Origin: Porodaedalea pini | Lineage: Eukaryota > Basidiomycota > Agaricomycetes > Hymenochaetales > Hymenochaetaceae | Length of the DNA stretch: 64,000 bases | Direction of reading: 5' to 3' | Assembly (NCBI GenBank): GCA_002794775.1 | Contig: NBAY01000007.1 | Coordinates: 186,001 to 250,000 of the forward strand | Shown: positions 1-64,000 of the stretch, piece by piece | How the letters are laid out: each line of letters opens with the position of its first letter | Numbering within the stretch: position 1 is the stretch's first letter | Notes under the pieces: model-generated | Database searches by the model: none | What the model was told of the DNA's origin: nothing | Seen by the model: only the letters and a program-made list of their open reading frames with translations | Program-made: the position numbers and the translations under genes

Positions 1-941
1 GACGCAGTACTTGCGAAATGCATCTACGATCACCTTCTCCATGTCATCACCACCGTCTGATACACATAGCAGTCAGTCTGGCAGTCCGTGAGAGCCGAGA
101 GGAAGTTTTCCTTTTACTCCCGGGGCTGAGAGAGAGGGAGGGGGGAGAGGGGGAATGCTCCTGCAAGGCTGCTTTGGTTCATGCTTGAAATGTTAGCTGG
201 CATTATCTCCTTCAGAGTATAGACTGCCTTCATTCTCTTGAGAAAACTCTGCTGGATATAGTCTCTGATATCAGCCATTTTTCAAACAGTGAGTTGCACA
301 TCACCGGACATACCATAAAAATTGTATTGTGCTTTACTGCTGTGAATACAGCTCATCTCTACAGTCCAAGAGTCATCGTTCTCATTCGTCGATTGAATAT
401 CCAAGCATGAACCAGGCCAACCATCCATTGCCTTTCTTTCGTTAGAGTAACAGGACACTTACGGTATACAGCCCCTGACAGGCGTCCGCCCTTCCAGTTC
501 GCGTGCTTGCCTGTCTCATTGTCCATCTTGTCCATTTCTTGCAAAATCCACTCGGGAGTGCGGCCTTCAATAGGCAGCGCGAGGTGGCGCACGACATCTG
601 GGCCCTTGGGTACTAGTGAATTTTCTATCTTGAGCTGCGCTTCGACGATTTGCGAGTCGACCTTCTGCTTTGCTGCCGGGAGACGCAGAGCGAGAAGAAT
701 AACACGCTATACCGCAACCGCATTTTCTCAGCATTCCTTTAGCACTTTAATTTTATATTGTTTTTTTGCTTACCTGGCAGATCCATGCCCAAAAGTCCGA
801 AATTGTCTGCCGGAATCCTCGCGCGCGCAGATGCCGCTGCGCCTCAAGTGATCGCGTAAGCAGAACATAGATGAAGAGGAGTGTCTTGACGGTCTCAAAG
901 CTGGTGAGGGCCCGTGCTCTTTCCCGTATTATTACAAGCAT
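1..941 (-). CDS. DPL1: Sphingosine-1-phosphate lyase, 5' part (gene runs off the left edge)
   Basis: PLP-dependent ER-membrane lyase that cleaves phosphorylated sphingoid bases to phosphoethanolamine and a fatty aldehyde, the exit step of sphingolipid breakdown. Three exons can be read. The first ends at 774 after a hydrophobic segment (KTLLFIYVLLT) and a stretch ending FWAWICQ. The second (about 700-463) reads RVILLALRLPAAKQK, then KGPDVVRHLALP, then NWKGGRLSGAVY. A 406-nt intron (462-57) follows, and the codon split across it gives HGGDDMEKVIVDAF. The SGAVYHGG motif and the preceding 'W.xGRxSGAVY' context are characteristic of this family. The PLP lysine and the C-terminal domain lie outside the window. 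The true start is uncertain: the ATG at 941 is usable, but an upstream small exon cannot be excluded. The 406-nt intron is unusually long for this locus. Confidence 0.85.
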
Positions 942-2550
942 GGCTGAAAACTCAGCAAGGCAATGCTGGCAGAAGATGAAGATGGCGTTAGACTGGATTC
1001 AGGGGAAAGAACATGATTTTGTTGCTATGATGGGCGCGGTTAGCAGCGGCATACCGGAACGTCGATCTGTCGATCTGCCCAAAGCAGGGTCGAAGCGCCT
1101 ACCTACTACTAAGATAGCAGTTTTTACTTATTACTGGTGTATCGCGTTAGAAATGAAGGATAAAAAAACAAGTCCGCCGAGATGCCGCTGTTGAGATGCA
1201 ACGCTTTCATATTTCCTGCATCATGTAGATGACCTCCTCGATTTAAAGTCCTCTACATTTTCCTGTAGTGGAGGAAGGAGAGAATCTTTATTTCGAGCTC
1301 TTGAATCTAGTGTATACAGTTTACGGTGCGACGCCATGATATCCTATGGCTCCTGCTTCGCATCAAGAGCTTGTGCATAAGCCCGTAGAGTACGACTCCG
1401 TCCAGTACCGCAGCACGCAAATAATGGCATCGACCTTTTTTGATGTCTTCCGTTGCTTAGGGAGGCGAGATGCTATTGCTGCCGTGTCTCTCGCGAGATT
1501 AGGTTCTGGAGACTCGAATGAGCATGTACAAAAGCAGCTATATGCCATTGCAGTCACTAGCATATTATTTACTTACAGAACCTTTGCATGGGGTGTCTGC
1601 TGCACACACTATCTCCCTGTTGTCATTGCTTCGCGTGCGATGGAAGAGCATGGCGCCGAAGGTGACGAATGACGCTTATGTGCATGGAATGGGACACTGA
1701 ATTGACCTCATCGTGGTATTGTAGTAGGAAGTGCAGTGTTGGTGATAACGGCTGCGCCGAAGTACGAGAAGCCGGCTTCGGTTAGAAGGGGCTGTAGTCG
1801 CATGCTGGATGCGTTATGAGGCAATAACACCTTTCATATCCTCTTAGACCGGAGACATTTTGTCGTGACGAGGCGGAAGTACATGTGTTCGCCGTAGCTG
1901 TCATGCATTTGATATCGGATATATATCCTTATAACCAGAGGGGTAAAAGAGGCGAAATCAGACGCATATTAAGAGTGTGCCGCGCATCCCTGGACGTTTG
2001 TTTAATGTGACAAGAGTTAATGCCTTTCTTGCTGCTCTTCGATAGATAGCGCCTCACAGGAACGGAAGAACCACTTGAGTTCTAACCTTCATTGTGAGGC
2101 AGAATTGATTTCGGAGGCGTGCGGCATTGAACCAACAAAAAGTCCAGATGAGACGATCTAGAGGCTTCTAGTTTGCCACTAGTACTAGTACTGTCCAGAA
2201 TCAAGAAGTGCCAGTACTAGTACTAATGCCAACGCGTAAGAGACTTTTGAATCTCAGCTAGTTATTACAGTAGGTCTTCTCATGCATCTATAGCATTAGG
2301 TATTATTATTACTATTAGTTGGAATCAGTGCGCGCTTCTCTTGATGACTCTAAGTCAAGCGATGGACGATGAGGGTTGAAGTAGAAAGAATCAAAGAGAG
2401 AGGGAAGTTTGCGCACGTGCTCGAGGCGCGTCGTGTCGATCAAGAAGAACTCATCATGGCAGGCGCGTGCCACTTTCAACCTGACTGCCTCGCTGCCTCA
2501 TCTCCTACCACCACTGTCTCCAATCGCTACATTAATATTACCAATTCTTC
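942..2550. other. Intergenic region without a supported gene
   Basis: About 1.6 kb between the divergently oriented lyase and muskelin genes, so it should hold both promoters. Short open frames (for example 1346-1672) have no recognisable domain, no convincing splice sites and no family resemblance. The only structure I can point to is the inverted repeat at 2180-2225. Confidence 0.5.
2180..2225. repeat. Inverted repeat (hairpin) built on CTAGTA units
   Basis: Two perfect 14-nt arms, TAGTACTAGTACTG at 2180-2193 and its reverse complement at 2212-2225, are separated by an 18-nt loop. It lies in the promoter-side gap between divergent genes. It could be a cruciform or a dimeric factor-binding site. 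The sequence alone does not decide. Confidence 0.7.
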
Positions 2551-5500
2551 ATGTTTAACTCAAAACCACCGTCCACCCAAATAAAGTACAAGATTGCAGG
2601 ATGCTCGGAACACAGCGGACGCTACGTCGCGGATAACATCAAGCATGACCGACCACACGATCAGACCAGTCGCTGGAGCTCGGCGAAGGACAATTCCATT
2701 AGCGGGCGCTCGTGGATACTCCTTGAGATGGAAAATGTCACATTGCTCGGTGAGTTTGTCTCAAACTCTGATGCTCGACTACGGCAGTATGCCGTGTGTG
2801 CCCTATGTGGTTGTTTAAAGAGGCGATGGCAGAAGCAGGATTGATTGCCTTATCTCAAGCTCCCGGACGAGATTTTACAAAAATCTCAATGAGTCCTGAA
2901 ACATCATAGTGCTAGTATCATTCCGTTACGTGGCCTGGTTACTAACGCATAAGTTGCAGAGAGCATCACCTTTGGAAAGGTTTGAGGTCTATTGCATATC
3001 CATAAAGGCCGCCGCTCACCATGTCTTTAATGCAGTATCACAAAGGTTTGGTACATCTCAAGACATTATCCTCGTATTCTCACAGAAGCCATTCTAGCTC
3101 ATCCATGTAATATGAAAGACTTCGAAGTACACGTCGGCTTGTCTCGAGATCACTTGACGGAAGTGCTTCAGGCATCGTTAAGGAACGATCCGAAACCGGA
3201 AACATTTCTTCTTCTACATAAGAGCAAAGATGGAGTACAGTTTCCCACAAAATTTGTGAAGATCCTGTCCCTTTCGTGAGTCGCAGTATAAGTGCTAAGA
3301 AATCCTTAACTGATGTCTAAAACAAGTGCACACGGGCACAATTTTAACACTTCCATTTGGTATGTTGCGCTCTCCGGTATTCCAGATGGACCGTATGTGC
3401 AACGAGTAATAGATGGGTTTGAACAGGTGCGTTGGCTCATGAAGCTCGTCACACACCGCTCATTTTTATATTTTCAGAACCGGGAAACGCTAGCGATGCG
3501 ACACATACTGAAACATCTCCGCCAACGACGACACATCACTACTTATATCCAACTACAAGAACGTTCCGGCGTGCAGTTGGAGCACCCACTTGTCTCCGAG
3601 CTATATGAGAGACTCGTCCTACGAGGCGACTGGACCGCAACCGAGGCACATCTGCGTGCCCTCGCCTCCGCAGGTCTCTTCGCCGAATTCATACACACAT
3701 GCACGCCTCGAGCTCGTTGGCGGCGTCTGCACGGTACCGATGCAAATGGCGACGCGCCGAGCCGGCGGGGCGGGCACGCAATGTGCATGGATGTCGAGCG
3801 TGGCCTCATCTACCTCTTCGGCGGGTACGACGGCCACCGGAGCCTAGATGACTTCTGGGTATACAGTGTGCAAGAGGGGCGCTGGCGCGTGCTCAGTCAC
3901 AGCGTCGGCGAGGAGAAGAACGGACCAGGCCCGCGCGCGTGCCATAAGATGGTGTTTGATCCAAAGAATGGATGCATCTACGTGCTGGGACGGTTGGGAG
4001 ACGGCGACTTCCAGGAAGCCAGGACGACTGCGACTGCATCTGCTACTGTGCAAGGTGCTGAAGGCAGCGCGCCAGTGGAGCCTTCTCAAGGCTCGGGTCA
4101 GGTTCGAAGTGCCTGGAGCAACAGACGGTCTGTCGGAGTCGGGACTGCAAACGCAGTTGGGACACCCCCACCTCAGCCAAGTTCAAGCAGGCCACCTGCA
4201 GCACACGATTTCTTCTCTGAGCTCTATCGATATAGAACGCGCGGACTTGATCAAGGGAAATGGGAGCTTTTGAACTACGACACTGCCGTAAGGTTCTCTC
4301 TTCCATTTTTTGGTCTCAATACCGATGGCTTTTTTTCTATCTCTGGTAGATTAAAGGCGGTCCTAAGCTTATCTATGACCATCAACTAATACTCGACTCC
4401 GAAGCACAAGTTCTGTATGTCCAAGGTGGGAGAGTCGTCGACGACGAGTGGAAAATACCCAAGTACTCTGGTCTATACAGCTATGACCTCCGAACGGACA
4501 AGTGGACGATGATACAGTCAGCCAAAGCAATGAATTATAAGGGAACTCAGTAACTCAAGTTTATTATCTTCACAGGGCTAACACTTCAGAGGCTGTCTTT
4601 TCTCCGCGGTTCGGTATGGATTTTGTAATTTATTGCAACGCTATTCTAATCCTAAACACGGGGTACATAGGGCACTCAATGGTGTTTGAGCCGAATAAGA
4701 AGAAACTCTTCATCTTTGCGGGCCAGAAGGACGATTATCTTTCTGACATGTGGGAGTACGACATTCCGACCAAGTTCTTGACGGAGCTGTTCCAGAATGT
4801 CACTGCAGCTGGTGGGCCGGAAGCTTGCTTCGCTCAGCGAGCAGTAATCGACCCTGCGTTGAAGGAGATTTATGTGTATGTTCTGCGCATTTTCTGTTAT
4901 GATTGTTAGTTAAACTTCAACTTATAAGTGGCTTAGTTTTGCAGGAGTCGCCAAGAGAAATACGCAAGCATCCTCTAGACTTCCCGTTTCCCTGTACAAG
5001 TATGATACACGTCCGGGGACATGGATGCGCGTGCCAACAGCAGAGGCTGCCACACGACCCGTTCCTTCACCTTCAAATTCACAACGACTACAGCCGTCGG
5101 CGAAACGGCAGCGTAATGACGAAGGGAAAGGCGGAGAGGGGTCCAACAAGGGGGAGGACACGGACACGGACGAAAATGAAGAGCCGATTGCACGGCGCGC
5201 ATGCCAGGTAGTATATGATTCACGAACACAGACGTTCTATCTACATGGTGGAGCGGCTCAGGCGAGGCACGATCCGGTGAGAGGTGCTGCAGCGGAGACT
5301 GATGAGCGACTTGATGATTTTTGGAGTATGAAGCTGGAAAGGTGGGAGCGTTGCGCGATCATTTCGTCAATGAGTTCTTCCTCGCTTATACATGTTTTCC
5401 TATATGTGCAGACCTTCTCCAGAGGAGATCATTCGACGTGCAGTGTTCGAGATTCGGAGGCAACAGTGCGTATCTCAGACTTCTGCTTGCTTACTTTGTT

Positions 5501-6072
5501 AACTGACAAAAATTCTTGGTATGTGAAGGTTCCGCGAGATGTGCGAAGAGCTGGCACCCATCGCGGCGCTCGCCTTCCTGCAGAACGATGTGTCTGCAGT
5601 CGTGAATCATGAAGATAACGAGGAAGCAGCAATTTTCCGCTCGCTGCTCTCGCACCTCTTCGCGCAACCGCCCGCTCCCCTTTCTCCTTTGTCTCCTGCA
5701 TCGTCCATCCCCGTGTTCCACCGCGAGAGTGGAAGGCGAACTGGCTCACCGTCGTCGAGCAAGTCGGGTTCTGGAGAATGGACAAGCGAACTGCGCGGAC
5801 AGGCGGACGAGGACACCATCATGGCCGATAATTCCTCAGGCTCAGCCTCCACCGAGTCTCTTCCAATTACAGACGCTCACAGCACTGGTGCGGCGCCTGG
5901 GGAGGACGACCCGTACGAGCTGGCGTTGCGCGGCGGGAAGCCGCTGAGCGGGGCGCGCTTTGCGCAGCGCACGGAGGTGTTCGAGAGTCTACTACGGTTC
6001 ATCGGTTGTACGGGGCGGGCGAAGCAGCCTGAGGGGAGCCTGTTGGACGTGCTTGGGAATGAGGAGGGGTGA
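2551..6072 (+). CDS. Muskelin-like kelch-repeat protein
   Basis: Muskelin is a substrate-side subunit of the GID/CTLH ubiquitin ligase in animals and a cytoplasmic scaffold. Twelve exons close into 909 codons plus stop: 2551-2749, 2960-2979, 3036-3045, 3098-3275, 3327-3426, 3478-4287, 4350-4516, 4576-4613, 4671-4875, 4937-5341, 5412-5465, 5529-6072. The N-terminal discoidin-like domain reads KYKIAGCSEHSGRY, SITFGKYHKAHPCNMKDF and NFNTSIWYVALSGI. It is followed by a LisH/CTLH-type helical part (HILKHLRQ, LEHPLVSELYERLVLRGD). Kelch blades then follow (RGGHAMCMDVERGLIYLFGG, HSMVFEPNKKKLFIFAGQ, EIYVFAGVAKR). The C-terminal helix PSPEEIIRRAVFEIRRQ matches the muskelin end. Serine-rich and acidic insertions (around 4020-4200 and 5040-5180) enlarge it relative to the roughly 735-aa animal protein. 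The start is the first ATG in frame with the discoidin domain. Confidence 0.9.
3036..3045 (+). other. 10-nt micro-exon of the muskelin gene
   Basis: Exon 2 ends in phase 0 after FGK and exon 4 begins two bases into a codon, so a direct join breaks the frame. The ten bases TATCACAAAG, flanked by AG on the left and GT on the right, repair it. They add YHK plus the first base of an alanine, which gives FGKYHKAHPCN. This matches the family pattern FGKYEKTHVCN closely. Confidence 0.8.
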
Positions 6073-6461
6073 TGGACAACGAGAGGATTGGTATCTCTTC
6101 GGCGATGTTTTTGGGCCTCCCCTTTCCTTTAGGACGGGACTTCCAGGGACTTTCTTGTCATGACAGACTTTTACGACCAAAACGAATCTCCATCACCATT
6201 GTAGTGTACTAGTGTACCTGCTTTCTCCACCTGCAAAGCCAATCCACATTCGAGTATGAGATTGAAGTGAGGTCTTGTTTTGGCCAATTCCTTTGGAATA
6301 CTTCAATAGGCATTAATATCCGAGTATAGAGTACACAAGAAAGACAGCACAAACAGAACGCTTGATTTCTTTCCAAATCATATGTATATGGGTCCGTAGT
6401 ACTCATTACTAGTACTGATTACGACGCGAATAATTTATTTCTTCTCGAACACGGTATACGC

Positions 6462-7077
6462 TCACTCATCCAGGTTTATTGCAGAGCCGAACTTGGCGTA
6501 TAGGATGAGCTTAAGCTCCTTCATTCCCTTCTCATACTCCTCCGCCTCGTCGCCGATTTTGGACATCTCCGCGCTGAGGGCCCTGGAGTCATGCTCGAGT
6601 CGCTTGAGCGCGCGGGCGAGCGGGAGGTGCACAAAGGATTCGCCGATACGGTATCTAAATAGTCGATAGTCGTACAGTTGGATTAATGACAATCAGTAAA
6701 AGGATGCGATACTGAAATGGAGGGTGGTGGACGCACAATACCGGCTCATCCTCGTCCGCGAGCTCAAACTCCGATGCAAGGTCATCAAGCGCCTCCTTCT
6801 CTTCCTATTTCAGCACATCAGTCCACATTCCCCATCGCATCTCGTATTGAACGGAACGTGTCTACCTTGAGCACTTCGAGTCGTGCCTCATGCGTGCGGA
6901 AGCGCGTGTTGAGCTTGGAGAAGGTGCATATGCGCTGTTGGTCCTCCCAGGTGACTTCGACGTCCTCGGTTTCTTCTTCTTGCTTTAGCTATTCGCGGTG
7001 CAAGGGCGGCGAAAAGTGCACAATGAGCAGACACGCAACGAGCGGCGTATGGGGGCAAGAGCACGCACCATGCGCAT
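6462..7077 (-). CDS. PFD4: Prefoldin subunit 4
   Basis: Beta-type subunit of the hexameric prefoldin co-chaperone, which hands nascent actin and tubulin to the CCT chaperonin. Four exons (7077-7069, 6988-6866, 6804-6737, 6654-6462) give 130 aa, the usual length. The protein runs MRMLKQEEETEDVEVTWEDQ, then FSKLNTRFRTHEARLEVLK, then the conserved LADEDEPVL-YRIGESFVHLP hairpin, and ends MKELKLILYAKFGSAINLDE. Both flanks are predicted coiled coil, as expected. The first exon is only nine bases (Met-Arg-Met). Its donor GTGCGT and the acceptor before CTAAAG keep the frame. The gene is convergent with muskelin; the two stop codons are about 390 nt apart. Confidence 0.93.
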
Positions 7078-8429
7078 TGTTGATGTTGACGGTCGGTGTC
7101 GCGGAAGGAGGAAGCGCGTTGATCTAATTTAGGATGCGCTAAAGATGCGTCCTGCAGACTCGGACTCGTGAGTCCCTCTTGATCTCACTCTGCATACACT
7201 AAGACTTCGATGATTCGTCCTGGAAGGATAGGCAACAAACTAATACGCTCTCGTGTTGACATCAATGCAACGGCACTGACCGGATACAAGAGCCTCTTCC
7301 TTTGAGAGTTGACCATACATTCGATGCGACTTGTTCAGACAGACAAATTTCTCTCACATCCAGGCTACCCTCAGCGATACCTATGCATTCGAAACAAAGC
7401 CTGGCACGACTAACCTACTAGGACTCCAGACAGCCTCCGATCGGGAACCGACTCTTGATTCACAATTCCCGCTCCATTTCCTGTCGGTTGGAAGTTTGGC
7501 TCTATGCGAACAATGTGGCTCGCGACTCGGATCTCTTCCACACTCGCAGGAGTAGTCTCAAATTGCTAGAATACCGCCATTGTCCGTGATCGGACTCTCT
7601 GTCCCAAGCGACGGGGCCAGGGCGGCGCGAGAGTAGGTTTTAAGCGAGAGCTCCGCTCGCCTTGCTCGGTCTCAATCGCCATCCCTCACCAGCATTCACG
7701 TCAGCGAATACAGACCCTATCATGTCGGACATCGTATCTCCGCCTTCCCGATCATGGCCTGAGGCGGCAGAGATTGAGGCTCACATTGATGGTTGCCACT
7801 GCCGAACGTAATTCAAGTTCCAGCGTATGCTGCTCGAGGCGCCAACCTTGCCGTGCGACTACAGCCTCTTAAGAAAGCCTGAGCACTGGGTGCACGTACG
7901 AACGTCATTAAACAGTCGCAATTGAATATGAACAACCCTTCCGGTGCACGACCGCTCATTCGATGAGTTATTAACGTACTTTCTGCCCCAAAGTGTCCTA
8001 TGGAAAAGCTTTGGCAAGACCGGTCTGAATAATCCGATGGCGCTGAACCCCTGATGCGTACTTCTTGACAGGGAGAATCTGGATGACACTAAAAGTAAGG
8101 TATATTTGTTATCCTCTTTCAGTTTGAGCCCTCGCTGAACAGAGACAAGGCAGATATGGGGGAATTCAGGATTTTGGTGATGACCCGTGGAAAATGCGCA
8201 CTTTGAGCAGAAGTGAAGCAAGCAAGACTGTTCCAACAGGGTAGAGTCTACTATGCAGAAATGAAATAGGTTGATCTCAATGCTGCGATTGTCCAGTTAT
8301 CACGGCTTGCGCGCGATGAAAGTCTGGTGATTTGAATTTCAACGATATTTCATACATGTTCTTGAACAATGTTAGTCCCCGCATTTGATTCTCGTAACTC
8401 GCAAAAAATGGGGTGTCCTTATGTCAACA
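7078..8429. other. Intergenic region without a supported gene
   Basis: About 1.35 kb containing the prefoldin promoter and the 3' flank of the dioxygenase. Open frames at 7331-7555 (plus) and 7859-8236 (minus) show no domain or family resemblance and no splice partners. I see no repeat or RNA gene here. Confidence 0.45.
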
Positions 8430-9871
8430 TTATGCCGTCGCTCCGACTTCCTTCGAATGCTGCGCCCGGGCGGCCTTCGTCTCCTCCACGGTAGCAAGGA
8501 CAATATCTCGCTTCAGCAGCTTGAACTCACTTCCTTTTGCGAAGCCCTTAGCGCGCGCTTCCGTGTCCGATTTCACGGTCTCCAGTTTCTGAGAGCGACA
8601 GCACACATTAATCCCGATGCTGGCGCAAGACATTCAATGAATGGCATAGACTCACGACGACAAGACTCTTCTTTACGCCGAATACGACGTCGCTGTAGTT
8701 CAGAGGGTCGCCTTCGGGGTAGAGCGCCGTTGTCAGTGTGTTGAATCCGGGTTTCTCGAACATCATGTGCAGGTGGTTCGGTCGCATGTTGTGCCGGTTT
8801 AGTTTGAGGAGAAGTTCACCGACGGGTCCCTAAAGAGTCGCTCATTCAGAGGGGGGGGATTCGAGATTAAGGGAGGTGCAGTTAAGCTTACGTCTCCGGG
8901 AATAGGATACGCAACGGGGACGACAGCTCGATAGGCGAACTTCCCATCCTTATCTGAACGAAGCCGGCCTCTGCAATCAGGTGCCGTCCGATCTTTATAT
9001 TGGGTGTCGTAAAATCCATTACTATTGATTCAAGAGAAGCAGTCAAGCATGATCTCTCAACGAGTGCCCAAAGGTCTACCACTCACGCGTCAGTTTCCCA
9101 TGTCTCGATCACGACATCAGGAATGGGGGAGCCTTTGGAGTCAAGGACACGGCCTTCGACCCACATATAGTCTCCCTTCCCCTCCGAGGCGATTGACTCG
9201 CCAAGCGGGACTGATTTCGAAGACAGCGGTTTCATCAGCTCCGTAATTCAGCTTACTTGGATAATTCGATCCCTTACTATCATTAGCATCTTCCGTGAAG
9301 AACGGTCCGAGCACGCTACTTTCTGTCGTGTTACCGAGAGGAGGGTTGTTCAGGGCGTCTACAAGCGCGGAGACGCCGAGTACGTCTGAGAGGAGGATGT
9401 ACTCCTGACGGATGTCCGTACACTTCTGTCCAACTCGTGTCAGAAACTGGATGGTCGTCATCCATTCCTCTGTTGTGAGGCTGCCAGTGTAAACAAGTTA
9501 GCTTTCGAAAAGCAAAAAAAAAGGCATCTGCTAAGCAGCTCGTGTATACTTTGTTTCTTGGACAAATCCGTGCAAGTGCTCGACGAGCTTATCGGTAAGG
9601 AACTTCAAACGCCTGGATTCGACATTGGAGCGATTCAATCCTCACCAGACTGCAGAACGTGCTAAGAACGTACGGGGTAGATGCAAGCGTGTTTAGCTTG
9701 AGCATATTCGCAGTGATGATTTCGGGCCTATCAGGTAACTCCATCGGCAGTCAGTGTCTCAGATGTGCATACTAGGACCATTTAGGACCATTGAAGACTC
9801 ACAGGAAGACTGAACGGAGGCGGAGGGAGTCCATTGCTTTCTGCCTTAGTCACGTTGCTTAAGTCTGCCAT
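8430..9871 (-). CDS. Intradiol ring-cleavage dioxygenase, hydroxyquinol 1,2-dioxygenase type
   Basis: Non-haem Fe(III) enzyme opening 1,2,4-trihydroxybenzene (or catechols) between the hydroxyls, a central step in fungal aromatic and lignin-derived phenol breakdown. Eight exons (9871-9803, 9738-9674, 9612-9550, 9480-9278, 9210-9087, 9021-8892, 8829-8656, 8588-8430) close to 328 aa. The N-terminal helical domain reads RLKFLTDKLVEHLHGF and GQKCTDIRQEYILLSDVLGV, then TESSVLGPFF. The catalytic domain gives VIETWETDANGFYDTQY, CRGRLRSDKDG, AYPIPGDGPVG and HNMRPNHLHMMF. The iron ligands expected for the family are visible: the Tyr of GFYD, the Tyr of AYPIP, and both His of HLH, with the arginine of MRPNH beside them. 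The preference for hydroxyquinol over catechol is inferred from overall resemblance (YPIPGDGPVG, SIASEGKGDYM). Confidence 0.9.
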
Positions 9872-10216
9872 ACTTAATAGCTAATACTCGGTGGAGGGAA
9901 GGCACGTAGACAGAGAGCTAGGCAACAAGAGGGGCCCTGTGCAGCAGCGGGGATAATGGAGGTGGATTTTGAGACTGAACCTCCGAGATCGCTGAATATC
10001 GAGCTTTTGTAGTCTCAAGACTCTAAAGTATGAGAAGGTTACGAAACAGTTATTCCGTACCCGGACTTCTTCATAAATGACCTGCTCACTTTAGAAAGAA
10101 GCCCAACACAGGAGCCGGCACCTGACTCTGCGAAATGGAATGTCAGTCTCGCACCGGGAAAAAGTTTAACAGTGGCCTGACGTGGAGCGCAGTCAAGCTT
10201 ATGAAAGCTCCAAAGG

Positions 10217-10221
10217 AAAAA
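10217..10221 (-). terminator. RNA polymerase III terminator of the tRNA-Ser gene
   Basis: A run of five T on the minus strand starts 18 nt beyond the tRNA 3' end. That is a standard Pol III stop. Confidence 0.65.
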
Positions 10222-10238
10222 GAGTGCGAAATAATTAT

Positions 10239-10320
10239 CGACGCCGGCAGGATTCGAACCTGCGCCCTCGAAGAGGAGCAGCTTTCTAAACTGCCGCAGT
10301 AACCACTTTGCTACAGCGCC
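10239..10320 (-). tRNA. tRNA-Ser (anticodon AGA)
   Basis: 82 nt with no intron. On the minus strand the 5' arm GGCGCTG pairs with the 3' arm CGGCGTC, allowing two G-T pairs. The D-stem is GCA/TGC. The anticodon stem GCAGT/GCTGC encloses the seven-base loop TTAGAAA, giving anticodon AGA. The long variable arm CCTC-TTC-GAGG is typical of serine tRNAs. The T-arm is GCAGG-TTCGAAT-CCTGC. No CCA is encoded, as usual in eukaryotes. Confidence 0.93.
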
Positions 10321-10426
10321 TCTTTCACTTGGGCGGGTTAATATGTATATGATACATATAGAAAATAGCAAGACAGACTATGGTAGGACTCGTTGATCCA
10401 TAGCACAGCTCGAAGAGACAACATAT

Positions 10427-11604
10427 CTACACGATGCCTATCATAACATTCACCCATCCATCCGCGCCAGCCATGCACGCACCTAACCAAGCAATCTCAG
10501 CATCTGGCGGACACACGACGCCTTGAACGATAGCGTACGCCAGAACTCGATGAGAATTTGGAAATAGCAGGGGAAGATGCAAGCTGAGGAACTTCCCCAG
10601 TGTATAGTACGTGCCTGAGGAGTTATCATTCGGCGTGAACTTCAGAGAATGAAGTAACTGAGATAGGCTAACCAGACTCAAGCGAAGGCGGAGCAACATC
10701 TTGAAGGACCGGACCGTCTGGAAGGTACATTCGGATGGGCACGCTGCGGACGTTATAAGCGCCGTCCTTATCTGGAGCACCAGCAGAGTCTGCTGAAGGC
10801 GGTCGAGAATGTAATGACACGGACGAAGGGGGAGGCGAAGTAGGTCGAACTGGCGTCGTCGTTGGAGTGATTCTGGACGCGATTCGCCAGTATTCATCAA
10901 AATTATCTACGGCCCGGCACTCTCGTTAGAGATGCACAACTTGTAAACAGCATTACTTACGTTCTCTGATCCCTTCCCAGATTCCATCTTGCTCAGCTTG
11001 GCGCAGACCAGTCATCCGCTTGGTGTTACCCCATCTCAAGAAGTCGGCCTCCTTGAGCTGACCCATGAAGGCCTGCTTGCAGGCTTCAATACTTGGAGAT
11101 AGGAGTAGCTTGTCAGTCGGAGGCGCAGCAAGGTGTAGTATCAAACGCAGAGGGGTCAGCTGCTGGTCAGGGTTTCGTTTCCTTATAGACGAAGTGATGG
11201 TATTGAAGTCGTATAGTAAACCTATCGACCAGTGCCTTTGAACGACACGCGTAAGCATAATAATCTCCTGAACAATACCGCAGCACCCACCATCGCATTA
11301 ACACCTTGTCTTCAGTCTCGAACCACCAGTCCTCCTCCTTCACCGTCTTTCCAGCCGTTCCGTCAAAGACAATGTCCATCAAGAAACGCTTGATCTCGGG
11401 CACGAGCATCGGGAGGTAGCTCACGCGCGGCGCCTGGATAAAGTAGCATTCCAGTCCGCGGTCGCTGTTCGCAGGCAACTCTGCGGGGTCGACATGGATC
11501 TCAAGCGGAACTGTTCCTTCCCAGGTTAGCCGCCGGAAGAGTGTCGTCGACGCTGGCGTTGAGAACGCGGAAGGCGAGGGATCGTGTCTGGCTGGGTAGG
11601 TCAT
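10427..11604 (-). CDS. ATG5: Autophagy protein ATG5
   Basis: ATG5 is conjugated to ATG12 and, with ATG16, acts as the E3-like complex that lipidates ATG8 during autophagosome formation. Four exons (11604-11291, 11235-10961, 10906-10673, 10614-10427) give 336 aa. Landmarks are FRRLTWEGTVPLEIHVDP, ECYFIQAPRVSYLPMLVPEI, WHWSIGLLYDF (joined across intron 1), LHLAAPPTDKLLLSP, ACKQAFMGQLKEADFLRWGN, KRMTGLRQAEQDGIWEGI and the C-terminal AWLGACMAGADGWVNVMI. A lysine usable for ATG12 attachment is present in the KEAD/GNTKR region. I chose the ATG at 11604 because it directly precedes the family start. An in-frame ATG at 11658 would add 18 residues. Its 5' side ends about 65 bp away in a LINE insertion. 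Confidence 0.93.
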
Positions 11605-13872
11605 AGTGCGGGTGACGATCAAGTGCAGCTCTCTTTCTTTCCTACCATCATCATCCATCGTGGGAAAATAGTTCAGCTATCGCTTTCTCGTCTCGTCTCT
11701 CCGCTATGGACAACAGAATGTTGGCCAAAGCAAAAGCCTCTCTACATAAGACAAAGTCTACCTGTTCCCTTGTTAATCCCAAGGACCCCACCAAGTGTGA
11801 GGAGTGTAAACAGGATCTCCCCTTCCACAGTCGCCAGTGTGTTAGTGGGACCGCCAAGTTATGTGTTGTTTGTGGTCGTGACAAGACCTACAACCACAAC
11901 GACGCCGTATGTGTTCAGGTACAAGCGAATCGTGCCAATTGGTCACCCGATGTCGAGGCGGACGAACATGCCGCCAAACTTCGTAAACAAGGAGACCTTC
12001 CCCCCACACCCGATATCGAGTCGCAAAACACGCTTTAACGGTCGAATTCCGAGGAGGAACATAGGTCCATCCCGCCCCCTGCTCGTGTAGATAATGATGC
12101 TATGGACGACGATCTGTACATCCCGGACGAGTACCCCAGTCAGGCCCCCCAGGTCGACAACGACATGAACGATATCGATGAACAGGAGGACCCGGCTATC
12201 GCCAAAAAGGTCAACCGTTCTTTCGCCGACCTTACTAAGGACACCATCGATACGATCAACACGCTCATTACTCAACCCACGTGGATGTCCGATCATCCCT
12301 GGTACGAAGAGCCTGTTCGTGCCGGGTCTATCCTCGCCAACATAGGTTCCAAGCTGGTAGCTTGGATCAACAAATCCAATGCCTTGGACGACGAAACTAC
12401 CCTCCAGAACTCGGCTAATGAGAGTCTGGAAGCTTTTCATTCTACCTATCGCATTCACTCACCGTCCTTCAAACATGTTTTTGAAAACATTTATGTTAAC
12501 AGCCAGACCATTCGCGACCAAGAAATTACTGACACTATGCATGCCATGTCTAGGTCTATCCAACACTTATCGGCAGTCGTATCCTCTATTTCGGAAAAAA
12601 CTAACACTATTGAAAAACAGCTTTTGGATGCCCGGTTCCCACAGTTCGCCCTACAGCTTCTACTAACACTAACCTTAACAAACACGTCAAAATTCTACCC
12701 GACCTGATCGGTGCCCGTTTTGTTCACGATCCCAGATTTCCACCCCCAGCTCCTATTGTTAAACAGCGCGTCCAGACTCCGAAAAATGGACAAACAGAAT
12801 ACGCCGCCGCTATCGCCAAAACTCGCGTACCGGGTTCTGGTTATTGCATGACTTCGGAGGGCATCATCATCGCACCTGATGGTTACGCCCATTCAGCACA
12901 CAACGCCCCTCGCGAATCCCAAACCAAAGTTTACTACCCACCTGTCGAAGCCGTCGGAAAGGACCAGGATGGTTTCACCACTGTCACCTACGCCAAAGCT
13001 GCTCAGAAGAAACCAAAAGCTACTCCTACCAAAGTAGTCCAGGTCACTGAACAGAACCCTGACGGGGAAATTACTACTGTCCCTATTAACCGGTCTAATG
13101 GATTGGTGAATACTCGTGTTCGTAACATGCAACACATTTTCTTTTCTCTCCCGGGTGACCTCGCAGTCTGGCCTTCTACCCTTTCCGTTAAAAATGTGGT
13201 TCGCACAGGCCTCAAGGGCAATCCGCTCTTTAAACATCTTGTTGTCTTGAATGTAGAATACACGTCCAACAGCAACCTCCTCGTCACTTTTACTAACATC
13301 CGCTCTGACTTTGATGCCCAACACAGCACGCTTGTGACCCAGCTCAACCGAATCATTAACATTTCAGGTGCTAGGGCTTTTACGCCGTCGCCTCACTTCA
13401 AGATGGTTATCCCCAGTGTCCCCATCTACGACAAGGACACTAAACTCATCTATTTGGAGAAAGACCTTATCGAGGAAATTTCCGCCCTGCCGCAATTCGA
13501 GGGTCACGAGTTCATGTTTCCCCCTTGCTTCATGTCATCGATCGAACGTCTCAATCAGTGCGACTATTGCAACGTATCCATTGTCCTCAAAGATGACTCC
13601 CACCTCTGCTTCAATCACTTCTTCCTCCACAACAACCGCTCCATTCCCGTGTTCGGAGTTATTTGTCGGCTTGAGGAAATGAAGGCCCGCCCAACAATCA
13701 ACCAATGTGATAACTGTCACTGCTTGGGCCACCCTGCATCCAAATGTCGCTCAGTAGCGCGCTGCACTATTTGCTCTGAACCTCACCGAACGGCCGTACA
13801 TGTCGCTAAATGCGCTCCATGTACTGCCTCCAACAACCTACAATGCGACCACTTTGCCCACTGCATTAATTG

Positions 13873-13877
13873 CCAGG
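13873..13877. repeat. Target-site duplication CCAGG, left copy (gypsy copy A)
   Basis: CCAGG immediately precedes the 5' LTR and the same five bases follow the 3' LTR at 20121-20125. Five base pairs is the usual duplication for Ty3/gypsy integrases. Confidence 0.9.
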
Positions 13878-14303
13878 TGTTAGGACTCGAACTTTTACCT
13901 TTTCCTTTATTTTCCCTTTTACCATTTCTTTTCTTCTAACCGCTCCTTTTCATTATATTTAATCGTCTTTTCAATCATTTCCCACACTCCCTCCACATGA
14001 CCTTCATTCGTTCCATTCCATTCGCTTATATAACTTTAGATAATATAGTCCCACAGTCGCTGCTATATAAGGTCTCAGGAATTGCATGAACTCCTTGTTC
14101 TGCTTTTCCTCTTACCTCCGCAACGACCTAGGTGAGACTCATCCTCCTTGTATTAGTTTAGACTTGTATTAATCCTCTTACCTCCGCAACAACCTAGCCT
14201 AAGTATAGCATGTCCCGAGTCCTCGCTCGAGTATAGCACGTCCCAGACGACCGTCAGCCGAGGCCTGCCCAGTCCAAGTCGTCTCCCAGACTCCCGCCTA
14301 ACA
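13878..14303 (+). repeat. 5' LTR of gypsy copy A
   Basis: 426 bp, TG...CA ends. It contains a TATA box (TATATAA, 14064-14070) and an internal direct repeat: CCTCTTACCTCCGCAAC at about 14108 and again at about 14175. It differs from the 3' LTR at about 22 positions, every one a transition, with no indel. Confidence 0.95.
14064..14070 (+). promoter_or_regulatory. LTR TATA box
   Basis: TATATAA lies 33 bp upstream of G14097. That G is the predicted transcription start because it is the first base of the 11-nt self-priming sequence. Confidence 0.65.
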
Positions 14304-14304
14304 T

Positions 14305-14315
14305 AAAAGCAGAAC
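14305..14315 (+). promoter_or_regulatory. Self-priming primer-binding site of gypsy copy A
   Basis: AAAAGCAGAAC starts one base after the 5' LTR. It is an exact complement of GTTCTGCTTTT at 14097-14107, which lies at the predicted 5' end of the transcript. No tRNA 3'-end complement (TGG...) is seen here. In Tf1/sushi-type elements the first 11 nt of the RNA fold back on such a site to prime minus-strand synthesis. Confidence 0.75.
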
Positions 14316-15015
14316 CCCACCCAGGCTCATCCCCAGCGTACGTCGTCGCTGTCAACTCGCCTTCACTCAGTCTAGAGGAGCGCTCCCCTCGACGGACTTG
14401 ACGTGTAAACCCCCTAAACAACAAATCCCAACCCAGCCCGGACGTTTTTGGACGTTTGTGTATTATGTAAAACTTCGCAAACCGACCTTTCCTGACCCTG
14501 GCTCTCCGCATCTCCCTTTGGTGGAGGAGCCACTTAACCTGGACGTGGGTAACATTACATGTACAGTCGTCGACATCGTTGTCGATTGTTATCACTGTCG
14601 CATCCTTCTGTCTCATCATCAACTTCGCCGACGAACCCGTCCAACATTGGTGTAACCCCAGATCGAACATGCAACCCATTCTGGTTCCCCCGCCGTCGTC
14701 AAAATAGATCTCACCGACGAACAGCGACAGGCCCTTCCTGCATCGGCGCGTTGGAATCCAGACTGACCAGGCTACGTCGCGACCAACAATAGTGGTGTTA
14801 CACACGACATCTGGTGGAGTGAAGTCCGGCACAGCTGGTATTTGTCAGACGAACGAGGAAGGAGAGCCAGGTGGCCCCCAGCCACTCCATCGTCACCTGC
14901 ACCGTCGACGTCTACTGTCAACCTACCACCGACTCCAGGTCCTTACCGTGAGGCTAATAGAGACCCTTCACCGCTGACCCCCCCTGAACCTTCAACGCCC
15001 GTACCTGAACCCGTG

Positions 15016-16098
15016 ATGTCAGCAGGAGGTTTCAGCCAACATCAGATGGAGCAGATCGCGGCCATCGTCGTGAATGCCTTCACCCATCAGGCGAATAATG
15101 CCCCAGCACCGATCGCGGCAGCTAACCCCCCGACCCCCAACATTGACGTTGCCTGGCCATGTGAATTCACTGGCGGCGACGACTACCTAGACTTCAAGCG
15201 TGAAGTCCTCCTTTTTGTCTCCGCAAACCCGAACTGATACCCCATGTCGGAGAGTAAGATCTACATTGCTCTCTCCTACTTGAAGGGTGGTAATGCGGCA
15301 ACATGGGTGCAGAATTACGTAGAGGAATCAACAACGGCCAGCATTGTAACCTTCACCGACAGTTGGACAAGATTCCAAGAGCGCCTGGACGCCTCGTTCG
15401 ATGACCCGAACCGGAAGGAAAAGGCGTTAGCAGAATTCCGAACCAAGGTTCAGAAGGACCTCACCGCCGACGAGTTCTTCCAGAAGCTCAACGTCGTCAT
15501 CACAAGAGCAGGACTGACAGATGACAGCATTATCTGTGACCACCTGAAGCGTGCAATGAACATTGAGGTGGTCCGTGGAGTACTGAGATCAACGCCGGTC
15601 CCAATGACATACGATGCCTGGAAGAAGAAGGCCATCAAGATTGATTGGGGTGAACAACAGATCCGCGCAATCCAACAAGGTCGTGCGTTTCCACTTCCAC
15701 CACGCCAGCAGCAGCAGCAGGCACCCCCGGCTCGCCATCCGATTCCGACCCCCCACGTCGACAAACGTGACGTGACCAGCATCACCTTCAGAGGAGCGGG
15801 CCAACCGATGGATGTCTCGATGAACGAGGCGCAATGACGAAGGGCGTGCTGGATCTGTGGCAAGCTCGGCCACTTCAAGGACGCGTGTCCTCAGGGGAAG
15901 ACAATTGTGCAGCGCATGCTGCAGATGATGGCGCCCAGCAAACGTCGTCTTATCGCCAACGAGCTCAGAGCGATGAAGGAGTCGGCCTTCGAGGAAGTCG
16001 TAGACACTTGAAAGACGACAGTGGAGGATGATGTGGAGGAAGAAGGCAATGACGAAGAGGTCATCGACTCGCAGGATTTTGCGAGTGGTCAGGCGTAG
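15016..16098 (+). pseudogene. gag of gypsy copy A
   Basis: The frame is colinear with the intact gag of copy B: MSAGGFSQHQMEQIAAIV, TGGDDYLDFKREVLLFVSAN, then a CCHC knuckle CWICGKLGHFKDAC. It is interrupted by TGA at 15235, 15835 and 16009 and ends at TAG 16096-16098. At 15235 copy B has CGA (Arg). A farther upstream ATG at 14842 is open in copy A but is not an ATG in copy B, so I take the shared ATG at 15016 as start. The candidate frameshift heptamer GGATTTT is at 16074-16080. Confidence 0.85.
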
Positions 16099-19000
16099 CC
16101 ATCGGGGCAACTGACCGAGAAGAACAAGGGGCCTCGCATTCGGACTCGATAAAATATAACCAACCGTCTGTACAATACTTAGACGCAAACGACGTTGATG
16201 GTTTTTCCGATTGCAAAGTCCCCACCGATGAGAACGAAGAAAACGAGTACGAGCAGCTGTTTGTGAGGGGAACTGGCGGACGCCAGCTGGACCTCCTCCT
16301 GAACGTCAGATACGGTGTGGAGGGTGAGGCGAAAGAGGTGGATGCGCATGCCCTCGTGGACTCGGGGTGTACGGGATCGTGCATCAACGTGAGGTTCATC
16401 GAACGGTACGGATTAGAGACCAAGCGCTACATCAGACCCCTCGCGGTGCTCAATGCGGACAGCACGCACAATGAGGCCAGTTTGATTGAGAGATACGTTG
16501 ATGTCGAACTAATGATTGGACACCACAAGGAAAAGATCGTCCTCGCAGTAACATCCCTGGCGTCGTCGAACATCTTCCTTGGCTACGACTGGCTTTGACG
16601 TCATAACCCAGAGGTTGACTGGAAGGCGGGTTTGATTGAATTCACCTGTTGTCCGGAAGAGTGCACGATCGAGAAGGAGACAGTAGAAGAGATGAGGAGG
16701 GTGAGAGAAGTGCGAATGGACAAGGCGTCCTGGCCTGCATATCTCAACGACTACGCCAACGTCTTCTCGGAGAAAGGATTCGAGAAGCTACCGGAACACC
16801 ACCCCTGGGACCACATCATCGACCTGAAGCCTGACTTCAAGCCTAGCGACTGCAAAATCTACCCGTTGACACTGACGGAACAACAGTCGCTAAAGGACTT
16901 CCTTGAAGAGAACCTGAAATCGGGCCGTATACAAAAGTTGATCTCACCAATGGCATCGCCTTTCTTCTTTATCAAGAAGGCTGACAAGTCCCTGCGCCTG
17001 ATACAGGACTACCGGAAGCTTAATGAGGAAATGATCAAGAATAAGTACCCTCTTCCCCTCATTGATGAACTGGTCGACAAGGTCAAGAAGGCGAAGTACA
17101 TCACCAAACTTGACCTCTGATGGGGATACTATAACGTCCGGATCCGTGAAGGCGACGAGTGGAAGGCAGCCTTTCGCACAAATATGGGCCTCTTCGAACT
17201 GACCGTCATGTTCTTTGGTCTTTGCAACGCACCGGCGACGTTTCAGGCCTTTGTCAACCACATTTTCAAAGGACTAATCTACGATAACTTGATCATTGTC
17301 TACCTCAACGACATCCTCATCCTCTCACAAACCCTTGAGGAGCATATCGAGACGTCGAGGTGTGTCCTTCAGATCTTGCGAGAGAACAGACTGTACCTGA
17401 AACCGGAGAAGTGTGAGTTCGATGCCAAGACCGTAAAGTACCTCGGTCACATCGTCGGCAATGGAGAGATCAGGGCTGACCCGGCAAAAACAGAGGCTAT
17501 CGCGGACTGGCCAGTACCACGAAACCTTAAACAGCTGCAGCAATTCCTCGGCATGGGTAACTGGCTGCGACGGTTCATCAAGGACTACAGCAAAGTAGTC
17601 CATCCGCTGACTTTGCTGACGGGCAAGAAGGACTGGGTATGGGAGACCGAACAGCAGGAAGTGTTCGAGGAGCTGAGACGACATCTCTGCTCACCTCCAG
17701 TCCTGGCTATCACCAACAATGAGGGCCCTTTCCACGTTGAGGCGGACTCGTCAAACTTCGCACTGGGAGGTGTGTTGTTGCAGAAGCAGGAAGGCAAGTG
17801 GAGGGTGGTTGCATACCGGTCAGAGGCGCTCCTACCAGCAGAACAAAACTACGAGATCTACGACAAGGAGATGCTCGTGATCATTTTGGCACTCAAGGAA
17901 TGGAGGCAGTACCTCCTCGGCACCCATCATAAGATTGAGATCTGGTCCGACCACGCCAACCTCACCTACTTCAGGTCGGCACAAAAGCTGAGCTATCGCC
18001 AAGCTCACTGGCGAACAGAACTCGAAGAATTCGACTTCCACCTTGAACACAAATCGGGGAAGACAATGGGCAAGGCAGACCTACTGTCGCGCAAGGCTGG
18101 CTACGATGAGGGCAGGGATGACAACAACGGAGTCGTTTTCATCAAGGACAAGTGGCTGAACCGGGGAATGGTATGGACATTGCGTGATGAGGTGTTGGAA
18201 CGAGTGAGTGACGCGCAGAGGGTGCAGAATGAATCGGAGAGGCCGATGGGGATAACAAAGATTGACGGTTTGTGGCGAATGAAGGGCAAGGTGTACGTTC
18301 CGTCGACAATGAAGGAATCGGTGTTGCAGGAGTGCCACGACTTGGTACTGGCTGGACATCCAGGAGCGTCAAAAACAGTGGAACTAGTCCGTCGAGACTT
18401 TTGGTGGGCATCGATGTTCTCTGACGTCCGAGCGTATGTCCGAGGATGTGATCGCTGTCAGTGAACAAAGGCTCTGAGGGCGTCGAGGTCGAGGCCGCTT
18501 CACCCAAACGCAGTCCCGGAGGGTCCTTGGGAAGTCGTCACGGTCGATCTCATCGGAGAACTCCCGGACTCCAAGGGGCACAATGCGATTTGCGTCGTTG
18601 TAGACAGGTTCTCAAAGCAGATGCACGCGATCCCGACAACAACAAAGTTATCAGCAGAAGGCATGGCCCAGTTGTACCGCAACCACATTTTCCGTCTCCA
18701 CGGCCTACTGAAGAAGATCATCCATGATCGAGGCACGCAGTTTGACACCTCAATGATGAAGGAGCTGTACAAACTCCTACACATCGAAGGCAACCCGTCA
18801 ACAGCGTATCACCCACAGATGGATGGTCAAACAGAACGTGTTAATCAAGAGCTTGAACAGTACCTTCGACTCTTTGTTAACCATCAACAATCGGACTGGA
18901 AGGACTGGCTACCCCTCGCAGAGTTCGCGTACAACAACCAAGAACACTCGACGATGAAGATGTCCCCCTTCTTCGCGAATACAGGACGACACCCAATGAG

Positions 19001-19694
19001 CTTTGATACAACGTGAACTTCCTCTGCAAACATGTCGGTGGAAGAATTCGTGAAGCACATTAAGGAGACTCACCGTGTCATGAAGGACAATCTGGTCAAG
19101 GCAGCAGAGGACATGAAGCGCTACCATGACCGAATGGCTGGAACTTCGGTGGAGTACAAGACAGGTGACAAAGTCTTCCTCGATGGGCGAAACATCAGTA
19201 CCGATTCACCGATGAAGAAGCTTGCGGACAAATGGTATGGGCCCTTTGACATTGTTGATAAGGTGGGAGCAAGCGCGTACAGACTCAAGCTCCCAAAACA
19301 ATGGAAGAAGGTACACCCAGTCTTCAATGAAGCCCTGTTGAAACCTGCTGTCGAACCTTCATTTGAAAGCCAGAAACAGCCGCCTCCGCCACCGCCGGAT
19401 ATTGTCGATAATGAGGAGGAATACGAGGTGGAGGAGGTCATCGACTCACGCCTACACCGAGGGAGACTACAATACCTTGTCAAGTGGGTCGGGTATAACG
19501 AACCGACTTGGAAACCAGAGACGGACTTCGGCGAGAACGCAAAGGAGGCGATCACTGAGTTTTATCGAAAACACCCCGGCGGTCCCCGAAAACTTGAGAT
19601 TCCCCACGAACAACTTTGCCCACGCTTTGTCAACACCGAACCGGACAACCTCGATCTTGGTTGGTCAGGACGCCCAACCTTGAGGGGGGGGTAA
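16074..19694 (+). pseudogene. pol of gypsy copy A (protease, RT, RNase H, integrase, chromodomain)
   Basis: Read in the -1 frame relative to gag. In order: aspartic protease (ALVDSGCTGSCINV), RT (FFIKKADKSLR, FGLCNAPATFQAF, YLNDILILS), RNase H (VEADSSNFALGGVLL), integrase zinc finger ending CDRCQ, catalytic core (DRGTQFD, NPSTAYHPQMDGQTERVNQE) and a chromodomain (YLVKWVGYNEPTWKPETDF). In-frame TGA codons at 16596, 17118, 18462 and 19014 break it. The Asp-to-Asn change in the YxDD box would by itself abolish RT. It ends at TAA 19692-19694, directly at the 3' LTR. Confidence 0.9.
19682..19691 (+). promoter_or_regulatory. Polypurine tract of gypsy copy A
   Basis: GA followed by eight G lies three bases before the 3' LTR, the expected place for the plus-strand primer. 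The coding sequence of pol overlaps it. Confidence 0.75.
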
Positions 19695-20120
19695 TGTTAG
19701 GACTCGAACTTTTACCTTTTCCTTTATTTTCCCTTTTACCATTTCTTTTCTTCTAACCGCTCCTTTTCATTATATTTAATTGTCTTTTCAATCATTTCCC
19801 ACACTCCCTCCACATGACCTTCATTCGTTCCATTCCATTTGCTTATGTAACTTTAGATAATATAGTCCCACAGTTGCCACTATATAAGGTCTCAGGAATC
19901 GCATGAACTCCTTGTTCTGCTTTTCCTCTTACCTCTGCGACAACCTAGGTGAGACTCGTCCTCCTTGTATTAGTTTAGACTTGTATTAATCCTCTTACCT
20001 CTGCGATGACCTAGCCTGAGTATAGCGTGTCCCGAGTCCCCACTTGAGTATAGCACGTCCCAGATGACCGTCAGCCGAGGCCTGCCCAGTCCAAGTCGTC
20101 TCCCGGACTCCCGCCTAACA
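19695..20120 (+). repeat. 3' LTR of gypsy copy A
   Basis: 426 bp, the same length and ends as the 5' LTR, followed by the CCAGG duplication at 20121-20125. The differences from the 5' LTR cluster at CG versus TG/CA sites, for example GTCGCTGC against GTTGCCAC. Confidence 0.95.
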
Positions 20121-20193
20121 CCAGGGTAACCATAGCGCCAGGTCTTCAGAGTGTCCAGCTCGCCGCAATTATTGTTCTCCTTACTAAACTTTT

Positions 20194-23100
20194 ATGACTG
20201 ACACAATTTCTGTCTTTTCTCTTAACATTCGCAATTCAGAACCCACTTTCGACTATCTTTTACGTGCCTTCTCTTCCACACATGCTTCTCCTGACATTAT
20301 TTGCTTTCAGGAAATTCCTACTATTTCATCAATTATCCCTTCCAAAACGTCTCCTTCTGGATTGTGGTCTTTTCAAATTCGCAACTCCGCCCCATATACT
20401 GCCTTCCGTTCTTCTTCACTTGCCAAACCACGATGCTGTACACTCATACATCCTCGTATCATTCACCATGTTTCCTTATACAATCCTGACTCCCCATCTC
20501 CGAACATTACTGTCATTTCTATTGCCCGGGAAGACTTAACCCCTCTTTTACTTTGGAACATTTACAATTCTCCGAGTCTTCACGAGTTCGAAAATCCTCT
20601 TCCTTCGCTTCACCTTCCCTCCAATATTTTCCTGGGAGACTTTAACAGACACTCAGATCTTTGGTCTTTCCCAGTGCAATCCGCTGAATTTTCGAAGTCG
20701 GCACTACTTGTTGACTGGATCAACGACAACGGCCTATTTGTTTGCAACCCTCCCAACCAACATACCTATTTCAATTACTCTAATCATTCTACATCTATTA
20801 TCGACCTCGTCATTGCTTCAGACGACTTCGCCACCCTTCTTTTAGATCATGTTTCCATTTCAGACCGGTCTTTAGATATTTCTTCTGACCACCTTCCCAT
20901 CCATTTTTCGTTCAAGATTGACACACTTGCGTCCCCTCCACAAAATCCCCTTCGTTCAATCCGCTCCTGTGACTTACCCACTTTTGTCGCAGAGTTCTGC
21001 GATTCTAAATTATTTTCCTTCTCATTAGAAGGGATCCAATCCCCCAAGTCGCTGGACGACCTCCTTTTTTCCTTTCAATCTTCCTTTTCAGATTTCGCCC
21101 TTATTTTCCTTCGCAAACGAAAACCACATTCGTATTTCGGCCCCAATGCCTGGTGGTCCGAAGCTTGTTCTAAGCTCTATCGGTCACATTGCCGCAATCC
21201 TCACCCCGACTCTCGAAAACTCCTCGACACTGAAATTGCACAAGCCAAAAACACATTCTTTGGCGCCCATCTACAACAATCTGACGCACACACAGCTTGG
21301 CGTAATCAGTTTCTAGGCACCGCACGCCGCCACATCCCTATCGGCGTGTTGTGTATGTCCAATGGGTCCTTCACACTCACCGAAAGCGATAAAGCGTCCC
21401 TCTTTCACGAAATGTTCTTTCCCTCACTAACGTTGATGCCGGAGGCTATTCCCCTCCCCGCCCTTTGCGACTATCGCCCCATCGAGATGTGTGACATTCA
21501 GGATGCACTCCAAGGCATCGATCGCGAAACGAGTCCTGGTAATAACCACATCTCGTACCAACACCTTGAGCTTCTTATCGAACATCGCGGACAATTTTTC
21601 ATGGACCTCTTTTCTTTATGCTTACAGATCGGCCACTTTCCTTTACCTTTCAAAACTTCACTGGTTACTTTCATTCCAAAACCCAAACATTCTGACTTTT
21701 CAGTTCCACGAGTGTATCGCCCCATTACCTTGGTCGACACCCTCGGCAAACTTTTCGAACGAGTTCTTTTTAATATTTTGCAACCTTTTTTTGAAATTAA
21801 TCATCTTCTTCCTGACACCCAACACGGGTGTCGGAAACATCGTTCTTCCCTTACGGCCTGTTATGATCTACTTTCTACCATTCTATCTCAACCTTTTGCG
21901 ACTAGCGGAGGTGACCGGCTCACATCCGTCAGACACCAGCACCATTATTTCATCACTTCTATCCTCACTGTTGACATTCAAGGCTTTTTTGACAACATTT
22001 CTCATAATTGTCTTATTACCAAACTCACCCAATCCAACCTTCACCCTAACATCATTCATGTTCTTTCTATCTGGCTAAAAGATCACCCTATTTCTTTCCA
22101 TTTCAACAATTTCTTCTCTCCCCCTTTTATCAAACCCAACCGCGGTGTTCCTCAAGGATCACCGTTATCTCCCCTTATCTCAATTTTTGCTGCAGCCGAA
22201 GCTATCACGGCTTATAACTTCAGATTCGGTCCACATCGCCCTTTACTTGCGTACATGGATGACCACCTTCTTTATTCACGATCATTCAGCATTTCGACCA
22301 ATTTAGTTCGCCTTTGCAACCAATTTCATTTTCTTTCTCTTCAGTTTCAATTCCTTGGCTTGTCCATTGACCCAGACGCTATCGAACTCCTTCATATCCT
22401 TCCATACCATCCAATTGCGGACATTACTTTTCGTTCATTCTTAAAAGACTCACCCTCTTCTTCCAATGCTTCCTTGGTTCTCACCAACAACCGCATCATT
22501 CGTCCATCGCGCCACATTACTTGGTTAGGTGTCATTTTTTCTTACGACCTTTCGCCTAAACTTCATTTCGAATCCTGGGCGAACAAAGTGCTCTCTACCC
22601 TTCACCAACGCCAGTTTCTTTTTAATCGATCTAATGGCACTTTCTTTCAATATGCCCGCCTCTTATACTTTGGCTTAATCCGTTCCGTCACCATTTACGG
22701 CGCTGTCCTCTTTCCCGATTCACCATACATTTCTTCTATACTTCAGAAAACACAAAACCACTTTCTCCATTCTGTTCTGCATAGTAGCATTCAGCCGACC
22801 GTTGCCGAATCCTTCTTATCATGCCCACCCCTCAATCTGTTCATACGTTCGCTTTCTCAAAGATTTCTACTCTCATATTTTGCACATTCTAAACACAACC
22901 CCATTCCAAAACAATGTTTAATGTCTTCGCTCCTTCCTGATATTTCGATTTCTAAATCTACTTCTTACCCTTTGTTTACCCCAATTCACTCTCGTCTTAT
23001 TATGACTCCCATTCCCTCATTATTACAATGTCACCGTGCTATCCGCAATTTCAGTTCGTTCTTTTTACACCCCCCTCCGTATCAATATTTCATCTTCACA

Positions 23101-23529
23101 GATGGCTCCATCATTCCTGATGCCGACGGCTCCTACAATGGGGGCCATGGATTCACCATTATACACGATCACCAAGAACTTGCTGTCTTTTCCTCAGCAG
23201 TGCACTCTCATTCAAACATTCTGTTTGAAGAGCAGGAAGTGCTCATTGCAGCCATGCATCGTATCTCTTCCCTCCTTGCGAAATGCTTCACACCAATTCA
23301 CATCCACATCATTACGGATTCACTTAACAGCACCCAGCTCATCTTTACGAATGACCCCCGACACGCAGAGTTCATCATAACTTTTCGTCGCCTATGTGGT
23401 ATATTTCTCGCCCTTCACCACGAGGCCTCACACATAACCATACAGTGGCTCCCCTCTCACCGGGGAGTATTGGGCAACTCCAAAGCTGATAAGCTCGCGA
23501 AAGACGCCCGTGTCCAAATCCAAACGTGA
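20194..23529 (+). CDS. LINE ORF2: AP endonuclease, reverse transcriptase, RNase H
   Basis: 1,111 codons. The N-terminal exonuclease/endonuclease/phosphatase domain shows SLNIRN, ICFQEIP, FLGDFNRHSDLW, and SSDHLPIHF with its catalytic His. The central RT shows LVTFIPKPKHSDF, RPITLVDTLGKLFERV, DTQHGCRKHRSS, VDIQGFFDNI, RGVPQGSPLSPLI and AYMDDHLLYS (the YxDD core is intact). The C-terminal RNase H shows FTDGSIIPD, E in the LFEEQE helix, ITDSLNS and WLPSHRGVLGNSKADKLA. It starts six bases after the ORF1 stop (TAA ACT TTT ATG), suggesting reinitiation. The reading frame is fully open despite damage elsewhere in the element. The cysteine-rich tail is in another frame just downstream. Confidence 0.92.
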   Translation: MTDTISVFSLNIRNSEPTFDYLLRAFSSTHASPDIICFQEIPTISSIIPSKTSPSGLWSFQIRNSAPYTAFRSSSLAKPRCCTLIHPRIIHHVSLYNPDSPSPNITVISIAREDLTPLLLWNIYNSPSLHEFENPLPSLHLPSNIFLGDFNRHSDLWSFPVQSAEFSKSALLVDWINDNGLFVCNPPNQHTYFNYSNHSTSIIDLVIASDDFATLLLDHVSISDRSLDISSDHLPIHFSFKIDTLASPPQNPLRSIRSCDLPTFVAEFCDSKLFSFSLEGIQSPKSLDDLLFSFQSSFSDFALIFLRKRKPHSYFGPNAWWSEACSKLYRSHCRNPHPDSRKLLDTEIAQAKNTFFGAHLQQSDAHTAWRNQFLGTARRHIPIGVLCMSNGSFTLTESDKASLFHEMFFPSLTLMPEAIPLPALCDYRPIEMCDIQDALQGIDRETSPGNNHISYQHLELLIEHRGQFFMDLFSLCLQIGHFPLPFKTSLVTFIPKPKHSDFSVPRVYRPITLVDTLGKLFERVLFNILQPFFEINHLLPDTQHGCRKHRSSLTACYDLLSTILSQPFATSGGDRLTSVRHQHHYFITSILTVDIQGFFDNISHNCLITKLTQSNLHPNIIHVLSIWLKDHPISFHFNNFFSPPFIKPNRGVPQGSPLSPLISIFAAAEAITAYNFRFGPHRPLLAYMDDHLLYSRSFSISTNLVRLCNQFHFLSLQFQFLGLSIDPDAIELLHILPYHPIADITFRSFLKDSPSSSNASLVLTNNRIIRPSRHITWLGVIFSYDLSPKLHFESWANKVLSTLHQRQFLFNRSNGTFFQYARLLYFGLIRSVTIYGAVLFPDSPYISSILQKTQNHFLHSVLHSSIQPTVAESFLSCPPLNLFIRSLSQRFLLSYFAHSKHNPIPKQCLMSSLLPDISISKSTSYPLFTPIHSRLIMTPIPSLLQCHRAIRNFSSFFLHPPPYQYFIFTDGSIIPDADGSYNGGHGFTIIHDHQELAVFSSAVHSHSNILFEEQEVLIAAMHRISSLLAKCFTPIHIHIITDSLNSTQLIFTNDPRHAEFIITFRRLCGIFLALHHEASHITIQWLPSHRGVLGNSKADKLAKDARVQIQT

Positions 23530-24022
23530 ATCTATACCAGACTCACTCCCCAACTTGAAGGCGCAAGTACAGCTCGATCTTCTTCGAGACTGGAAAGCCA
23601 GAATGCTCAACCTCCGTGGGCACCACTCCATTATGGAGCCAGCCTCATTTATCCTTCACCCAATGCGCAGTCTTCACCCATTTCTGAAGCTCCCTCCAAG
23701 GAAAAAGATACATCGCTCAGTTCTATCCTGTGCTGCCAGCCTAATGCTGAATGCACTCGATCTGCATAATCGGAACCTCAAACCCCGTTGCCCGGACCCA
23801 GCGTGCACTAAACATGATGTCCGTCACATTCTTAATTGTTGCCCCTTTTTCGCATTAATTCGAAATGGCCTTTATCGTCAACGCTCCCTACCTCTATCCT
23901 TTTCTGATTGGTTTCGCCCAAATAACTTTCTCCTTCTTTTAAAATTTGCTTACTTTTCATTTCGTCACCCACCGGACAGCATGCCGCTTTTATCTGAATT
24001 ACCACCCTCCTTCTACCTTTAG
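23510..24022 (+). pseudogene. LINE ORF2 C-terminal zinc-binding tail, in a different frame
   Basis: The frame overlaps the end of ORF2 by about 20 nt and reads RESIPDSLPNLKAQVQLDLL, then HHSIMEPASFIL, then CPDPACTKHDVRHILNCCPF. This C..C...H....C tail normally follows RNase H in one polypeptide in fungal LINEs, so a one-base frameshift near 23510-23530 most likely separated it. A deliberate overlapping frame is a less likely alternative. Confidence 0.65.
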
Positions 24023-24215
24023 TCATACCATCCATTCCTTTTATGTTTGACCGTCCTTATTAACACACACCCACATTCCCGCACTACGTACATAATTTTC
24101 TTTCTCTTGGTTCCTATGCGGTTGGTCGTCTGTTAGGAGTAGATAGCAGAGATTATATAAAGTGCAGCTCGTGATCGACGCGTTGAACGCGATCTCTTGA
24201 TTGAAAGTCCGACTC

Positions 24216-24233
24216 CCAAAATAAATAAATAAA
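24216..24233 (+). repeat. AAAT-repeat tail of the LINE
   Basis: The run AAAATAAATAAATAAA near the inferred 3' end is a simple-repeat tail of the kind many LINEs end with in place of poly(A). Confidence 0.6.
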
Positions 24234-24533
24234 CTAGAAATAGCATACACATAAATGTTTAGGCCAGCAAACACCGCACGTGTAACAAGAGCTCCTGTCG
24301 AATATCACAGATAAAGTCGCAGCCTTTTCCGGCAGGCCTACAGCTGAGACAGAAAATCTCGATGATGCCCTACGACTATCTGGTTCAACAGAAAAATGAA
24401 AAGGCAACGAAAGCTCAGAATGAGTCCAATGGAAATATTCGTATAAGTCCAGTATAAAGTAAAGATGCGAGCTTCAGTACGGCAACAATACTTTGGGAAA
24501 TAAGTATTTCTAAGTCTCCGAGTCGTTTCTGGA

Positions 24534-26538
24534 CTACCTGTCCCGTCCGATGAGGCTCGAAGTCTCTGAGTGTAAAAGAGGCTCTGAGTTCTTCCTTCCG
24601 AAGGAGAGGGTGTGCGGCGCTTGTATGGCCACTGAATGAGTCTCCTGCGGGATGCGCGGCAAGTCCTTCTCAATCTCAAACCCATGCTCTAACTTGTCGG
24701 TCCAAGTCAGAGACGAGCCGTACGCCGTAGTCGTTTCACAATCGCATTCGCTGGCCACCAATGCCTTTGAATCCAGTGTCATTGCTTGGATGCCGGGTTT
24801 CAGGAGCGGCGTCCTGAAGATGGCCAGGATTTCGGTGAGCGGCAGAACGCGGCCGGTCAGCACGAACAGTGACGTGTTCACAAAGCCTGTGTGAAACTGC
24901 TCAACACCCTGTTTCGTCAATTGATCAGAATGCAGACGTACCTGAAAGAAGGAAGACACTGTCACTGCCGAATCGCCACAAAAAATGAGTAAGTATGTGG
25001 AAGCAAGAATAGGGTGGACGTACCTGAAAATTACAGCTCCCAGAGGCACCTCGTGTCCAGTCCACTCGGAGAACCGACAAGCAGCAATTGGAACGATCAG
25101 AACGGTGTACGCAACCTGGCCAGTGAATTTGGTTGAATGTTAATGCGACTTCGGATCTTTCAGCATGAATGCTTCGCCGCTGCTTACCGGGTACAGAAGC
25201 ATGTGCTTCGCAATAGAAACCACATGCGCCTGGAGATCCGATGCTTCGTAGCTTCGTCGCAGCGTCCATGCAGTTTTTCGGTCCACTGATCGGAGTCTAA
25301 CGCGTCCTCCAGGGACGACAAGTAGGTTCCCGCGGAGCCGCAGGAATACGAACATGTACAGAACGAAGCTGGTCACGGCGGAGATGAACATCTAAGATCC
25401 AGTTCATCTTTTTAGCTTCCGAAACGGCGAGTCGATGGTCAATCTACGCACGATCATATATTCTAAGCTAATGGACCCCGTGGCGTGGAGTCATTAGCAT
25501 GTGCCCGGTATAGAGAATCAGTTCAATCAACGCACACAAATTGCTCCGTCTCGTATGATTTGGAAATCCAACACCAATACCCAGAAATTCCAACTATAAG
25601 CCTGAAAGTCAGGTTGCAATGCTCATCGGCGAACGTTAACTTACAATACGGACCCCTCGAAGGCTCTTGAAGGATAAACGGTCCTATTGTCACTATGGTA
25701 CCTATAAAACTCCAGCCCCCAACAAGGACAATATACATAAAGACCCGTCGGATATGGATACCCAGAACGAGAACGTTAAATGTATGCACAGCAATAATCT
25801 GTTATAGGGAACCGGAAGGCGTCAAGGCTCAATAAACTTGCGTCTTCCGGTTGTGTAATAAATAGACAGACCGATATCCTAAGGGAGAAGGTCAGTACAG
25901 CAACATCGTCGAAGCCAGGCAGTCGAGAACCAACCATAACGCTGTGCCAACGTCGGCAGCTTGCTTGATCGCGCCTGTACGGGCGATGCATCACTCCGTC
26001 AAAGTAACAGGGGACGGCTTGATGGTCGAATACGGACCTTGAGCAGAACAAAAGCCTCCTAGGCTCACAGCCATACTCTGTACCCATTTCGAGTTCATGA
26101 TCGATCCAATGGCTTCGTGGAGTTAGAAAAGGTGCACGGCTGTGACCTCGTTAAGGAACACACCTTGCAGAAGATCGGAGACCAGCAATGATACCAGGTA
26201 AGCAGTGACATGCGAGCGAAAGATGCCGCTGCCTGACTTGTAGTATTTTTCCCTCAAGGCAGCAAGCTATGGATAATTATGTGAGCATTATGTGGTGAGT
26301 GCTATTCATAACTCGAAGGATCTTACCAGTATGACGACCAAAAGAAAGACGACTGCGGTCAAGGACAGCGTTGAAACAATAATTAGAATCTGAGGGTTCG
26401 TATGCACTGCTTAGCACCGAACTATCAATGGACCCGGAGTTTAGATACCTCTATTCCATCCGCCTGTTTGGAACTTAAGGCGGAGCGCAGCTCGACAGCC
26501 TCATGGATAGCACGGGCATCAACTGGTGCTAAGACCAT
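24534..26538 (-). CDS. Seven-transmembrane receptor (fungal GPCR, cAMP/glucose-receptor-like)
   Basis: The start is ATG 26538 (MVLAPVDARAIHEAVELRSA). Exons then give TM1 (ILIIVSTLSLTAVVFLLVVI), TM2 (SHVTAYLVSLLVSDLLQ), FCSAQGAIKQAADVGTALW, TM3 (IIAVHTFNVLVLG), TM4 (VFMYIVLVGGWSFIGTIV), GISGYWCWISKSYETEQF, TM5 (VLEYMIMFISAVTSFVLYMF), a basic third loop, TM6 (HMLLYPVAYTVLIVPIAACR) and TM7 with a cytoplasmic tail ending at 24534. The two small exons around 25490-25540 join in phase. These features match a widespread agaricomycete receptor group related to Git3/cAMP-type receptors. The ligand is unknown. Some exon borders in TM6-TM7 (24900-25150) are not resolved. Confidence 0.8.
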
Positions 26539-27626
26539 AGATATTGATCGAGTCAGGTCAGTCGATAATCAGCAATGAGCACCGCCGAAGTCACTTCGTT
26601 GCCTGTGAATTATGCCTGCCGGGGTATAATAGTGAAAGGACCTGGGCTCAACCCAGAAGACGTGGAGACCACTGGTCAAAGTGGTCGTCGGAAGAGATAG
26701 CAACACTTGCGAACTACATTTACCACTGTCATACTGAATGTTCCTTGTGGCGGCGAATGGGAGCCAGAGCCGAACTGAGCATCAGTCCGTAGAGGCAGCA
26801 TCATCTTGGTCATGATGAACAGCACAACTCAGCAGCCTATTGATTGAGGATTTCAAGGATGTTCAGAATTTTAATCGACGCAAAAGGCAAGAGTTCGATT
26901 CACGTAGAGCCGTCAACTGCGCTTTCCAGACTTTTGATCAGGAAGACCTCTTGAGCGGTAGCTGCATTATTGCCTTCCGGGTGACTTCGGTTGAACTGAG
27001 ATACAATTCCCAATCTGTTCACCAAGGCTGTACTCTTGACGACGATCAAAGAGCGCCTAGCAGATGTAGCTCCTGTTCCGATCTCGTCGAGGAAAAACAG
27101 TGGTCACTGCGACGTTGACTCAACCGACTTACTTGCTCGGTAGTTAACTTCTTGCGGATAAAAGTTAGCTAACCTAGCGGGCCCTAAAACGGCATGTCGA
27201 TCGGGTTTTGACACTAAAAAAACAAGCTTCTGTGGCCCCCAAATATAACAGAATCTCTCAACAATGTATTGGTTCAAATAAGTACATGATGCGGATCCTG
27301 CGACTATGGTATACTGGTATGCTTCAGCCTCCAGGCCGGCTGTTAAATAATCTATAATACAAACGATGCGAACAGAAGCGTACACCGCGAATGATTTTCG
27401 ACTACGATCAGCAAAGGAATGAAAAGCTAATGGTTGTACTGGAAACAGGGTATGAATAGAGCGGAACGCGTGAATAGAAATCGAACGGTGGCAGCCAATA
27501 AATCAATAATAATTCATGCAGATCGCCGAGAAATCGAAGACGAAAAGAATATATGTGCAAGTAAAATGGATGCCCGAATAAGTTTATCTTATTAAGAAAG
27601 AAGCCTGAAACGCAGTGTTAAGTGTG
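26539..27626. other. Intergenic region without a supported gene
   Basis: Holds the receptor promoter and the 3' flank of the Zn2Cys6 gene. Small open frames at 26544-26792 and 26840-27118 have no recognisable domain. Confidence 0.45.
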
Positions 27627-30563
27627 TCAATCAGAGAATTCAAGAACGTCTACGCACCATGGGGAGGACGGGAAAGACTGAGAGACGCCGACATTACGAT
27701 TGCCGTCCCCGGTGTAGACCGAGGGCAGGCATTCAGTACCGTGCATCACAGAAAAATACTCCACGTCACGTCCTGACGAGCTATGGCTGTCGCCCGAGTA
27801 TGGAGCTATATAGTTGGTAAGATCGTCATAGGTTGCAACTCCACCACCGGCGAGGGACACCGGCGGAAGCATAGTAGTCGGCGTCGGATCGGAGGATGGT
27901 CGCTGCATTTGGTCCGGGTCCACCATACGTTGGCTAGCGCTCGTATTGATGAGACCAGGAAACTCAAACAAGAGAGGCGACGGCTCCCGGGAAAGGTCGC
28001 TGTCCGAATACGTCAGAGCAAGCTCGTGATGTTCGGGTGACTGGTCAACGTGAAGTCGAGAGACATGGGCGTAGTGGTCAACACCGTGAAGATCTATGAC
28101 ACCGTTTCACTCAGTCAGCCATCACGAATACAGTCAGGGTTAAGCGCGGACAGAGTCCGTACCTAGCGCGGAAGGGATTGCCACAGGACTCTGCTGGACG
28201 GGGCAGATGTATGTCCAAACCGTTCCAGACTGAACAGCCATCTGAACGTTACGGACATTTCCCCAGTGCCTGAAAACAAACCACGTTAGCATACGTACGA
28301 AGATGAATGCTAGAAACAACTTACTCTGCCAGACGCGTCAAGAGATTGTTACATACTCCATAACTAACTTCAGCGAATCGCCCGCGGTTGGCCGCCGTCA
28401 GATCCTCTAATGATGCCGACATCTCCTGCTCGGCTCGGCTTTCTAAGGCGAAGGCACGGGCGGCGACGGCCAAAGGGAAGTCAAGGAAGGGTATTGCGGC
28501 GACTGCACGGGTATCAACTTGCTCCATCATTACAACAACGTCAAGGATCGTCCGCGCAGACTGAAACACGATGAGGCTGTGTACTCAAAGATTCCAAACG
28601 GAGCACTTACCGATGACACTATGTCGGGCATGTGCGGTAGGGAGGGGTATGAGCGAAAGATTGAAGGATAGTGACTCATCGCGATGAGGGAGTTGAGAAT
28701 CAAATGAAGAAATATGAAGACCATTTCTTGACGGTCCTGTATAGTACGCCGCAAGTTTACAATATTGAACTCAAGGTGTGAGGGAAGAGAAAGTTGTACG
28801 GATAGCAGCCGTGAGCGAATGTCCCTTGGATAGGCTTTAAGTCAAATTAAATAATATAGAAAGCTGTGAACTTACTGCAACTCAGCTTCTTGATTTCCTT
28901 GCGCATTCGTATTGAAGCTGAAGTTAAGGATTCGAAGCATGTTGTCGCGAAGACCAAGGAGCTCGTATAGAGTGAAGTAGGGAGACACTGCAAGCGAAGG
29001 GTCGGACGGCGAGAAGGCCGACTTCGGTAAGGCAGTCGTGCAAGTTTGGAGGTTCAGGTTGGCCGTGTTGCCCGTAACTAAGGGGTGCGTCAGGAAAAAA
29101 AGCCTGCGAAGGCTTGAACAAACTCACTCCAAGACGAGGTGATGTCTAGCATGACGACACTCCACCATGTCTGGCGGAGGTCCATGCGCTCATGATCAGT
29201 AGGGAGCGATTGGATAGTCTCCTCGTTGCCGAGACCAAGATCCATGGCCATCTGCACGGACAACTAGAATTTTCAACGCAATGAGCTCGGGTCTGACATT
29301 CGTACGAAGTATGACACAGAACTTACGGAGTTATAAAGGTTAAGGCCGTTTTCTCGGCCTGATCCGTATTCGCACCAGGACAGAAGCAGTAAGGAGTGGA
29401 GGTTTTCGACAGAAGGGCTATATGCAACAGGGGCAATCAAGTCCTTCATGGTTCAAGTTAGGAAGGACTGAAAAAAAAAAATATGTAGAGAAAATATACC
29501 TTGGCCATCTCAAGGTAAGGCTCGCCAAAGTAAACGCGAGAAGTACCAGGGAGCTCTGCCGAGAGAGAAAATCTGATGATTCAATGTTAATTGGATGTAA
29601 ATGAGCGAAAGGACGCATAAAGATGACAAGTATAGCCAACCTCAGCGAAAGAGCCGCGATGCAGTTCGCGAAAGGCGCAGGAAGTGCTTGCTCCATCATG
29701 GTGTGGCGCAGGGCATCGCGATGCAAAAAGAGGAACCTCGGTCCGAGGTTCTCGGAAAACAACTCAAGGGCATGTTCCATGTACTTGGGGGAAGGAAATC
29801 CTGGACGAGCTGTGTCGAAGTAGTTTTGCATGCTGTGGGAGTAGTCATCGATGGCGAGGTCCCTGAAGTTCGCAAGAGGAGAAATGCCAGACAATGACGG
29901 CGTAGACTGTCCCGAACGACGACCACCGTGCGGGTGGACGTAGTCTGCCGACGCCACAGGACCGATATTGCGTCTGCACCCCACAAAAGAAAACAATTAG
30001 ATACGACCAATATTTAGAAAAGACGTATCGTACCTTGTGCTAGTCTTCCTTACGCGATGGGGGCCTAATTCACTGTTAGGGCTTCCCATGCGGTGGCTCA
30101 GTGAGTTTGGGAGGCGCGGCAGAGCCGGTGGAAGAGAAGACGATCGAGACTGTTGAGAATGGTAATGGCTCAGCGTAGGGAGTGTGGCGCGTCGCGCGAC
30201 AAACCCCGGAGACTCAGTAAACGAATGGCTGTCTTCACTGTCGGAAGGGTTGAAGCTCGAGCTCGATGCGGACATGCTACCCGACCGCTGAGCGTGGTAG
30301 CGCTCGCGGTCCCGAAACCTGCACGCGCTCTTAGAGAGTCTGCAGGCCTCACACTTAGCGGAGCCCGTCGACTGGTGGCACTTGATCTTCTTCGCGCGAC
30401 TGTAATGGCCGAGCATCGGACGATGGACGTTAGAGGACGGGCACGCGCATACACCGAGGAATCAGGCGTACCAAGTATCGCATGCGGTGACTAACCGAGA
30501 ACGCTTCTTCTGTCTCGAGTTAGCAGCCTGAGGGTCTTCTAGAATGAAGCGGATGCCGTCCAT
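27627..30563 (-). CDS. Zn2Cys6 (Gal4-type) transcription factor
   Basis: The start is ATG 30563 (MDGIRFILEDPQAANSRQKK). The DNA-binding domain is split by an intron inside it: ...RLVTACDT-C joins RAKKIKCHQSTGSAKCEAC, RLSKSACRFRDRERY, so all six cysteines of the binuclear zinc cluster are present. A Ser-rich linker follows (SMSASSSSFNPSDSEDSHSF). The middle (about 28300-29950) is split by many short introns and contains hydrophobic helices such as DLAIDDYSHSMQNYFDTARP and PKYMEHALELFSENLGPRFL, the layout of a fungal-specific regulatory domain. The C terminus is Pro/Ser-rich (LPPVSLAGGGVATYDDLTNY) and ends at 27627. The target genes cannot be told; the neighbouring receptor and transporter are not obviously a pathway. 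The exon model of the middle part is incomplete. Confidence 0.8.
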
Positions 30564-30591
30564 AGCCAGGGAAGGAGAAAGGGGTGAGGGA

Positions 30592-30623
30592 GGGTACGGG
30601 TACGAGTACGAGTACGGGTACGG
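30592..30623. repeat. Hexanucleotide repeat (GGGTAC/GAGTAC)5
   Basis: Five tandem copies of GRGTAC lie 29 bp upstream of the Zn2Cys6 start codon, within its promoter or 5' leader. Confidence 0.8.
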
Positions 30624-31483
30624 AATGTTTGGACGCGCCCGCAGTGTTTATACTCTTGGTTCAGCAAGTCGGCTACAGCGGTGCGCGCAGTCCTGATCAC
30701 GTACAAGTTTGATCAAGAGTAAGGGTCCATGTTTGAGTCCGGATCTCAAGATTCGATCGTTTCAATTTTTTATCTTTAGATTTGACCGAGGTGTTCAGGG
30801 GTCCTACACCAAAGATCGTGCCCAGTTGCTCGCCACAAATGCAGAAGACCGAGGTGTTGCCGCTCAGGGAGTCGCGTAATCGAAAGGGAAAAGGTCAAGC
30901 ACAATCTTGAGGGGCTTCCACTCCTCATCTCTGTCTTTCTCTCTCAATCAGCGACAGGTCAGTGTGTCTCCAGGTTTTGCAAAAGCAAAAGGCCGAGTTT
31001 TCCGGACGTCAAGGAGCGCATGAGTTTCCGTTCTTCTGATGTTTCTTAAGCCTTTGAACGTGTGCATCGCCAATATGTAAGAGAATCGCGGCCCGATACA
31101 GGTGTGCGAGGAAACGGCACAGAATCGGAGCCTCGTGAAACGACCACGAAGCAGGTTCGTCACGTTAAGGGTGATCCGTCATCTGATGGGGAGCAAGGCA
31201 GCTGGCTTCTCTTGCCTCGGCTAGAAAGCTGACTTTTAGCATACTTCCGGGGAAACAGCGCGACCTTCACCCTGATTGTGGCGGTCCGCGGCCCGTGATG
31301 GCCGCTTGAATTATGATCGGTTCGTTCGCAAAATCACAATTTACTAGCTATAGTCTAAAATACCCTAAGTCAAGCAATAGAGGATTGAATCTGAAATGTA
31401 TTTGTCATTAGCGAGTTTAGATCACATCAAAGGGCAGAATAGAAGGGCAAAACGTACAGTGGGAACGCAGTTTCGTTCGCGCC
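30624..31483. other. Intergenic region without a supported gene
   Basis: Promoter side of the Zn2Cys6 gene and 3' flank of the transporter gene. Only short, featureless open frames are present (for example 30948-31163 minus). Confidence 0.45.
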
Positions 31484-33580
31484 CTACAAGAAACGTGTCC
31501 GTTCCGCGCCGACGACATCGCCTCTCGTCATTCCAGATGCCGCCGAGAATTCAAATCTGTCGTTTGACAACCGGGAAGGTCCAGCCACCTCCCTGCTGCG
31601 TGCGCCCAGTGACTCGTCGTTACCACCATCATCGTCCTCAGTATCAAACAGGACTTCACAGCGTCCAGTCGCATTAGCCAAGAGGACGTTGTTCTTCATT
31701 GCCCGGAAAGGAATGCAGAAAAAGATGTACTACGTCAGCACGCATGCACAGGTTCGAGTCAGAGAAGTATGGGCAACGCGACAGAACAGATGAGTGCATA
31801 GAACTATTAGCACCCTCGCTGGACGAAGATGCTGATAATAAACACGCTTTATGACCTCGAAAGCACGGCACCCGCGCCAACGGAAACGTGACCAAGGTCG
31901 ATAGTTTAATGAGATAGGCGCTAATGATGCGGACGCCATCTCGGACTGTGAAACGATGCACAGCCATTCCACCGCCTCGCTGGATACCATGCCCCCATTT
32001 GTGCACAGACTCACTCTCAGCAACTCGCCACATCCAGCGATGGAGTCTCGGTGCGCATGAAGTATAAGATCACTCACCGTGTTCTGGAGTTCACGGCCTG
32101 ATCCGGATGCTTGTGGGATCGTGAGAGGTTCTCGCTCGTTAAGTTCTAACGACGACCCCACATCGATGATGCCGCCATGATTCCGCAGACTATCATCTGA
32201 AGGAGAGTCTGGGTCGATTGATTTTTGATATTTGTGATATGTAAACAAAACTATGCCTGAAAGCAGATCATGAGTTCAAAGCACGATGCATAAAAGCCAT
32301 TACGCAGGCGAGCTCACCGCACACTGTCACAGCGACGCCGGCTACGTTGAGCGGGGTGAGCTCATCGCCAAATAACCATGCAGATACTGAGATCTGAGAA
32401 ACTTCTTTCGCGATGCCAGCTATGGACATAGGCACGACGCCTGCGCGTTGTATGATGCTGCGGACTGAAGCTCAGTTACCGTTGCTACTCCAAAGGGAAA
32501 ACTCACTAGTATTCAGTCAAGACCATGAAGAAAGCCATGGTGCCCGGAATAGCTAAAAACAGTGCAGTGCTTAACGTCTGCTGGACGCTATCGAAGAATC
32601 TGCTCCTAATTATAGCAGTCCAGTCCTCAAATATCAAACTGACTATAGCCAGTGATACACCCATAACCGGGGCAAGCCAATAGATTGTTGCTGCCGGGTT
32701 ATTCAAACCCATCTTCTTGCTTTTGAGCAATAAATGGGTAAGACTCCACCGGAGGCCACTTAGCGCGCTTGCACTGGTGATCAGGACAAACCCTAGTGCC
32801 TCGAAATGTGTCTTTGTTGCGACCATCATGAGGACACCAACAAAGATAAGCAGGATAACTCCCACGAGTCGTAACGAGAACTTTTCCAGTTTGAAGAAAA
32901 ACGCAAAGAAAAGGACGAAGATAAGGGAAGATGATTTACACATGGCTAGAACTCAGTATCAACTGATGCTCGCGCTGCTGAAAATAACAGCAATACTCAC
33001 TATAGAATGACAATGTGATGAGCTTGAGTGAGAGGTTTGAGAGGCCGATATCCAAGCCCGTTGCGACCGCGGTAGGCGCAACCTTCTGTCTGAGTAAAGT
33101 GTGAACTGTGGCAATTGAATCACTAAAACTGACTAGCAACTGACATGTAGTCTTTTCTGTTTGGATTATGAGGTGGACGAAACTTCGATGGCCATACATT
33201 TCTCACTGCTGCAGCTAATGCAAACTGGACGAACATATGGAGAGTGGTGACGAACAGAGGCCAGGCGAATCCATAGCGATCCGGTGAGAACATCCATTTG
33301 TTGTACACAGACAGAAATATTGCGACAGTGAACCTAGATAGTTCAATGGTGAAGTGGACTATGTAAAATCATGACAAATGGATTATATGAAAGAAACGCA
33401 CCAAGCCGCTATAAACAGCAAATTGATGACTGCGTTCCTCCACCAAAGCCTCTTTCGCTCCTCCTTCGAAATTGGTCCTTCTTCCACAAAGTTTTCCCCA
33501 TCTAGAGTTTCGTTATTATACGCTGACGAATGTATATCTGGTTCTGTCTGTAATGCACTATAGCCAGGGTCTGACGGCAT
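31484..33580 (-). CDS. SLC35C2-like / triose-phosphate-transporter-family membrane protein
   Basis: Multi-pass drug/metabolite-transporter superfamily protein, probably of the Golgi or early secretory pathway. The start is ATG 33580 (MPSDPGYSALQTEPDIHSSA). Exon 1 ends in the first helix (WWRNAVINLLFIAAW), joining FTVAIFLSVYNKWMFSPDRY, then WPLFVTTLHMFVQFALAAAV. Later exons give VAPTAVATGLDIGLSNLSLK, SSSLIFVLFFAFFFKLEKFS, LVGVILLIFVGVLMMVATKT, LRWSLTHLLLKSKKMGLNNP, IAGIAKEVSQISVSAWLFGD and GIVLFTYHKYQKS. The order VAPTA..GLDIGLSN..L, SSS..F.L.FA and YNKWMF is typical of SLC35C2. The last, acidic exon (VLFDTEDDDGGNDESLGARS, ending 31484) is plausible but not certain; the gene might instead stop before 32080. 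The substrate is not predictable. Confidence 0.82.
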
Positions 33581-35119
33581 GCTGAGGAAACGGTCGTCTT
33601 GAGGAACGAACGGATTGCGTGCAACGCTCGCCAGTGTTGTCGGCTAATTTGCAAGCATTCCTCGAATACTATGACACTCTGAGGGCTCGTCTAGAGCCAA
33701 CGAGCGTGATGGAACACGCTAGCAAGCGGGAGATGGTTTGTCGCCAGCAGCGTTCGCGACACGTTAGAGAGCACTGCCACGTGTACCGACAAATCTTCTC
33801 ACGCTAGAACGCTTTTTGCGGCTTCCAAAAATCCAGCTTTCAAAGGATCGTCTACTGTATTTACAACTCCACTTTCGGAGTACACCTTATGCCTCCGACA
33901 CTCATTCCCTTCTTCCAAGAAAAAGTGGGTTCTATATCAATGCTCGAATACCTATTCATTTATTAACAAATCGTCTCTGAGGAACCTCTAGTGCGCTCAA
34001 CGATGTTTCGTGCAAAGAAACATTGGACGCACACTCAAGGTAACCGAAGTTTCTGGCCAACTTGTCATACGACTCGTGTAAGCCTCTTTTTCAGAATATT
34101 GACTCGGGCAAAAGATCCACCGCAAAACTGTCGAGAGCCTCGTGTCAAGGGCCACTATCCCGGCCAGGGTCGCATTGAACCATACCCTACCTCGGATCAA
34201 TGCAACTTTCTTCTTCCTGGATCGTCATAGTTTGAATTCATATCGTAAAATGATGATCTACAATGCTAGCGCCCCGTGCTAAGGAGTCTAGAAAACTCAT
34301 CAAGAAGGTGGGTAGTGTATCTCATGAGTCCGAGAATCGCATTTCCCTTGACACACGAAAGTTTTATATTCTGCTCTCAGACTCTTACTCCCCACTCTTT
34401 CCTATCTTCCCCTGAGGCCTGTCGCGGCGCATAGTAGCAGACAAACTTATTCATAAAATGGAGATAATGATTGATATTTTTGGAGCAAATCAGCTGCAGC
34501 AACCCTGTAAAACCTATGTCTAAAGCTTCTAACCTACTACTTATCACTGATCCTTATCAGGCTCGTGATTAATATTGGATGAAATAAACGTAAGTAGACT
34601 TCTTGCATATGAGCTGTCTTCTGATTTGCAGATGACTTACTGCTCAACACATCGACCCTGTGTTGCATCCTTCGGAGGCGGAACCTTCAGCATGAGAAGT
34701 CCTCAGGTCCGGGGTCTTGGCGAAGATTTCCAAGTCTATGCACTGTCTATGCACATGACATGGGTAGTTTTAGTTCGAATTACTGACGCCGTCAGTACTA
34801 GTGTCAAGAGCCTCGGGCTTGTATGTCTCAACTTAACAAGTGACTGAGTGGGGTTTCTAGCAGTCTTGTTGAGGAGCATGTCTTCCAACAAGGTTCGCGG
34901 CTTCCATGCATTGTAGGTCCGCGTAGAGCATATTTGGATCAAACTTCGATTGATCTTTTTGATGGCTTTCAATTGCCTTTTCCAGACTGCATTTTCTTGA
35001 CTTTGTCCTCATCCTACTTACTGGTGAAAAGTAGTATCTGGCGAAGCGCAGTATACACTTAACATGCACTCTTGGATCAGAGATCACCTGTTGACAAAAT
35101 AGGTATTTCTGTGCAGTAC
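33581..35119. other. Intergenic region without a supported gene
   Basis: About 1.5 kb between the transporter start and the left end of the DDE transposon. No domain, RNA gene or terminal repeat is recognised. The short open frames are scattered and unsupported. Confidence 0.45.
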
Positions 35120-35121
35120 TA

Positions 35122-35151
35122 AGGTAGACGAAAGTTAAACTCGACAAGCTG
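35122..35151 (+). repeat. Left terminal inverted repeat of the DDE transposon
   Basis: Starts AGGTAGACGAAAGTTAAAC and is an exact reverse complement of 45580-45609. Outside it lies TA. Similarity between the two ends stops abruptly after 30 bp. Confidence 0.92.
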
Positions 35152-36094
35152 TGACGCGCGTGGCGCTAACCTCACTTGCCTAATCTGGCTTCACACAACA
35201 TCAACGAAACTGCCTCTTCAACTGGACACAAGATCAAAATTGAGCCTCACAGAGTTGTTGGGATTGCAATTATCTACAAACCTGTGTTTTTAAAATTTAG
35301 AAATAATAACTTTTGATGATGTTATAAGAAGAAAAAAGTTTTTTTGTTGCAAATGCATCAGATTTTACTTTGCAACAATCTGACGAACTTTTGAAATTTT
35401 GACCACGGAAGTTTGGCCGCTCTCGGCTAATTCTATATGACAAATAACTTCCATTTATAGTAGTTTTAGACAATTACTAATTGTGCATATCCTCAGCATT
35501 TTCTCCCCTTCGACACTGCCTTGCCACAAAAAAGCACTATGCCACGCCGTTCAAACAAGGATTACAACTGGATAAAGAATCTAACGAGCAGAAAGGAGCT
35601 TGTGAGCAGTTCATGATATATTTTGAAACATATACCAACCTGTATTTCCTGTCAGGCTGCAGAACAGGAACCGGTCGAGACAATCTATGTCTCAGATGGC
35701 AGTGTGGACGAGACAGAGCAGCCCAATAGCACAGATGACCACCTTTCAGTATCCAGCCAGGAGTCCGAGGATAGTGACTATGGAGCAGACCTTGACCGAG
35801 CAAGCCTTGTTGATGTTTCAGGTGCTAGGGCCTTCTTCCAGGTGCTTTCAGACGGGCTTGCAGTATGGACTTCTTGTTTGAAGGAGCGAGCCCAACCTTT
35901 CAAATACAACAAAGTTAGTCTGCCATCCCAGAAACCTGCACGTACCATTAGAAACCAGAAAGCGAAGGCAAGGAAGGTGGAGGGGAAACTCCGAAACCAG
36001 GGATTTGCAGACATTCGAAGATTTTTTCAGCCTCGAGTGAAGTCTCAAGCTAGCGGTGCTGAACTTCCAGCCTCTGGTACTGATCTGGCTTCTG

Positions 36095-36099
36095 TCAAT
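36095..36099. repeat. Target-site duplication TCAAT, left copy (gypsy copy B)
   Basis: TCAAT directly before the left LTR is repeated directly after the right LTR at 42341-42345. Removing the element and one copy restores the open frame of the DDE transposon (...LASVN-EEIEHEE). Confidence 0.93.
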
Positions 36100-36512
36100 T
36101 GTTAGGCGGGAGTCCGGGAGACGACTCGGACTGGGCAGGCCTCGGCTGACTGTTGTCTGGGACGTGCTATACTCGAGCGTAGACTCGGGACACGCTTACT
36201 CAGGCTAGGTCGTCGCGGAGGTAAGAGGATTAATACAAGTCTAAACTAATACAAGGGGGACGAGTCTCACCTAGGTCGTCGCGGAGGTAAGAGGAAAAGC
36301 AGAACAAGGAGTTCATGCGATTCCTGAGACCTTCTATAGCGACGACCGTGAGACTATATTACCTATCATTACATAACGAGTGGGAATGGAACGAATGAAG
36401 GTAGTGTGGGAATGATTGTGTAAGATGGGTAAATATAATGAAAAGGACGAATATAATAAAGGAAATGGTAAAAGGGAAAATGAAGGAAAAGGTGAAAGTT
36501 CAGGTTCTAACA
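36100..36512 (-). repeat. 3' LTR of gypsy copy B (left side of the window)
   Basis: 413 bp. Read on the minus strand it begins TGTTAGAACC and ends CCCGCCTAACA. By eye it is identical to the LTR at 41928-42340. Confidence 0.95.
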
Positions 36513-39500
36513 TTACCCCCCTTCAAGGTTGGGCGTCCCGACCAACCATGATCGCGGTCGTCAGGCTCGGTGTCGACGAAGAGCGGACGGAGTCGTTGAC
36601 GAGGGATGTCGAGTTTCCGAGGTGCACCGGGATGTTTGAGGTAGAACTCAGCGATCGCCTCTTTCGCGTTCTCGCCGAAGTCCGTCTCAGGCTGCCAAGT
36701 AGGTTCATTGTAGCCGACCCACTTGACCAGGTACTGTAGTTTCCCTTGGTGCAGACGTGAGTCTAAGACTTCCTCGAGTTCGTATTCCTCCTCGTTGTCG
36801 ACGATGTCTGGCGGCGGCGGCGGCGGTTGCTTCTGGCTTTCAAAGGACGGTTCGACGGCGGGTTTCAACAGGGCTTCGTTGAAGACAGGGTGGACCTTTT
36901 TCCATCGCTTCGGGAGTTTGAGCTTGTACGCGCTCGCTCCTACCTTGTCGACGATGTCAAAGGGGCCGTACCATTTGTCTGCGAGTTTCTTTGTCGGCGA
37001 GTCCGTACTGATGTTTCGCCCATCAAGGAAGACCTTGTCTCCAGCCTTGTACTCCACCGAAGCTCCTGCTGTCCGGTCATGGTAGCGCTTCATGTCCTCT
37101 GCTGCCTTGACTAGATTGTCCTTAGCAACGTGATGAGTCTCCTTGATGTGCTTGGCGAATTCTTCCGCCGACATGTTGGCAGAGGAAGTTCGTACGGTGT
37201 CGAAGCTCATAGGGTGACGTCCGGTGTTTGCGTAGAAGGGTGACATCCTTGTCGCTGAATGTTCGCGGTTGTTGTAGGCGAACTCTGCGAGGGGGAGCCA
37301 GTCCTTCCAGTCCGATTGCCGATGATCGACGAAGAGCCGGAGGTACTGTTCGAGCTCTTGATTGACGCGTTCCGTCTGACCGTCCGTTTGTGGGTGGTAT
37401 GCCGTTGACGGGTTGCCTTCGATGTGTAGGAGTTTGTATAGCTCCTTCATCATCGACGCATCGAACTGTGTGCCTCGGTCGTGGATGATTTTCTTCGGTA
37501 GGCCATGGAGGCGGAAGACGTGGTCCCGGTATAACTGAGCCATGCCTTCCGCTGATAGTTTCGTCGTCGTCGGGATGGCATGTATCTGTTTCGAGAATCT
37601 GTCCACGAAGACGCAGATTGCATTGTGTCCCTTAGAGTCCGGGAGTTCTCCGATTAGGTCGACCGTGACGATCTCCCAGGGACCTTCAGGGATCGCGTTA
37701 GGATGAAGCGGTCTCGACCTGGACGTTCTTAAGGCTTTCGTCCGTTGGCAACGGTTGCATCCTCGGACGTATGTTCGGACATCGGAGAATATTGACGCCC
37801 ACCAGAAGTCTCGACGTACCAGTTCGACCGTCTTCGACGATCCAGGATGTCCTGCCAGGGTCGAGTCGTGGTACTCTCGCAATACCGCTTCCTTCATCGT
37901 CGACGGCACGTACACCTTGCCTTTCATCCGCCACAATCCGTCGACCTTCACCATATTCGTCGGCCTCTCCGACTCGTCTTGCGCTCTCTGCGCCTCACCC
38001 ACTCGTTCCAACATTTCATCACGCGACGTCCTTACCACCCCACGGTTCAGCCATTTCTCCTTGATGAACACGACGCCGTCATTGTCATCCTTGCCCTGAT
38101 CATAGCCTGCCTTGCGTGACAGCAAGTCGGCCTTGCCCATTGTCTTCCCCGACTTGTGTTCGAGGTGGAAGTCGAATTCCTCGAGTTCGGTTCGCCAGCG
38201 AGCTTGACGATAGCTCAGCTTCTGCGCTGACCTGAAGTAGGTGAGGTTGGCGTGGTCGGACCAGATTTCAATCTTGTGGCGAGCGCCAAGGAGGTATTGC
38301 CGCCACTCCTTGAGCGCCGAAACGATCGCGAGCATCTCCTTGTCGTAGATCTCGTAGTTTCGTTCCGCCGGTTCAAGTGCCTCTGACCTGTAGGCGATCA
38401 CCCTCCACTTCCCTTCCTGCTTCTGCAACAACACACCACCGAGCGCAAAGTTCGACGAGTCCGCTTCTACGCAGAAAGGGCCCTCGTCATTGGCGATGGC
38501 TAGGACTGGAGGTGAGCAGAGACGTCGTCTCAGCTCCTCGAACGCTTCCTGCTGTTCGGTCTCCCATACCCAGTCCTTCTTGCCCGTTAACAACGTCAAC
38601 GGTCGGACCACCTTGCTGTAGTCCTTAATAAACCGTCTCAGCCAGTTTCCCATGCCGAGGAACTGTTGCAGCTCCTTGAGGTTCCGTGGGACTGGCCAGT
38701 TCGCAATCGCCTCCGTCTTTGCCGGGTCAGCCCTGATCTCTCCATTGCCGATGATGTGGCCGAGGTATTTGACGACCTTGGCGTCAAACTCGCACTTCTC
38801 CGGCTTCAGGTACAGGCCATTCTCTCGGAGGATCTGGAGTACGCGCCTCGACGTGTCGATATGCTCCTCAATGGTTTCCGAGAGGATCAGGATGTCGTCG
38901 AGGTATACAATGATCAAGTTCGCATAGATTAGGTCCTTAAAGATGTGGTTGACAAAGGCCTGGAATGTGGCCGGCGCGTTGCAAAGGCCAAAAAACATGA
39001 CCGTCGGTTCGAAGAGGCCCATGTTCGTGCGAAACGCTGCCTTCCATTCGTCACCTTCGCGAATCCGGATATTGTAGTACCCCCAGCGAAGGTCAAGCTT
39101 AGTGATGTATTTCGCTTTCTTGACCTTGTCGACGAGTTCGTCAATGAGAGGGAGGGGATACTTGTTCTTGATCGTACCGTCATTGAGCTTACGGTAATCC
39201 TGGATGGGGCGTAGCGATTTGTCGGCCTTCTTAATGAAGAAGAAGGGTGACGCCATGGGCGATATCGACCGTCGAATGCGACCCGACTTCAGGTTCTCAT
39301 CAAGGAAGTCTTTGAGTGACTGCTGCTCAGTCGGCGTGAGCGGGTAGATCTTACAGTCGCTCGGTTTGAAGTCGGGCTTCAAGTCGATGACATGGTCCCA
39401 GGGTCGGTGTTCCGGCAGCTTCTCGAAACCTTTTTCGCTGAAAACGTCGGCGTAGTCGTTGAGGTATGCGGGCCAGGACGTCTTGTCCATTCGCATCTCA

Positions 39501-40162
39501 CTCACCCTCCTCATCTGCTCCACCACCTTCTTCACCTCGCCTAGGTCCTCCACCGACTCCCTCTCGATCGTACATTCTTCTGGACAGCGGGTGAATTCGA
39601 TCGAGCCCGTTTTCCAGTCGACCTCCGGATTGTGACGTCGAAGCCAGTCGTACCCCAGGAAGATGTTCGATGACGCTAGGGACGTTACTGCGAGGACGAT
39701 CTTCTCCCGATGACGGCCGATCGTGAGTTCGACGTCAACATACTCCTCGATCAATCCGGCCTCATTGTGCGTGCCATCGGCGTTTAGTACCGCGAGGGGT
39801 CGAATGTAGTGTTTCGTTTCCAACCCGTACCTCTCGACGAACCTGACGTCGATGCAGGATCCCGTGCATCCCGAATCCACAAGGGCATGCGCATCTACCT
39901 CTCTCGCCTCACCAGCTATTTCATGCTCGACGGTCAGGAGAAGGTCCAGCTGGCGTCCGCCAGTTCCTCTCATGAACAGTTGTTCGTACTTCTCATTCTT
40001 GTTCACACCGGTGGAGACTTCGTAATCGGGAAAACCATCGACGTTGTTCGCATCTACGTATTGTACAGACGGTTGGTTATATTTTAGCGGATCCGGATTC
40101 GAAGTCTCTTGTTCTTCTCGGTCAGTCGCCCCGATGGCTACGCCTGACCATTCGCAAAACCC
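36500..40162 (-). CDS. pol of gypsy copy B (protease, RT, RNase H, integrase, chromodomain)
   Basis: Open from the frameshift heptamer at 40156-40162 to TGA 36500-36502. There is no ATG at a suitable place, so expression as Gag-Pol by a -1 shift is the likely route. In order: protease ALVDSGCTGSCIDVRF, RT FFIKKADKSLRPIQDYRKL and YLDDILILS, RNase H VEADSSNFALGGVLLQKQ, an integrase His/Cys finger ending CNRCQ, catalytic residues in VTVDLIGELPDSKG, IIHDRGTQFD and AYHPQTDGQTERVNQELEQ, then a chromodomain, LQYLVKWVGYNEPTWQPETD. The chromodomain places it among chromoviruses, whose integrase targets methylated-histone chromatin. The frame runs through the polypurine tract and a few codons into the 3' LTR (GGNVRT), whereas copy A stops at the LTR edge. 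Confidence 0.95.
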   Translation of the reverse strand, partial: GFCEWSGVAIGATDREEQETSNPDPLKYNQPSVQYVDANNVDGFPDYEVSTGVNKNEKYEQLFMRGTGGRQLDLLLTVEHEIAGEAREVDAHALVDSGCTGSCIDVRFVERYGLETKHYIRPLAVLNADGTHNEAGLIEEYVDVELTIGRHREKIVLAVTSLASSNIFLGYDWLRRHNPEVDWKTGSIEFTRCPEECTIERESVEDLGEVKKVVEQMRRVSEMRMDKTSWPAYLNDYADVFSEKGFEKLPEHRPWDHVIDLKPDFKPSDCKIYPLTPTEQQSLKDFLDENLKSGRIRRSISPMASPFFFIKKADKSLRPIQDYRKLNDGTIKNKYPLPLIDELVDKVKKAKYITKLDLRWGYYNIRIREGDEWKAAFRTNMGLFEPTVMFFGLCNAPATFQAFVNHIFKDLIYANLIIVYLDDILILSETIEEHIDTSRRVLQILRENGLYLKPEKCEFDAKVVKYLGHIIGNGEIRADPAKTEAIANWPVPRNLKELQQFLGMGNWLRRFIKDYSKVVRPLTLLTGKKDWVWETEQQEAFEELRRRLCSPPVLAIANDEGPFCVEADSSNFALGGVLLQKQEGKWRVIAYRSEALEPAERNYEIYDKEMLAIVSALKEWRQYLLGARHKIEIWSDHANLTYFRSAQKLSYRQARWRTELEEFDFHLEHKSGKTMGKADLLSRKAGYDQGKDDNDGVVFIKEKWLNRGVVRTSRDEMLERVGEAQRAQDESERPTNMVKVDGLWRMKGKVYVPSTMKEAVLREYHDSTLAGHPGSSKTVELVRRDFWWASIFSDVRTYVRGCNRCQRTKALRTSRSRPLHPNAIPEGPWEIVTVDLIGELPDSKGHNAICVFVDRFSKQIHAIPTTTKLSAEGMAQLYRDHVFRLHGLPKKIIHDRGTQFDASMMKELYKLLHIEGNPSTAYHPQTDGQTERVNQELEQYLRLFVDHRQSDWKDWLPLAEFAYNNREHSATRMSPFYANTGRHPMSFDTVRTSSANMSAEEFAKHIKETHHVAKDNLVKAAEDMKRYHDRTAGASVEYKAGDKVFLDGRNISTDSPTKKLADKWYGPFDIVDKVGASAYKLKLPKRWKKVHPVFNEALLKPAVEPSFESQKQPPPPPPDIVDNEEEYELEEVLDSRLHQGKLQYLVKWVGYNEPTWQPETDFGENAKEAIAEFYLKHPGAPRKLDIPRQRLRPLFVDTEPDDRDHGWSGRPTLKGGNVRT
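36514..36524 (-). promoter_or_regulatory. Polypurine tract of gypsy copy B
   Basis: Minus-strand AAGGGGGG, then TAA, directly before the 3' LTR start (TGTTAG). It is the plus-strand primer site, as in copy A but with six instead of eight G. Confidence 0.7.
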
Positions 40163-41217
40163 TGCGAGTCGACGACCTCTTCGTTATCGCCTTCTCCCTC
40201 CACATAGTCCTCCACCGTCGACCTCCGAGTGTCTACGACTTCCTCGAAGGCCGACTCCTTCATCGCTCCGAGCTTGTCGGCGAGGACACGACGTTCGCCT
40301 GGCGCCATCAGTTCCAGCATGCGCTGGATGATCGGTTTCGCCTGTGGGCACTTGTCTTTAAAGTGGCCCAGCCCACCACAGATCCAGCACGCACGTCGTT
40401 GTTGTGCCTCGTTCATCGAGACGTCCATCGGTTGACCAGCGCCTCCAAAGGTGACGCCGGTCGCATCGCGTCTGTCGACGTGAGGGGCCGCTACCTGACG
40501 GCGAGTTGGGGGCGCTTGTTGTGGTAGGTGAGGAGGGGGAAGAAAGGCGCGTCCTCGTTGGATAGCGCGAATCTGCTGTTCGCCGCGGTCTATTTCAATC
40601 GCCTTGTTCTTCCAATCCTCGTATTTCGTTGGGACTGGCGTCGACCTTAGCACTCCACGGACCACCTCGATGTTCATCGCCCGCTTGAGGCGATCGCAGA
40701 TGACGCTGTCGTCTTTCAACTCGGCGCGCTTAATTATCACGTCGAATTTCTGGAAGAACTCGTCCGCGGTTAGGTCCTTCTGAACCTTATCTCGGAAATC
40801 CTTCAGCGCTTTCTCCTTGCGATTCGGGTCGTCGAACGAGGCGTCGAGTCGTTCCTGGAATCTTTCCCAGCTGTCGGTGAAGGTGACGATCCCCGACGTT
40901 GTCGACTCCTCGACGTAGTTCTGCGCCCACGTTGCCGCATTACCACCCTTCAGGTAGGAGAGAGCTACATAAATCTTACTCTCTGACGTAGGGTATCGAC
41001 TTGGATTTGCGGATACAAAAAGGAGGACTTCACGTCTGAAGTCGAGGTAATCGTCGCCACCGGTGAATTCTCGTGGCCGGGCGACATCTATGTTGGGGGT
41101 CGGGGGGTTAGCGGCCGCGACTGGTGCTGGGGCGTTGTTCGCCTGATGGGCGAAGGCATTCGCAACGATGGCCGCGATCTGCGCCATTTGCTGTTGGCTG
41201 AAACCTTCTGCTGACAT
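40138..41217 (-). CDS. gag of gypsy copy B
   Basis: Capsid/nucleocapsid polyprotein of 359 aa. Start ATG 41217 (MSAEGFSQQQMAQIAAIVAN). The retrotransposon gag domain includes TGGDDYLDFRREVLLFVSAN, YVALSYLKGGNAATWAQNYV and WERFQERLDASFDDPNRKEK. The single CCHC knuckle is CWICGGLGHFKDKC. An acidic tail follows and the gene stops at TAG 40138-40140. The open frame extends upstream of 41217 without an ATG, so a non-ATG or earlier start is possible. The heptamer GGGTTTT lies 15 nt before the stop, in the X XXY YYZ register. Confidence 0.93.
   Translation of the reverse strand: MSAEGFSQQQMAQIAAIVANAFAHQANNAPAPVAAANPPTPNIDVARPREFTGGDDYLDFRREVLLFVSANPSRYPTSESKIYVALSYLKGGNAATWAQNYVEESTTSGIVTFTDSWERFQERLDASFDDPNRKEKALKDFRDKVQKDLTADEFFQKFDVIIKRAELKDDSVICDRLKRAMNIEVVRGVLRSTPVPTKYEDWKNKAIEIDRGEQQIRAIQRGRAFLPPPHLPQQAPPTRRQVAAPHVDRRDATGVTFGGAGQPMDVSMNEAQQRRACWICGGLGHFKDKCPQAKPIIQRMLELMAPGERRVLADKLGAMKESAFEEVVDTRRSTVEDYVEGEGDNEEVVDSQGFANGQA
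40156..40162 (-). promoter_or_regulatory. Candidate -1 ribosomal frameshift heptamer, gag to pol
   Basis: On the minus strand the gag codons CAG GGT TTT GCG contain G GGT TTT, a canonical X XXY YYZ heptamer. Slipping back one base gives GGG TTT TGC GAA TGG, which is open continuously into pol. Copy A has GGATTTT at the same point. Confidence 0.65.
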
Positions 41218-41915
41218 CGCGGGTTCAGGTGCGGGTGTCGAAGGTTCTGGAGGAGTCGGCGGTGAGGGGTCTCTGTTGGTTTCGCGGTAAGGACCTGGGG
41301 TCGGTGGTAGGTTGACTGTAGACGTTGACGGCGCAGGTGACGAAGGAGCGGCTGGGGGCCACCTTGCTCTCCTCCCTTGTTCGTCTGATGAATACCAGCT
41401 ACGCCGGATTTCACTCCACCAGATGTCGTGAGTGACGCCGCTATTATTGGTCGCGACGTAGCCTGGTCGGTCTGGATCCCAACGGGCTGAAGCAGGAAGG
41501 GCCCGTTGCTGTTCGTCGGTGAGATCTATCTTGACATTGGCGGAGGGACAGGGATCGGTCGCGTGTTCGATCCGGGGTTACGCCAACGTTGAGCGGGTTC
41601 GTCAGCGAAGTTGATGACGAGGCGGTAGGATCCGAGTGAGATTACAAACGAGATTGTTGTCGAAGTTTGGACTCGTCTTGTTACCCACGTCCACGTTAGG
41701 TGCGTGCTCCACCAGAGGCTAATTCGTAGAGCCAGGGTCGGGAAATGTCGGTTGATATATTTACGTAATACACGAACGTCCGAAAACGTCCGGGCAGGGT
41801 TGAGGGTTGTCGTTTAGGGGGTTTACACGTCAAGTCCGTCGAGGGGAGCGCTCCTCTAGACCGAGTGAAGGCGAGTCGACAGCGACGACTTACGCTGGGG
41901 ATGAGCCTGGGCGAG

Positions 41916-41926
41916 GTTCTGCTTTT
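41916..41926 (-). promoter_or_regulatory. Self-priming primer-binding site of gypsy copy B
   Basis: Minus-strand AAAAGCAGAAC, one base inside the 5' LTR, is complementary to GTTCTGCTTTT in the R region of the 5' LTR (plus-strand positions 42123-42133). The arrangement is the same as in copy A. The TATA-like element here is TATAGAA, about 34 bp upstream. Confidence 0.75.
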
Positions 41927-41927
41927 A

Positions 41928-42340
41928 TGTTAGGCGGGAGTCCGGGAGACGACTCGGACTGGGCAGGCCTCGGCTGACTGTTGTCTGGGACGTGCTATAC
42001 TCGAGCGTAGACTCGGGACACGCTTACTCAGGCTAGGTCGTCGCGGAGGTAAGAGGATTAATACAAGTCTAAACTAATACAAGGGGGACGAGTCTCACCT
42101 AGGTCGTCGCGGAGGTAAGAGGAAAAGCAGAACAAGGAGTTCATGCGATTCCTGAGACCTTCTATAGCGACGACCGTGAGACTATATTACCTATCATTAC
42201 ATAACGAGTGGGAATGGAACGAATGAAGGTAGTGTGGGAATGATTGTGTAAGATGGGTAAATATAATGAAAAGGACGAATATAATAAAGGAAATGGTAAA
42301 AGGGAAAATGAAGGAAAAGGTGAAAGTTCAGGTTCTAACA
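41928..42340 (-). repeat. 5' LTR of gypsy copy B (right side of the window)
   Basis: 413 bp, apparently identical to the left LTR. It holds the predicted promoter and the 11-nt self-priming sequence. Confidence 0.95.
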
Positions 42341-42411
42341 TCAATGAGGAAATTGAGCATGAAGAACGATGTACCGAGCATCCAGAGAAACACGTGCAGC
42401 TGTCCATTCCG

Positions 42412-42438
42412 GAGGAGGAGGAGGAGGAGGAGGAGGAG
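42412..42438 (+). repeat. (GAG)n tract at the left border of the captured segment
   Basis: Nine GAG triplets in frame (poly-Glu). A second tract of about the same length occurs at 43587-43613, and the Atf1-like sequence lies exactly between them. Confidence 0.85.
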
Positions 42439-43585
42439 AACACATGGTCCTCCTCAGCCGGTTTCACAGACTCCCTGCGCACCGGCCCCCTTTCACCCGC
42501 CATGTTCGCTGGCCATCGACCCAGCACAAGCCCTCAGATGCCTTCTCCAGTCAACAATAACCACTCACCGACAGTCTCCACTCGTGCCAGAAACAGTGCC
42601 TCCGTCGACAACGCAGACCGCGACCACACACAGGACACAAATCAGAACCCACCTCCCCGCCCTCCACTCCATAGCAACTTCGAGCTCGAGCCGAATCCGT
42701 TCGAGCAGTCATTCTCCGTCTCTTCATCGTCCTCCTTCACCTCACTCCGCCGTGCCACCAACCAAAAAAGTAGCAGCAGCAGCAATGACGATGGCAATGG
42801 CAACAATGTCAGGCCCTCTCCGCCCTCGCCTGGGAAGAAGTCCCCCTCCACTGTGTTGTCCTCGACCCAGGGGTCCACTCACTCGTGGAAGATGTCAATG
42901 AGCAATGGATCCGCCCATCCGAACGGCGACGCTGCGAAGCCGACCTTGCCTCCGCTCGCTTCGATCACCTCCCCCTCAGACCCAAGCTATGCATGGTCGT
43001 TCTCCTCGGCAGGTCTCACAAACTCCCTGCGCGCCGGCCCTCTTTACCCCGCCATGCTCGCTGGCCCACAGACACAACAACGCATCGCGTCGTCTCAGCC
43101 TGCTGCCTCCATCGCTGCTCTCGCAGCAAACGCTGGCTCTTTGCACCCCCCGCTCTTTGGCTTTGATGCCTCTGGCTCCTTTCGTACAGGTCTCACTCCC
43201 TCCACAGGCTTCACGCCCCTCGTCGGCGGGCCAGTCGCATTCCCGCTGCCATCGCCCAACACCGCCGCCTTTCTTGCTATGGTCAATTCGGGCGCTGCAG
43301 GTAGTGCGGCCACGGTGACCGTCACGCCCAACATGCTCGACGCACTCGCTGGTGTGCTTCAGCAGTCTACATCCGCAACACCGCAGGTGGGCAACAATCG
43401 AACGGCAGCAATAATCCAGGCGCTCCGTTGTCCTCGACGCAGTCACAGGCTGTGCTGCAGACGTTTGTCGTTCCGTCGCAGATGGCTGCATCTGCATCGA
43501 CGACGTATCAGAGCAGTCCATTGGCCAATACAGGTAATGCACTCACCGGTGTGCTTCAGCAGTCTACATCCGTGACGTCGCAGCT
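42439..43585 (+). other. Captured Atf1/AtfA-like bZIP regulator segment inside the transposon
   Basis: In frame with the transposon N-terminus the sequence shows NFELEPNPFEQSFS, KPTLPPLASITSPS, LTNSLRAGPLYPAMLAGPQ, GSFRTGLTPSTGFTPLVGGP and PLPSPNTAAFLAMV, in that order. This is the order of conserved blocks in the regulatory (HRA/HRR, 'Aft1' type) half of fungal Atf1/AtfA stress bZIP factors. No bZIP domain follows. A second, diverged copy of the SLRTGPLSPAMFAG block lies ahead of the first block (about 42450-42516). The 22-base string around GTGCTTCAGCAGTCTACATC also occurs twice (43356 and 43548). One frame slip occurs near 43390. Flanking (GAG)n tracts suggest how it entered. Confidence 0.72.
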
Positions 43586-43586
43586 G

Positions 43587-43613
43587 GAGGAGGAGGAGGA
43601 GGAGGAGGAGGAG
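43587..43613 (+). repeat. (GAG)n tract at the right border of the captured segment
   Basis: Nine GAG triplets encoding poly-Glu, mirroring 42412-42438. Both tracts are preceded at short distance by CAGCTG. Confidence 0.85.
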
Positions 43614-45579
43614 ACACAGTCAAATCCGAACCTCAACGAGTGCACGCAACTGCAGGAGCAGAACCCAGCACTTCTGCAACCTATGATTCAACAGATCGCA
43701 CAGTCAAATCCAAACCATCTGAAGTTCCGTGCTCCTGATTGAAAGGACCCTGCCCTCGCTGATGCGATATGGCGACTTTATTGCCTATCGAAAGATGACA
43801 GTCTTGACCTCTTTTTTCGTGGACGTGTGTCGGGGATGCTTGTCTTTTTGCGCCTATATACTGAGTACACCGAGTTTGGCTGGGTTGAGGCGTCAGTAAT
43901 GGCAGCAACTGTTGCTGCTGGATGTGGTCCTCACCTGACATGTTTGCTTCAAAAATGGGTCCGAGAACATCTTGAAGACCATCGCGTGCTGCCTGTGAAC
44001 CTGTATGGTGAATGGAAGAGGTCAATAATTCACAATGAGGATTTTGTGAATGAAATACATGCTCACCTGCAAAGCCTCAGTAAAAAATACCTCGACCCCC
44101 ATGACATCCTCTCATATCTCAATCAGCCAGATGTGCTGAAGCAGCTTGGACGGTCAAAGCCAGTGACATTGCGAACTGCTCAAACCTGGATGAAAGCCAT
44201 GGACTATCGGTACGGAAAGGCACCTAGTGGGATGTATGTTGACGGTCATGAAAGAGAAGATGTAATCCAATATTGCCAGGAGATCTTTTTGCCTCTGTGG
44301 GCAGAGCTCGAGAAGGAGATGGTGTTGGAGGGAGACAATGAAGGAGATTGTCAAGGCCGTCTCATTCTCGTCACGCATGATGAATCAACATTTTATGCAA
44401 ATGATCAAAGGACTTTGAACTGGAGCCACAAATCTACTACTCCTAAACCGCACGTTAAGGGAGAAGGAGTATCTATTATGGTTTCTGATTTTTGCACACC
44501 TGAGGCAGGATGGTTGAAATCCGCAGATGGGTATGTATTTTCAGCACTTTGCTTGTACATTTATTGATAATTGGATTCTGTAGCACTCGAGAGGCTCGTG
44601 TTTATTTCAGAGCAGGTAAAAACCGTGAGGGCTACTTCCAACATGAAGATATCATCAAGCAAGTTGACAATGCCATTACAATTTTTGAGGATTGTTTTCC
44701 AAATTGCACTGCCCTCTTTGCATTTGACAATGCTACAACTCATCAAAAGCACTCAGCTGATGCTCTGTCTGCACGACATATGCCAAAAAATCCCTGCTAT
44801 TGGAATAGCAAGAAAGCACCAGTAGCTCCTGGAATGCGTCCTGGTCATCACAAAGATGGCACTCTGCAATCCTTTTATTTTCCTGATGGGAGATTTAAAG
44901 GAACAGCTCAAATTCTTCAGGAGCGAGGTTACAATGTGGATCGCTTAAACTCGGAATGCAAGAACTTCAAGTGCATGGATACCAGTCCAAATGCACGATG
45001 CTGCTGTCGGCGAATTTTATTCAATGAGCCTGACTTCCGTGTGCAGAAATCTGCACTTGAAGAGCTTATCGAATCACGTGGCCACAAGGCTATTTTTTAT
45101 CCAAAATTCCATTGTGAGCTGAATTTTATTGAACAGTGCTGGGGACAGGCAAAATATTATTATCGGATGAAGGATAGACCTAATAATGAAAAGGAGATGG
45201 AGCAGAACATAAAAATTTGCCTTGACCAAATCCCTTTGGAACTATTTAAACAGTGTGTTTTTGTTTATTTACCAATTACCAGTTCAAGACATTGATATTT
45301 ATTTAGCTTTGCTAACTGCTCAGCGTGGTTCATGGATTGTTACCATCATGGATTGAATGGGAAACAGGCACAGTGGGCAAACAAAAAATACCATGGCCAC
45401 AGAACACTACCAGATAGATTTATGACAGAGATGGAGGCTCATGGAATATAACAAATGTATTTCTCATTTTACAACAGCTAACAAAACTTTTCAAAATTTT
45501 GACCTCACGATTTTGGCCGCTAGGGTCCTTCCTAATGGGGTAAGCGAGGGGTTCAGGGTCCGTGACAGTGATGTGACAT

Positions 45580-45609
45580 CAGCTTGTCGAGTTTAACTTT
45601 CGTCTACCT
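45580..45609 (-). repeat. Right terminal inverted repeat of the DDE transposon
   Basis: Exact 30-bp inverse of the left repeat, followed by the TA duplication at 45610-45611. Confidence 0.92.
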
Positions 45610-45611
45610 TA

Positions 45612-47040
45612 CTTGCCCCTCCCCCTCCTCTCCAATTTCTTTTTGACGTCTTAATTTTTTCGAGCCTCTATAGGCCTCTATCAACAGATGCGAATCTGTT
45701 GATTGCCCAAGCTGAGCTAGACAGTCAAGTCGTGCCTTCTAGGACATCAGAACACTCCCATGTACGAAATAGCTTCACACTATGTGTCATATCATCTCTC
45801 GTTTACGGCCGAAACTCCCGAAGCTCTCGCAGTCTCTACTTGATAAGCTACTGTAAGTAGTGTTGATAGTCATAGGTCTACATCATGTGGATGAATCGAT
45901 ATGCCGAAAGGGGAGGAATCATGCAAGCCAGTTACGGCCATACAATATCTACGACTTGTACGAAACATTCTAAGATTAGCAAGACTTTACATCAGCTACA
46001 AGAAAAAGATTCCTTTATCCAAACATCTCATCCAAGCTTATCCTAGTCGTCAACCATCTACGCCGCGGTTTTGATCGACAATCGTGTGGAACTCGTGCAG
46101 AACTCGTGCTCGCTCACGAGGGGTGTCAGAGGGCGTAAATAATCTAGTGCGTTTATTGCGAGCATGATCGCCAAAGAATTGCGATCAATTAGCGCATCAG
46201 CACTTTCCCTTCTTGCTCTGTAGCATCATCCGCCATCACGCGTGAACAGGCACTCGCTAGTACTGATCAGTCCCTTGAAAATGCGTGCTCGATAAGGTGG
46301 ATTGAGAGCAAGGCGTGCCGGGACATTTGGGAGTCCCCCAAGTAAGGTCAGCGTCACCGCCATGAAATATGAAAAGAAACATTATATTTCCATGTTGTCG
46401 GCGGCGATATGCGACTCTCCAGCTTTGCGTGGACGCTATGGTTTGACTCTCGCCAAACCTACAACTGGTTCTGTACCAAACACCAAAAATTGCAAACATC
46501 TCACCCATCTCGGCGGCCGCCTTGCAGTGACAACTTTAGATACAGCAAGCAAGGGCATCAAGAGATCAAGCATGAGTTACAGAGATAGGTAATCTGTGCT
46601 CCGCCGAGTGACCTAGTTACAAGAATGTAGGCACCAGTGATAGGGTAATAGAGTCAGCGATGCATCATTGAATAGCAAAGCTCGCGCAGTGCAGAGCAAG
46701 TTAGCGAGAATGCAAGAGCATAGGATAAGCTGTTGATTGCCAGTCGGCAGTCCTCGCGATCCATCATCTCATTGATGCAATTCGACTGAGGATTACATCT
46801 GCAAGTCAGTCCTCGAATAGGTCAGATTTTGAAGCAGATTTATCTAACGACTGAGCCTAGGGTCTGAGTGGATGACAGCCTCGACTCTCAAATATAGTCG
46901 GTATTACCCGGAGATTACATAGTTAATTACCTTTTTCAGTAAAGAACTGTACAGTTTCTTATTCTCACAGTGTCCTAATTTTTGGATTCGCGTCAAAGCA
47001 ATTCACGTCGACGACAAGGATAACGAGCAGGTACGAAATT
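45612..47040. other. Intergenic region; RACK1 promoter at the right end
   Basis: About 1.4 kb between the transposon and RACK1. No supported gene. The last 130 bp before the RACK1 ATG are pyrimidine-rich (TTTCTTATTCTCACAG), as expected for a highly expressed translation gene. Confidence 0.45.
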
Positions 47041-48296
47041 ATGGCCGACCAACTGCGCTACCTTGGCTCGCTGCCTGGACACAAGGGATGGGTGACCGCG
47101 ATTGCGACGTCGTCCGAAATCCCAGACATGATCCTCACCGCGTCGCGCGACAAGACTATCATCGTCTGGCAGCTTACCCGCAACGACGAGTCTTACGGCT
47201 ACCCAAAGCGTGTCCTCACTGGCCATAACCACTTCGTTTCTGACATCGTCATCTCCTCTGATGGTCAGTTCGCACTCTCATCCTCCTGGGACCACACCCT
47301 CCGTCTTTGGGACCTCAACACCGGCGCAACTACCCGTCGTTTCGTCGGCCATACTTCCGACGTCCTTTCCGTCAGTTTCTCTGCTGACAACAGACAAATT
47401 GTCTCTGGCTCGCGCGACCGGACGATTAAGGTCTGGAACACCCTCGGCGAGTGCAAATTTGACATCAAGGATGACGGACACACTGAATGGTGCGTTTATA
47501 TTATCATGTTATTTCTTCCTTCTCCGTCCATTGAAAATATGTCTATTAGGGTTTCCTGCGTTCGCTTCAGCCCAAACCCAACAAACCCTGTGATTGTATC
47601 CTGCGGTTGGGATAAAGTTGTCAAGGTAAGCTTCGTGCTCTTCAATTACTGTGTTCCCTTCAAACTCTCTGTTTCGGAATGATGTTATATCTTTATATAT
47701 TTGCTACTTCAGAGGGCAGAAACCCAATGAGACTATTTTTCCACCAAGATCTCTGACCGCTCATAGCTGTTTATGATGTTTTTCATCGATGCATTTCTGA
47801 CTGTTCAAATCTACAGGTCTGGGAACTCACGAAGTTCAAGCTGCGCACTAACCACTACGGCCACACCGGCTACATCAACACTATATCTGTCTCGCCAGAT
47901 GGTTCCCTTGCCGCATCTGGTGGTAAGGATGGCATCACCATGCTTTGGGATCTCAACGACGGCAAACACCTTTACTCGCTTGAGGCTGGTGACATCGTCA
48001 ACGCCCTCGTCTTCTCGCCCAATCGCTACTGGTTGTGCGCCGCAACTGCAAGCTGCGTCAAAATCTTCGACTTGGAGAGCAAGTACGTTCAACTTATTCT
48101 TACGGTTTTCATATGTCATGGATCTTACGCTCGACTACGTATCAGGTCTATCGTCGACGAGCTCAAGCCTGAGGCTGAGACCGGCTCGAGCGGCTCGACG
48201 CCTGAATGCGTGTCCCTTGCGTGGTCGGCCGATGGCCAGACTCTCTATGGTGGTTTCACTGACAACCTCGTCCGTGTCTGGTCTGTTATCTCCTAA
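47041..48296 (+). CDS. RACK1: RACK1 / Cpc2, Gbeta-like WD40 ribosomal scaffold
   Basis: Seven-bladed WD40 protein bound to the head of the 40S ribosomal subunit, linking translation with kinase signalling. Exons 47041-47489, 47550-47625, 47817-48082 and 48146-48296 give 313 aa, the family length. Blades are visible as [12 protein letters not shown]...[19 protein letters not shown]...[20 protein letters not shown]...[16 protein letters not shown]...[24 protein letters not shown]...[26 protein letters not shown] and [20 protein letters not shown], ending WSVIS. Intron 2 (47626-47816) is three times longer than its neighbours and holds a U24 snoRNA. Confidence 0.97.
47675..47759 (+). ncRNA. snR24: U24 (snR24) box C/D snoRNA in RACK1 intron 2
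   Basis: 85 nt. The terminal stem CGG (47675-47677) pairs with CCG (47757-47759). Box C ATGATGT is at 47679-47685 and box D CTGA at 47753-47756. The guide upstream of box D reads CCACCAAGATCT, and the internal part has ATTTGCTA, both close to vertebrate and yeast U24, which directs 2'-O-methylation of large-subunit rRNA. Hosting in a RACK1/ASC1 intron is a known situation in yeast. It lies well inside the intron, consistent with release by exonucleolytic trimming. Internal boxes C' and D' are degenerate. Confidence 0.85.
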
Positions 48297-49444
48297 AAGC
48301 ACCGCAGATAGGTGCGGGATACTTCACGGTGGAGTGACTTCTGTATGGCTTGGTACTGTATAACAGCATCGCTTGGTGCTGATGCAACGTGCTTCCGAGT
48401 CCGAATGCAATCTACGTTTCTTCGCATGTTATTGTTATCGAGTGTTTTTTCATGTCACATTGATTTTTACTTCCGAAGAATCCCTCATTGCAGACGTCAT
48501 TCCAATGCTCCTCAATGTTCAGCAAGCACTCGAAGATGCAAGGGAGGATAAGAACTTGCCAGGTGTCCTGCGCATAGCAGCTCATGCAGGTGCTGACGAA
48601 TGTACTCCGTATCTTCTCGGGTTTAAGTGCGAGGGTAAACTGGCAAACTCTTTCCAACATCAAGGGACTTGATCTCGTAAGGTGCATATCAAAGCACTCA
48701 CCGCGCAAACCGTCGCGTATGTTCGAAAGCGGGACGGAAATCATGCTAAGTCACGGTCCTGTTCGCAAAAAAAAAAGATTCGTCAGTTCAATATTAAGAT
48801 CCGATCGCTTCAATCTGTTGCATGATATCGTGATTGATAGCATACATATGACGAGAAAGTGACTTTGAAGCATGTTCAACGGCGATACGGATTAGGCAGG
48901 CGACCTGTCGTAAAAATAGTATGTATGCATTTGATTCACTGCTCAAATTCATCGAACATAAGGCTTTCCTTACAATACAGGGCAGGAAAACGGATTTTCA
49001 GTCTGTCTACATTTATTCGGGATAGGGAAACACTTCAAGCGCGTGAGCATTACCGCTAGTACTCATAAGTGTTAGCCCACCTCGCGCTACCTGATGAGCT
49101 TTGCTCGATTGTTGAACTTGTTGCACATTTGCATACGCCATTGATATTGGCTAACCGAAGGCACAACGGCAGATGGCAAAACGGCTAGGTCAGTGATCCG
49201 AGTCCGCGCATCTGCGCGATGTGCCCGCCCGATGTGGGCTCGTCGCCTGAGTCGGATCCGTAGTTGAAGTTCAGGTCTGATGCGAGCTTGTCCGTGAGTA
49301 ATGGCCGCAAAACGCTTTGCTCATACGAATTGAAGGGCCGCGCCCCCGAGTACCGTTTGGTTTGACACACGGTGACTTCCGTCGATAGGTTTCCTTCCCC
49401 GTCATTATGAGAGCTATCCGGCGTATACCCGCCCACACCTCACC
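48297..49444. other. Intergenic region between convergent RACK1 and MED1
   Basis: The 3' flanks of both genes. The minus frame 49185-49436 (GARPFNSYEQSVLRPLLTDK) looks protein-like but lies beyond the MED1 stop and has no clear splice link to it. I leave it unassigned. Confidence 0.45.
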
Positions 49445-52276
49445 TCACTTCTCCTTCCCGGATAGCCACGCCCAGACTTTCCCCGCTGTGCCAAACGCGC
49501 CACCTCGCCTTACACTTTCCTCGAGTTCCTCTGTTAGCCCTGCAGAAGGCCGCTCGCTTACTGCATCTCCGTATCCCATATCAGAGGCTGCGCTGACATT
49601 AACATCGACCCGCACGCCGCGCCGGCGCGTGCGATCATGCCGAAGCACAAGAGCTACTTGACGCGGCCCATAAGCAGAGCCCGATTCCTGACCGAAGTCG
49701 GTAGGTTCAGATTCGTGCACAGCAAACGCTAGAGCGATGCAGGGCGAAGGAGTATTCCCACCAATAGCCATAGAGACGGACGCAAGTCCGGGAACAGCAT
49801 GTTCGCCGTCCAGACCAAGGCCATCCGCAGCATCTGTGTTGCTACTAGTAGGGAAGGAAGGTGGGTGCATCGGGAGGAAGACATTCACCGGTATGCGCCT
49901 TGGTGTGTAGGTTCCTGGGTCGCCGAGGAATACGTGTTAGCCTTACTTTCGCGGCGTGATGAAGAATGGAGAGTGATGAAATGTTTAGAAAATGGAACAA
50001 CAGAGAAAGCGGAACGTTCATCCGACCCTGCGCCATCAATAAGACAGTACGTGCGTAGATCTCTTACTCAAGCTTGTAAAGGTGGAAGGAAGAATACCAG
50101 TCGCTTAGTTTCAACACTCACCCTTCAGCAGAGCCTCTAATTCCTCCTCCGGAGCGCCCGCGGCATCCATATTATCCCCGTCATCTTCGGTATCCGGCAT
50201 CAGGTCTTCTGCAACCCATTCTATACTCTTCAATGTTTCATTGATCCAGCATTGGTCCTGTACGATCTGCGTCACAGCACGATTGAAAAGCAAATCAGGA
50301 ACCTTGCATAGACCGACGAAGCATGAAGTGACACAGCCCGGCGCACCTCAAGAATTCCGTATGCTTCCTTTAACGAGTTCACAGGCACCCGCTGAAGTAG
50401 AAAACCGGCCTCATTTGGCACTGTAAGACACAAGCGAAGAGGTGGATGCGCATTTGAAGGCGATTTCTGATAATGTAAAAGTTAGCTAATTTGAAACCAC
50501 ACAAAAAAGGCCGTACATAAACTGCAACGTATCGTTCAGAGAGGGGAAGCGCAGGATTTATCTAGTTGAAAAAAAAAAGACTTAATTTGACTTTCCGAGC
50601 TCTTCTTCTTTACGAAGTGAAACACTTCCGACTTACAAGAAGTCCAATCCAACTTCCTGGCAATGGCGGCATTTGCATCTGCATGGTAAAACCAATTCCG
50701 CCACCCGTACTCGCAGGATCAATGACCTGTTGAACCTCACGCATGCGTGAATGCGTCATCACAATGCCACCGGAGTGTCCACCATCCGTAAAATCAAGCA
50801 TCCATACATCTCGTACGCTCTTCAATTTGCTTTCTGAATCCTTTGTCGGTGCAGATGAAGGAGCGATGAGGGTGTGATCGAGCGCAGCTAGAACGGATGC
50901 GCCCGGAAGGCGGAAATGGGGGCGACCAAGATTTGGGCGCTGCTCCGGGCGCCGGTCCGGCGACAGTAAGCTTGAAATCGACGTGAATGTGAGTGTGGCA
51001 ATTACTGTGCCGGGTGGCCGCAGTCGTCTTTGTGTGAACTGTTCTTGTAAGACAAAGAGCGGGATATCGAGCTTCGTAAATGCGTCCGTCGTATCGAGTC
51101 GGCGTGCCTGTGAATTTGAGTGGTTCCTCCCAAGAGCACGCAACAACGAATAGTAAGCTAGAGGAGATAGAAAAACCAAAAAACACATGGATGGGGAAAC
51201 AAGATATGGTAAGGCTAGGGCGTGAGCACGAGAAAGAAAGACATCCAAATTGACTACGGGACTTTGTAGCATTCTAACGGAATATTTCAGTCCTTCAAGC
51301 ATTCAGAGTGCAAGGTTGACTCACATTGAGAGCGAATCAACCTCGGTCTTAGAAATTCGATCGGCCACCGCACTCATTAATCCAGTATCATTGAACCACC
51401 GAATTCCCTGGTCCCCTTCTTGGGAAGCGAGAGCGTCAAGCTTCATGAGATACGCCAGATGGCCTTGGATATCTCTACTGATATGCGCTGCACGCATGCT
51501 GCTCTCGATATCGTTCTTCTGGACTTCTTCGAGGTAGTCGTTCCACGTTTGAAGAATAAACGCATCAAGTGATGCAGATCTTTCGGCCAGAGCATTCCCA
51601 GAACTTCCCGAAGGAAGTGCATGTGATGTCTTGATGCTAGAAACAGTGATGTGGGATGCCGGTGAATTTGGCGCGCCCCTTTGTACAACCAGGTCAACGT
51701 CGACGACAAGAACCTTCCCACCGAGCATGATGGTCATCTTCCCGTTCCTGTCTTCCTCATCCTTGAAGACTTCCATCCCATTTTTCTTCCCCCAATCTTC
51801 AATTCTGGAAACGCACCAATCGACTATCACATCACTATCCAGCGGAATAGGTTCCCCATAAACTGCAACCCCGCCCGCGCGGTCGTGTGCCTTGAGCGCG
51901 TCGATGCGCCCATGCGCATCTTCTCTTGACTGAGATGGGAACAACGTATCAGCATTCGTTGATATACGACGAATACAATGTGACCGGCGGTCTTACTGAC
52001 GGTGTGAAGGCTATGGACCAGCGTTGTGCTTTGACGCAAGATGGAAACGAATTTATGATCTGAAGCAGAAAGAGACGAGTATGAATGCAAAGTACGATCC
52101 AGCACTCTAGATGCATCGACAAGGTTTTTCAGCAGTGACAGAGGGTCATCAGGCGAACTTGAGGCGAACGGATGCAAAGTCTGAGGCGATGCGTCAGTAG
52201 AGAACCTGTCGTGGGGTGTGTTCTTTAGCAGGTAAGATAGCAACGTCTCATCGCTTTTCTTTGGTCGCTCTGACAT
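49445..52276 (-). CDS. MED1: Mediator of RNA polymerase II transcription subunit 1 (Med1)
   Basis: Middle-module Mediator subunit contacting activators in the nucleus. Start ATG 52276 (MSERPKKSDETLLSYLLKNT). Exons read LLKNLVDASRVLDRTLHSYS, then SREDAHGRIDALKAHDRAGG, GEPIPLDSDVIVDWCVSRIE, MLGGKVLVVDVDLVVQ, AYLMKLDALASQEGDQGIRW, then across an intron to VVNLDVFLSRAHALALPYLV, PLPGSWIGLL, INPALPLSERYVAVY, PDLLFNRAVTQIVQDQCWIN, WVAEDLMPDTEDDGD, TYTPRRIPVNVFLPMHPP and a Ser/Gly-rich end (KVWAWLSGKEK). Introns at 51960-51927, 51304-51270, about 50630-50560 and others keep phase where I checked. The weakly conserved fungal Med1 family shows just this pattern (LMKLDALA.EGD, LD.FL.RAH.LALP). Confidence 0.85.
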
Positions 52277-55200
52277 AGCGGAGGTGGGTGCAATGGAAAG
52301 AAGAGAAGATGTCGCTGTGCTTGGAGTCCCTGGAATTGGAAAAGACGATCAATAGCTACGCACGTGACGTATGTATACCAAATATCTGCAAATATCACTC
52401 CCGTTGACCTCCAGAGTCCAGTTTAGACTTCAGCGTTCTTCAAACCACAGTACTGTCTCAGAAAATGTCAGGTATGCACGTTTGAAGCTTCTAGACTAGC
52501 CCGGATTTTGCAGCAGTTTTACAAAACAGGTGACTGAGAGATATATCAAAAGCCTGAACCTACATTGGGCTTCGCCGCTTACGGTGCGGGACAGCAATTC
52601 TTGAGTTAGGACAGATCAAGCAGTAGCCCTAGTTAGATCCTGGGAATTTGCTGTTCTTTACATTGAGAACCACTTAACTGGCTTGCAAAGGAAAATATTG
52701 GGAGTTTTATTGATCAAGGCCGGAAAGACAGCATAAATGGCCTAAAACACAAGATTAAAAGACTTATACTGGACTCAGAGATTTGCCAATGTCCACACTG
52801 CATAGGACTCGATGCTGCGCGCCTAGCAACCTAAAGACACATATAATCTAGACCGATAAGTCCAGCCTGTCCGCCTTGACGACCACTACACTCGTAACCG
52901 CAAGGGGATATTCCAAGGTATGATGGTTCATCGACCCCCGAAGACGGCAAAACTGGGAGCAAAGTTGAACAAGCGCATTGCACAGGCAATCAATCAAATT
53001 TAAACTTTATCAGTTTCGCAGCCAGACTAACGACCCTTACTTGAAATGTACAATAAGTTTGTTAAAGCCGGTTTTAAAAGGCGCTACGCCACTTTGACTC
53101 CAGCCGAGCTATACTTAATTACACCTGGACTAATCAGTATATAGCCCCACCAAGCAGAATTGAAGAATTGTTTGCTTACTTCAGGACGCTGGTATTAATA
53201 AAGCCATGAGCATCGGGCCTCTGAACCAACTCCCGACCCGCAATCCCTCGATTGATTAAGGGATCAGGTGTCATTAGCGAGCATCAGATGAAGACCGAAG
53301 CGCTTTGACATGATAATAGCCGCGCGGACCAGAAGAATGCAATAAATTCAGCCCATGCTTCGATCTGGGCAAGGGATTCGGGGCAATGCACGGGTAGATC
53401 AACCTGGATGTAGTGAGATTGCGGCTCCGAAAGTATTGGACGGTTAGCAGTCAGGAAGCTTCCAAATTGTCACGGATTACACCACTCCATCGGAGGGCAT
53501 GTAAGGAGTACTGCTGCACGAGCACTAATGCCAGTGGTGTAAAAATGTGGTTTCCGTAAAAGAACCTCGGTGAAGATGCTGCGTCTTGCTGTCCGTTTAA
53601 CGTGAAGCCTGTCAGTGTATCTTGCTACTTCCCCGTCAGTCGCGACATTTTAATAGAGGCGTACAGCACTTCATACCTCGCGACTCCTCGGTGCTTCTAC
53701 GTGAGCGCAAAGTATATCTAGAGAAGTCATCGCTCAGCACATGTTTGATTCACCTTAGGCCTATAAAACAGGCACACAGTACATTACTTATGATAGATGC
53801 CACCGTAGCATCTTTGTTGACCTCCGAGGTATGGACCCACATACCAGATAATCATGTCTGTTGTGGACTGCTGGCTTAATGTGGGGTGTATCTGCTGAGA
53901 ACGACAAACTCTTGACGCTTTCTAAGTTTCTTGAGCGGAACAGTCCCGTCCCACCTGCATTCAGGTAAGCTGGATAATGATGATTTCTGCTCTTGGCAGT
54001 GTACACGTAGGCCAAGCTCCTAGGTCGTAAGCGGCGCGGTTTCTAAACCCTTGTAAGACGGGAAGACGTTAGTGCCTTTCTGAACGCTTTGTAAATTGAA
54101 AGGTCGAGCCGACGCTTTATTCTACTTCTTTTATACAAGGCGGTTTATATCGCTGCGAACCTGAGAGTCTCCATCACACAACACCTAAATACCTTTTGAA
54201 CGTTAGTGGCTGCACCATTGTCAACATAATAGTTACGCATCGCCCTTAAGATGGGAAGGCAAAGTTATGCGCACTGAACCCAACCCCCAGATATTCGTCG
54301 CCGAAGCAGAGACACGGCCCCGTCTTCTTCAGATCAACAGACTCGGAGGCGGTCGGATTCAAAGACCGACCCAGCGTACGATCAAGCCTACGAAGTGTTT
54401 CATGTCGGTACAGAACAACGCTGACTATCAGCAAGAACAAATTAGAAATGTTGATGACCCTTGACAAGCTGCGCACTGAAAACCTTTCTGTTTGCAGTGG
54501 ACTACTGCACATAAATGACTATGCAGAAATTTCTTTTTGAAAATGCAAATAGTAAGAACAGGGACAAACAGAGATATGGTGCTCAACTCATACACTAGAA
54601 ACACCCACTCTTTAGAATAAGAGAGGCAGAAAACCGATAATCTGTAGCTTGATAATGATTGCTTGCAAACGTCTCGAGCTTAAGTCCTTGGTGTCCTGAC
54701 TTTGAAATCCTTCGCAGATGCGTTAGTCATTGGTGTTATGAGTTTGAAACAGGAAAGTGATTGAAGCACGCACTGAAACGATCGAGCAACAACGCGCGGT
54801 ATTTCAATTGCGCGTCTCGGTCTATCAGTTAATGAGATACTATGCTTGGTACGAAACGCCACATGGAAAGCTTCTCACATAATGTGCGCAGCTAAATATG
54901 AATATTAATGTTGCAGATAGAAGCCGGACAGCTATCTTGCAGTAGGCTAATTCGTTATTCGGTGGCATCGTTCAGCATGGACGGCCAACTCTGCCTGCAC
55001 CATCTCTAGTAACGGGTACTCGTAAGTCGCCGAATAAGGAGAATGATGATGCTCAGGAACGCAAGAACGTATACTTAATTACCTTATAAGAGTTCCGGTC
55101 AGCCCTGCGGTTATAAAAATTCGACCCTTTCAAACGATGATGATTCACGAGACGCATCTGAAACGATCAGAGCCTCCCGGAGCACGTCTACGACAAATAA

Positions 55201-56339
55201 CAGGAATGCAGATCGAGGAATACGATCCTCGAAATGATGGGCACGTATGTTGACCAGAAGAAGTGGACGGGGATCATCATATGATGATTGCGGAAACATG
55301 AATTTGAAGGTGACGAGGCTCCGACATGATGATGATTGCGATCTACCAGTGCAGGTCCTGTAAAGAGAACTGGACTATTAGCCAATAATATGACATAGAG
55401 GATAGAGCCAAAGCATGAAGCGTAGGAAAGAGTATTGTACTACACTTACCAGACCAATTCGTCCGATATGCTGAAATCCACCTTGATTCTCTGTCTAAGA
55501 CTTGTATCCCACAAAGACTTGTCCAAGTCAACTTAGACAAACTTTGGACGTCGCACAGTTCCGCTGGCTTCAGCAAAGATGGCGCAAGTATGGATGGCAT
55601 TGAATAGTATTTGTTCTCAGGTTGAGAAAGTAACTATGGCGACACAGTCCATAGTGCAGGAGTGAATTGCGGCCATGTATTAATTCTGAGCACGAGGACA
55701 GGCGGCCCGTCACCGTCTGCAAGGGTGTCTGTATCGTCTTCTTCCTTGCATCCAATGAAGTAGTATTCAGTGGTTAAGAGCAATTTATCACGTAGTTGTC
55801 TACTGAACTTCATGAGAGGGGACCTGACGGCACGAGAAAGGCATCACGTGATTTAAAGAACGCGTCGCGCATCTTCTGTCGGAGTTGAAATTTGTTATTT
55901 TAGAACCTGAAGAATCAGGCTATCCGAGTCGTTGATGAGAAAATCAGCTTAAGATGGCGCCACGTAGTAGCTTAGCTTTCAGAGAGCAGAATAACTGATG
56001 GTAACGACGTGGAGGAGGACAAACTCTGGCTACGTTTGGACAAAGGATATATAAAATGAAATCCTTCATATCATATATCATGCATGCTAAGTTCTGTGTG
56101 CAGTTCTTCACCACTTTTGTGCATTACTATTGATAGTAAGATAACTGTGCTGCATAATATCTGGAGCGCAGCAAGATGGGTCCGATTATCAGACTGAAGC
56201 TCATTGAAGTACTATGATGGTTGGATTTTTCCTCTCATTTTCTAGGCAGCATGACGATCTCGAAAACTCTAACATTTTCTCCCATCTATCCAAAAACGTC
56301 GTATACAAACAAACGGAATTGCATGAGCAGAGGCGTTCT
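52277..56339. other. Long gene-poor stretch
   Basis: About 4 kb without a gene I can support, moderately AT-rich. A short candidate first exon (ATG at 52465 followed by a GT donor) could splice to a frame ending at about 52609, giving only some 25 codons, so it is not called. Minus-strand fragments between 55100 and 55760 contain hydrophobic runs and could be remnants of an intron-rich membrane protein gene, but no frame closes. No terminal repeats or tRNA were found. Confidence 0.4.
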
Positions 56340-57275
56340 TCATGCCTTCACACCAAACCACCACCTCTCCATAACCCAGCTACCCTTCTGCGCATCCAAG
56401 TTCTCGAGTCCAAAGTCCACGCGGCCGATGAAATACTGGTCCTTCAGGAGCAGAGGCATCCATAATTCGTCATCAGGCCACATGTGCGCCAGTGGGATTG
56501 CGGGTAATGGTTTGTACGAGTCTGGTGCCGTTGGCAGCGCCGTGTTCGTATCCAAATACTCTTGAGGAATGGCGAACCATTGAGGGTGCATTTCTTCAGT
56601 CCTATTCAATGAATGATGTAAGCTCCGATGGATATCATATACAAAAGTGATACAAGCAGATGTATGCTTGCGAAGGACCAGTGTATGGATTGGAACGTAC
56701 TCAATAGGCTCGCCTTCGTAATCATAGGCTCGGTACATATGAACGTAATGACAGTACTCCGTAGAAGCATTCACAAAGAGAAGAATGCCACACTCTTCTA
56801 GGTTCGCAGATATACCAGCCTCTTCCTAGAGAATCATCAAAGCACAATAAGAGTCTGAACTTAAACGTTGCTGTCGCTGGTCTACTGACCTTCAGCTCTC
56901 GTGCAGCGCCTTCCAGAGGAGATTCGTCTGGCTCTACTTTGCCGCCGAACCCGTTATACCTATGATATGGATGTATCCAATCAATTATACCTAGTACTGT
57001 AGTATTGGGAGAAGGTATGGTAGCTCACGAACATCCCCTTTCCAAATCCTCGCTTTTTCATTCCAAGAAGAATCTACAGCGGGTTTGGAATAAGTTGCAA
57101 TGATTGCAGAAATAGCAAACGGACGTACCCTTCCGTTCTTCTTGTCGCAAATGAAGACATTGGTGAAAAGCTTGAAGCTCTGGAGTTCTCGCCAACTATT
57201 GTCCCCTCCCGAAAACAGTTTGACGAGGCTGCTGTCTAAACCCGGAGGTGCTTTTCCTGCTTCGCTGTTGTCCAT
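56340..57275 (-). CDS. Nudix hydrolase, MTH1/NUDT1-like (oxidised purine nucleotide sanitation)
   Basis: Probably hydrolyses 8-oxo-dGTP or related oxidised nucleotides to the monophosphate, keeping them out of DNA. Exons 57275-57129, 57073-57033, 56959-56890, 56825-56701 and 56601-56340 close to 214 aa. The start is MDNSEAGKAPPGLDS; the in-frame codon further upstream at 57314 is not ATG. The conserved lead-in ILLGMKKRGFGKGMYNGFGG is followed by the Nudix box GKVEPDESPLEGAARELKEE-AGI, with all its glutamates (G..E, RE, EE, G). The C-terminal part reads FVNASTEYCHYVHMYRAYDY, EEMHPQWFAIP and MWPDDELWMPLLLKDQYFIG, the MTH1 pattern in which W and D/D of MWPDD bind the base. A roughly 40-residue insertion precedes MWPDD. 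Confidence 0.9.
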
Positions 57276-57803
57276 GCTCACGCGAACAAGTCCTTCATGG
57301 ATGTTTGATGTCAAGGGTCAAGATCATTAAGATGCCGGCTAAGCACGAGTCAAAAGGCTAGAACATGCGAAAACCACGCGGTAAGAAGAAGCAACTCGAC
57401 TGTCCCTCTACGTAAAAAGACGCAGGCTATACAGTAATTCTCATTCACTACTAAATGCTCCTTACGGCGAGTTCCACGCACATAGTTTACATTTGAAGAT
57501 TGCAGGTAACTCAATGGAATATATTCGTACGCAAAAGAGGACTTCAACGCGCCTTCAACTAGTGCATGCATCATAGGCCTGTCTGGCGTGGAATAATCCG
57601 AAAGTCGACACGTTGGTATGAAGTAATTTCAGCAAGAGTCCCGTGATGGCAAACAGCTCAATAGGACGACCTTGATCTCACGGATGATCTGGATGCGAAA
57701 GAAAGGAGCACGCGTGGACCCAGCAAAATACAGAAATGCAAATAAAAGAATTGAATGCAAAGTGATACAAGCCCCGACCTAAGCGCATGCACCGCACCCG
57801 CAT
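57276..57803. other. Intergenic region between the Nudix gene and RPL12
   Basis: Promoter of the Nudix gene and 3' flank of RPL12. The minus frame 57350-57574 has no domain. Confidence 0.4.
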
Positions 57804-58419
57804 CTACTCATCCGGCACCTCAATCTCCTCGTTGTTAATCCCGTCGATAACGTCGTGAGGTGGTTGGCCGTCAATAGTGCAACCGACAGACTGCGCAGTG
57901 CCGAGGATCTCCTTCACAGTGCCCTTTAACTCCTTCGCAAGCGACTTTGAGCGCATGGTGCGCGCAATCTCAACGATTTCGTCGAAGGGGATATTGCCGG
58001 CGTGCTTAATGTTCTTCTCCTTTTTACGATCGCGCGGGGGCTCCTTAAGAGCGCGAATGACAAGAGAAGAGGCTGAGGGGACGACGGAGACCGCAGCCTG
58101 ACGGTTCTGGATGGTAAGCTGCACGGTAACGCGAAGACCCTTCCATGCACCAGTCGCCTTTGCAATGTCTTCTCCGACCTTCTTTGGCGACTACACAGAC
58201 AAAGATTCCACATAATCAGTACACGCGAGAAGACATAAGCCAAAGCACGTACGAGACCGAGAGGACCGATTTTGGGAGCTAATGCAGACGAGGCACCGAC
58301 CTCACCACCAGTTGCGCGGAGATAAATGATTTTGACTTCATTTGGGTCCTACGCATAGATGGATGAGTTCTATGACACGAAAGAGCAATACGGCAGACAC
58401 TCACGAGCTTGGGCGCCAT
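57804..58419 (-). CDS. RPL12: 60S ribosomal protein L12 (uL11)
   Basis: uL11 forms the base of the ribosomal stalk at the GTPase centre. Exons 58419-58405 (15 nt, MAPKL), 58348-58253 and 58190-57804 give 165 aa, the standard length. Landmarks: [31 protein letters not shown] joined to [20 protein letters not shown], then [60 protein letters not shown] and the end [13 protein letters not shown]. The tiny first exon just after the ATG is typical of fungal ribosomal protein genes. Confidence 0.97.
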
Positions 58420-58567
58420 TTTTGAGAAGGTCGGAGAGGAAGGGGTCGTGAACTATGAATTTGCGCCGATGCCGCCAATAATTCAACGAAACTATGATTT
58501 CCGAGCCGGAGAAGATAAACTGTACAGTAGCTACTCCCACGTCTACTTGCTCGGAGCTAGCCGAGTG
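58420..58567. promoter_or_regulatory. Shared divergent promoter of RPL12 and the PHO80-like cyclin
   Basis: Only 148 bp separate the two start codons, so both 5' leaders and promoters must fit here. An in-frame open stretch upstream of the cyclin ATG extends into the RPL12 first exon, but it has no upstream ATG outside RPL12, so I keep 58568 as the start. Confidence 0.6.
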
Positions 58568-59935
58568 ATGAGCCAATATACTCCCACGGATGCACTCCGA
58601 AAGTGGCAAAACGCGGAGGCACAAGCTTCATCTCTCTGTCTGAGTCTCATCGCAAAGGCCTGCGATGGGTGCATGGAATCGCCAGGCAAGATCGAACTGC
58701 CCAGCGCGTTCGAGAATGCCGACATCGACCACCTCGTCGTTCTCATAGCTGATATGCTCGATCGTCTAATCGAACATAATGACAAGATTCCACTTTCACC
58801 GTATGTTTTTGTACTGTCTGACGTACCTACCTCTATACTAATTCATCTCACAGTGAGGCGTTAACTCGCTTTCATTCACGAACCCCACCTACAATATGCG
58901 TTCTCGACTATTTGAGACGTATCGTAAAATACGCTAATGTGGAAGTGGGTAATATCCAATTCGTTCATCGCGTCGTAAGGACTGACAGTTTTATAGCGGA
59001 CATGCCTTCTCATAACACTGCATTATATCGACCAGATTTGTGCTCGCCTTTCGCACTTTACTCTCTCCTCTCTGACGTGCCATCGCTTTATCATCGCTTC
59101 GATCGTAGTTGCAAGCAAGGCTCTTTGCGATGCCTTCTGCACCAACTCTCACTACGCGAAAGTTGGTGGCATCCGCGTTGGCGAGCTCAATGTACTCGAA
59201 AAGGAGTTTCTTTCAGCCATAGACTGGCGTTTAACTGTGAGTATCGTCTCAGTATCTCATCCTCAAGGCTTCCTTTCTAACTTGAATAAAAACAACGTCA
59301 AGAGTACACGCGAAGTGCTAGATGCATATTACGTCAATCTCATACGCACGCATAGCACAGGCGCCTACACGCTTGTCGCGGATGCAACCTCACCGGTGCT
59401 TTCATCCGCAGATAGTGACATGGATAGCTCACTGTCCGCTTCACCGTCGCCGTCAGGCGTAGTCGCGATGATCGAGGACGAGAAACTTGCTCATCTGCCG
59501 GTTATGCATACAACGCTTAATGTCCCGGGTGGTGCTGCAACAGCTCGTTCTTCCGCTGAACCTCACGCTATTGAGCCTTCTACTGTGCTCATTGACCGCG
59601 CAACGCTCTCACCGAAGCCCTCGACAGGCCCGACCCTCGAGCAAAACATGGCCTTCGAGGCCCTCCGCAAGTCATCTTCGACGATGGATACCTCGACGCC
59701 TGGAGAGCAGGATGAAACCACCCGACACTCATATTCCGCTGCGAACCAATCGATATCAATGGAACCACCGACTGCTACAAAATCGCCTATGTGGAAGAGG
59801 GTGAACGCACAGAAACGGTCTGTAGATAACGCGAACGAGAGCTCCGAGCCTCTATTAGGCGTCGATGTAGATAGCGACTCCGTGCGCCCGCGTACGCGGC
59901 CTCGAATAGACCACGAAGGCCAGGACGTCGGCTGA
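58568..59935 (+). CDS. PHO80/PCL-like cyclin
   Basis: Cyclin partner of a Pho85-type CDK, likely in nutrient/phosphate or cell-cycle signalling. Exons 58568-58800, 58854-58944, 58997-59236 and 59303-59935 give 398 aa. The cyclin fold is in residues about 70-210: RFHSRTPPTICVLDYLRRIV, TCLLITLHYIDQICARLSHF, SSLTCHRFIIASIVVASKAL, then HYAKVGGIRVGELNVLEKEF and LSAIDWRLT. The YA.VGG....E.N.LE..FL signature is specific for the Pho80 group. The tail (about 190 residues) is Ser/Thr/Pro-rich with many SP/TP sites (LSPKPSTGP, TSPVLSS), probably phosphorylated, and ends in a basic patch (RPRTRPRIDHEG). Confidence 0.92.
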
Positions 59936-62093
59936 ATTGTGCTATAAGCTTCGCTATGTGTTTTTCTGATGCAATGGCGATTGCCAGCTTCTTGCTCGCA
60001 ATACACTGTTCGCCATGCATACTCACCTGCACTCCGCAAGTCGCAAGTCGCAAGTCGGACTACCGCACGAACACGAACAAGCAGTTCCCTTCGCCCCAGC
60101 AAGTACGGGCCGTCGAGCTTGTACAACCTCACTGTACGAGAGATGCAGGTGCTACTGCAGTCTCAGCTCGCCAATAGTCGTTTTTCAGTTAACAGCAGGC
60201 ACTTGTTGACCTGTGCCATCGTTTCATATTTCAAGGAATATCGACAAGCCTTTCTCGTACTCGGGGCCTAAGGGACAGTAACGATAGTTGAGCTGTGTTT
60301 CGAAAGTCCATCTGACGAAAAGACTGGAGCTTTCCGCTGTTCGGCGTACTGGGGCGAAACCAGCCTCATCGTCTTGAAGCTCCATACAGTTGCCAATGCC
60401 CCCTCTGGATTCTGATGCCAGAAGTATAGCGCTGTTCACAGCCATTTCGAAGCTCGTTCGATTCCCGTACTCCTACGGTGTTAAAGAGGTGTGTTATCAT
60501 GCAATCCAGGAGGAATCCTCTATCTTACGAGCTTGATTTCACATTGTGAAGCCGATTCGGATCAGTTTAGGAAGATGTAGCTCCAGGCTGGGACTGCTAC
60601 GGTTGACCATGTTTAATTTTGCTACCTGACAAAGGGGAAGATGATGCTCGAGGTGTCGTGTATACGCACGTAGGACATAGGTGATTAAATATGATATTGA
60701 TATTGACAACGGCTCATCTTAGAAGAAGAGAATAAAAATACTTTCCTCGATCACTCTCTTCTCAGAGAAAGCATGAAAGGAGTCCATCTTAGACTCTCGA
60801 GCCTCCACCCCGAGCTAACGTACCCACACGCAGTGTCTTTGATTTCCAGATTCAGCGAGCGCGGGGAAACACACTGTGCGCTTACAGGCGAACCGAGTCG
60901 ATGTCGCGGTGGTTTTGCGTTTGGGCTGGGATCTACTATAAGGAGTCGCGCGCCAGGCTGTCCGGTCCTTGCATCAAGAGGTCCAGCAAGATGAATGGTA
61001 ATGGGGCTCCGCAGACCAGACTTGGGAAAAATCGCAAAAAGTCAAGCTGTCCGAAATTCATGGATTTCTAACGTCCTTTCTTAGTCTCATAGAGCCATAC
61101 ATAACTATCCATATGCATCGTCAAGATTGAGCAAAAATCCACATTTCCCTTCTACTACCAACTAACTAACTAACTAACAAAAAAGAACCTATGTATCGTA
61201 TCGTATACCAAACCACGCAGCTCGAGAGTAGGAGTAAGGGGACTGATGAGAGTGGATGAGCGAGAGAGGGAGAACAATCCTACACGGAGACCTATTTGTT
61301 GTCGGGATACGAAACACGAGACACGAGACACTGAGACACTGAGACGGAACACAAATGCACGTCCTTGAAAGTGATATACTATATGGTATGGTACGGCTAC
61401 GGATTTCATTTGGGTTGCGGTTTGAGGGGGAGAAAAAAAAGAGCTGGGAGATGGGGTGTAGTGAGGTATGTAGAGATAAACGGACACGGAACGGACAATG
61501 GGGAAAGGCGGGGGTTGGTGCGGAGTGATGGGTGAGGTAAGGCAGGGGAACGGGGGAACGGGGGTAGGACGAGGCGGCGGTGATTAAAGGCAGGTCGCGA
61601 GAGACGGAGGGCGCAGTTGAACTTGAAGGGAGTAGGAGTCTGGGAATGATGAGGAATCATTTTTGAGACAAATCGCACGCAGCGGGAAGAAGAAGAAAAA
61701 GGCAGACAAGCTCAAGGCTCGTATAAAGAAGCACATTTGCAAAGTTAAGAGAGAATGGAAAAATTGGGGGCGGAGTCTAAGGAGTGACGAGGGTCGGATG
61801 CAGATTGCACATGTATAGGCAAACAGTGAGCGAGTGGATGCTTTTGTTTTGTTTTGCGGGAAAAAAAAAGAGAAAGAAGAGAAAGAACATTGAAAGAAGA
61901 AACATCCCCCGTCTCAGAACCAGACTAACCGCCAACCAACCCTCAGATCCGCTTCCTCAGACGCGGATAAATAGAAAAGAACAAAGAATTTTAAACCTGC
62001 ACGACGCGTTTCGTTTTTCTCCTCAGGACCAAGATTCCGCGCACTTTCATCCTCCCGTCTTCAACACGCCCACACACGTCGCACACGCGCAAA
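59936..62093. other. Intergenic region with simple repeats
   Basis: About 2.1 kb between the convergent cyclin and the last gene. Contains simple repeats: ACTA-type (AACTAACTAACTAACTAAC, about 61161-61180) and GAGACAC-type (about 61306-61345). The region around 61430-61780 is purine-rich on the plus strand (GGGGAACGGGGGAACGGGGG). No supported gene. Confidence 0.5.
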
Positions 62094-64000
62094 TCAGCGG
62101 CGGAGCGCAGACAGCATCTTCGCAAGCGCGTTGATCTGTCCCTTCTGCACCTTCCTCGGCGTCCCGTCCGCCCGCTCCTCGCCCTCCTCGCCCTCGCTGC
62201 TGTGTCTATGCAGCGAGGTCGAGCTCCGCCCCGCGTCGAGTCGTTGTGAGAGCGGCGACTTCGTCGGGGGCTGCTTGGAAGACATGGCGTAGCCTGGACG
62301 CTCGTTGATCGTGGGCAAATCCTTCGGCTTGCGCACGCGTTGTTTGCGGGGCGTTGCAGGTGGCATACCAAAGATGTCGCCAGACGGATTGGGGTGCAGT
62401 TGCCGGGGAAGCTCGTCGAGGGCCCATGGCACCCCCGTCATGACTGTAATTTAAAATAAAATAAAAATAAGTTGAAATCCTGAATAACCGATGCAAGAAA
62501 TAAAAAGAAATAGAAAAACGCACTTTTGACGTTGGGCGGGGGCATACCGCTGAGACTCGACTTGTCCGAATTGCGCGACGCAAGCGACGGCGGTCCACCA
62601 CCATGATAATGCGCCGGCTTGCGCTCCGCACTCGCAAGGCTCGCATTCGACGCGTTCCCGTGGCGCCAGTTGCCGCTCCCGCCGCTCATGCTCGTCGCGA
62701 CCGTCGACACGCTGCGCACGCTTCCATTGCTATACCGCGTAAACCCGCTCGTCGCCGAGCTCGTCGTCAGCGTCGAGTGGCGCCAGTTGCTCGACACACT
62801 CGAGTGCGAGACCGACGAGGACGACGCGGAGGACGGGAGCGTCGTCTGAATCCCCGAGCGGCCCGTGCGCGTGCTGTTCGGCGACACGTTCCGCTCGCGC
62901 TCTGTGTTTGCCCACCGGTCCGTGCTGACCGTCGTCGTCGCCGGGCTCCACGTCTGCTGGTTGCCAGCGGGCCGCCGACCACGCGACCACGGCTCGTTCG
63001 GGTTCGCCATCGACGACGCCGGCTGCGCAAACTGCGACTGTCCAGAGCCAGAGCCAGAGCCCTTGCCCGATCCTGCAGAACCGTCCGCGTCCAAGCTCAT
63101 GAGCACGTCCGCCACGCGACTCGCAGTAGATGAAGAGGACGCACCGTGCTGCGCAGACTTGCGCTGCCGCGCATCGGCGCCGTCGTCGCCATCTGCGGTG
63201 ATATCGATCACCTCAGCCTGCGTAGGGGCAGCGATGCCCTGCTCTGTGCCGCGCTCGAGCCTTTCCCAAAGCTCAGCTTCCACTTCGACGTCTTCTTCGC
63301 GATCGCAGGCGGCGCCGAGGCCGCGGGTGCGGGTGCACTCGTGGGCGTAGTAGCTGCTGTTAGCGCGTTCCCAGCGCCAGATTGGGCCTCCGCCGCAGAA
63401 GCCTTGACCGAAGCGGAAGACGATGAAGCCTGCGAGCGCCGCGCTGCCGAGCCTGCTGAACTCGTCCTGGCAGACGACGCGAACGAGACGGGGAACATCG
63501 CGCCCGGCGTGGGTCCACCGGCAGCGGCTAGTGCAAGCACAGCAGCAGGTGACGCCTGCGGCGTAGATACCCGTACAGGAGAAGGCGACGCATCCCTCGT
63601 CCCCATGCTCGTGCTCGATATAGCGCGCATGGGAACCGGGACGGCAGCGGAGACGGGACTAGCATTGGAGTTGAGATTAGAATTGAAGTTCGACGCGGAG
63701 ACGGAATGGGCGACGGGGGCGGAGGCGGCCTGCGAAGACGAGAGCGAATGAAGCTGCGCCGAGTGGGAATGAGAAAGCGCTTGAGGATGAGGATGGGAAT
63801 GCGAAAACGAAGACGGCTGGAGGTGCGAATACGAGTGCGCATGCACCAGCGCCGGCGGCTGTCCGCGCGGGTTCCTCGTGCGACTCAGCTCGCGCGCAAG
63901 CGCCTCCGACGCGCTCGCAAGCGAGTCGAGCGTATCGCTCGGCTGCATCGGCGTCTGCGTCTGCGTCTGCGGGAGTGACTGAGACAACGGCGTCGTCGTG
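62094..64000 (-). CDS. Conserved low-complexity protein of unknown function (5' part beyond the right edge)
   Basis: Three pieces read on the minus strand. 63987-63208: Ser/Ala/Gln-rich, with TQTQTP and SHSHPHPQ repeats, ending in KKTSKWKLSFGKGSS. 63283-62520: Ser/Gly-rich, with VADVLMSLDADG, GRRPAGNQQTW, SSVSSNWRHSTLTTSSATS and ends PPNVK. 62437-62094: IMTGVPWALDELPRQLHPNP, GDIFGMPPATPRKQRVRKPK and the C terminus KGQINALAKMLSALRR. The last intron (donor GTGCGT at 62520, acceptor at 62438) joins in phase. The KWKLSFGK and WALDELPRQLHPNP...LAKMLSALRR blocks recur in proteins of many agaricomycetes as I recall them, but I know no function. The first two pieces are in different frames and I found no intron that joins them. 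Confidence 0.6.

Follow-up and report, generated by a model that had tools for sequence, protein, structure and literature searches.

The window, a stretch of 64,000 nucleotides of Porodaedalea pini DNA, contains a TA-flanked DDE transposon split by a recent LTR retroelement (Table 1). Read directly from the sequence, the retroelement has a 5-bp target duplication, and LTR-related stretches with 86-87% identity to its LTR occur at 13878-14330 and 19694-20120. From position 42341 onward the transposon presents a short stretch, a (GAG)9 tract, a duplicated ATF1 block, 1013 bases of ATF1 sequence, a second duplicated ATF1 block, another (GAG)9 tract, a RAD23 fragment, and then the catalytic part of the transposase. 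The initial annotation had described two GAG tracts around a segment encoding LEPNPFEQSF, SLRAGPLYPAMLAG, FRTGLTP and PSPNTAAF, and all of these are present. It had placed the transposase next after the second tract; the transposase does follow, but the RAD23 XPC-binding fragment (43617-43718) comes first. The transposon frame that was thought to enter from upstream of 42341 is actually an LTR end, with a 100% identical copy at 36100-36513, and the transposon's own left part lies 6 kb upstream, at 35120-36099. Downstream of the transposon, at 47041-48363, is a WD-repeat gene that by eye resembles RACK1.

Table 1. Features of the transposon in the window.
Feature	Position	Strand	Basis and remarks
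DDE transposon, TA-flanked	35120-45611	+	30-bp terminal repeats adjoining TA; split by LTR retroelement
Transposon left part: terminal inverted repeat (TIR) 35122-35151 by a TA, transposase gene start	35120-36099	+	99.1% identity to intact copy C75 (L035 3431-4410); TIR search
N-terminal domain of chimeric transposase, family-specific, DIRRFF motif at end	35737-36042	+	genome search, 99% identical; 18 genome matches
LTR retroelement inside transposon	36100-42340	-	LTRs 36100-36513 and about 41928-42340 100% identical (blastn within window); minus-strand ORFs
Transposon right part	42341-45611	+	TIR 45580-45609 and TA at end; 97.9% identity to C75 over 3272 aligned positions
(GAG)9 tract, left cargo joint	42412-42438	+	7 repeats in five sister copies examined
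Partial ATF1-block duplicate, diverged	42443-42514	+	83-84% identity to host gene and to main copy
Captured host ATF1 fragment: Aft1_HRA region, weak OSA part, without bZIP	42514-43526	+	91.2% nucleotide identity to C68 gene (L040), 1029 aligned positions; Pfam on C75 copy and host
Second partial ATF1 duplicate	43536-43583	+	87.5% to host
(GAG)9 tract separating ATF1 cargo from RAD23 cargo	43587-43613	+	9 repeats in 4 of 5 sister copies, 6 in C27
RAD23 piece taken from the host (XPC-binding domain), in part duplicated	43615-43718	+	Pfam XPC-binding at 43617-43718
Transposase catalytic part (D-D-E), two inferred introns, TGA in window copy	43722-45452	+	96% to C75; one TGA over first 270 residues; C75 introns placed by hand

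Compared with the copy on contig C75, the window copy lacks one base near 43389 and carries TGA in frame at 43740-43742. Because of these two lesions, besides the inserted retroelement, the window copy is dead, and the readable frame once attributed to the segment is broken.

The initial annotation had proposed that a host Atf1 fragment was captured without its bZIP domain, and had suggested searching the genome for the intact homologue. That search, with alignment at the nucleotide level, locates the gene on contig C68 (L040), with 93.4% identity to copy C75 and 91.2% to the window copy (1029 aligned positions), and bears the proposal out. The host gene continues into the bZIP domain, which by Pfam is missing from the element. 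The captured region in C75 matches Aft1_HRA (E 3.9e-16) and, under the cut-off, part of Aft1_OSA (E 0.05). On intron loss, which it had been expected to reveal, the alignment is silent for this piece, as the ATF1 segment spans no host intron and reads open in a single frame of the host gene. All 51 protein-database matches to the C75 protein, seeded with words from its first 500 residues, carry bZIP or Aft1_HRA and none carries a DDE domain; among the matches listed, the Atf1 regions nearest to it belong to Fomitiporia, Sanghuangporus, Coniferiporia and Phellopilus, which points to Hymenochaetales. Two blocks do recur inside the segment as diverged copies, as had been noticed at the start, at 42443-42514 and 43536-43583.

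One genome, of 53.3 Mb in 201 contigs, was searched for related elements. The N-terminal domain was found in 18 places. A search with the catalytic part led to these 18 elements again, and to five further places with weak matches. In every one of the 18, host cargo occupies the same position, between the N-terminal and catalytic domains. Comparison of copies with and without the ATF1 segment, as had also been suggested, gives eight with ATF1 cargo, seven of them also scoring for XPC-binding (RAD23), and ten that instead hold a SNF2 QLQ piece, accompanied variously by pieces of RAD23, CEF1, Tat-SF1 and antisense AHCY. These counts are of related copies, some of which may be haplotype duplicates, and do not represent independent events. 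A RAD23 region is seen twice with 99.9% identity, near two contig ends (L051, C7 near 22 kb; L052, C11 near 889 kb); the two contigs are probably overlapping or haplotypic, and copy counts may thus include duplicates. Sequence was read for 14 of the 18 elements, the window included, all but C77, C4, C157 and C6:1183k.

A single stop-free frame runs from the N-terminal domain to the catalytic part in seven of the 18 elements (C75, C27, C5:1078k, C6:1150k, C77, C11 and C6:1183k). In C75 (L035), the reading from ATG through cargo to the end of the transposase comprises 1161 residues with three inferred introns. In 11 of the 13 copies without a large insert (gap below 2 kb), the two domains are separated by a multiple of three nucleotides, and the gap takes six lengths: 1404, 1419, 1428, 1698, 1872 and 1926. 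Stops are present in the two exceptions, C3 and C33, and also in part of the 11, C29:185k and C1 among them.

In five copies of the ATF1 clade (window, C75, C5:1078k, C29:185k and C179) the terminal repeats are present at the two ends, next to TA, and the flanking sequences differ, which indicates that the cargo spread by transposition after capture. The 30-bp TIR is perfect at both ends in the window, C75, C5 and C179, and has two mismatches on one side in C29:185k. GAG tracts are located at the cargo joints in this clade, with left and right repeat numbers in six copies of 9 and 9 in the window, 7 and 9 in C75, C5, C29:185k and C179, and 7 and 6 in C27. The suggestion that capture proceeded by template switching at triplet repeats is compatible with tracts at the joints whose length varies between copies.

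Database searches for relatives of the fusion cap or filter candidates, and their negative results hold among the matches listed. With that scope, neither the whole C75 protein, seeded from its first 500 residues (51 matches), nor the catalytic part (120 listed of 290) gave a closely related fusion in other genomes. The N-terminal part plus cargo of L045 gave three matches, all with SNF2-type QLQ and HSA domains, and no fusion relative among them.

Six parent genes for the cargo are found in the same genome: ATF1, RAD23, SNF2, Tat-SF1, AHCY and CEF1. RAD23 supplies the XPC-binding domain in the ATF1 clade. In the SNF2 clade it supplies either part of a linker or its last UBA domain, and the UBA piece starts at an inferred exon border. 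In the C75 copy, RAD23 sequence matches the host at 91.5% over 59 nt and 100% over 20 nt, and the C75 protein scores for XPC-binding at E 3.5e-7. SNF2 cargo consists of QLQ and neighboring blocks, repeated. An RRM gene that we take to be Tat-SF1-like, Pfam itself giving RRM, matches at 91.3% over 299 nt and was found only in C1. A CEF1/CDC5 piece in C6 matches at 90.4% over 250 nt. The AHCY piece, up to 94.4% identical over 108 nt in C11, is antisense, and it is the antisense frame that is read. SNF2 and AHCY pieces are common to all six clade B copies whose sequence was read. Identified pieces make up 93% of the C75 cargo and 55-56% of the cargoes of C11, C6 and C1. The first domain matches came from translated frames and were sense-biased; DNA searches of three cargoes then found the antisense AHCY and CEF1 pieces.

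ATF1, SNF2 and Tat-SF1 pieces sit in open host frames. The CEF1 piece includes an inferred intron that is 58 nt long in the host gene. In L047 and L048 it measures 57 nt and is stop-free in the element frame; in L050, the CEF1 intron pattern was looked for and not found. The one-base difference would keep the frame whether the stretch is read through or spliced. Introns are removed in retroposed captures, and retention of this one means that at least the CEF1 cargo came from DNA.

TA lies on both sides of all five ATF1-clade copies with both ends found, a trait of IS630/Tc1/mariner elements. In C75, PF13358 (DDE_3) scores 24.3 bits and falls short of the 28.6 cut-off; it is present in 102 of the 120 transposase relatives listed (of 290), which are 38-47% identical among the matches listed; those with names we take to be mostly from Agaricomycetes. 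The NCBIfam IS630 model scores 56 bits on relative P0059, against a cut-off of 100. In 30 aligned relatives D346 and D444 are at least 90% conserved and E604 is invariant; the corresponding C75 residues, chosen by motif, are D846, D944 and E1079. The spacing from the second D to the E is usually about 34-40 residues in Tc1/mariner (DD34-like). In C75 it is 134 residues, which does not match that form. TA, TIRs and D-D-E agree with IS630/Tc1/mariner, with an atypical spacing. Invariant cysteines between the second D and the E (P0059 residues 548-561) are possibly metal-binding. Among the 120 listed relatives (of 290), no second Pfam domain besides DDE_3 was found, and the N-terminal domain had no blastp match. 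The DIRxFF motif of the family's N-terminal domains (35737-36042 in the window, and others) may resemble the PCNA-binding start of RFC1. The 17 matches from searches against solved structures were weak (E 0.05-0.08), all to ryanodine receptors, and are put down to chance.

The cargo is far younger than the elements carrying it. Between C75 and C29:390k, fourfold sites outside CpG are identical at 41 of 62 in the transposase and 43 of 47 in ATF1 (Fisher P 0.002); between C75 and C3 the figures are 39 of 74 and 61 of 70 (Fisher P 1e-5), where the two C3 transposase pieces counted overlap by nine codons. The same holds in the SNF2 clade, where third positions in the transposase and in the SNF2 piece, respectively, are identical at 121/262 and 37/41 for C11-C6 (P 5e-8), 124/262 and 30/41 for C11-C1 (P 0.002), and 130/262 and 31/41 for C6-C1 (P 0.002). 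Divergence of the N-terminal domain between elements is about that of the transposase. Cargo so much younger than its carriers must have been captured repeatedly or exchanged between lineages. Non-CpG private changes in the ATF1 cargo number 20 in C29:390k, 17 in C3 and 6 in C75, with pair-shared counts of 4, 2 and 1, a pattern near a star around the host gene, and in a small tree the host gene groups with the pieces from C3. C11 and C6, by comparison, have nine derived sites in common in their SNF2 pieces, five of them outside CpG. AHCY site patterns come from short stretches and carry little weight. Repeated capture would fit the ATF1 star, and exchange between elements would fit the common SNF2 sites. 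A comparison using the whole host region shows that the ATF1 pieces of C75 and C3 stop at the same 3' base, host position 4302, which speaks against a clean split into repeated capture and exchange. The early expectation that capture or duplication took several steps gains support from the partial repeats, from the contrast in age between cargo and flanks, and from the site patterns. Cargo turnover may be continuous, because decayed old cargo goes unrecognized.

We favor an explanation, with a probability of about 70%, in which a tolerant slot in the transposase is refilled with fragments of host DNA and the filter is mainly an open frame, not the function of the captured domain. It draws on the six parents, the common slot, transposition after capture in the ATF1 clade, duplication within cargo, the younger age of the cargo, the one intron kept, and the weak amino-acid constraint on ATF1 cargo. 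A TA-target, IS630/Tc1/mariner-like family would have had a tolerant slot between its N-terminal and catalytic domains, into which host fragments would have been copied from DNA, most likely by template switching during repair of a broken or excised element. In the ATF1 clade, the GAG tracts would be likely slippage or joining points. Afterwards cargo would have been partly duplicated, deleted, and exchanged between element lineages, and elements whose slot stays open in the transposase frame, with a predicted fusion protein, would remain mobile and so spread the cargo. Several observations count against parts of this. The ATF1 cargo may be under purifying selection (P 0.05 and 0.09 on two branches), and the QLQ and UBA pieces look constrained between elements; RAD23 was captured in sense three times, which, if these are separate events, exceeds the prediction of an open-frame filter; the UBA piece starts at an inferred exon border, as one from spliced RNA would; and the common 3' limit of ATF1 in C75 and C3 would fit one capture instead of repeated refilling.

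An unlikely alternative holds that the captured pieces are functional domains, with ATF1-HRA, XPC-binding, UBA, QLQ and RRM tethering the transposase to chromatin, repair or ubiquitin partners, or interfering with the host protein. Pfam recognizes these domains in the elements (RRM only under its cut-off), the best element QLQ scores 49.5 bits where the host scores 48.4, and in S. pombe Atf1 the HRA is a defined region for recombination activation (PMC2677671). Five of the six host genes are read in sense and in frame, but an open-frame filter accounts for this bias: for at least five of six genes in the sense frame, P is 7e-4 with no filter (1/6 per gene) and 0.17 under it, and the apparent selection for domains is gone. 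AHCY is antisense, and pieces are partial and repeated.

Selection was estimated as omega corrected by a null that keeps the types of mutation, that is, with a matched mutation spectrum; where cargo was captured separately, paths between elements would include the host branch. The transposase is strongly constrained, with corrected omega of 0.13-0.34 on five older branches (154-262 codons, all P <0.002), where the test therefore has power; two young branches, with 3 and 11 changes, give 0.60 and 0.79. The ATF1 cargo is near neutral, its protein little constrained and purifying selection weak or absent, with 0.64 for C3 piece C (P 0.09), 0.92 for C3 piece A (P 0.39), 0.71 for C29:390k (P 0.05), 0.87 for C29:185k (P 0.34), 1.13 for C5 (P 0.70), and 0.67 for the host branch plus element stem (P 0.13). 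Naive dN/dS had suggested strong ATF1 constraint (0.39-0.48 for host and cargo, 0.37 for C75-C29:185k), a signal rejected as largely CpG decay, which accounts for 61 of 67 changes on the C29:185k branch. The RRM cargo gives 0.71 (P 0.21). Constraint on the QLQ and UBA pieces is possible, and would favor functional domains: QLQ against SNF2 gives 0.24-0.33 in five of six copies (0.53 in C33) and 0.28 for C6-C1 (P 0.01), and UBA gives 0.42 for C11-C1 (P 0.03) and 0.12 on the C11 branch (P 0.02; one nonsynonymous to five synonymous changes), with 0.79 on the C1 branch (P 0.51). The QLQ constraint, however, falls mainly on the host-plus-stem branch (0.16, P 0.003), and C6-C11 gives 1.09 (P 0.77). 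The proposal that the fusion acts as a dominant interferer or a tether fares poorly, with ATF1 amino-acid constraint weak or absent, one captured gene antisense, and the window copy broken; for other cargo pieces it may still hold. We favor the tolerant slot over a captured regulator with a job.

Another reading, which we likewise doubt, would make the slot a dedicated variable region of the transposase, recurrently rewritten, with host coding DNA inserted, reshuffled and handed on among lineages that have transposases diverged almost to saturation at silent sites; rewriting would refresh interaction domains or likeness to housekeeping genes, and shield the element from homology-based silencing or retarget it.

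Quite improbable is cargo as nucleotide camouflage, in which pieces of housekeeping genes make homology-based silencing costly for the host. This would account for cargo that is antisense or holds an intron, for its repeated refreshing, and for the weak constraint on its protein. The CpG observed/expected ratio is 1.07 in the host ATF1 segment and runs in element copies from 1.13 (C75) down to 0.20 (C29:390k), with CpG loss, strong in some, in the copies corresponding to 42341-45611 (L038, L039, L042). This methylation-like decay tracks the element and spares the parent ATF1, as camouflage would have it. Several element copies are nevertheless CpG-decayed: of the 62 substitutions between window and C75 in the right part, 51 are CpG losses in the window copy. 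Silencing-like decay thus does get to the elements, and as only recent cargo is recognizable, refreshing may be an ascertainment effect.

A single ancestral capture per clade, inherited vertically since, is very improbable. The common end at host position 4302 in C75 and C3 agrees with it, as do the SNF2 and AHCY pieces shared by the six clade B copies, but cargo far less diverged than both flanking domains contradicts it unless gene conversion from the host or another element overwrote the cargo, and the near-star of ATF1 sequences and the joining of host with C3 pieces also stand against it. That the region is an ordinary part of the transposon's own protein, or a chance likeness, is refuted by 91% nucleotide identity over 1 kb to a host gene, by 51 of 51 protein matches with bZIP or Aft1_HRA and none with DDE, and by the 120 listed relatives (of 290), which show no Pfam domain besides DDE_3.

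Among the best matches listed from the open-licence literature there was no published account of such a cargo-slot family, and the nearest systems among them are hAT-histone H3 elements (PMC3538342, PMC6710886), Helitrons (PMC4289320) and Pack-TIRs. Pack-TIRs and Pack-TYPE elements of metazoa and plants likewise hold host gene fragments between TIRs and multiply them by transposition, and gap filling or fork stalling with template switching has been proposed for Pack-TIRs (PMC8277862, PMC8903248). Pack-TYPE elements are described there as non-autonomous, without transposase, whereas here cargo lies inside the transposase frame of intact-looking elements whose activity is predicted from sequence, seven of 18 with a single frame through cargo into transposase, and six genes have been exchanged or recaptured across lineages of one family. 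In the hAT-histone H3 transduplications of Pyrenophora and Pseudocercospora, too, a fungal DNA transposon amplifies host coding sequence, and Pyrenophora also has a non-autonomous derivative that is an in-frame chimera, and a Tc1/mariner element carrying an additional ORF (PMC3538342, PMC6710886). In Pyrenophora the histone sequence forms an ORF of its own, and in Pseudocercospora it is intronless, copied from a transcript or retrocopy; in the present family the cargo is an internal part of the transposase, with the CEF1 intron kept. Pleurotus Helitrons are, like these, Agaricomycete elements with captured genes, but they are rolling-circle elements with genes downstream of the helicase (PMC4289320). 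Helitrons lack TIRs and target duplication, whereas TIRs, TA duplications and a DDE transposase are present here. CSB-PGBD3 and Metnase similarly join a host protein region to a transposase; there a host gene acquired a transposase, and here a mobile element acquired host fragments. Its several copies at distinct TA sites set this family apart from a domesticated, immobile, host-controlled fusion gene.

Host genes captured by DNA transposons are generally seen as cargo next to the transposase or in its place; in this family the capture takes place within the transposase gene, at one site, and mostly in frame. Judged from sequence, host pieces in the transposase frame would be new protein combinations tried out inside a mobile element, a natural experiment in the origin of domain combinations, the frame filtering of captures, and the traffic of host sequence between element lineages. 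With parents, carriers and flanks in one genome, the age, source and selection of captures are directly measurable.

Partial matches to the transposon's right part occur elsewhere in the genome. Four loci (C106:76386, C94:82143, C86:91643 and C26:500918) match only the last 411 bases of the right-part query, at 97-98% identity, and others match about 177 bases at 86-92%; these may be non-autonomous derivatives.
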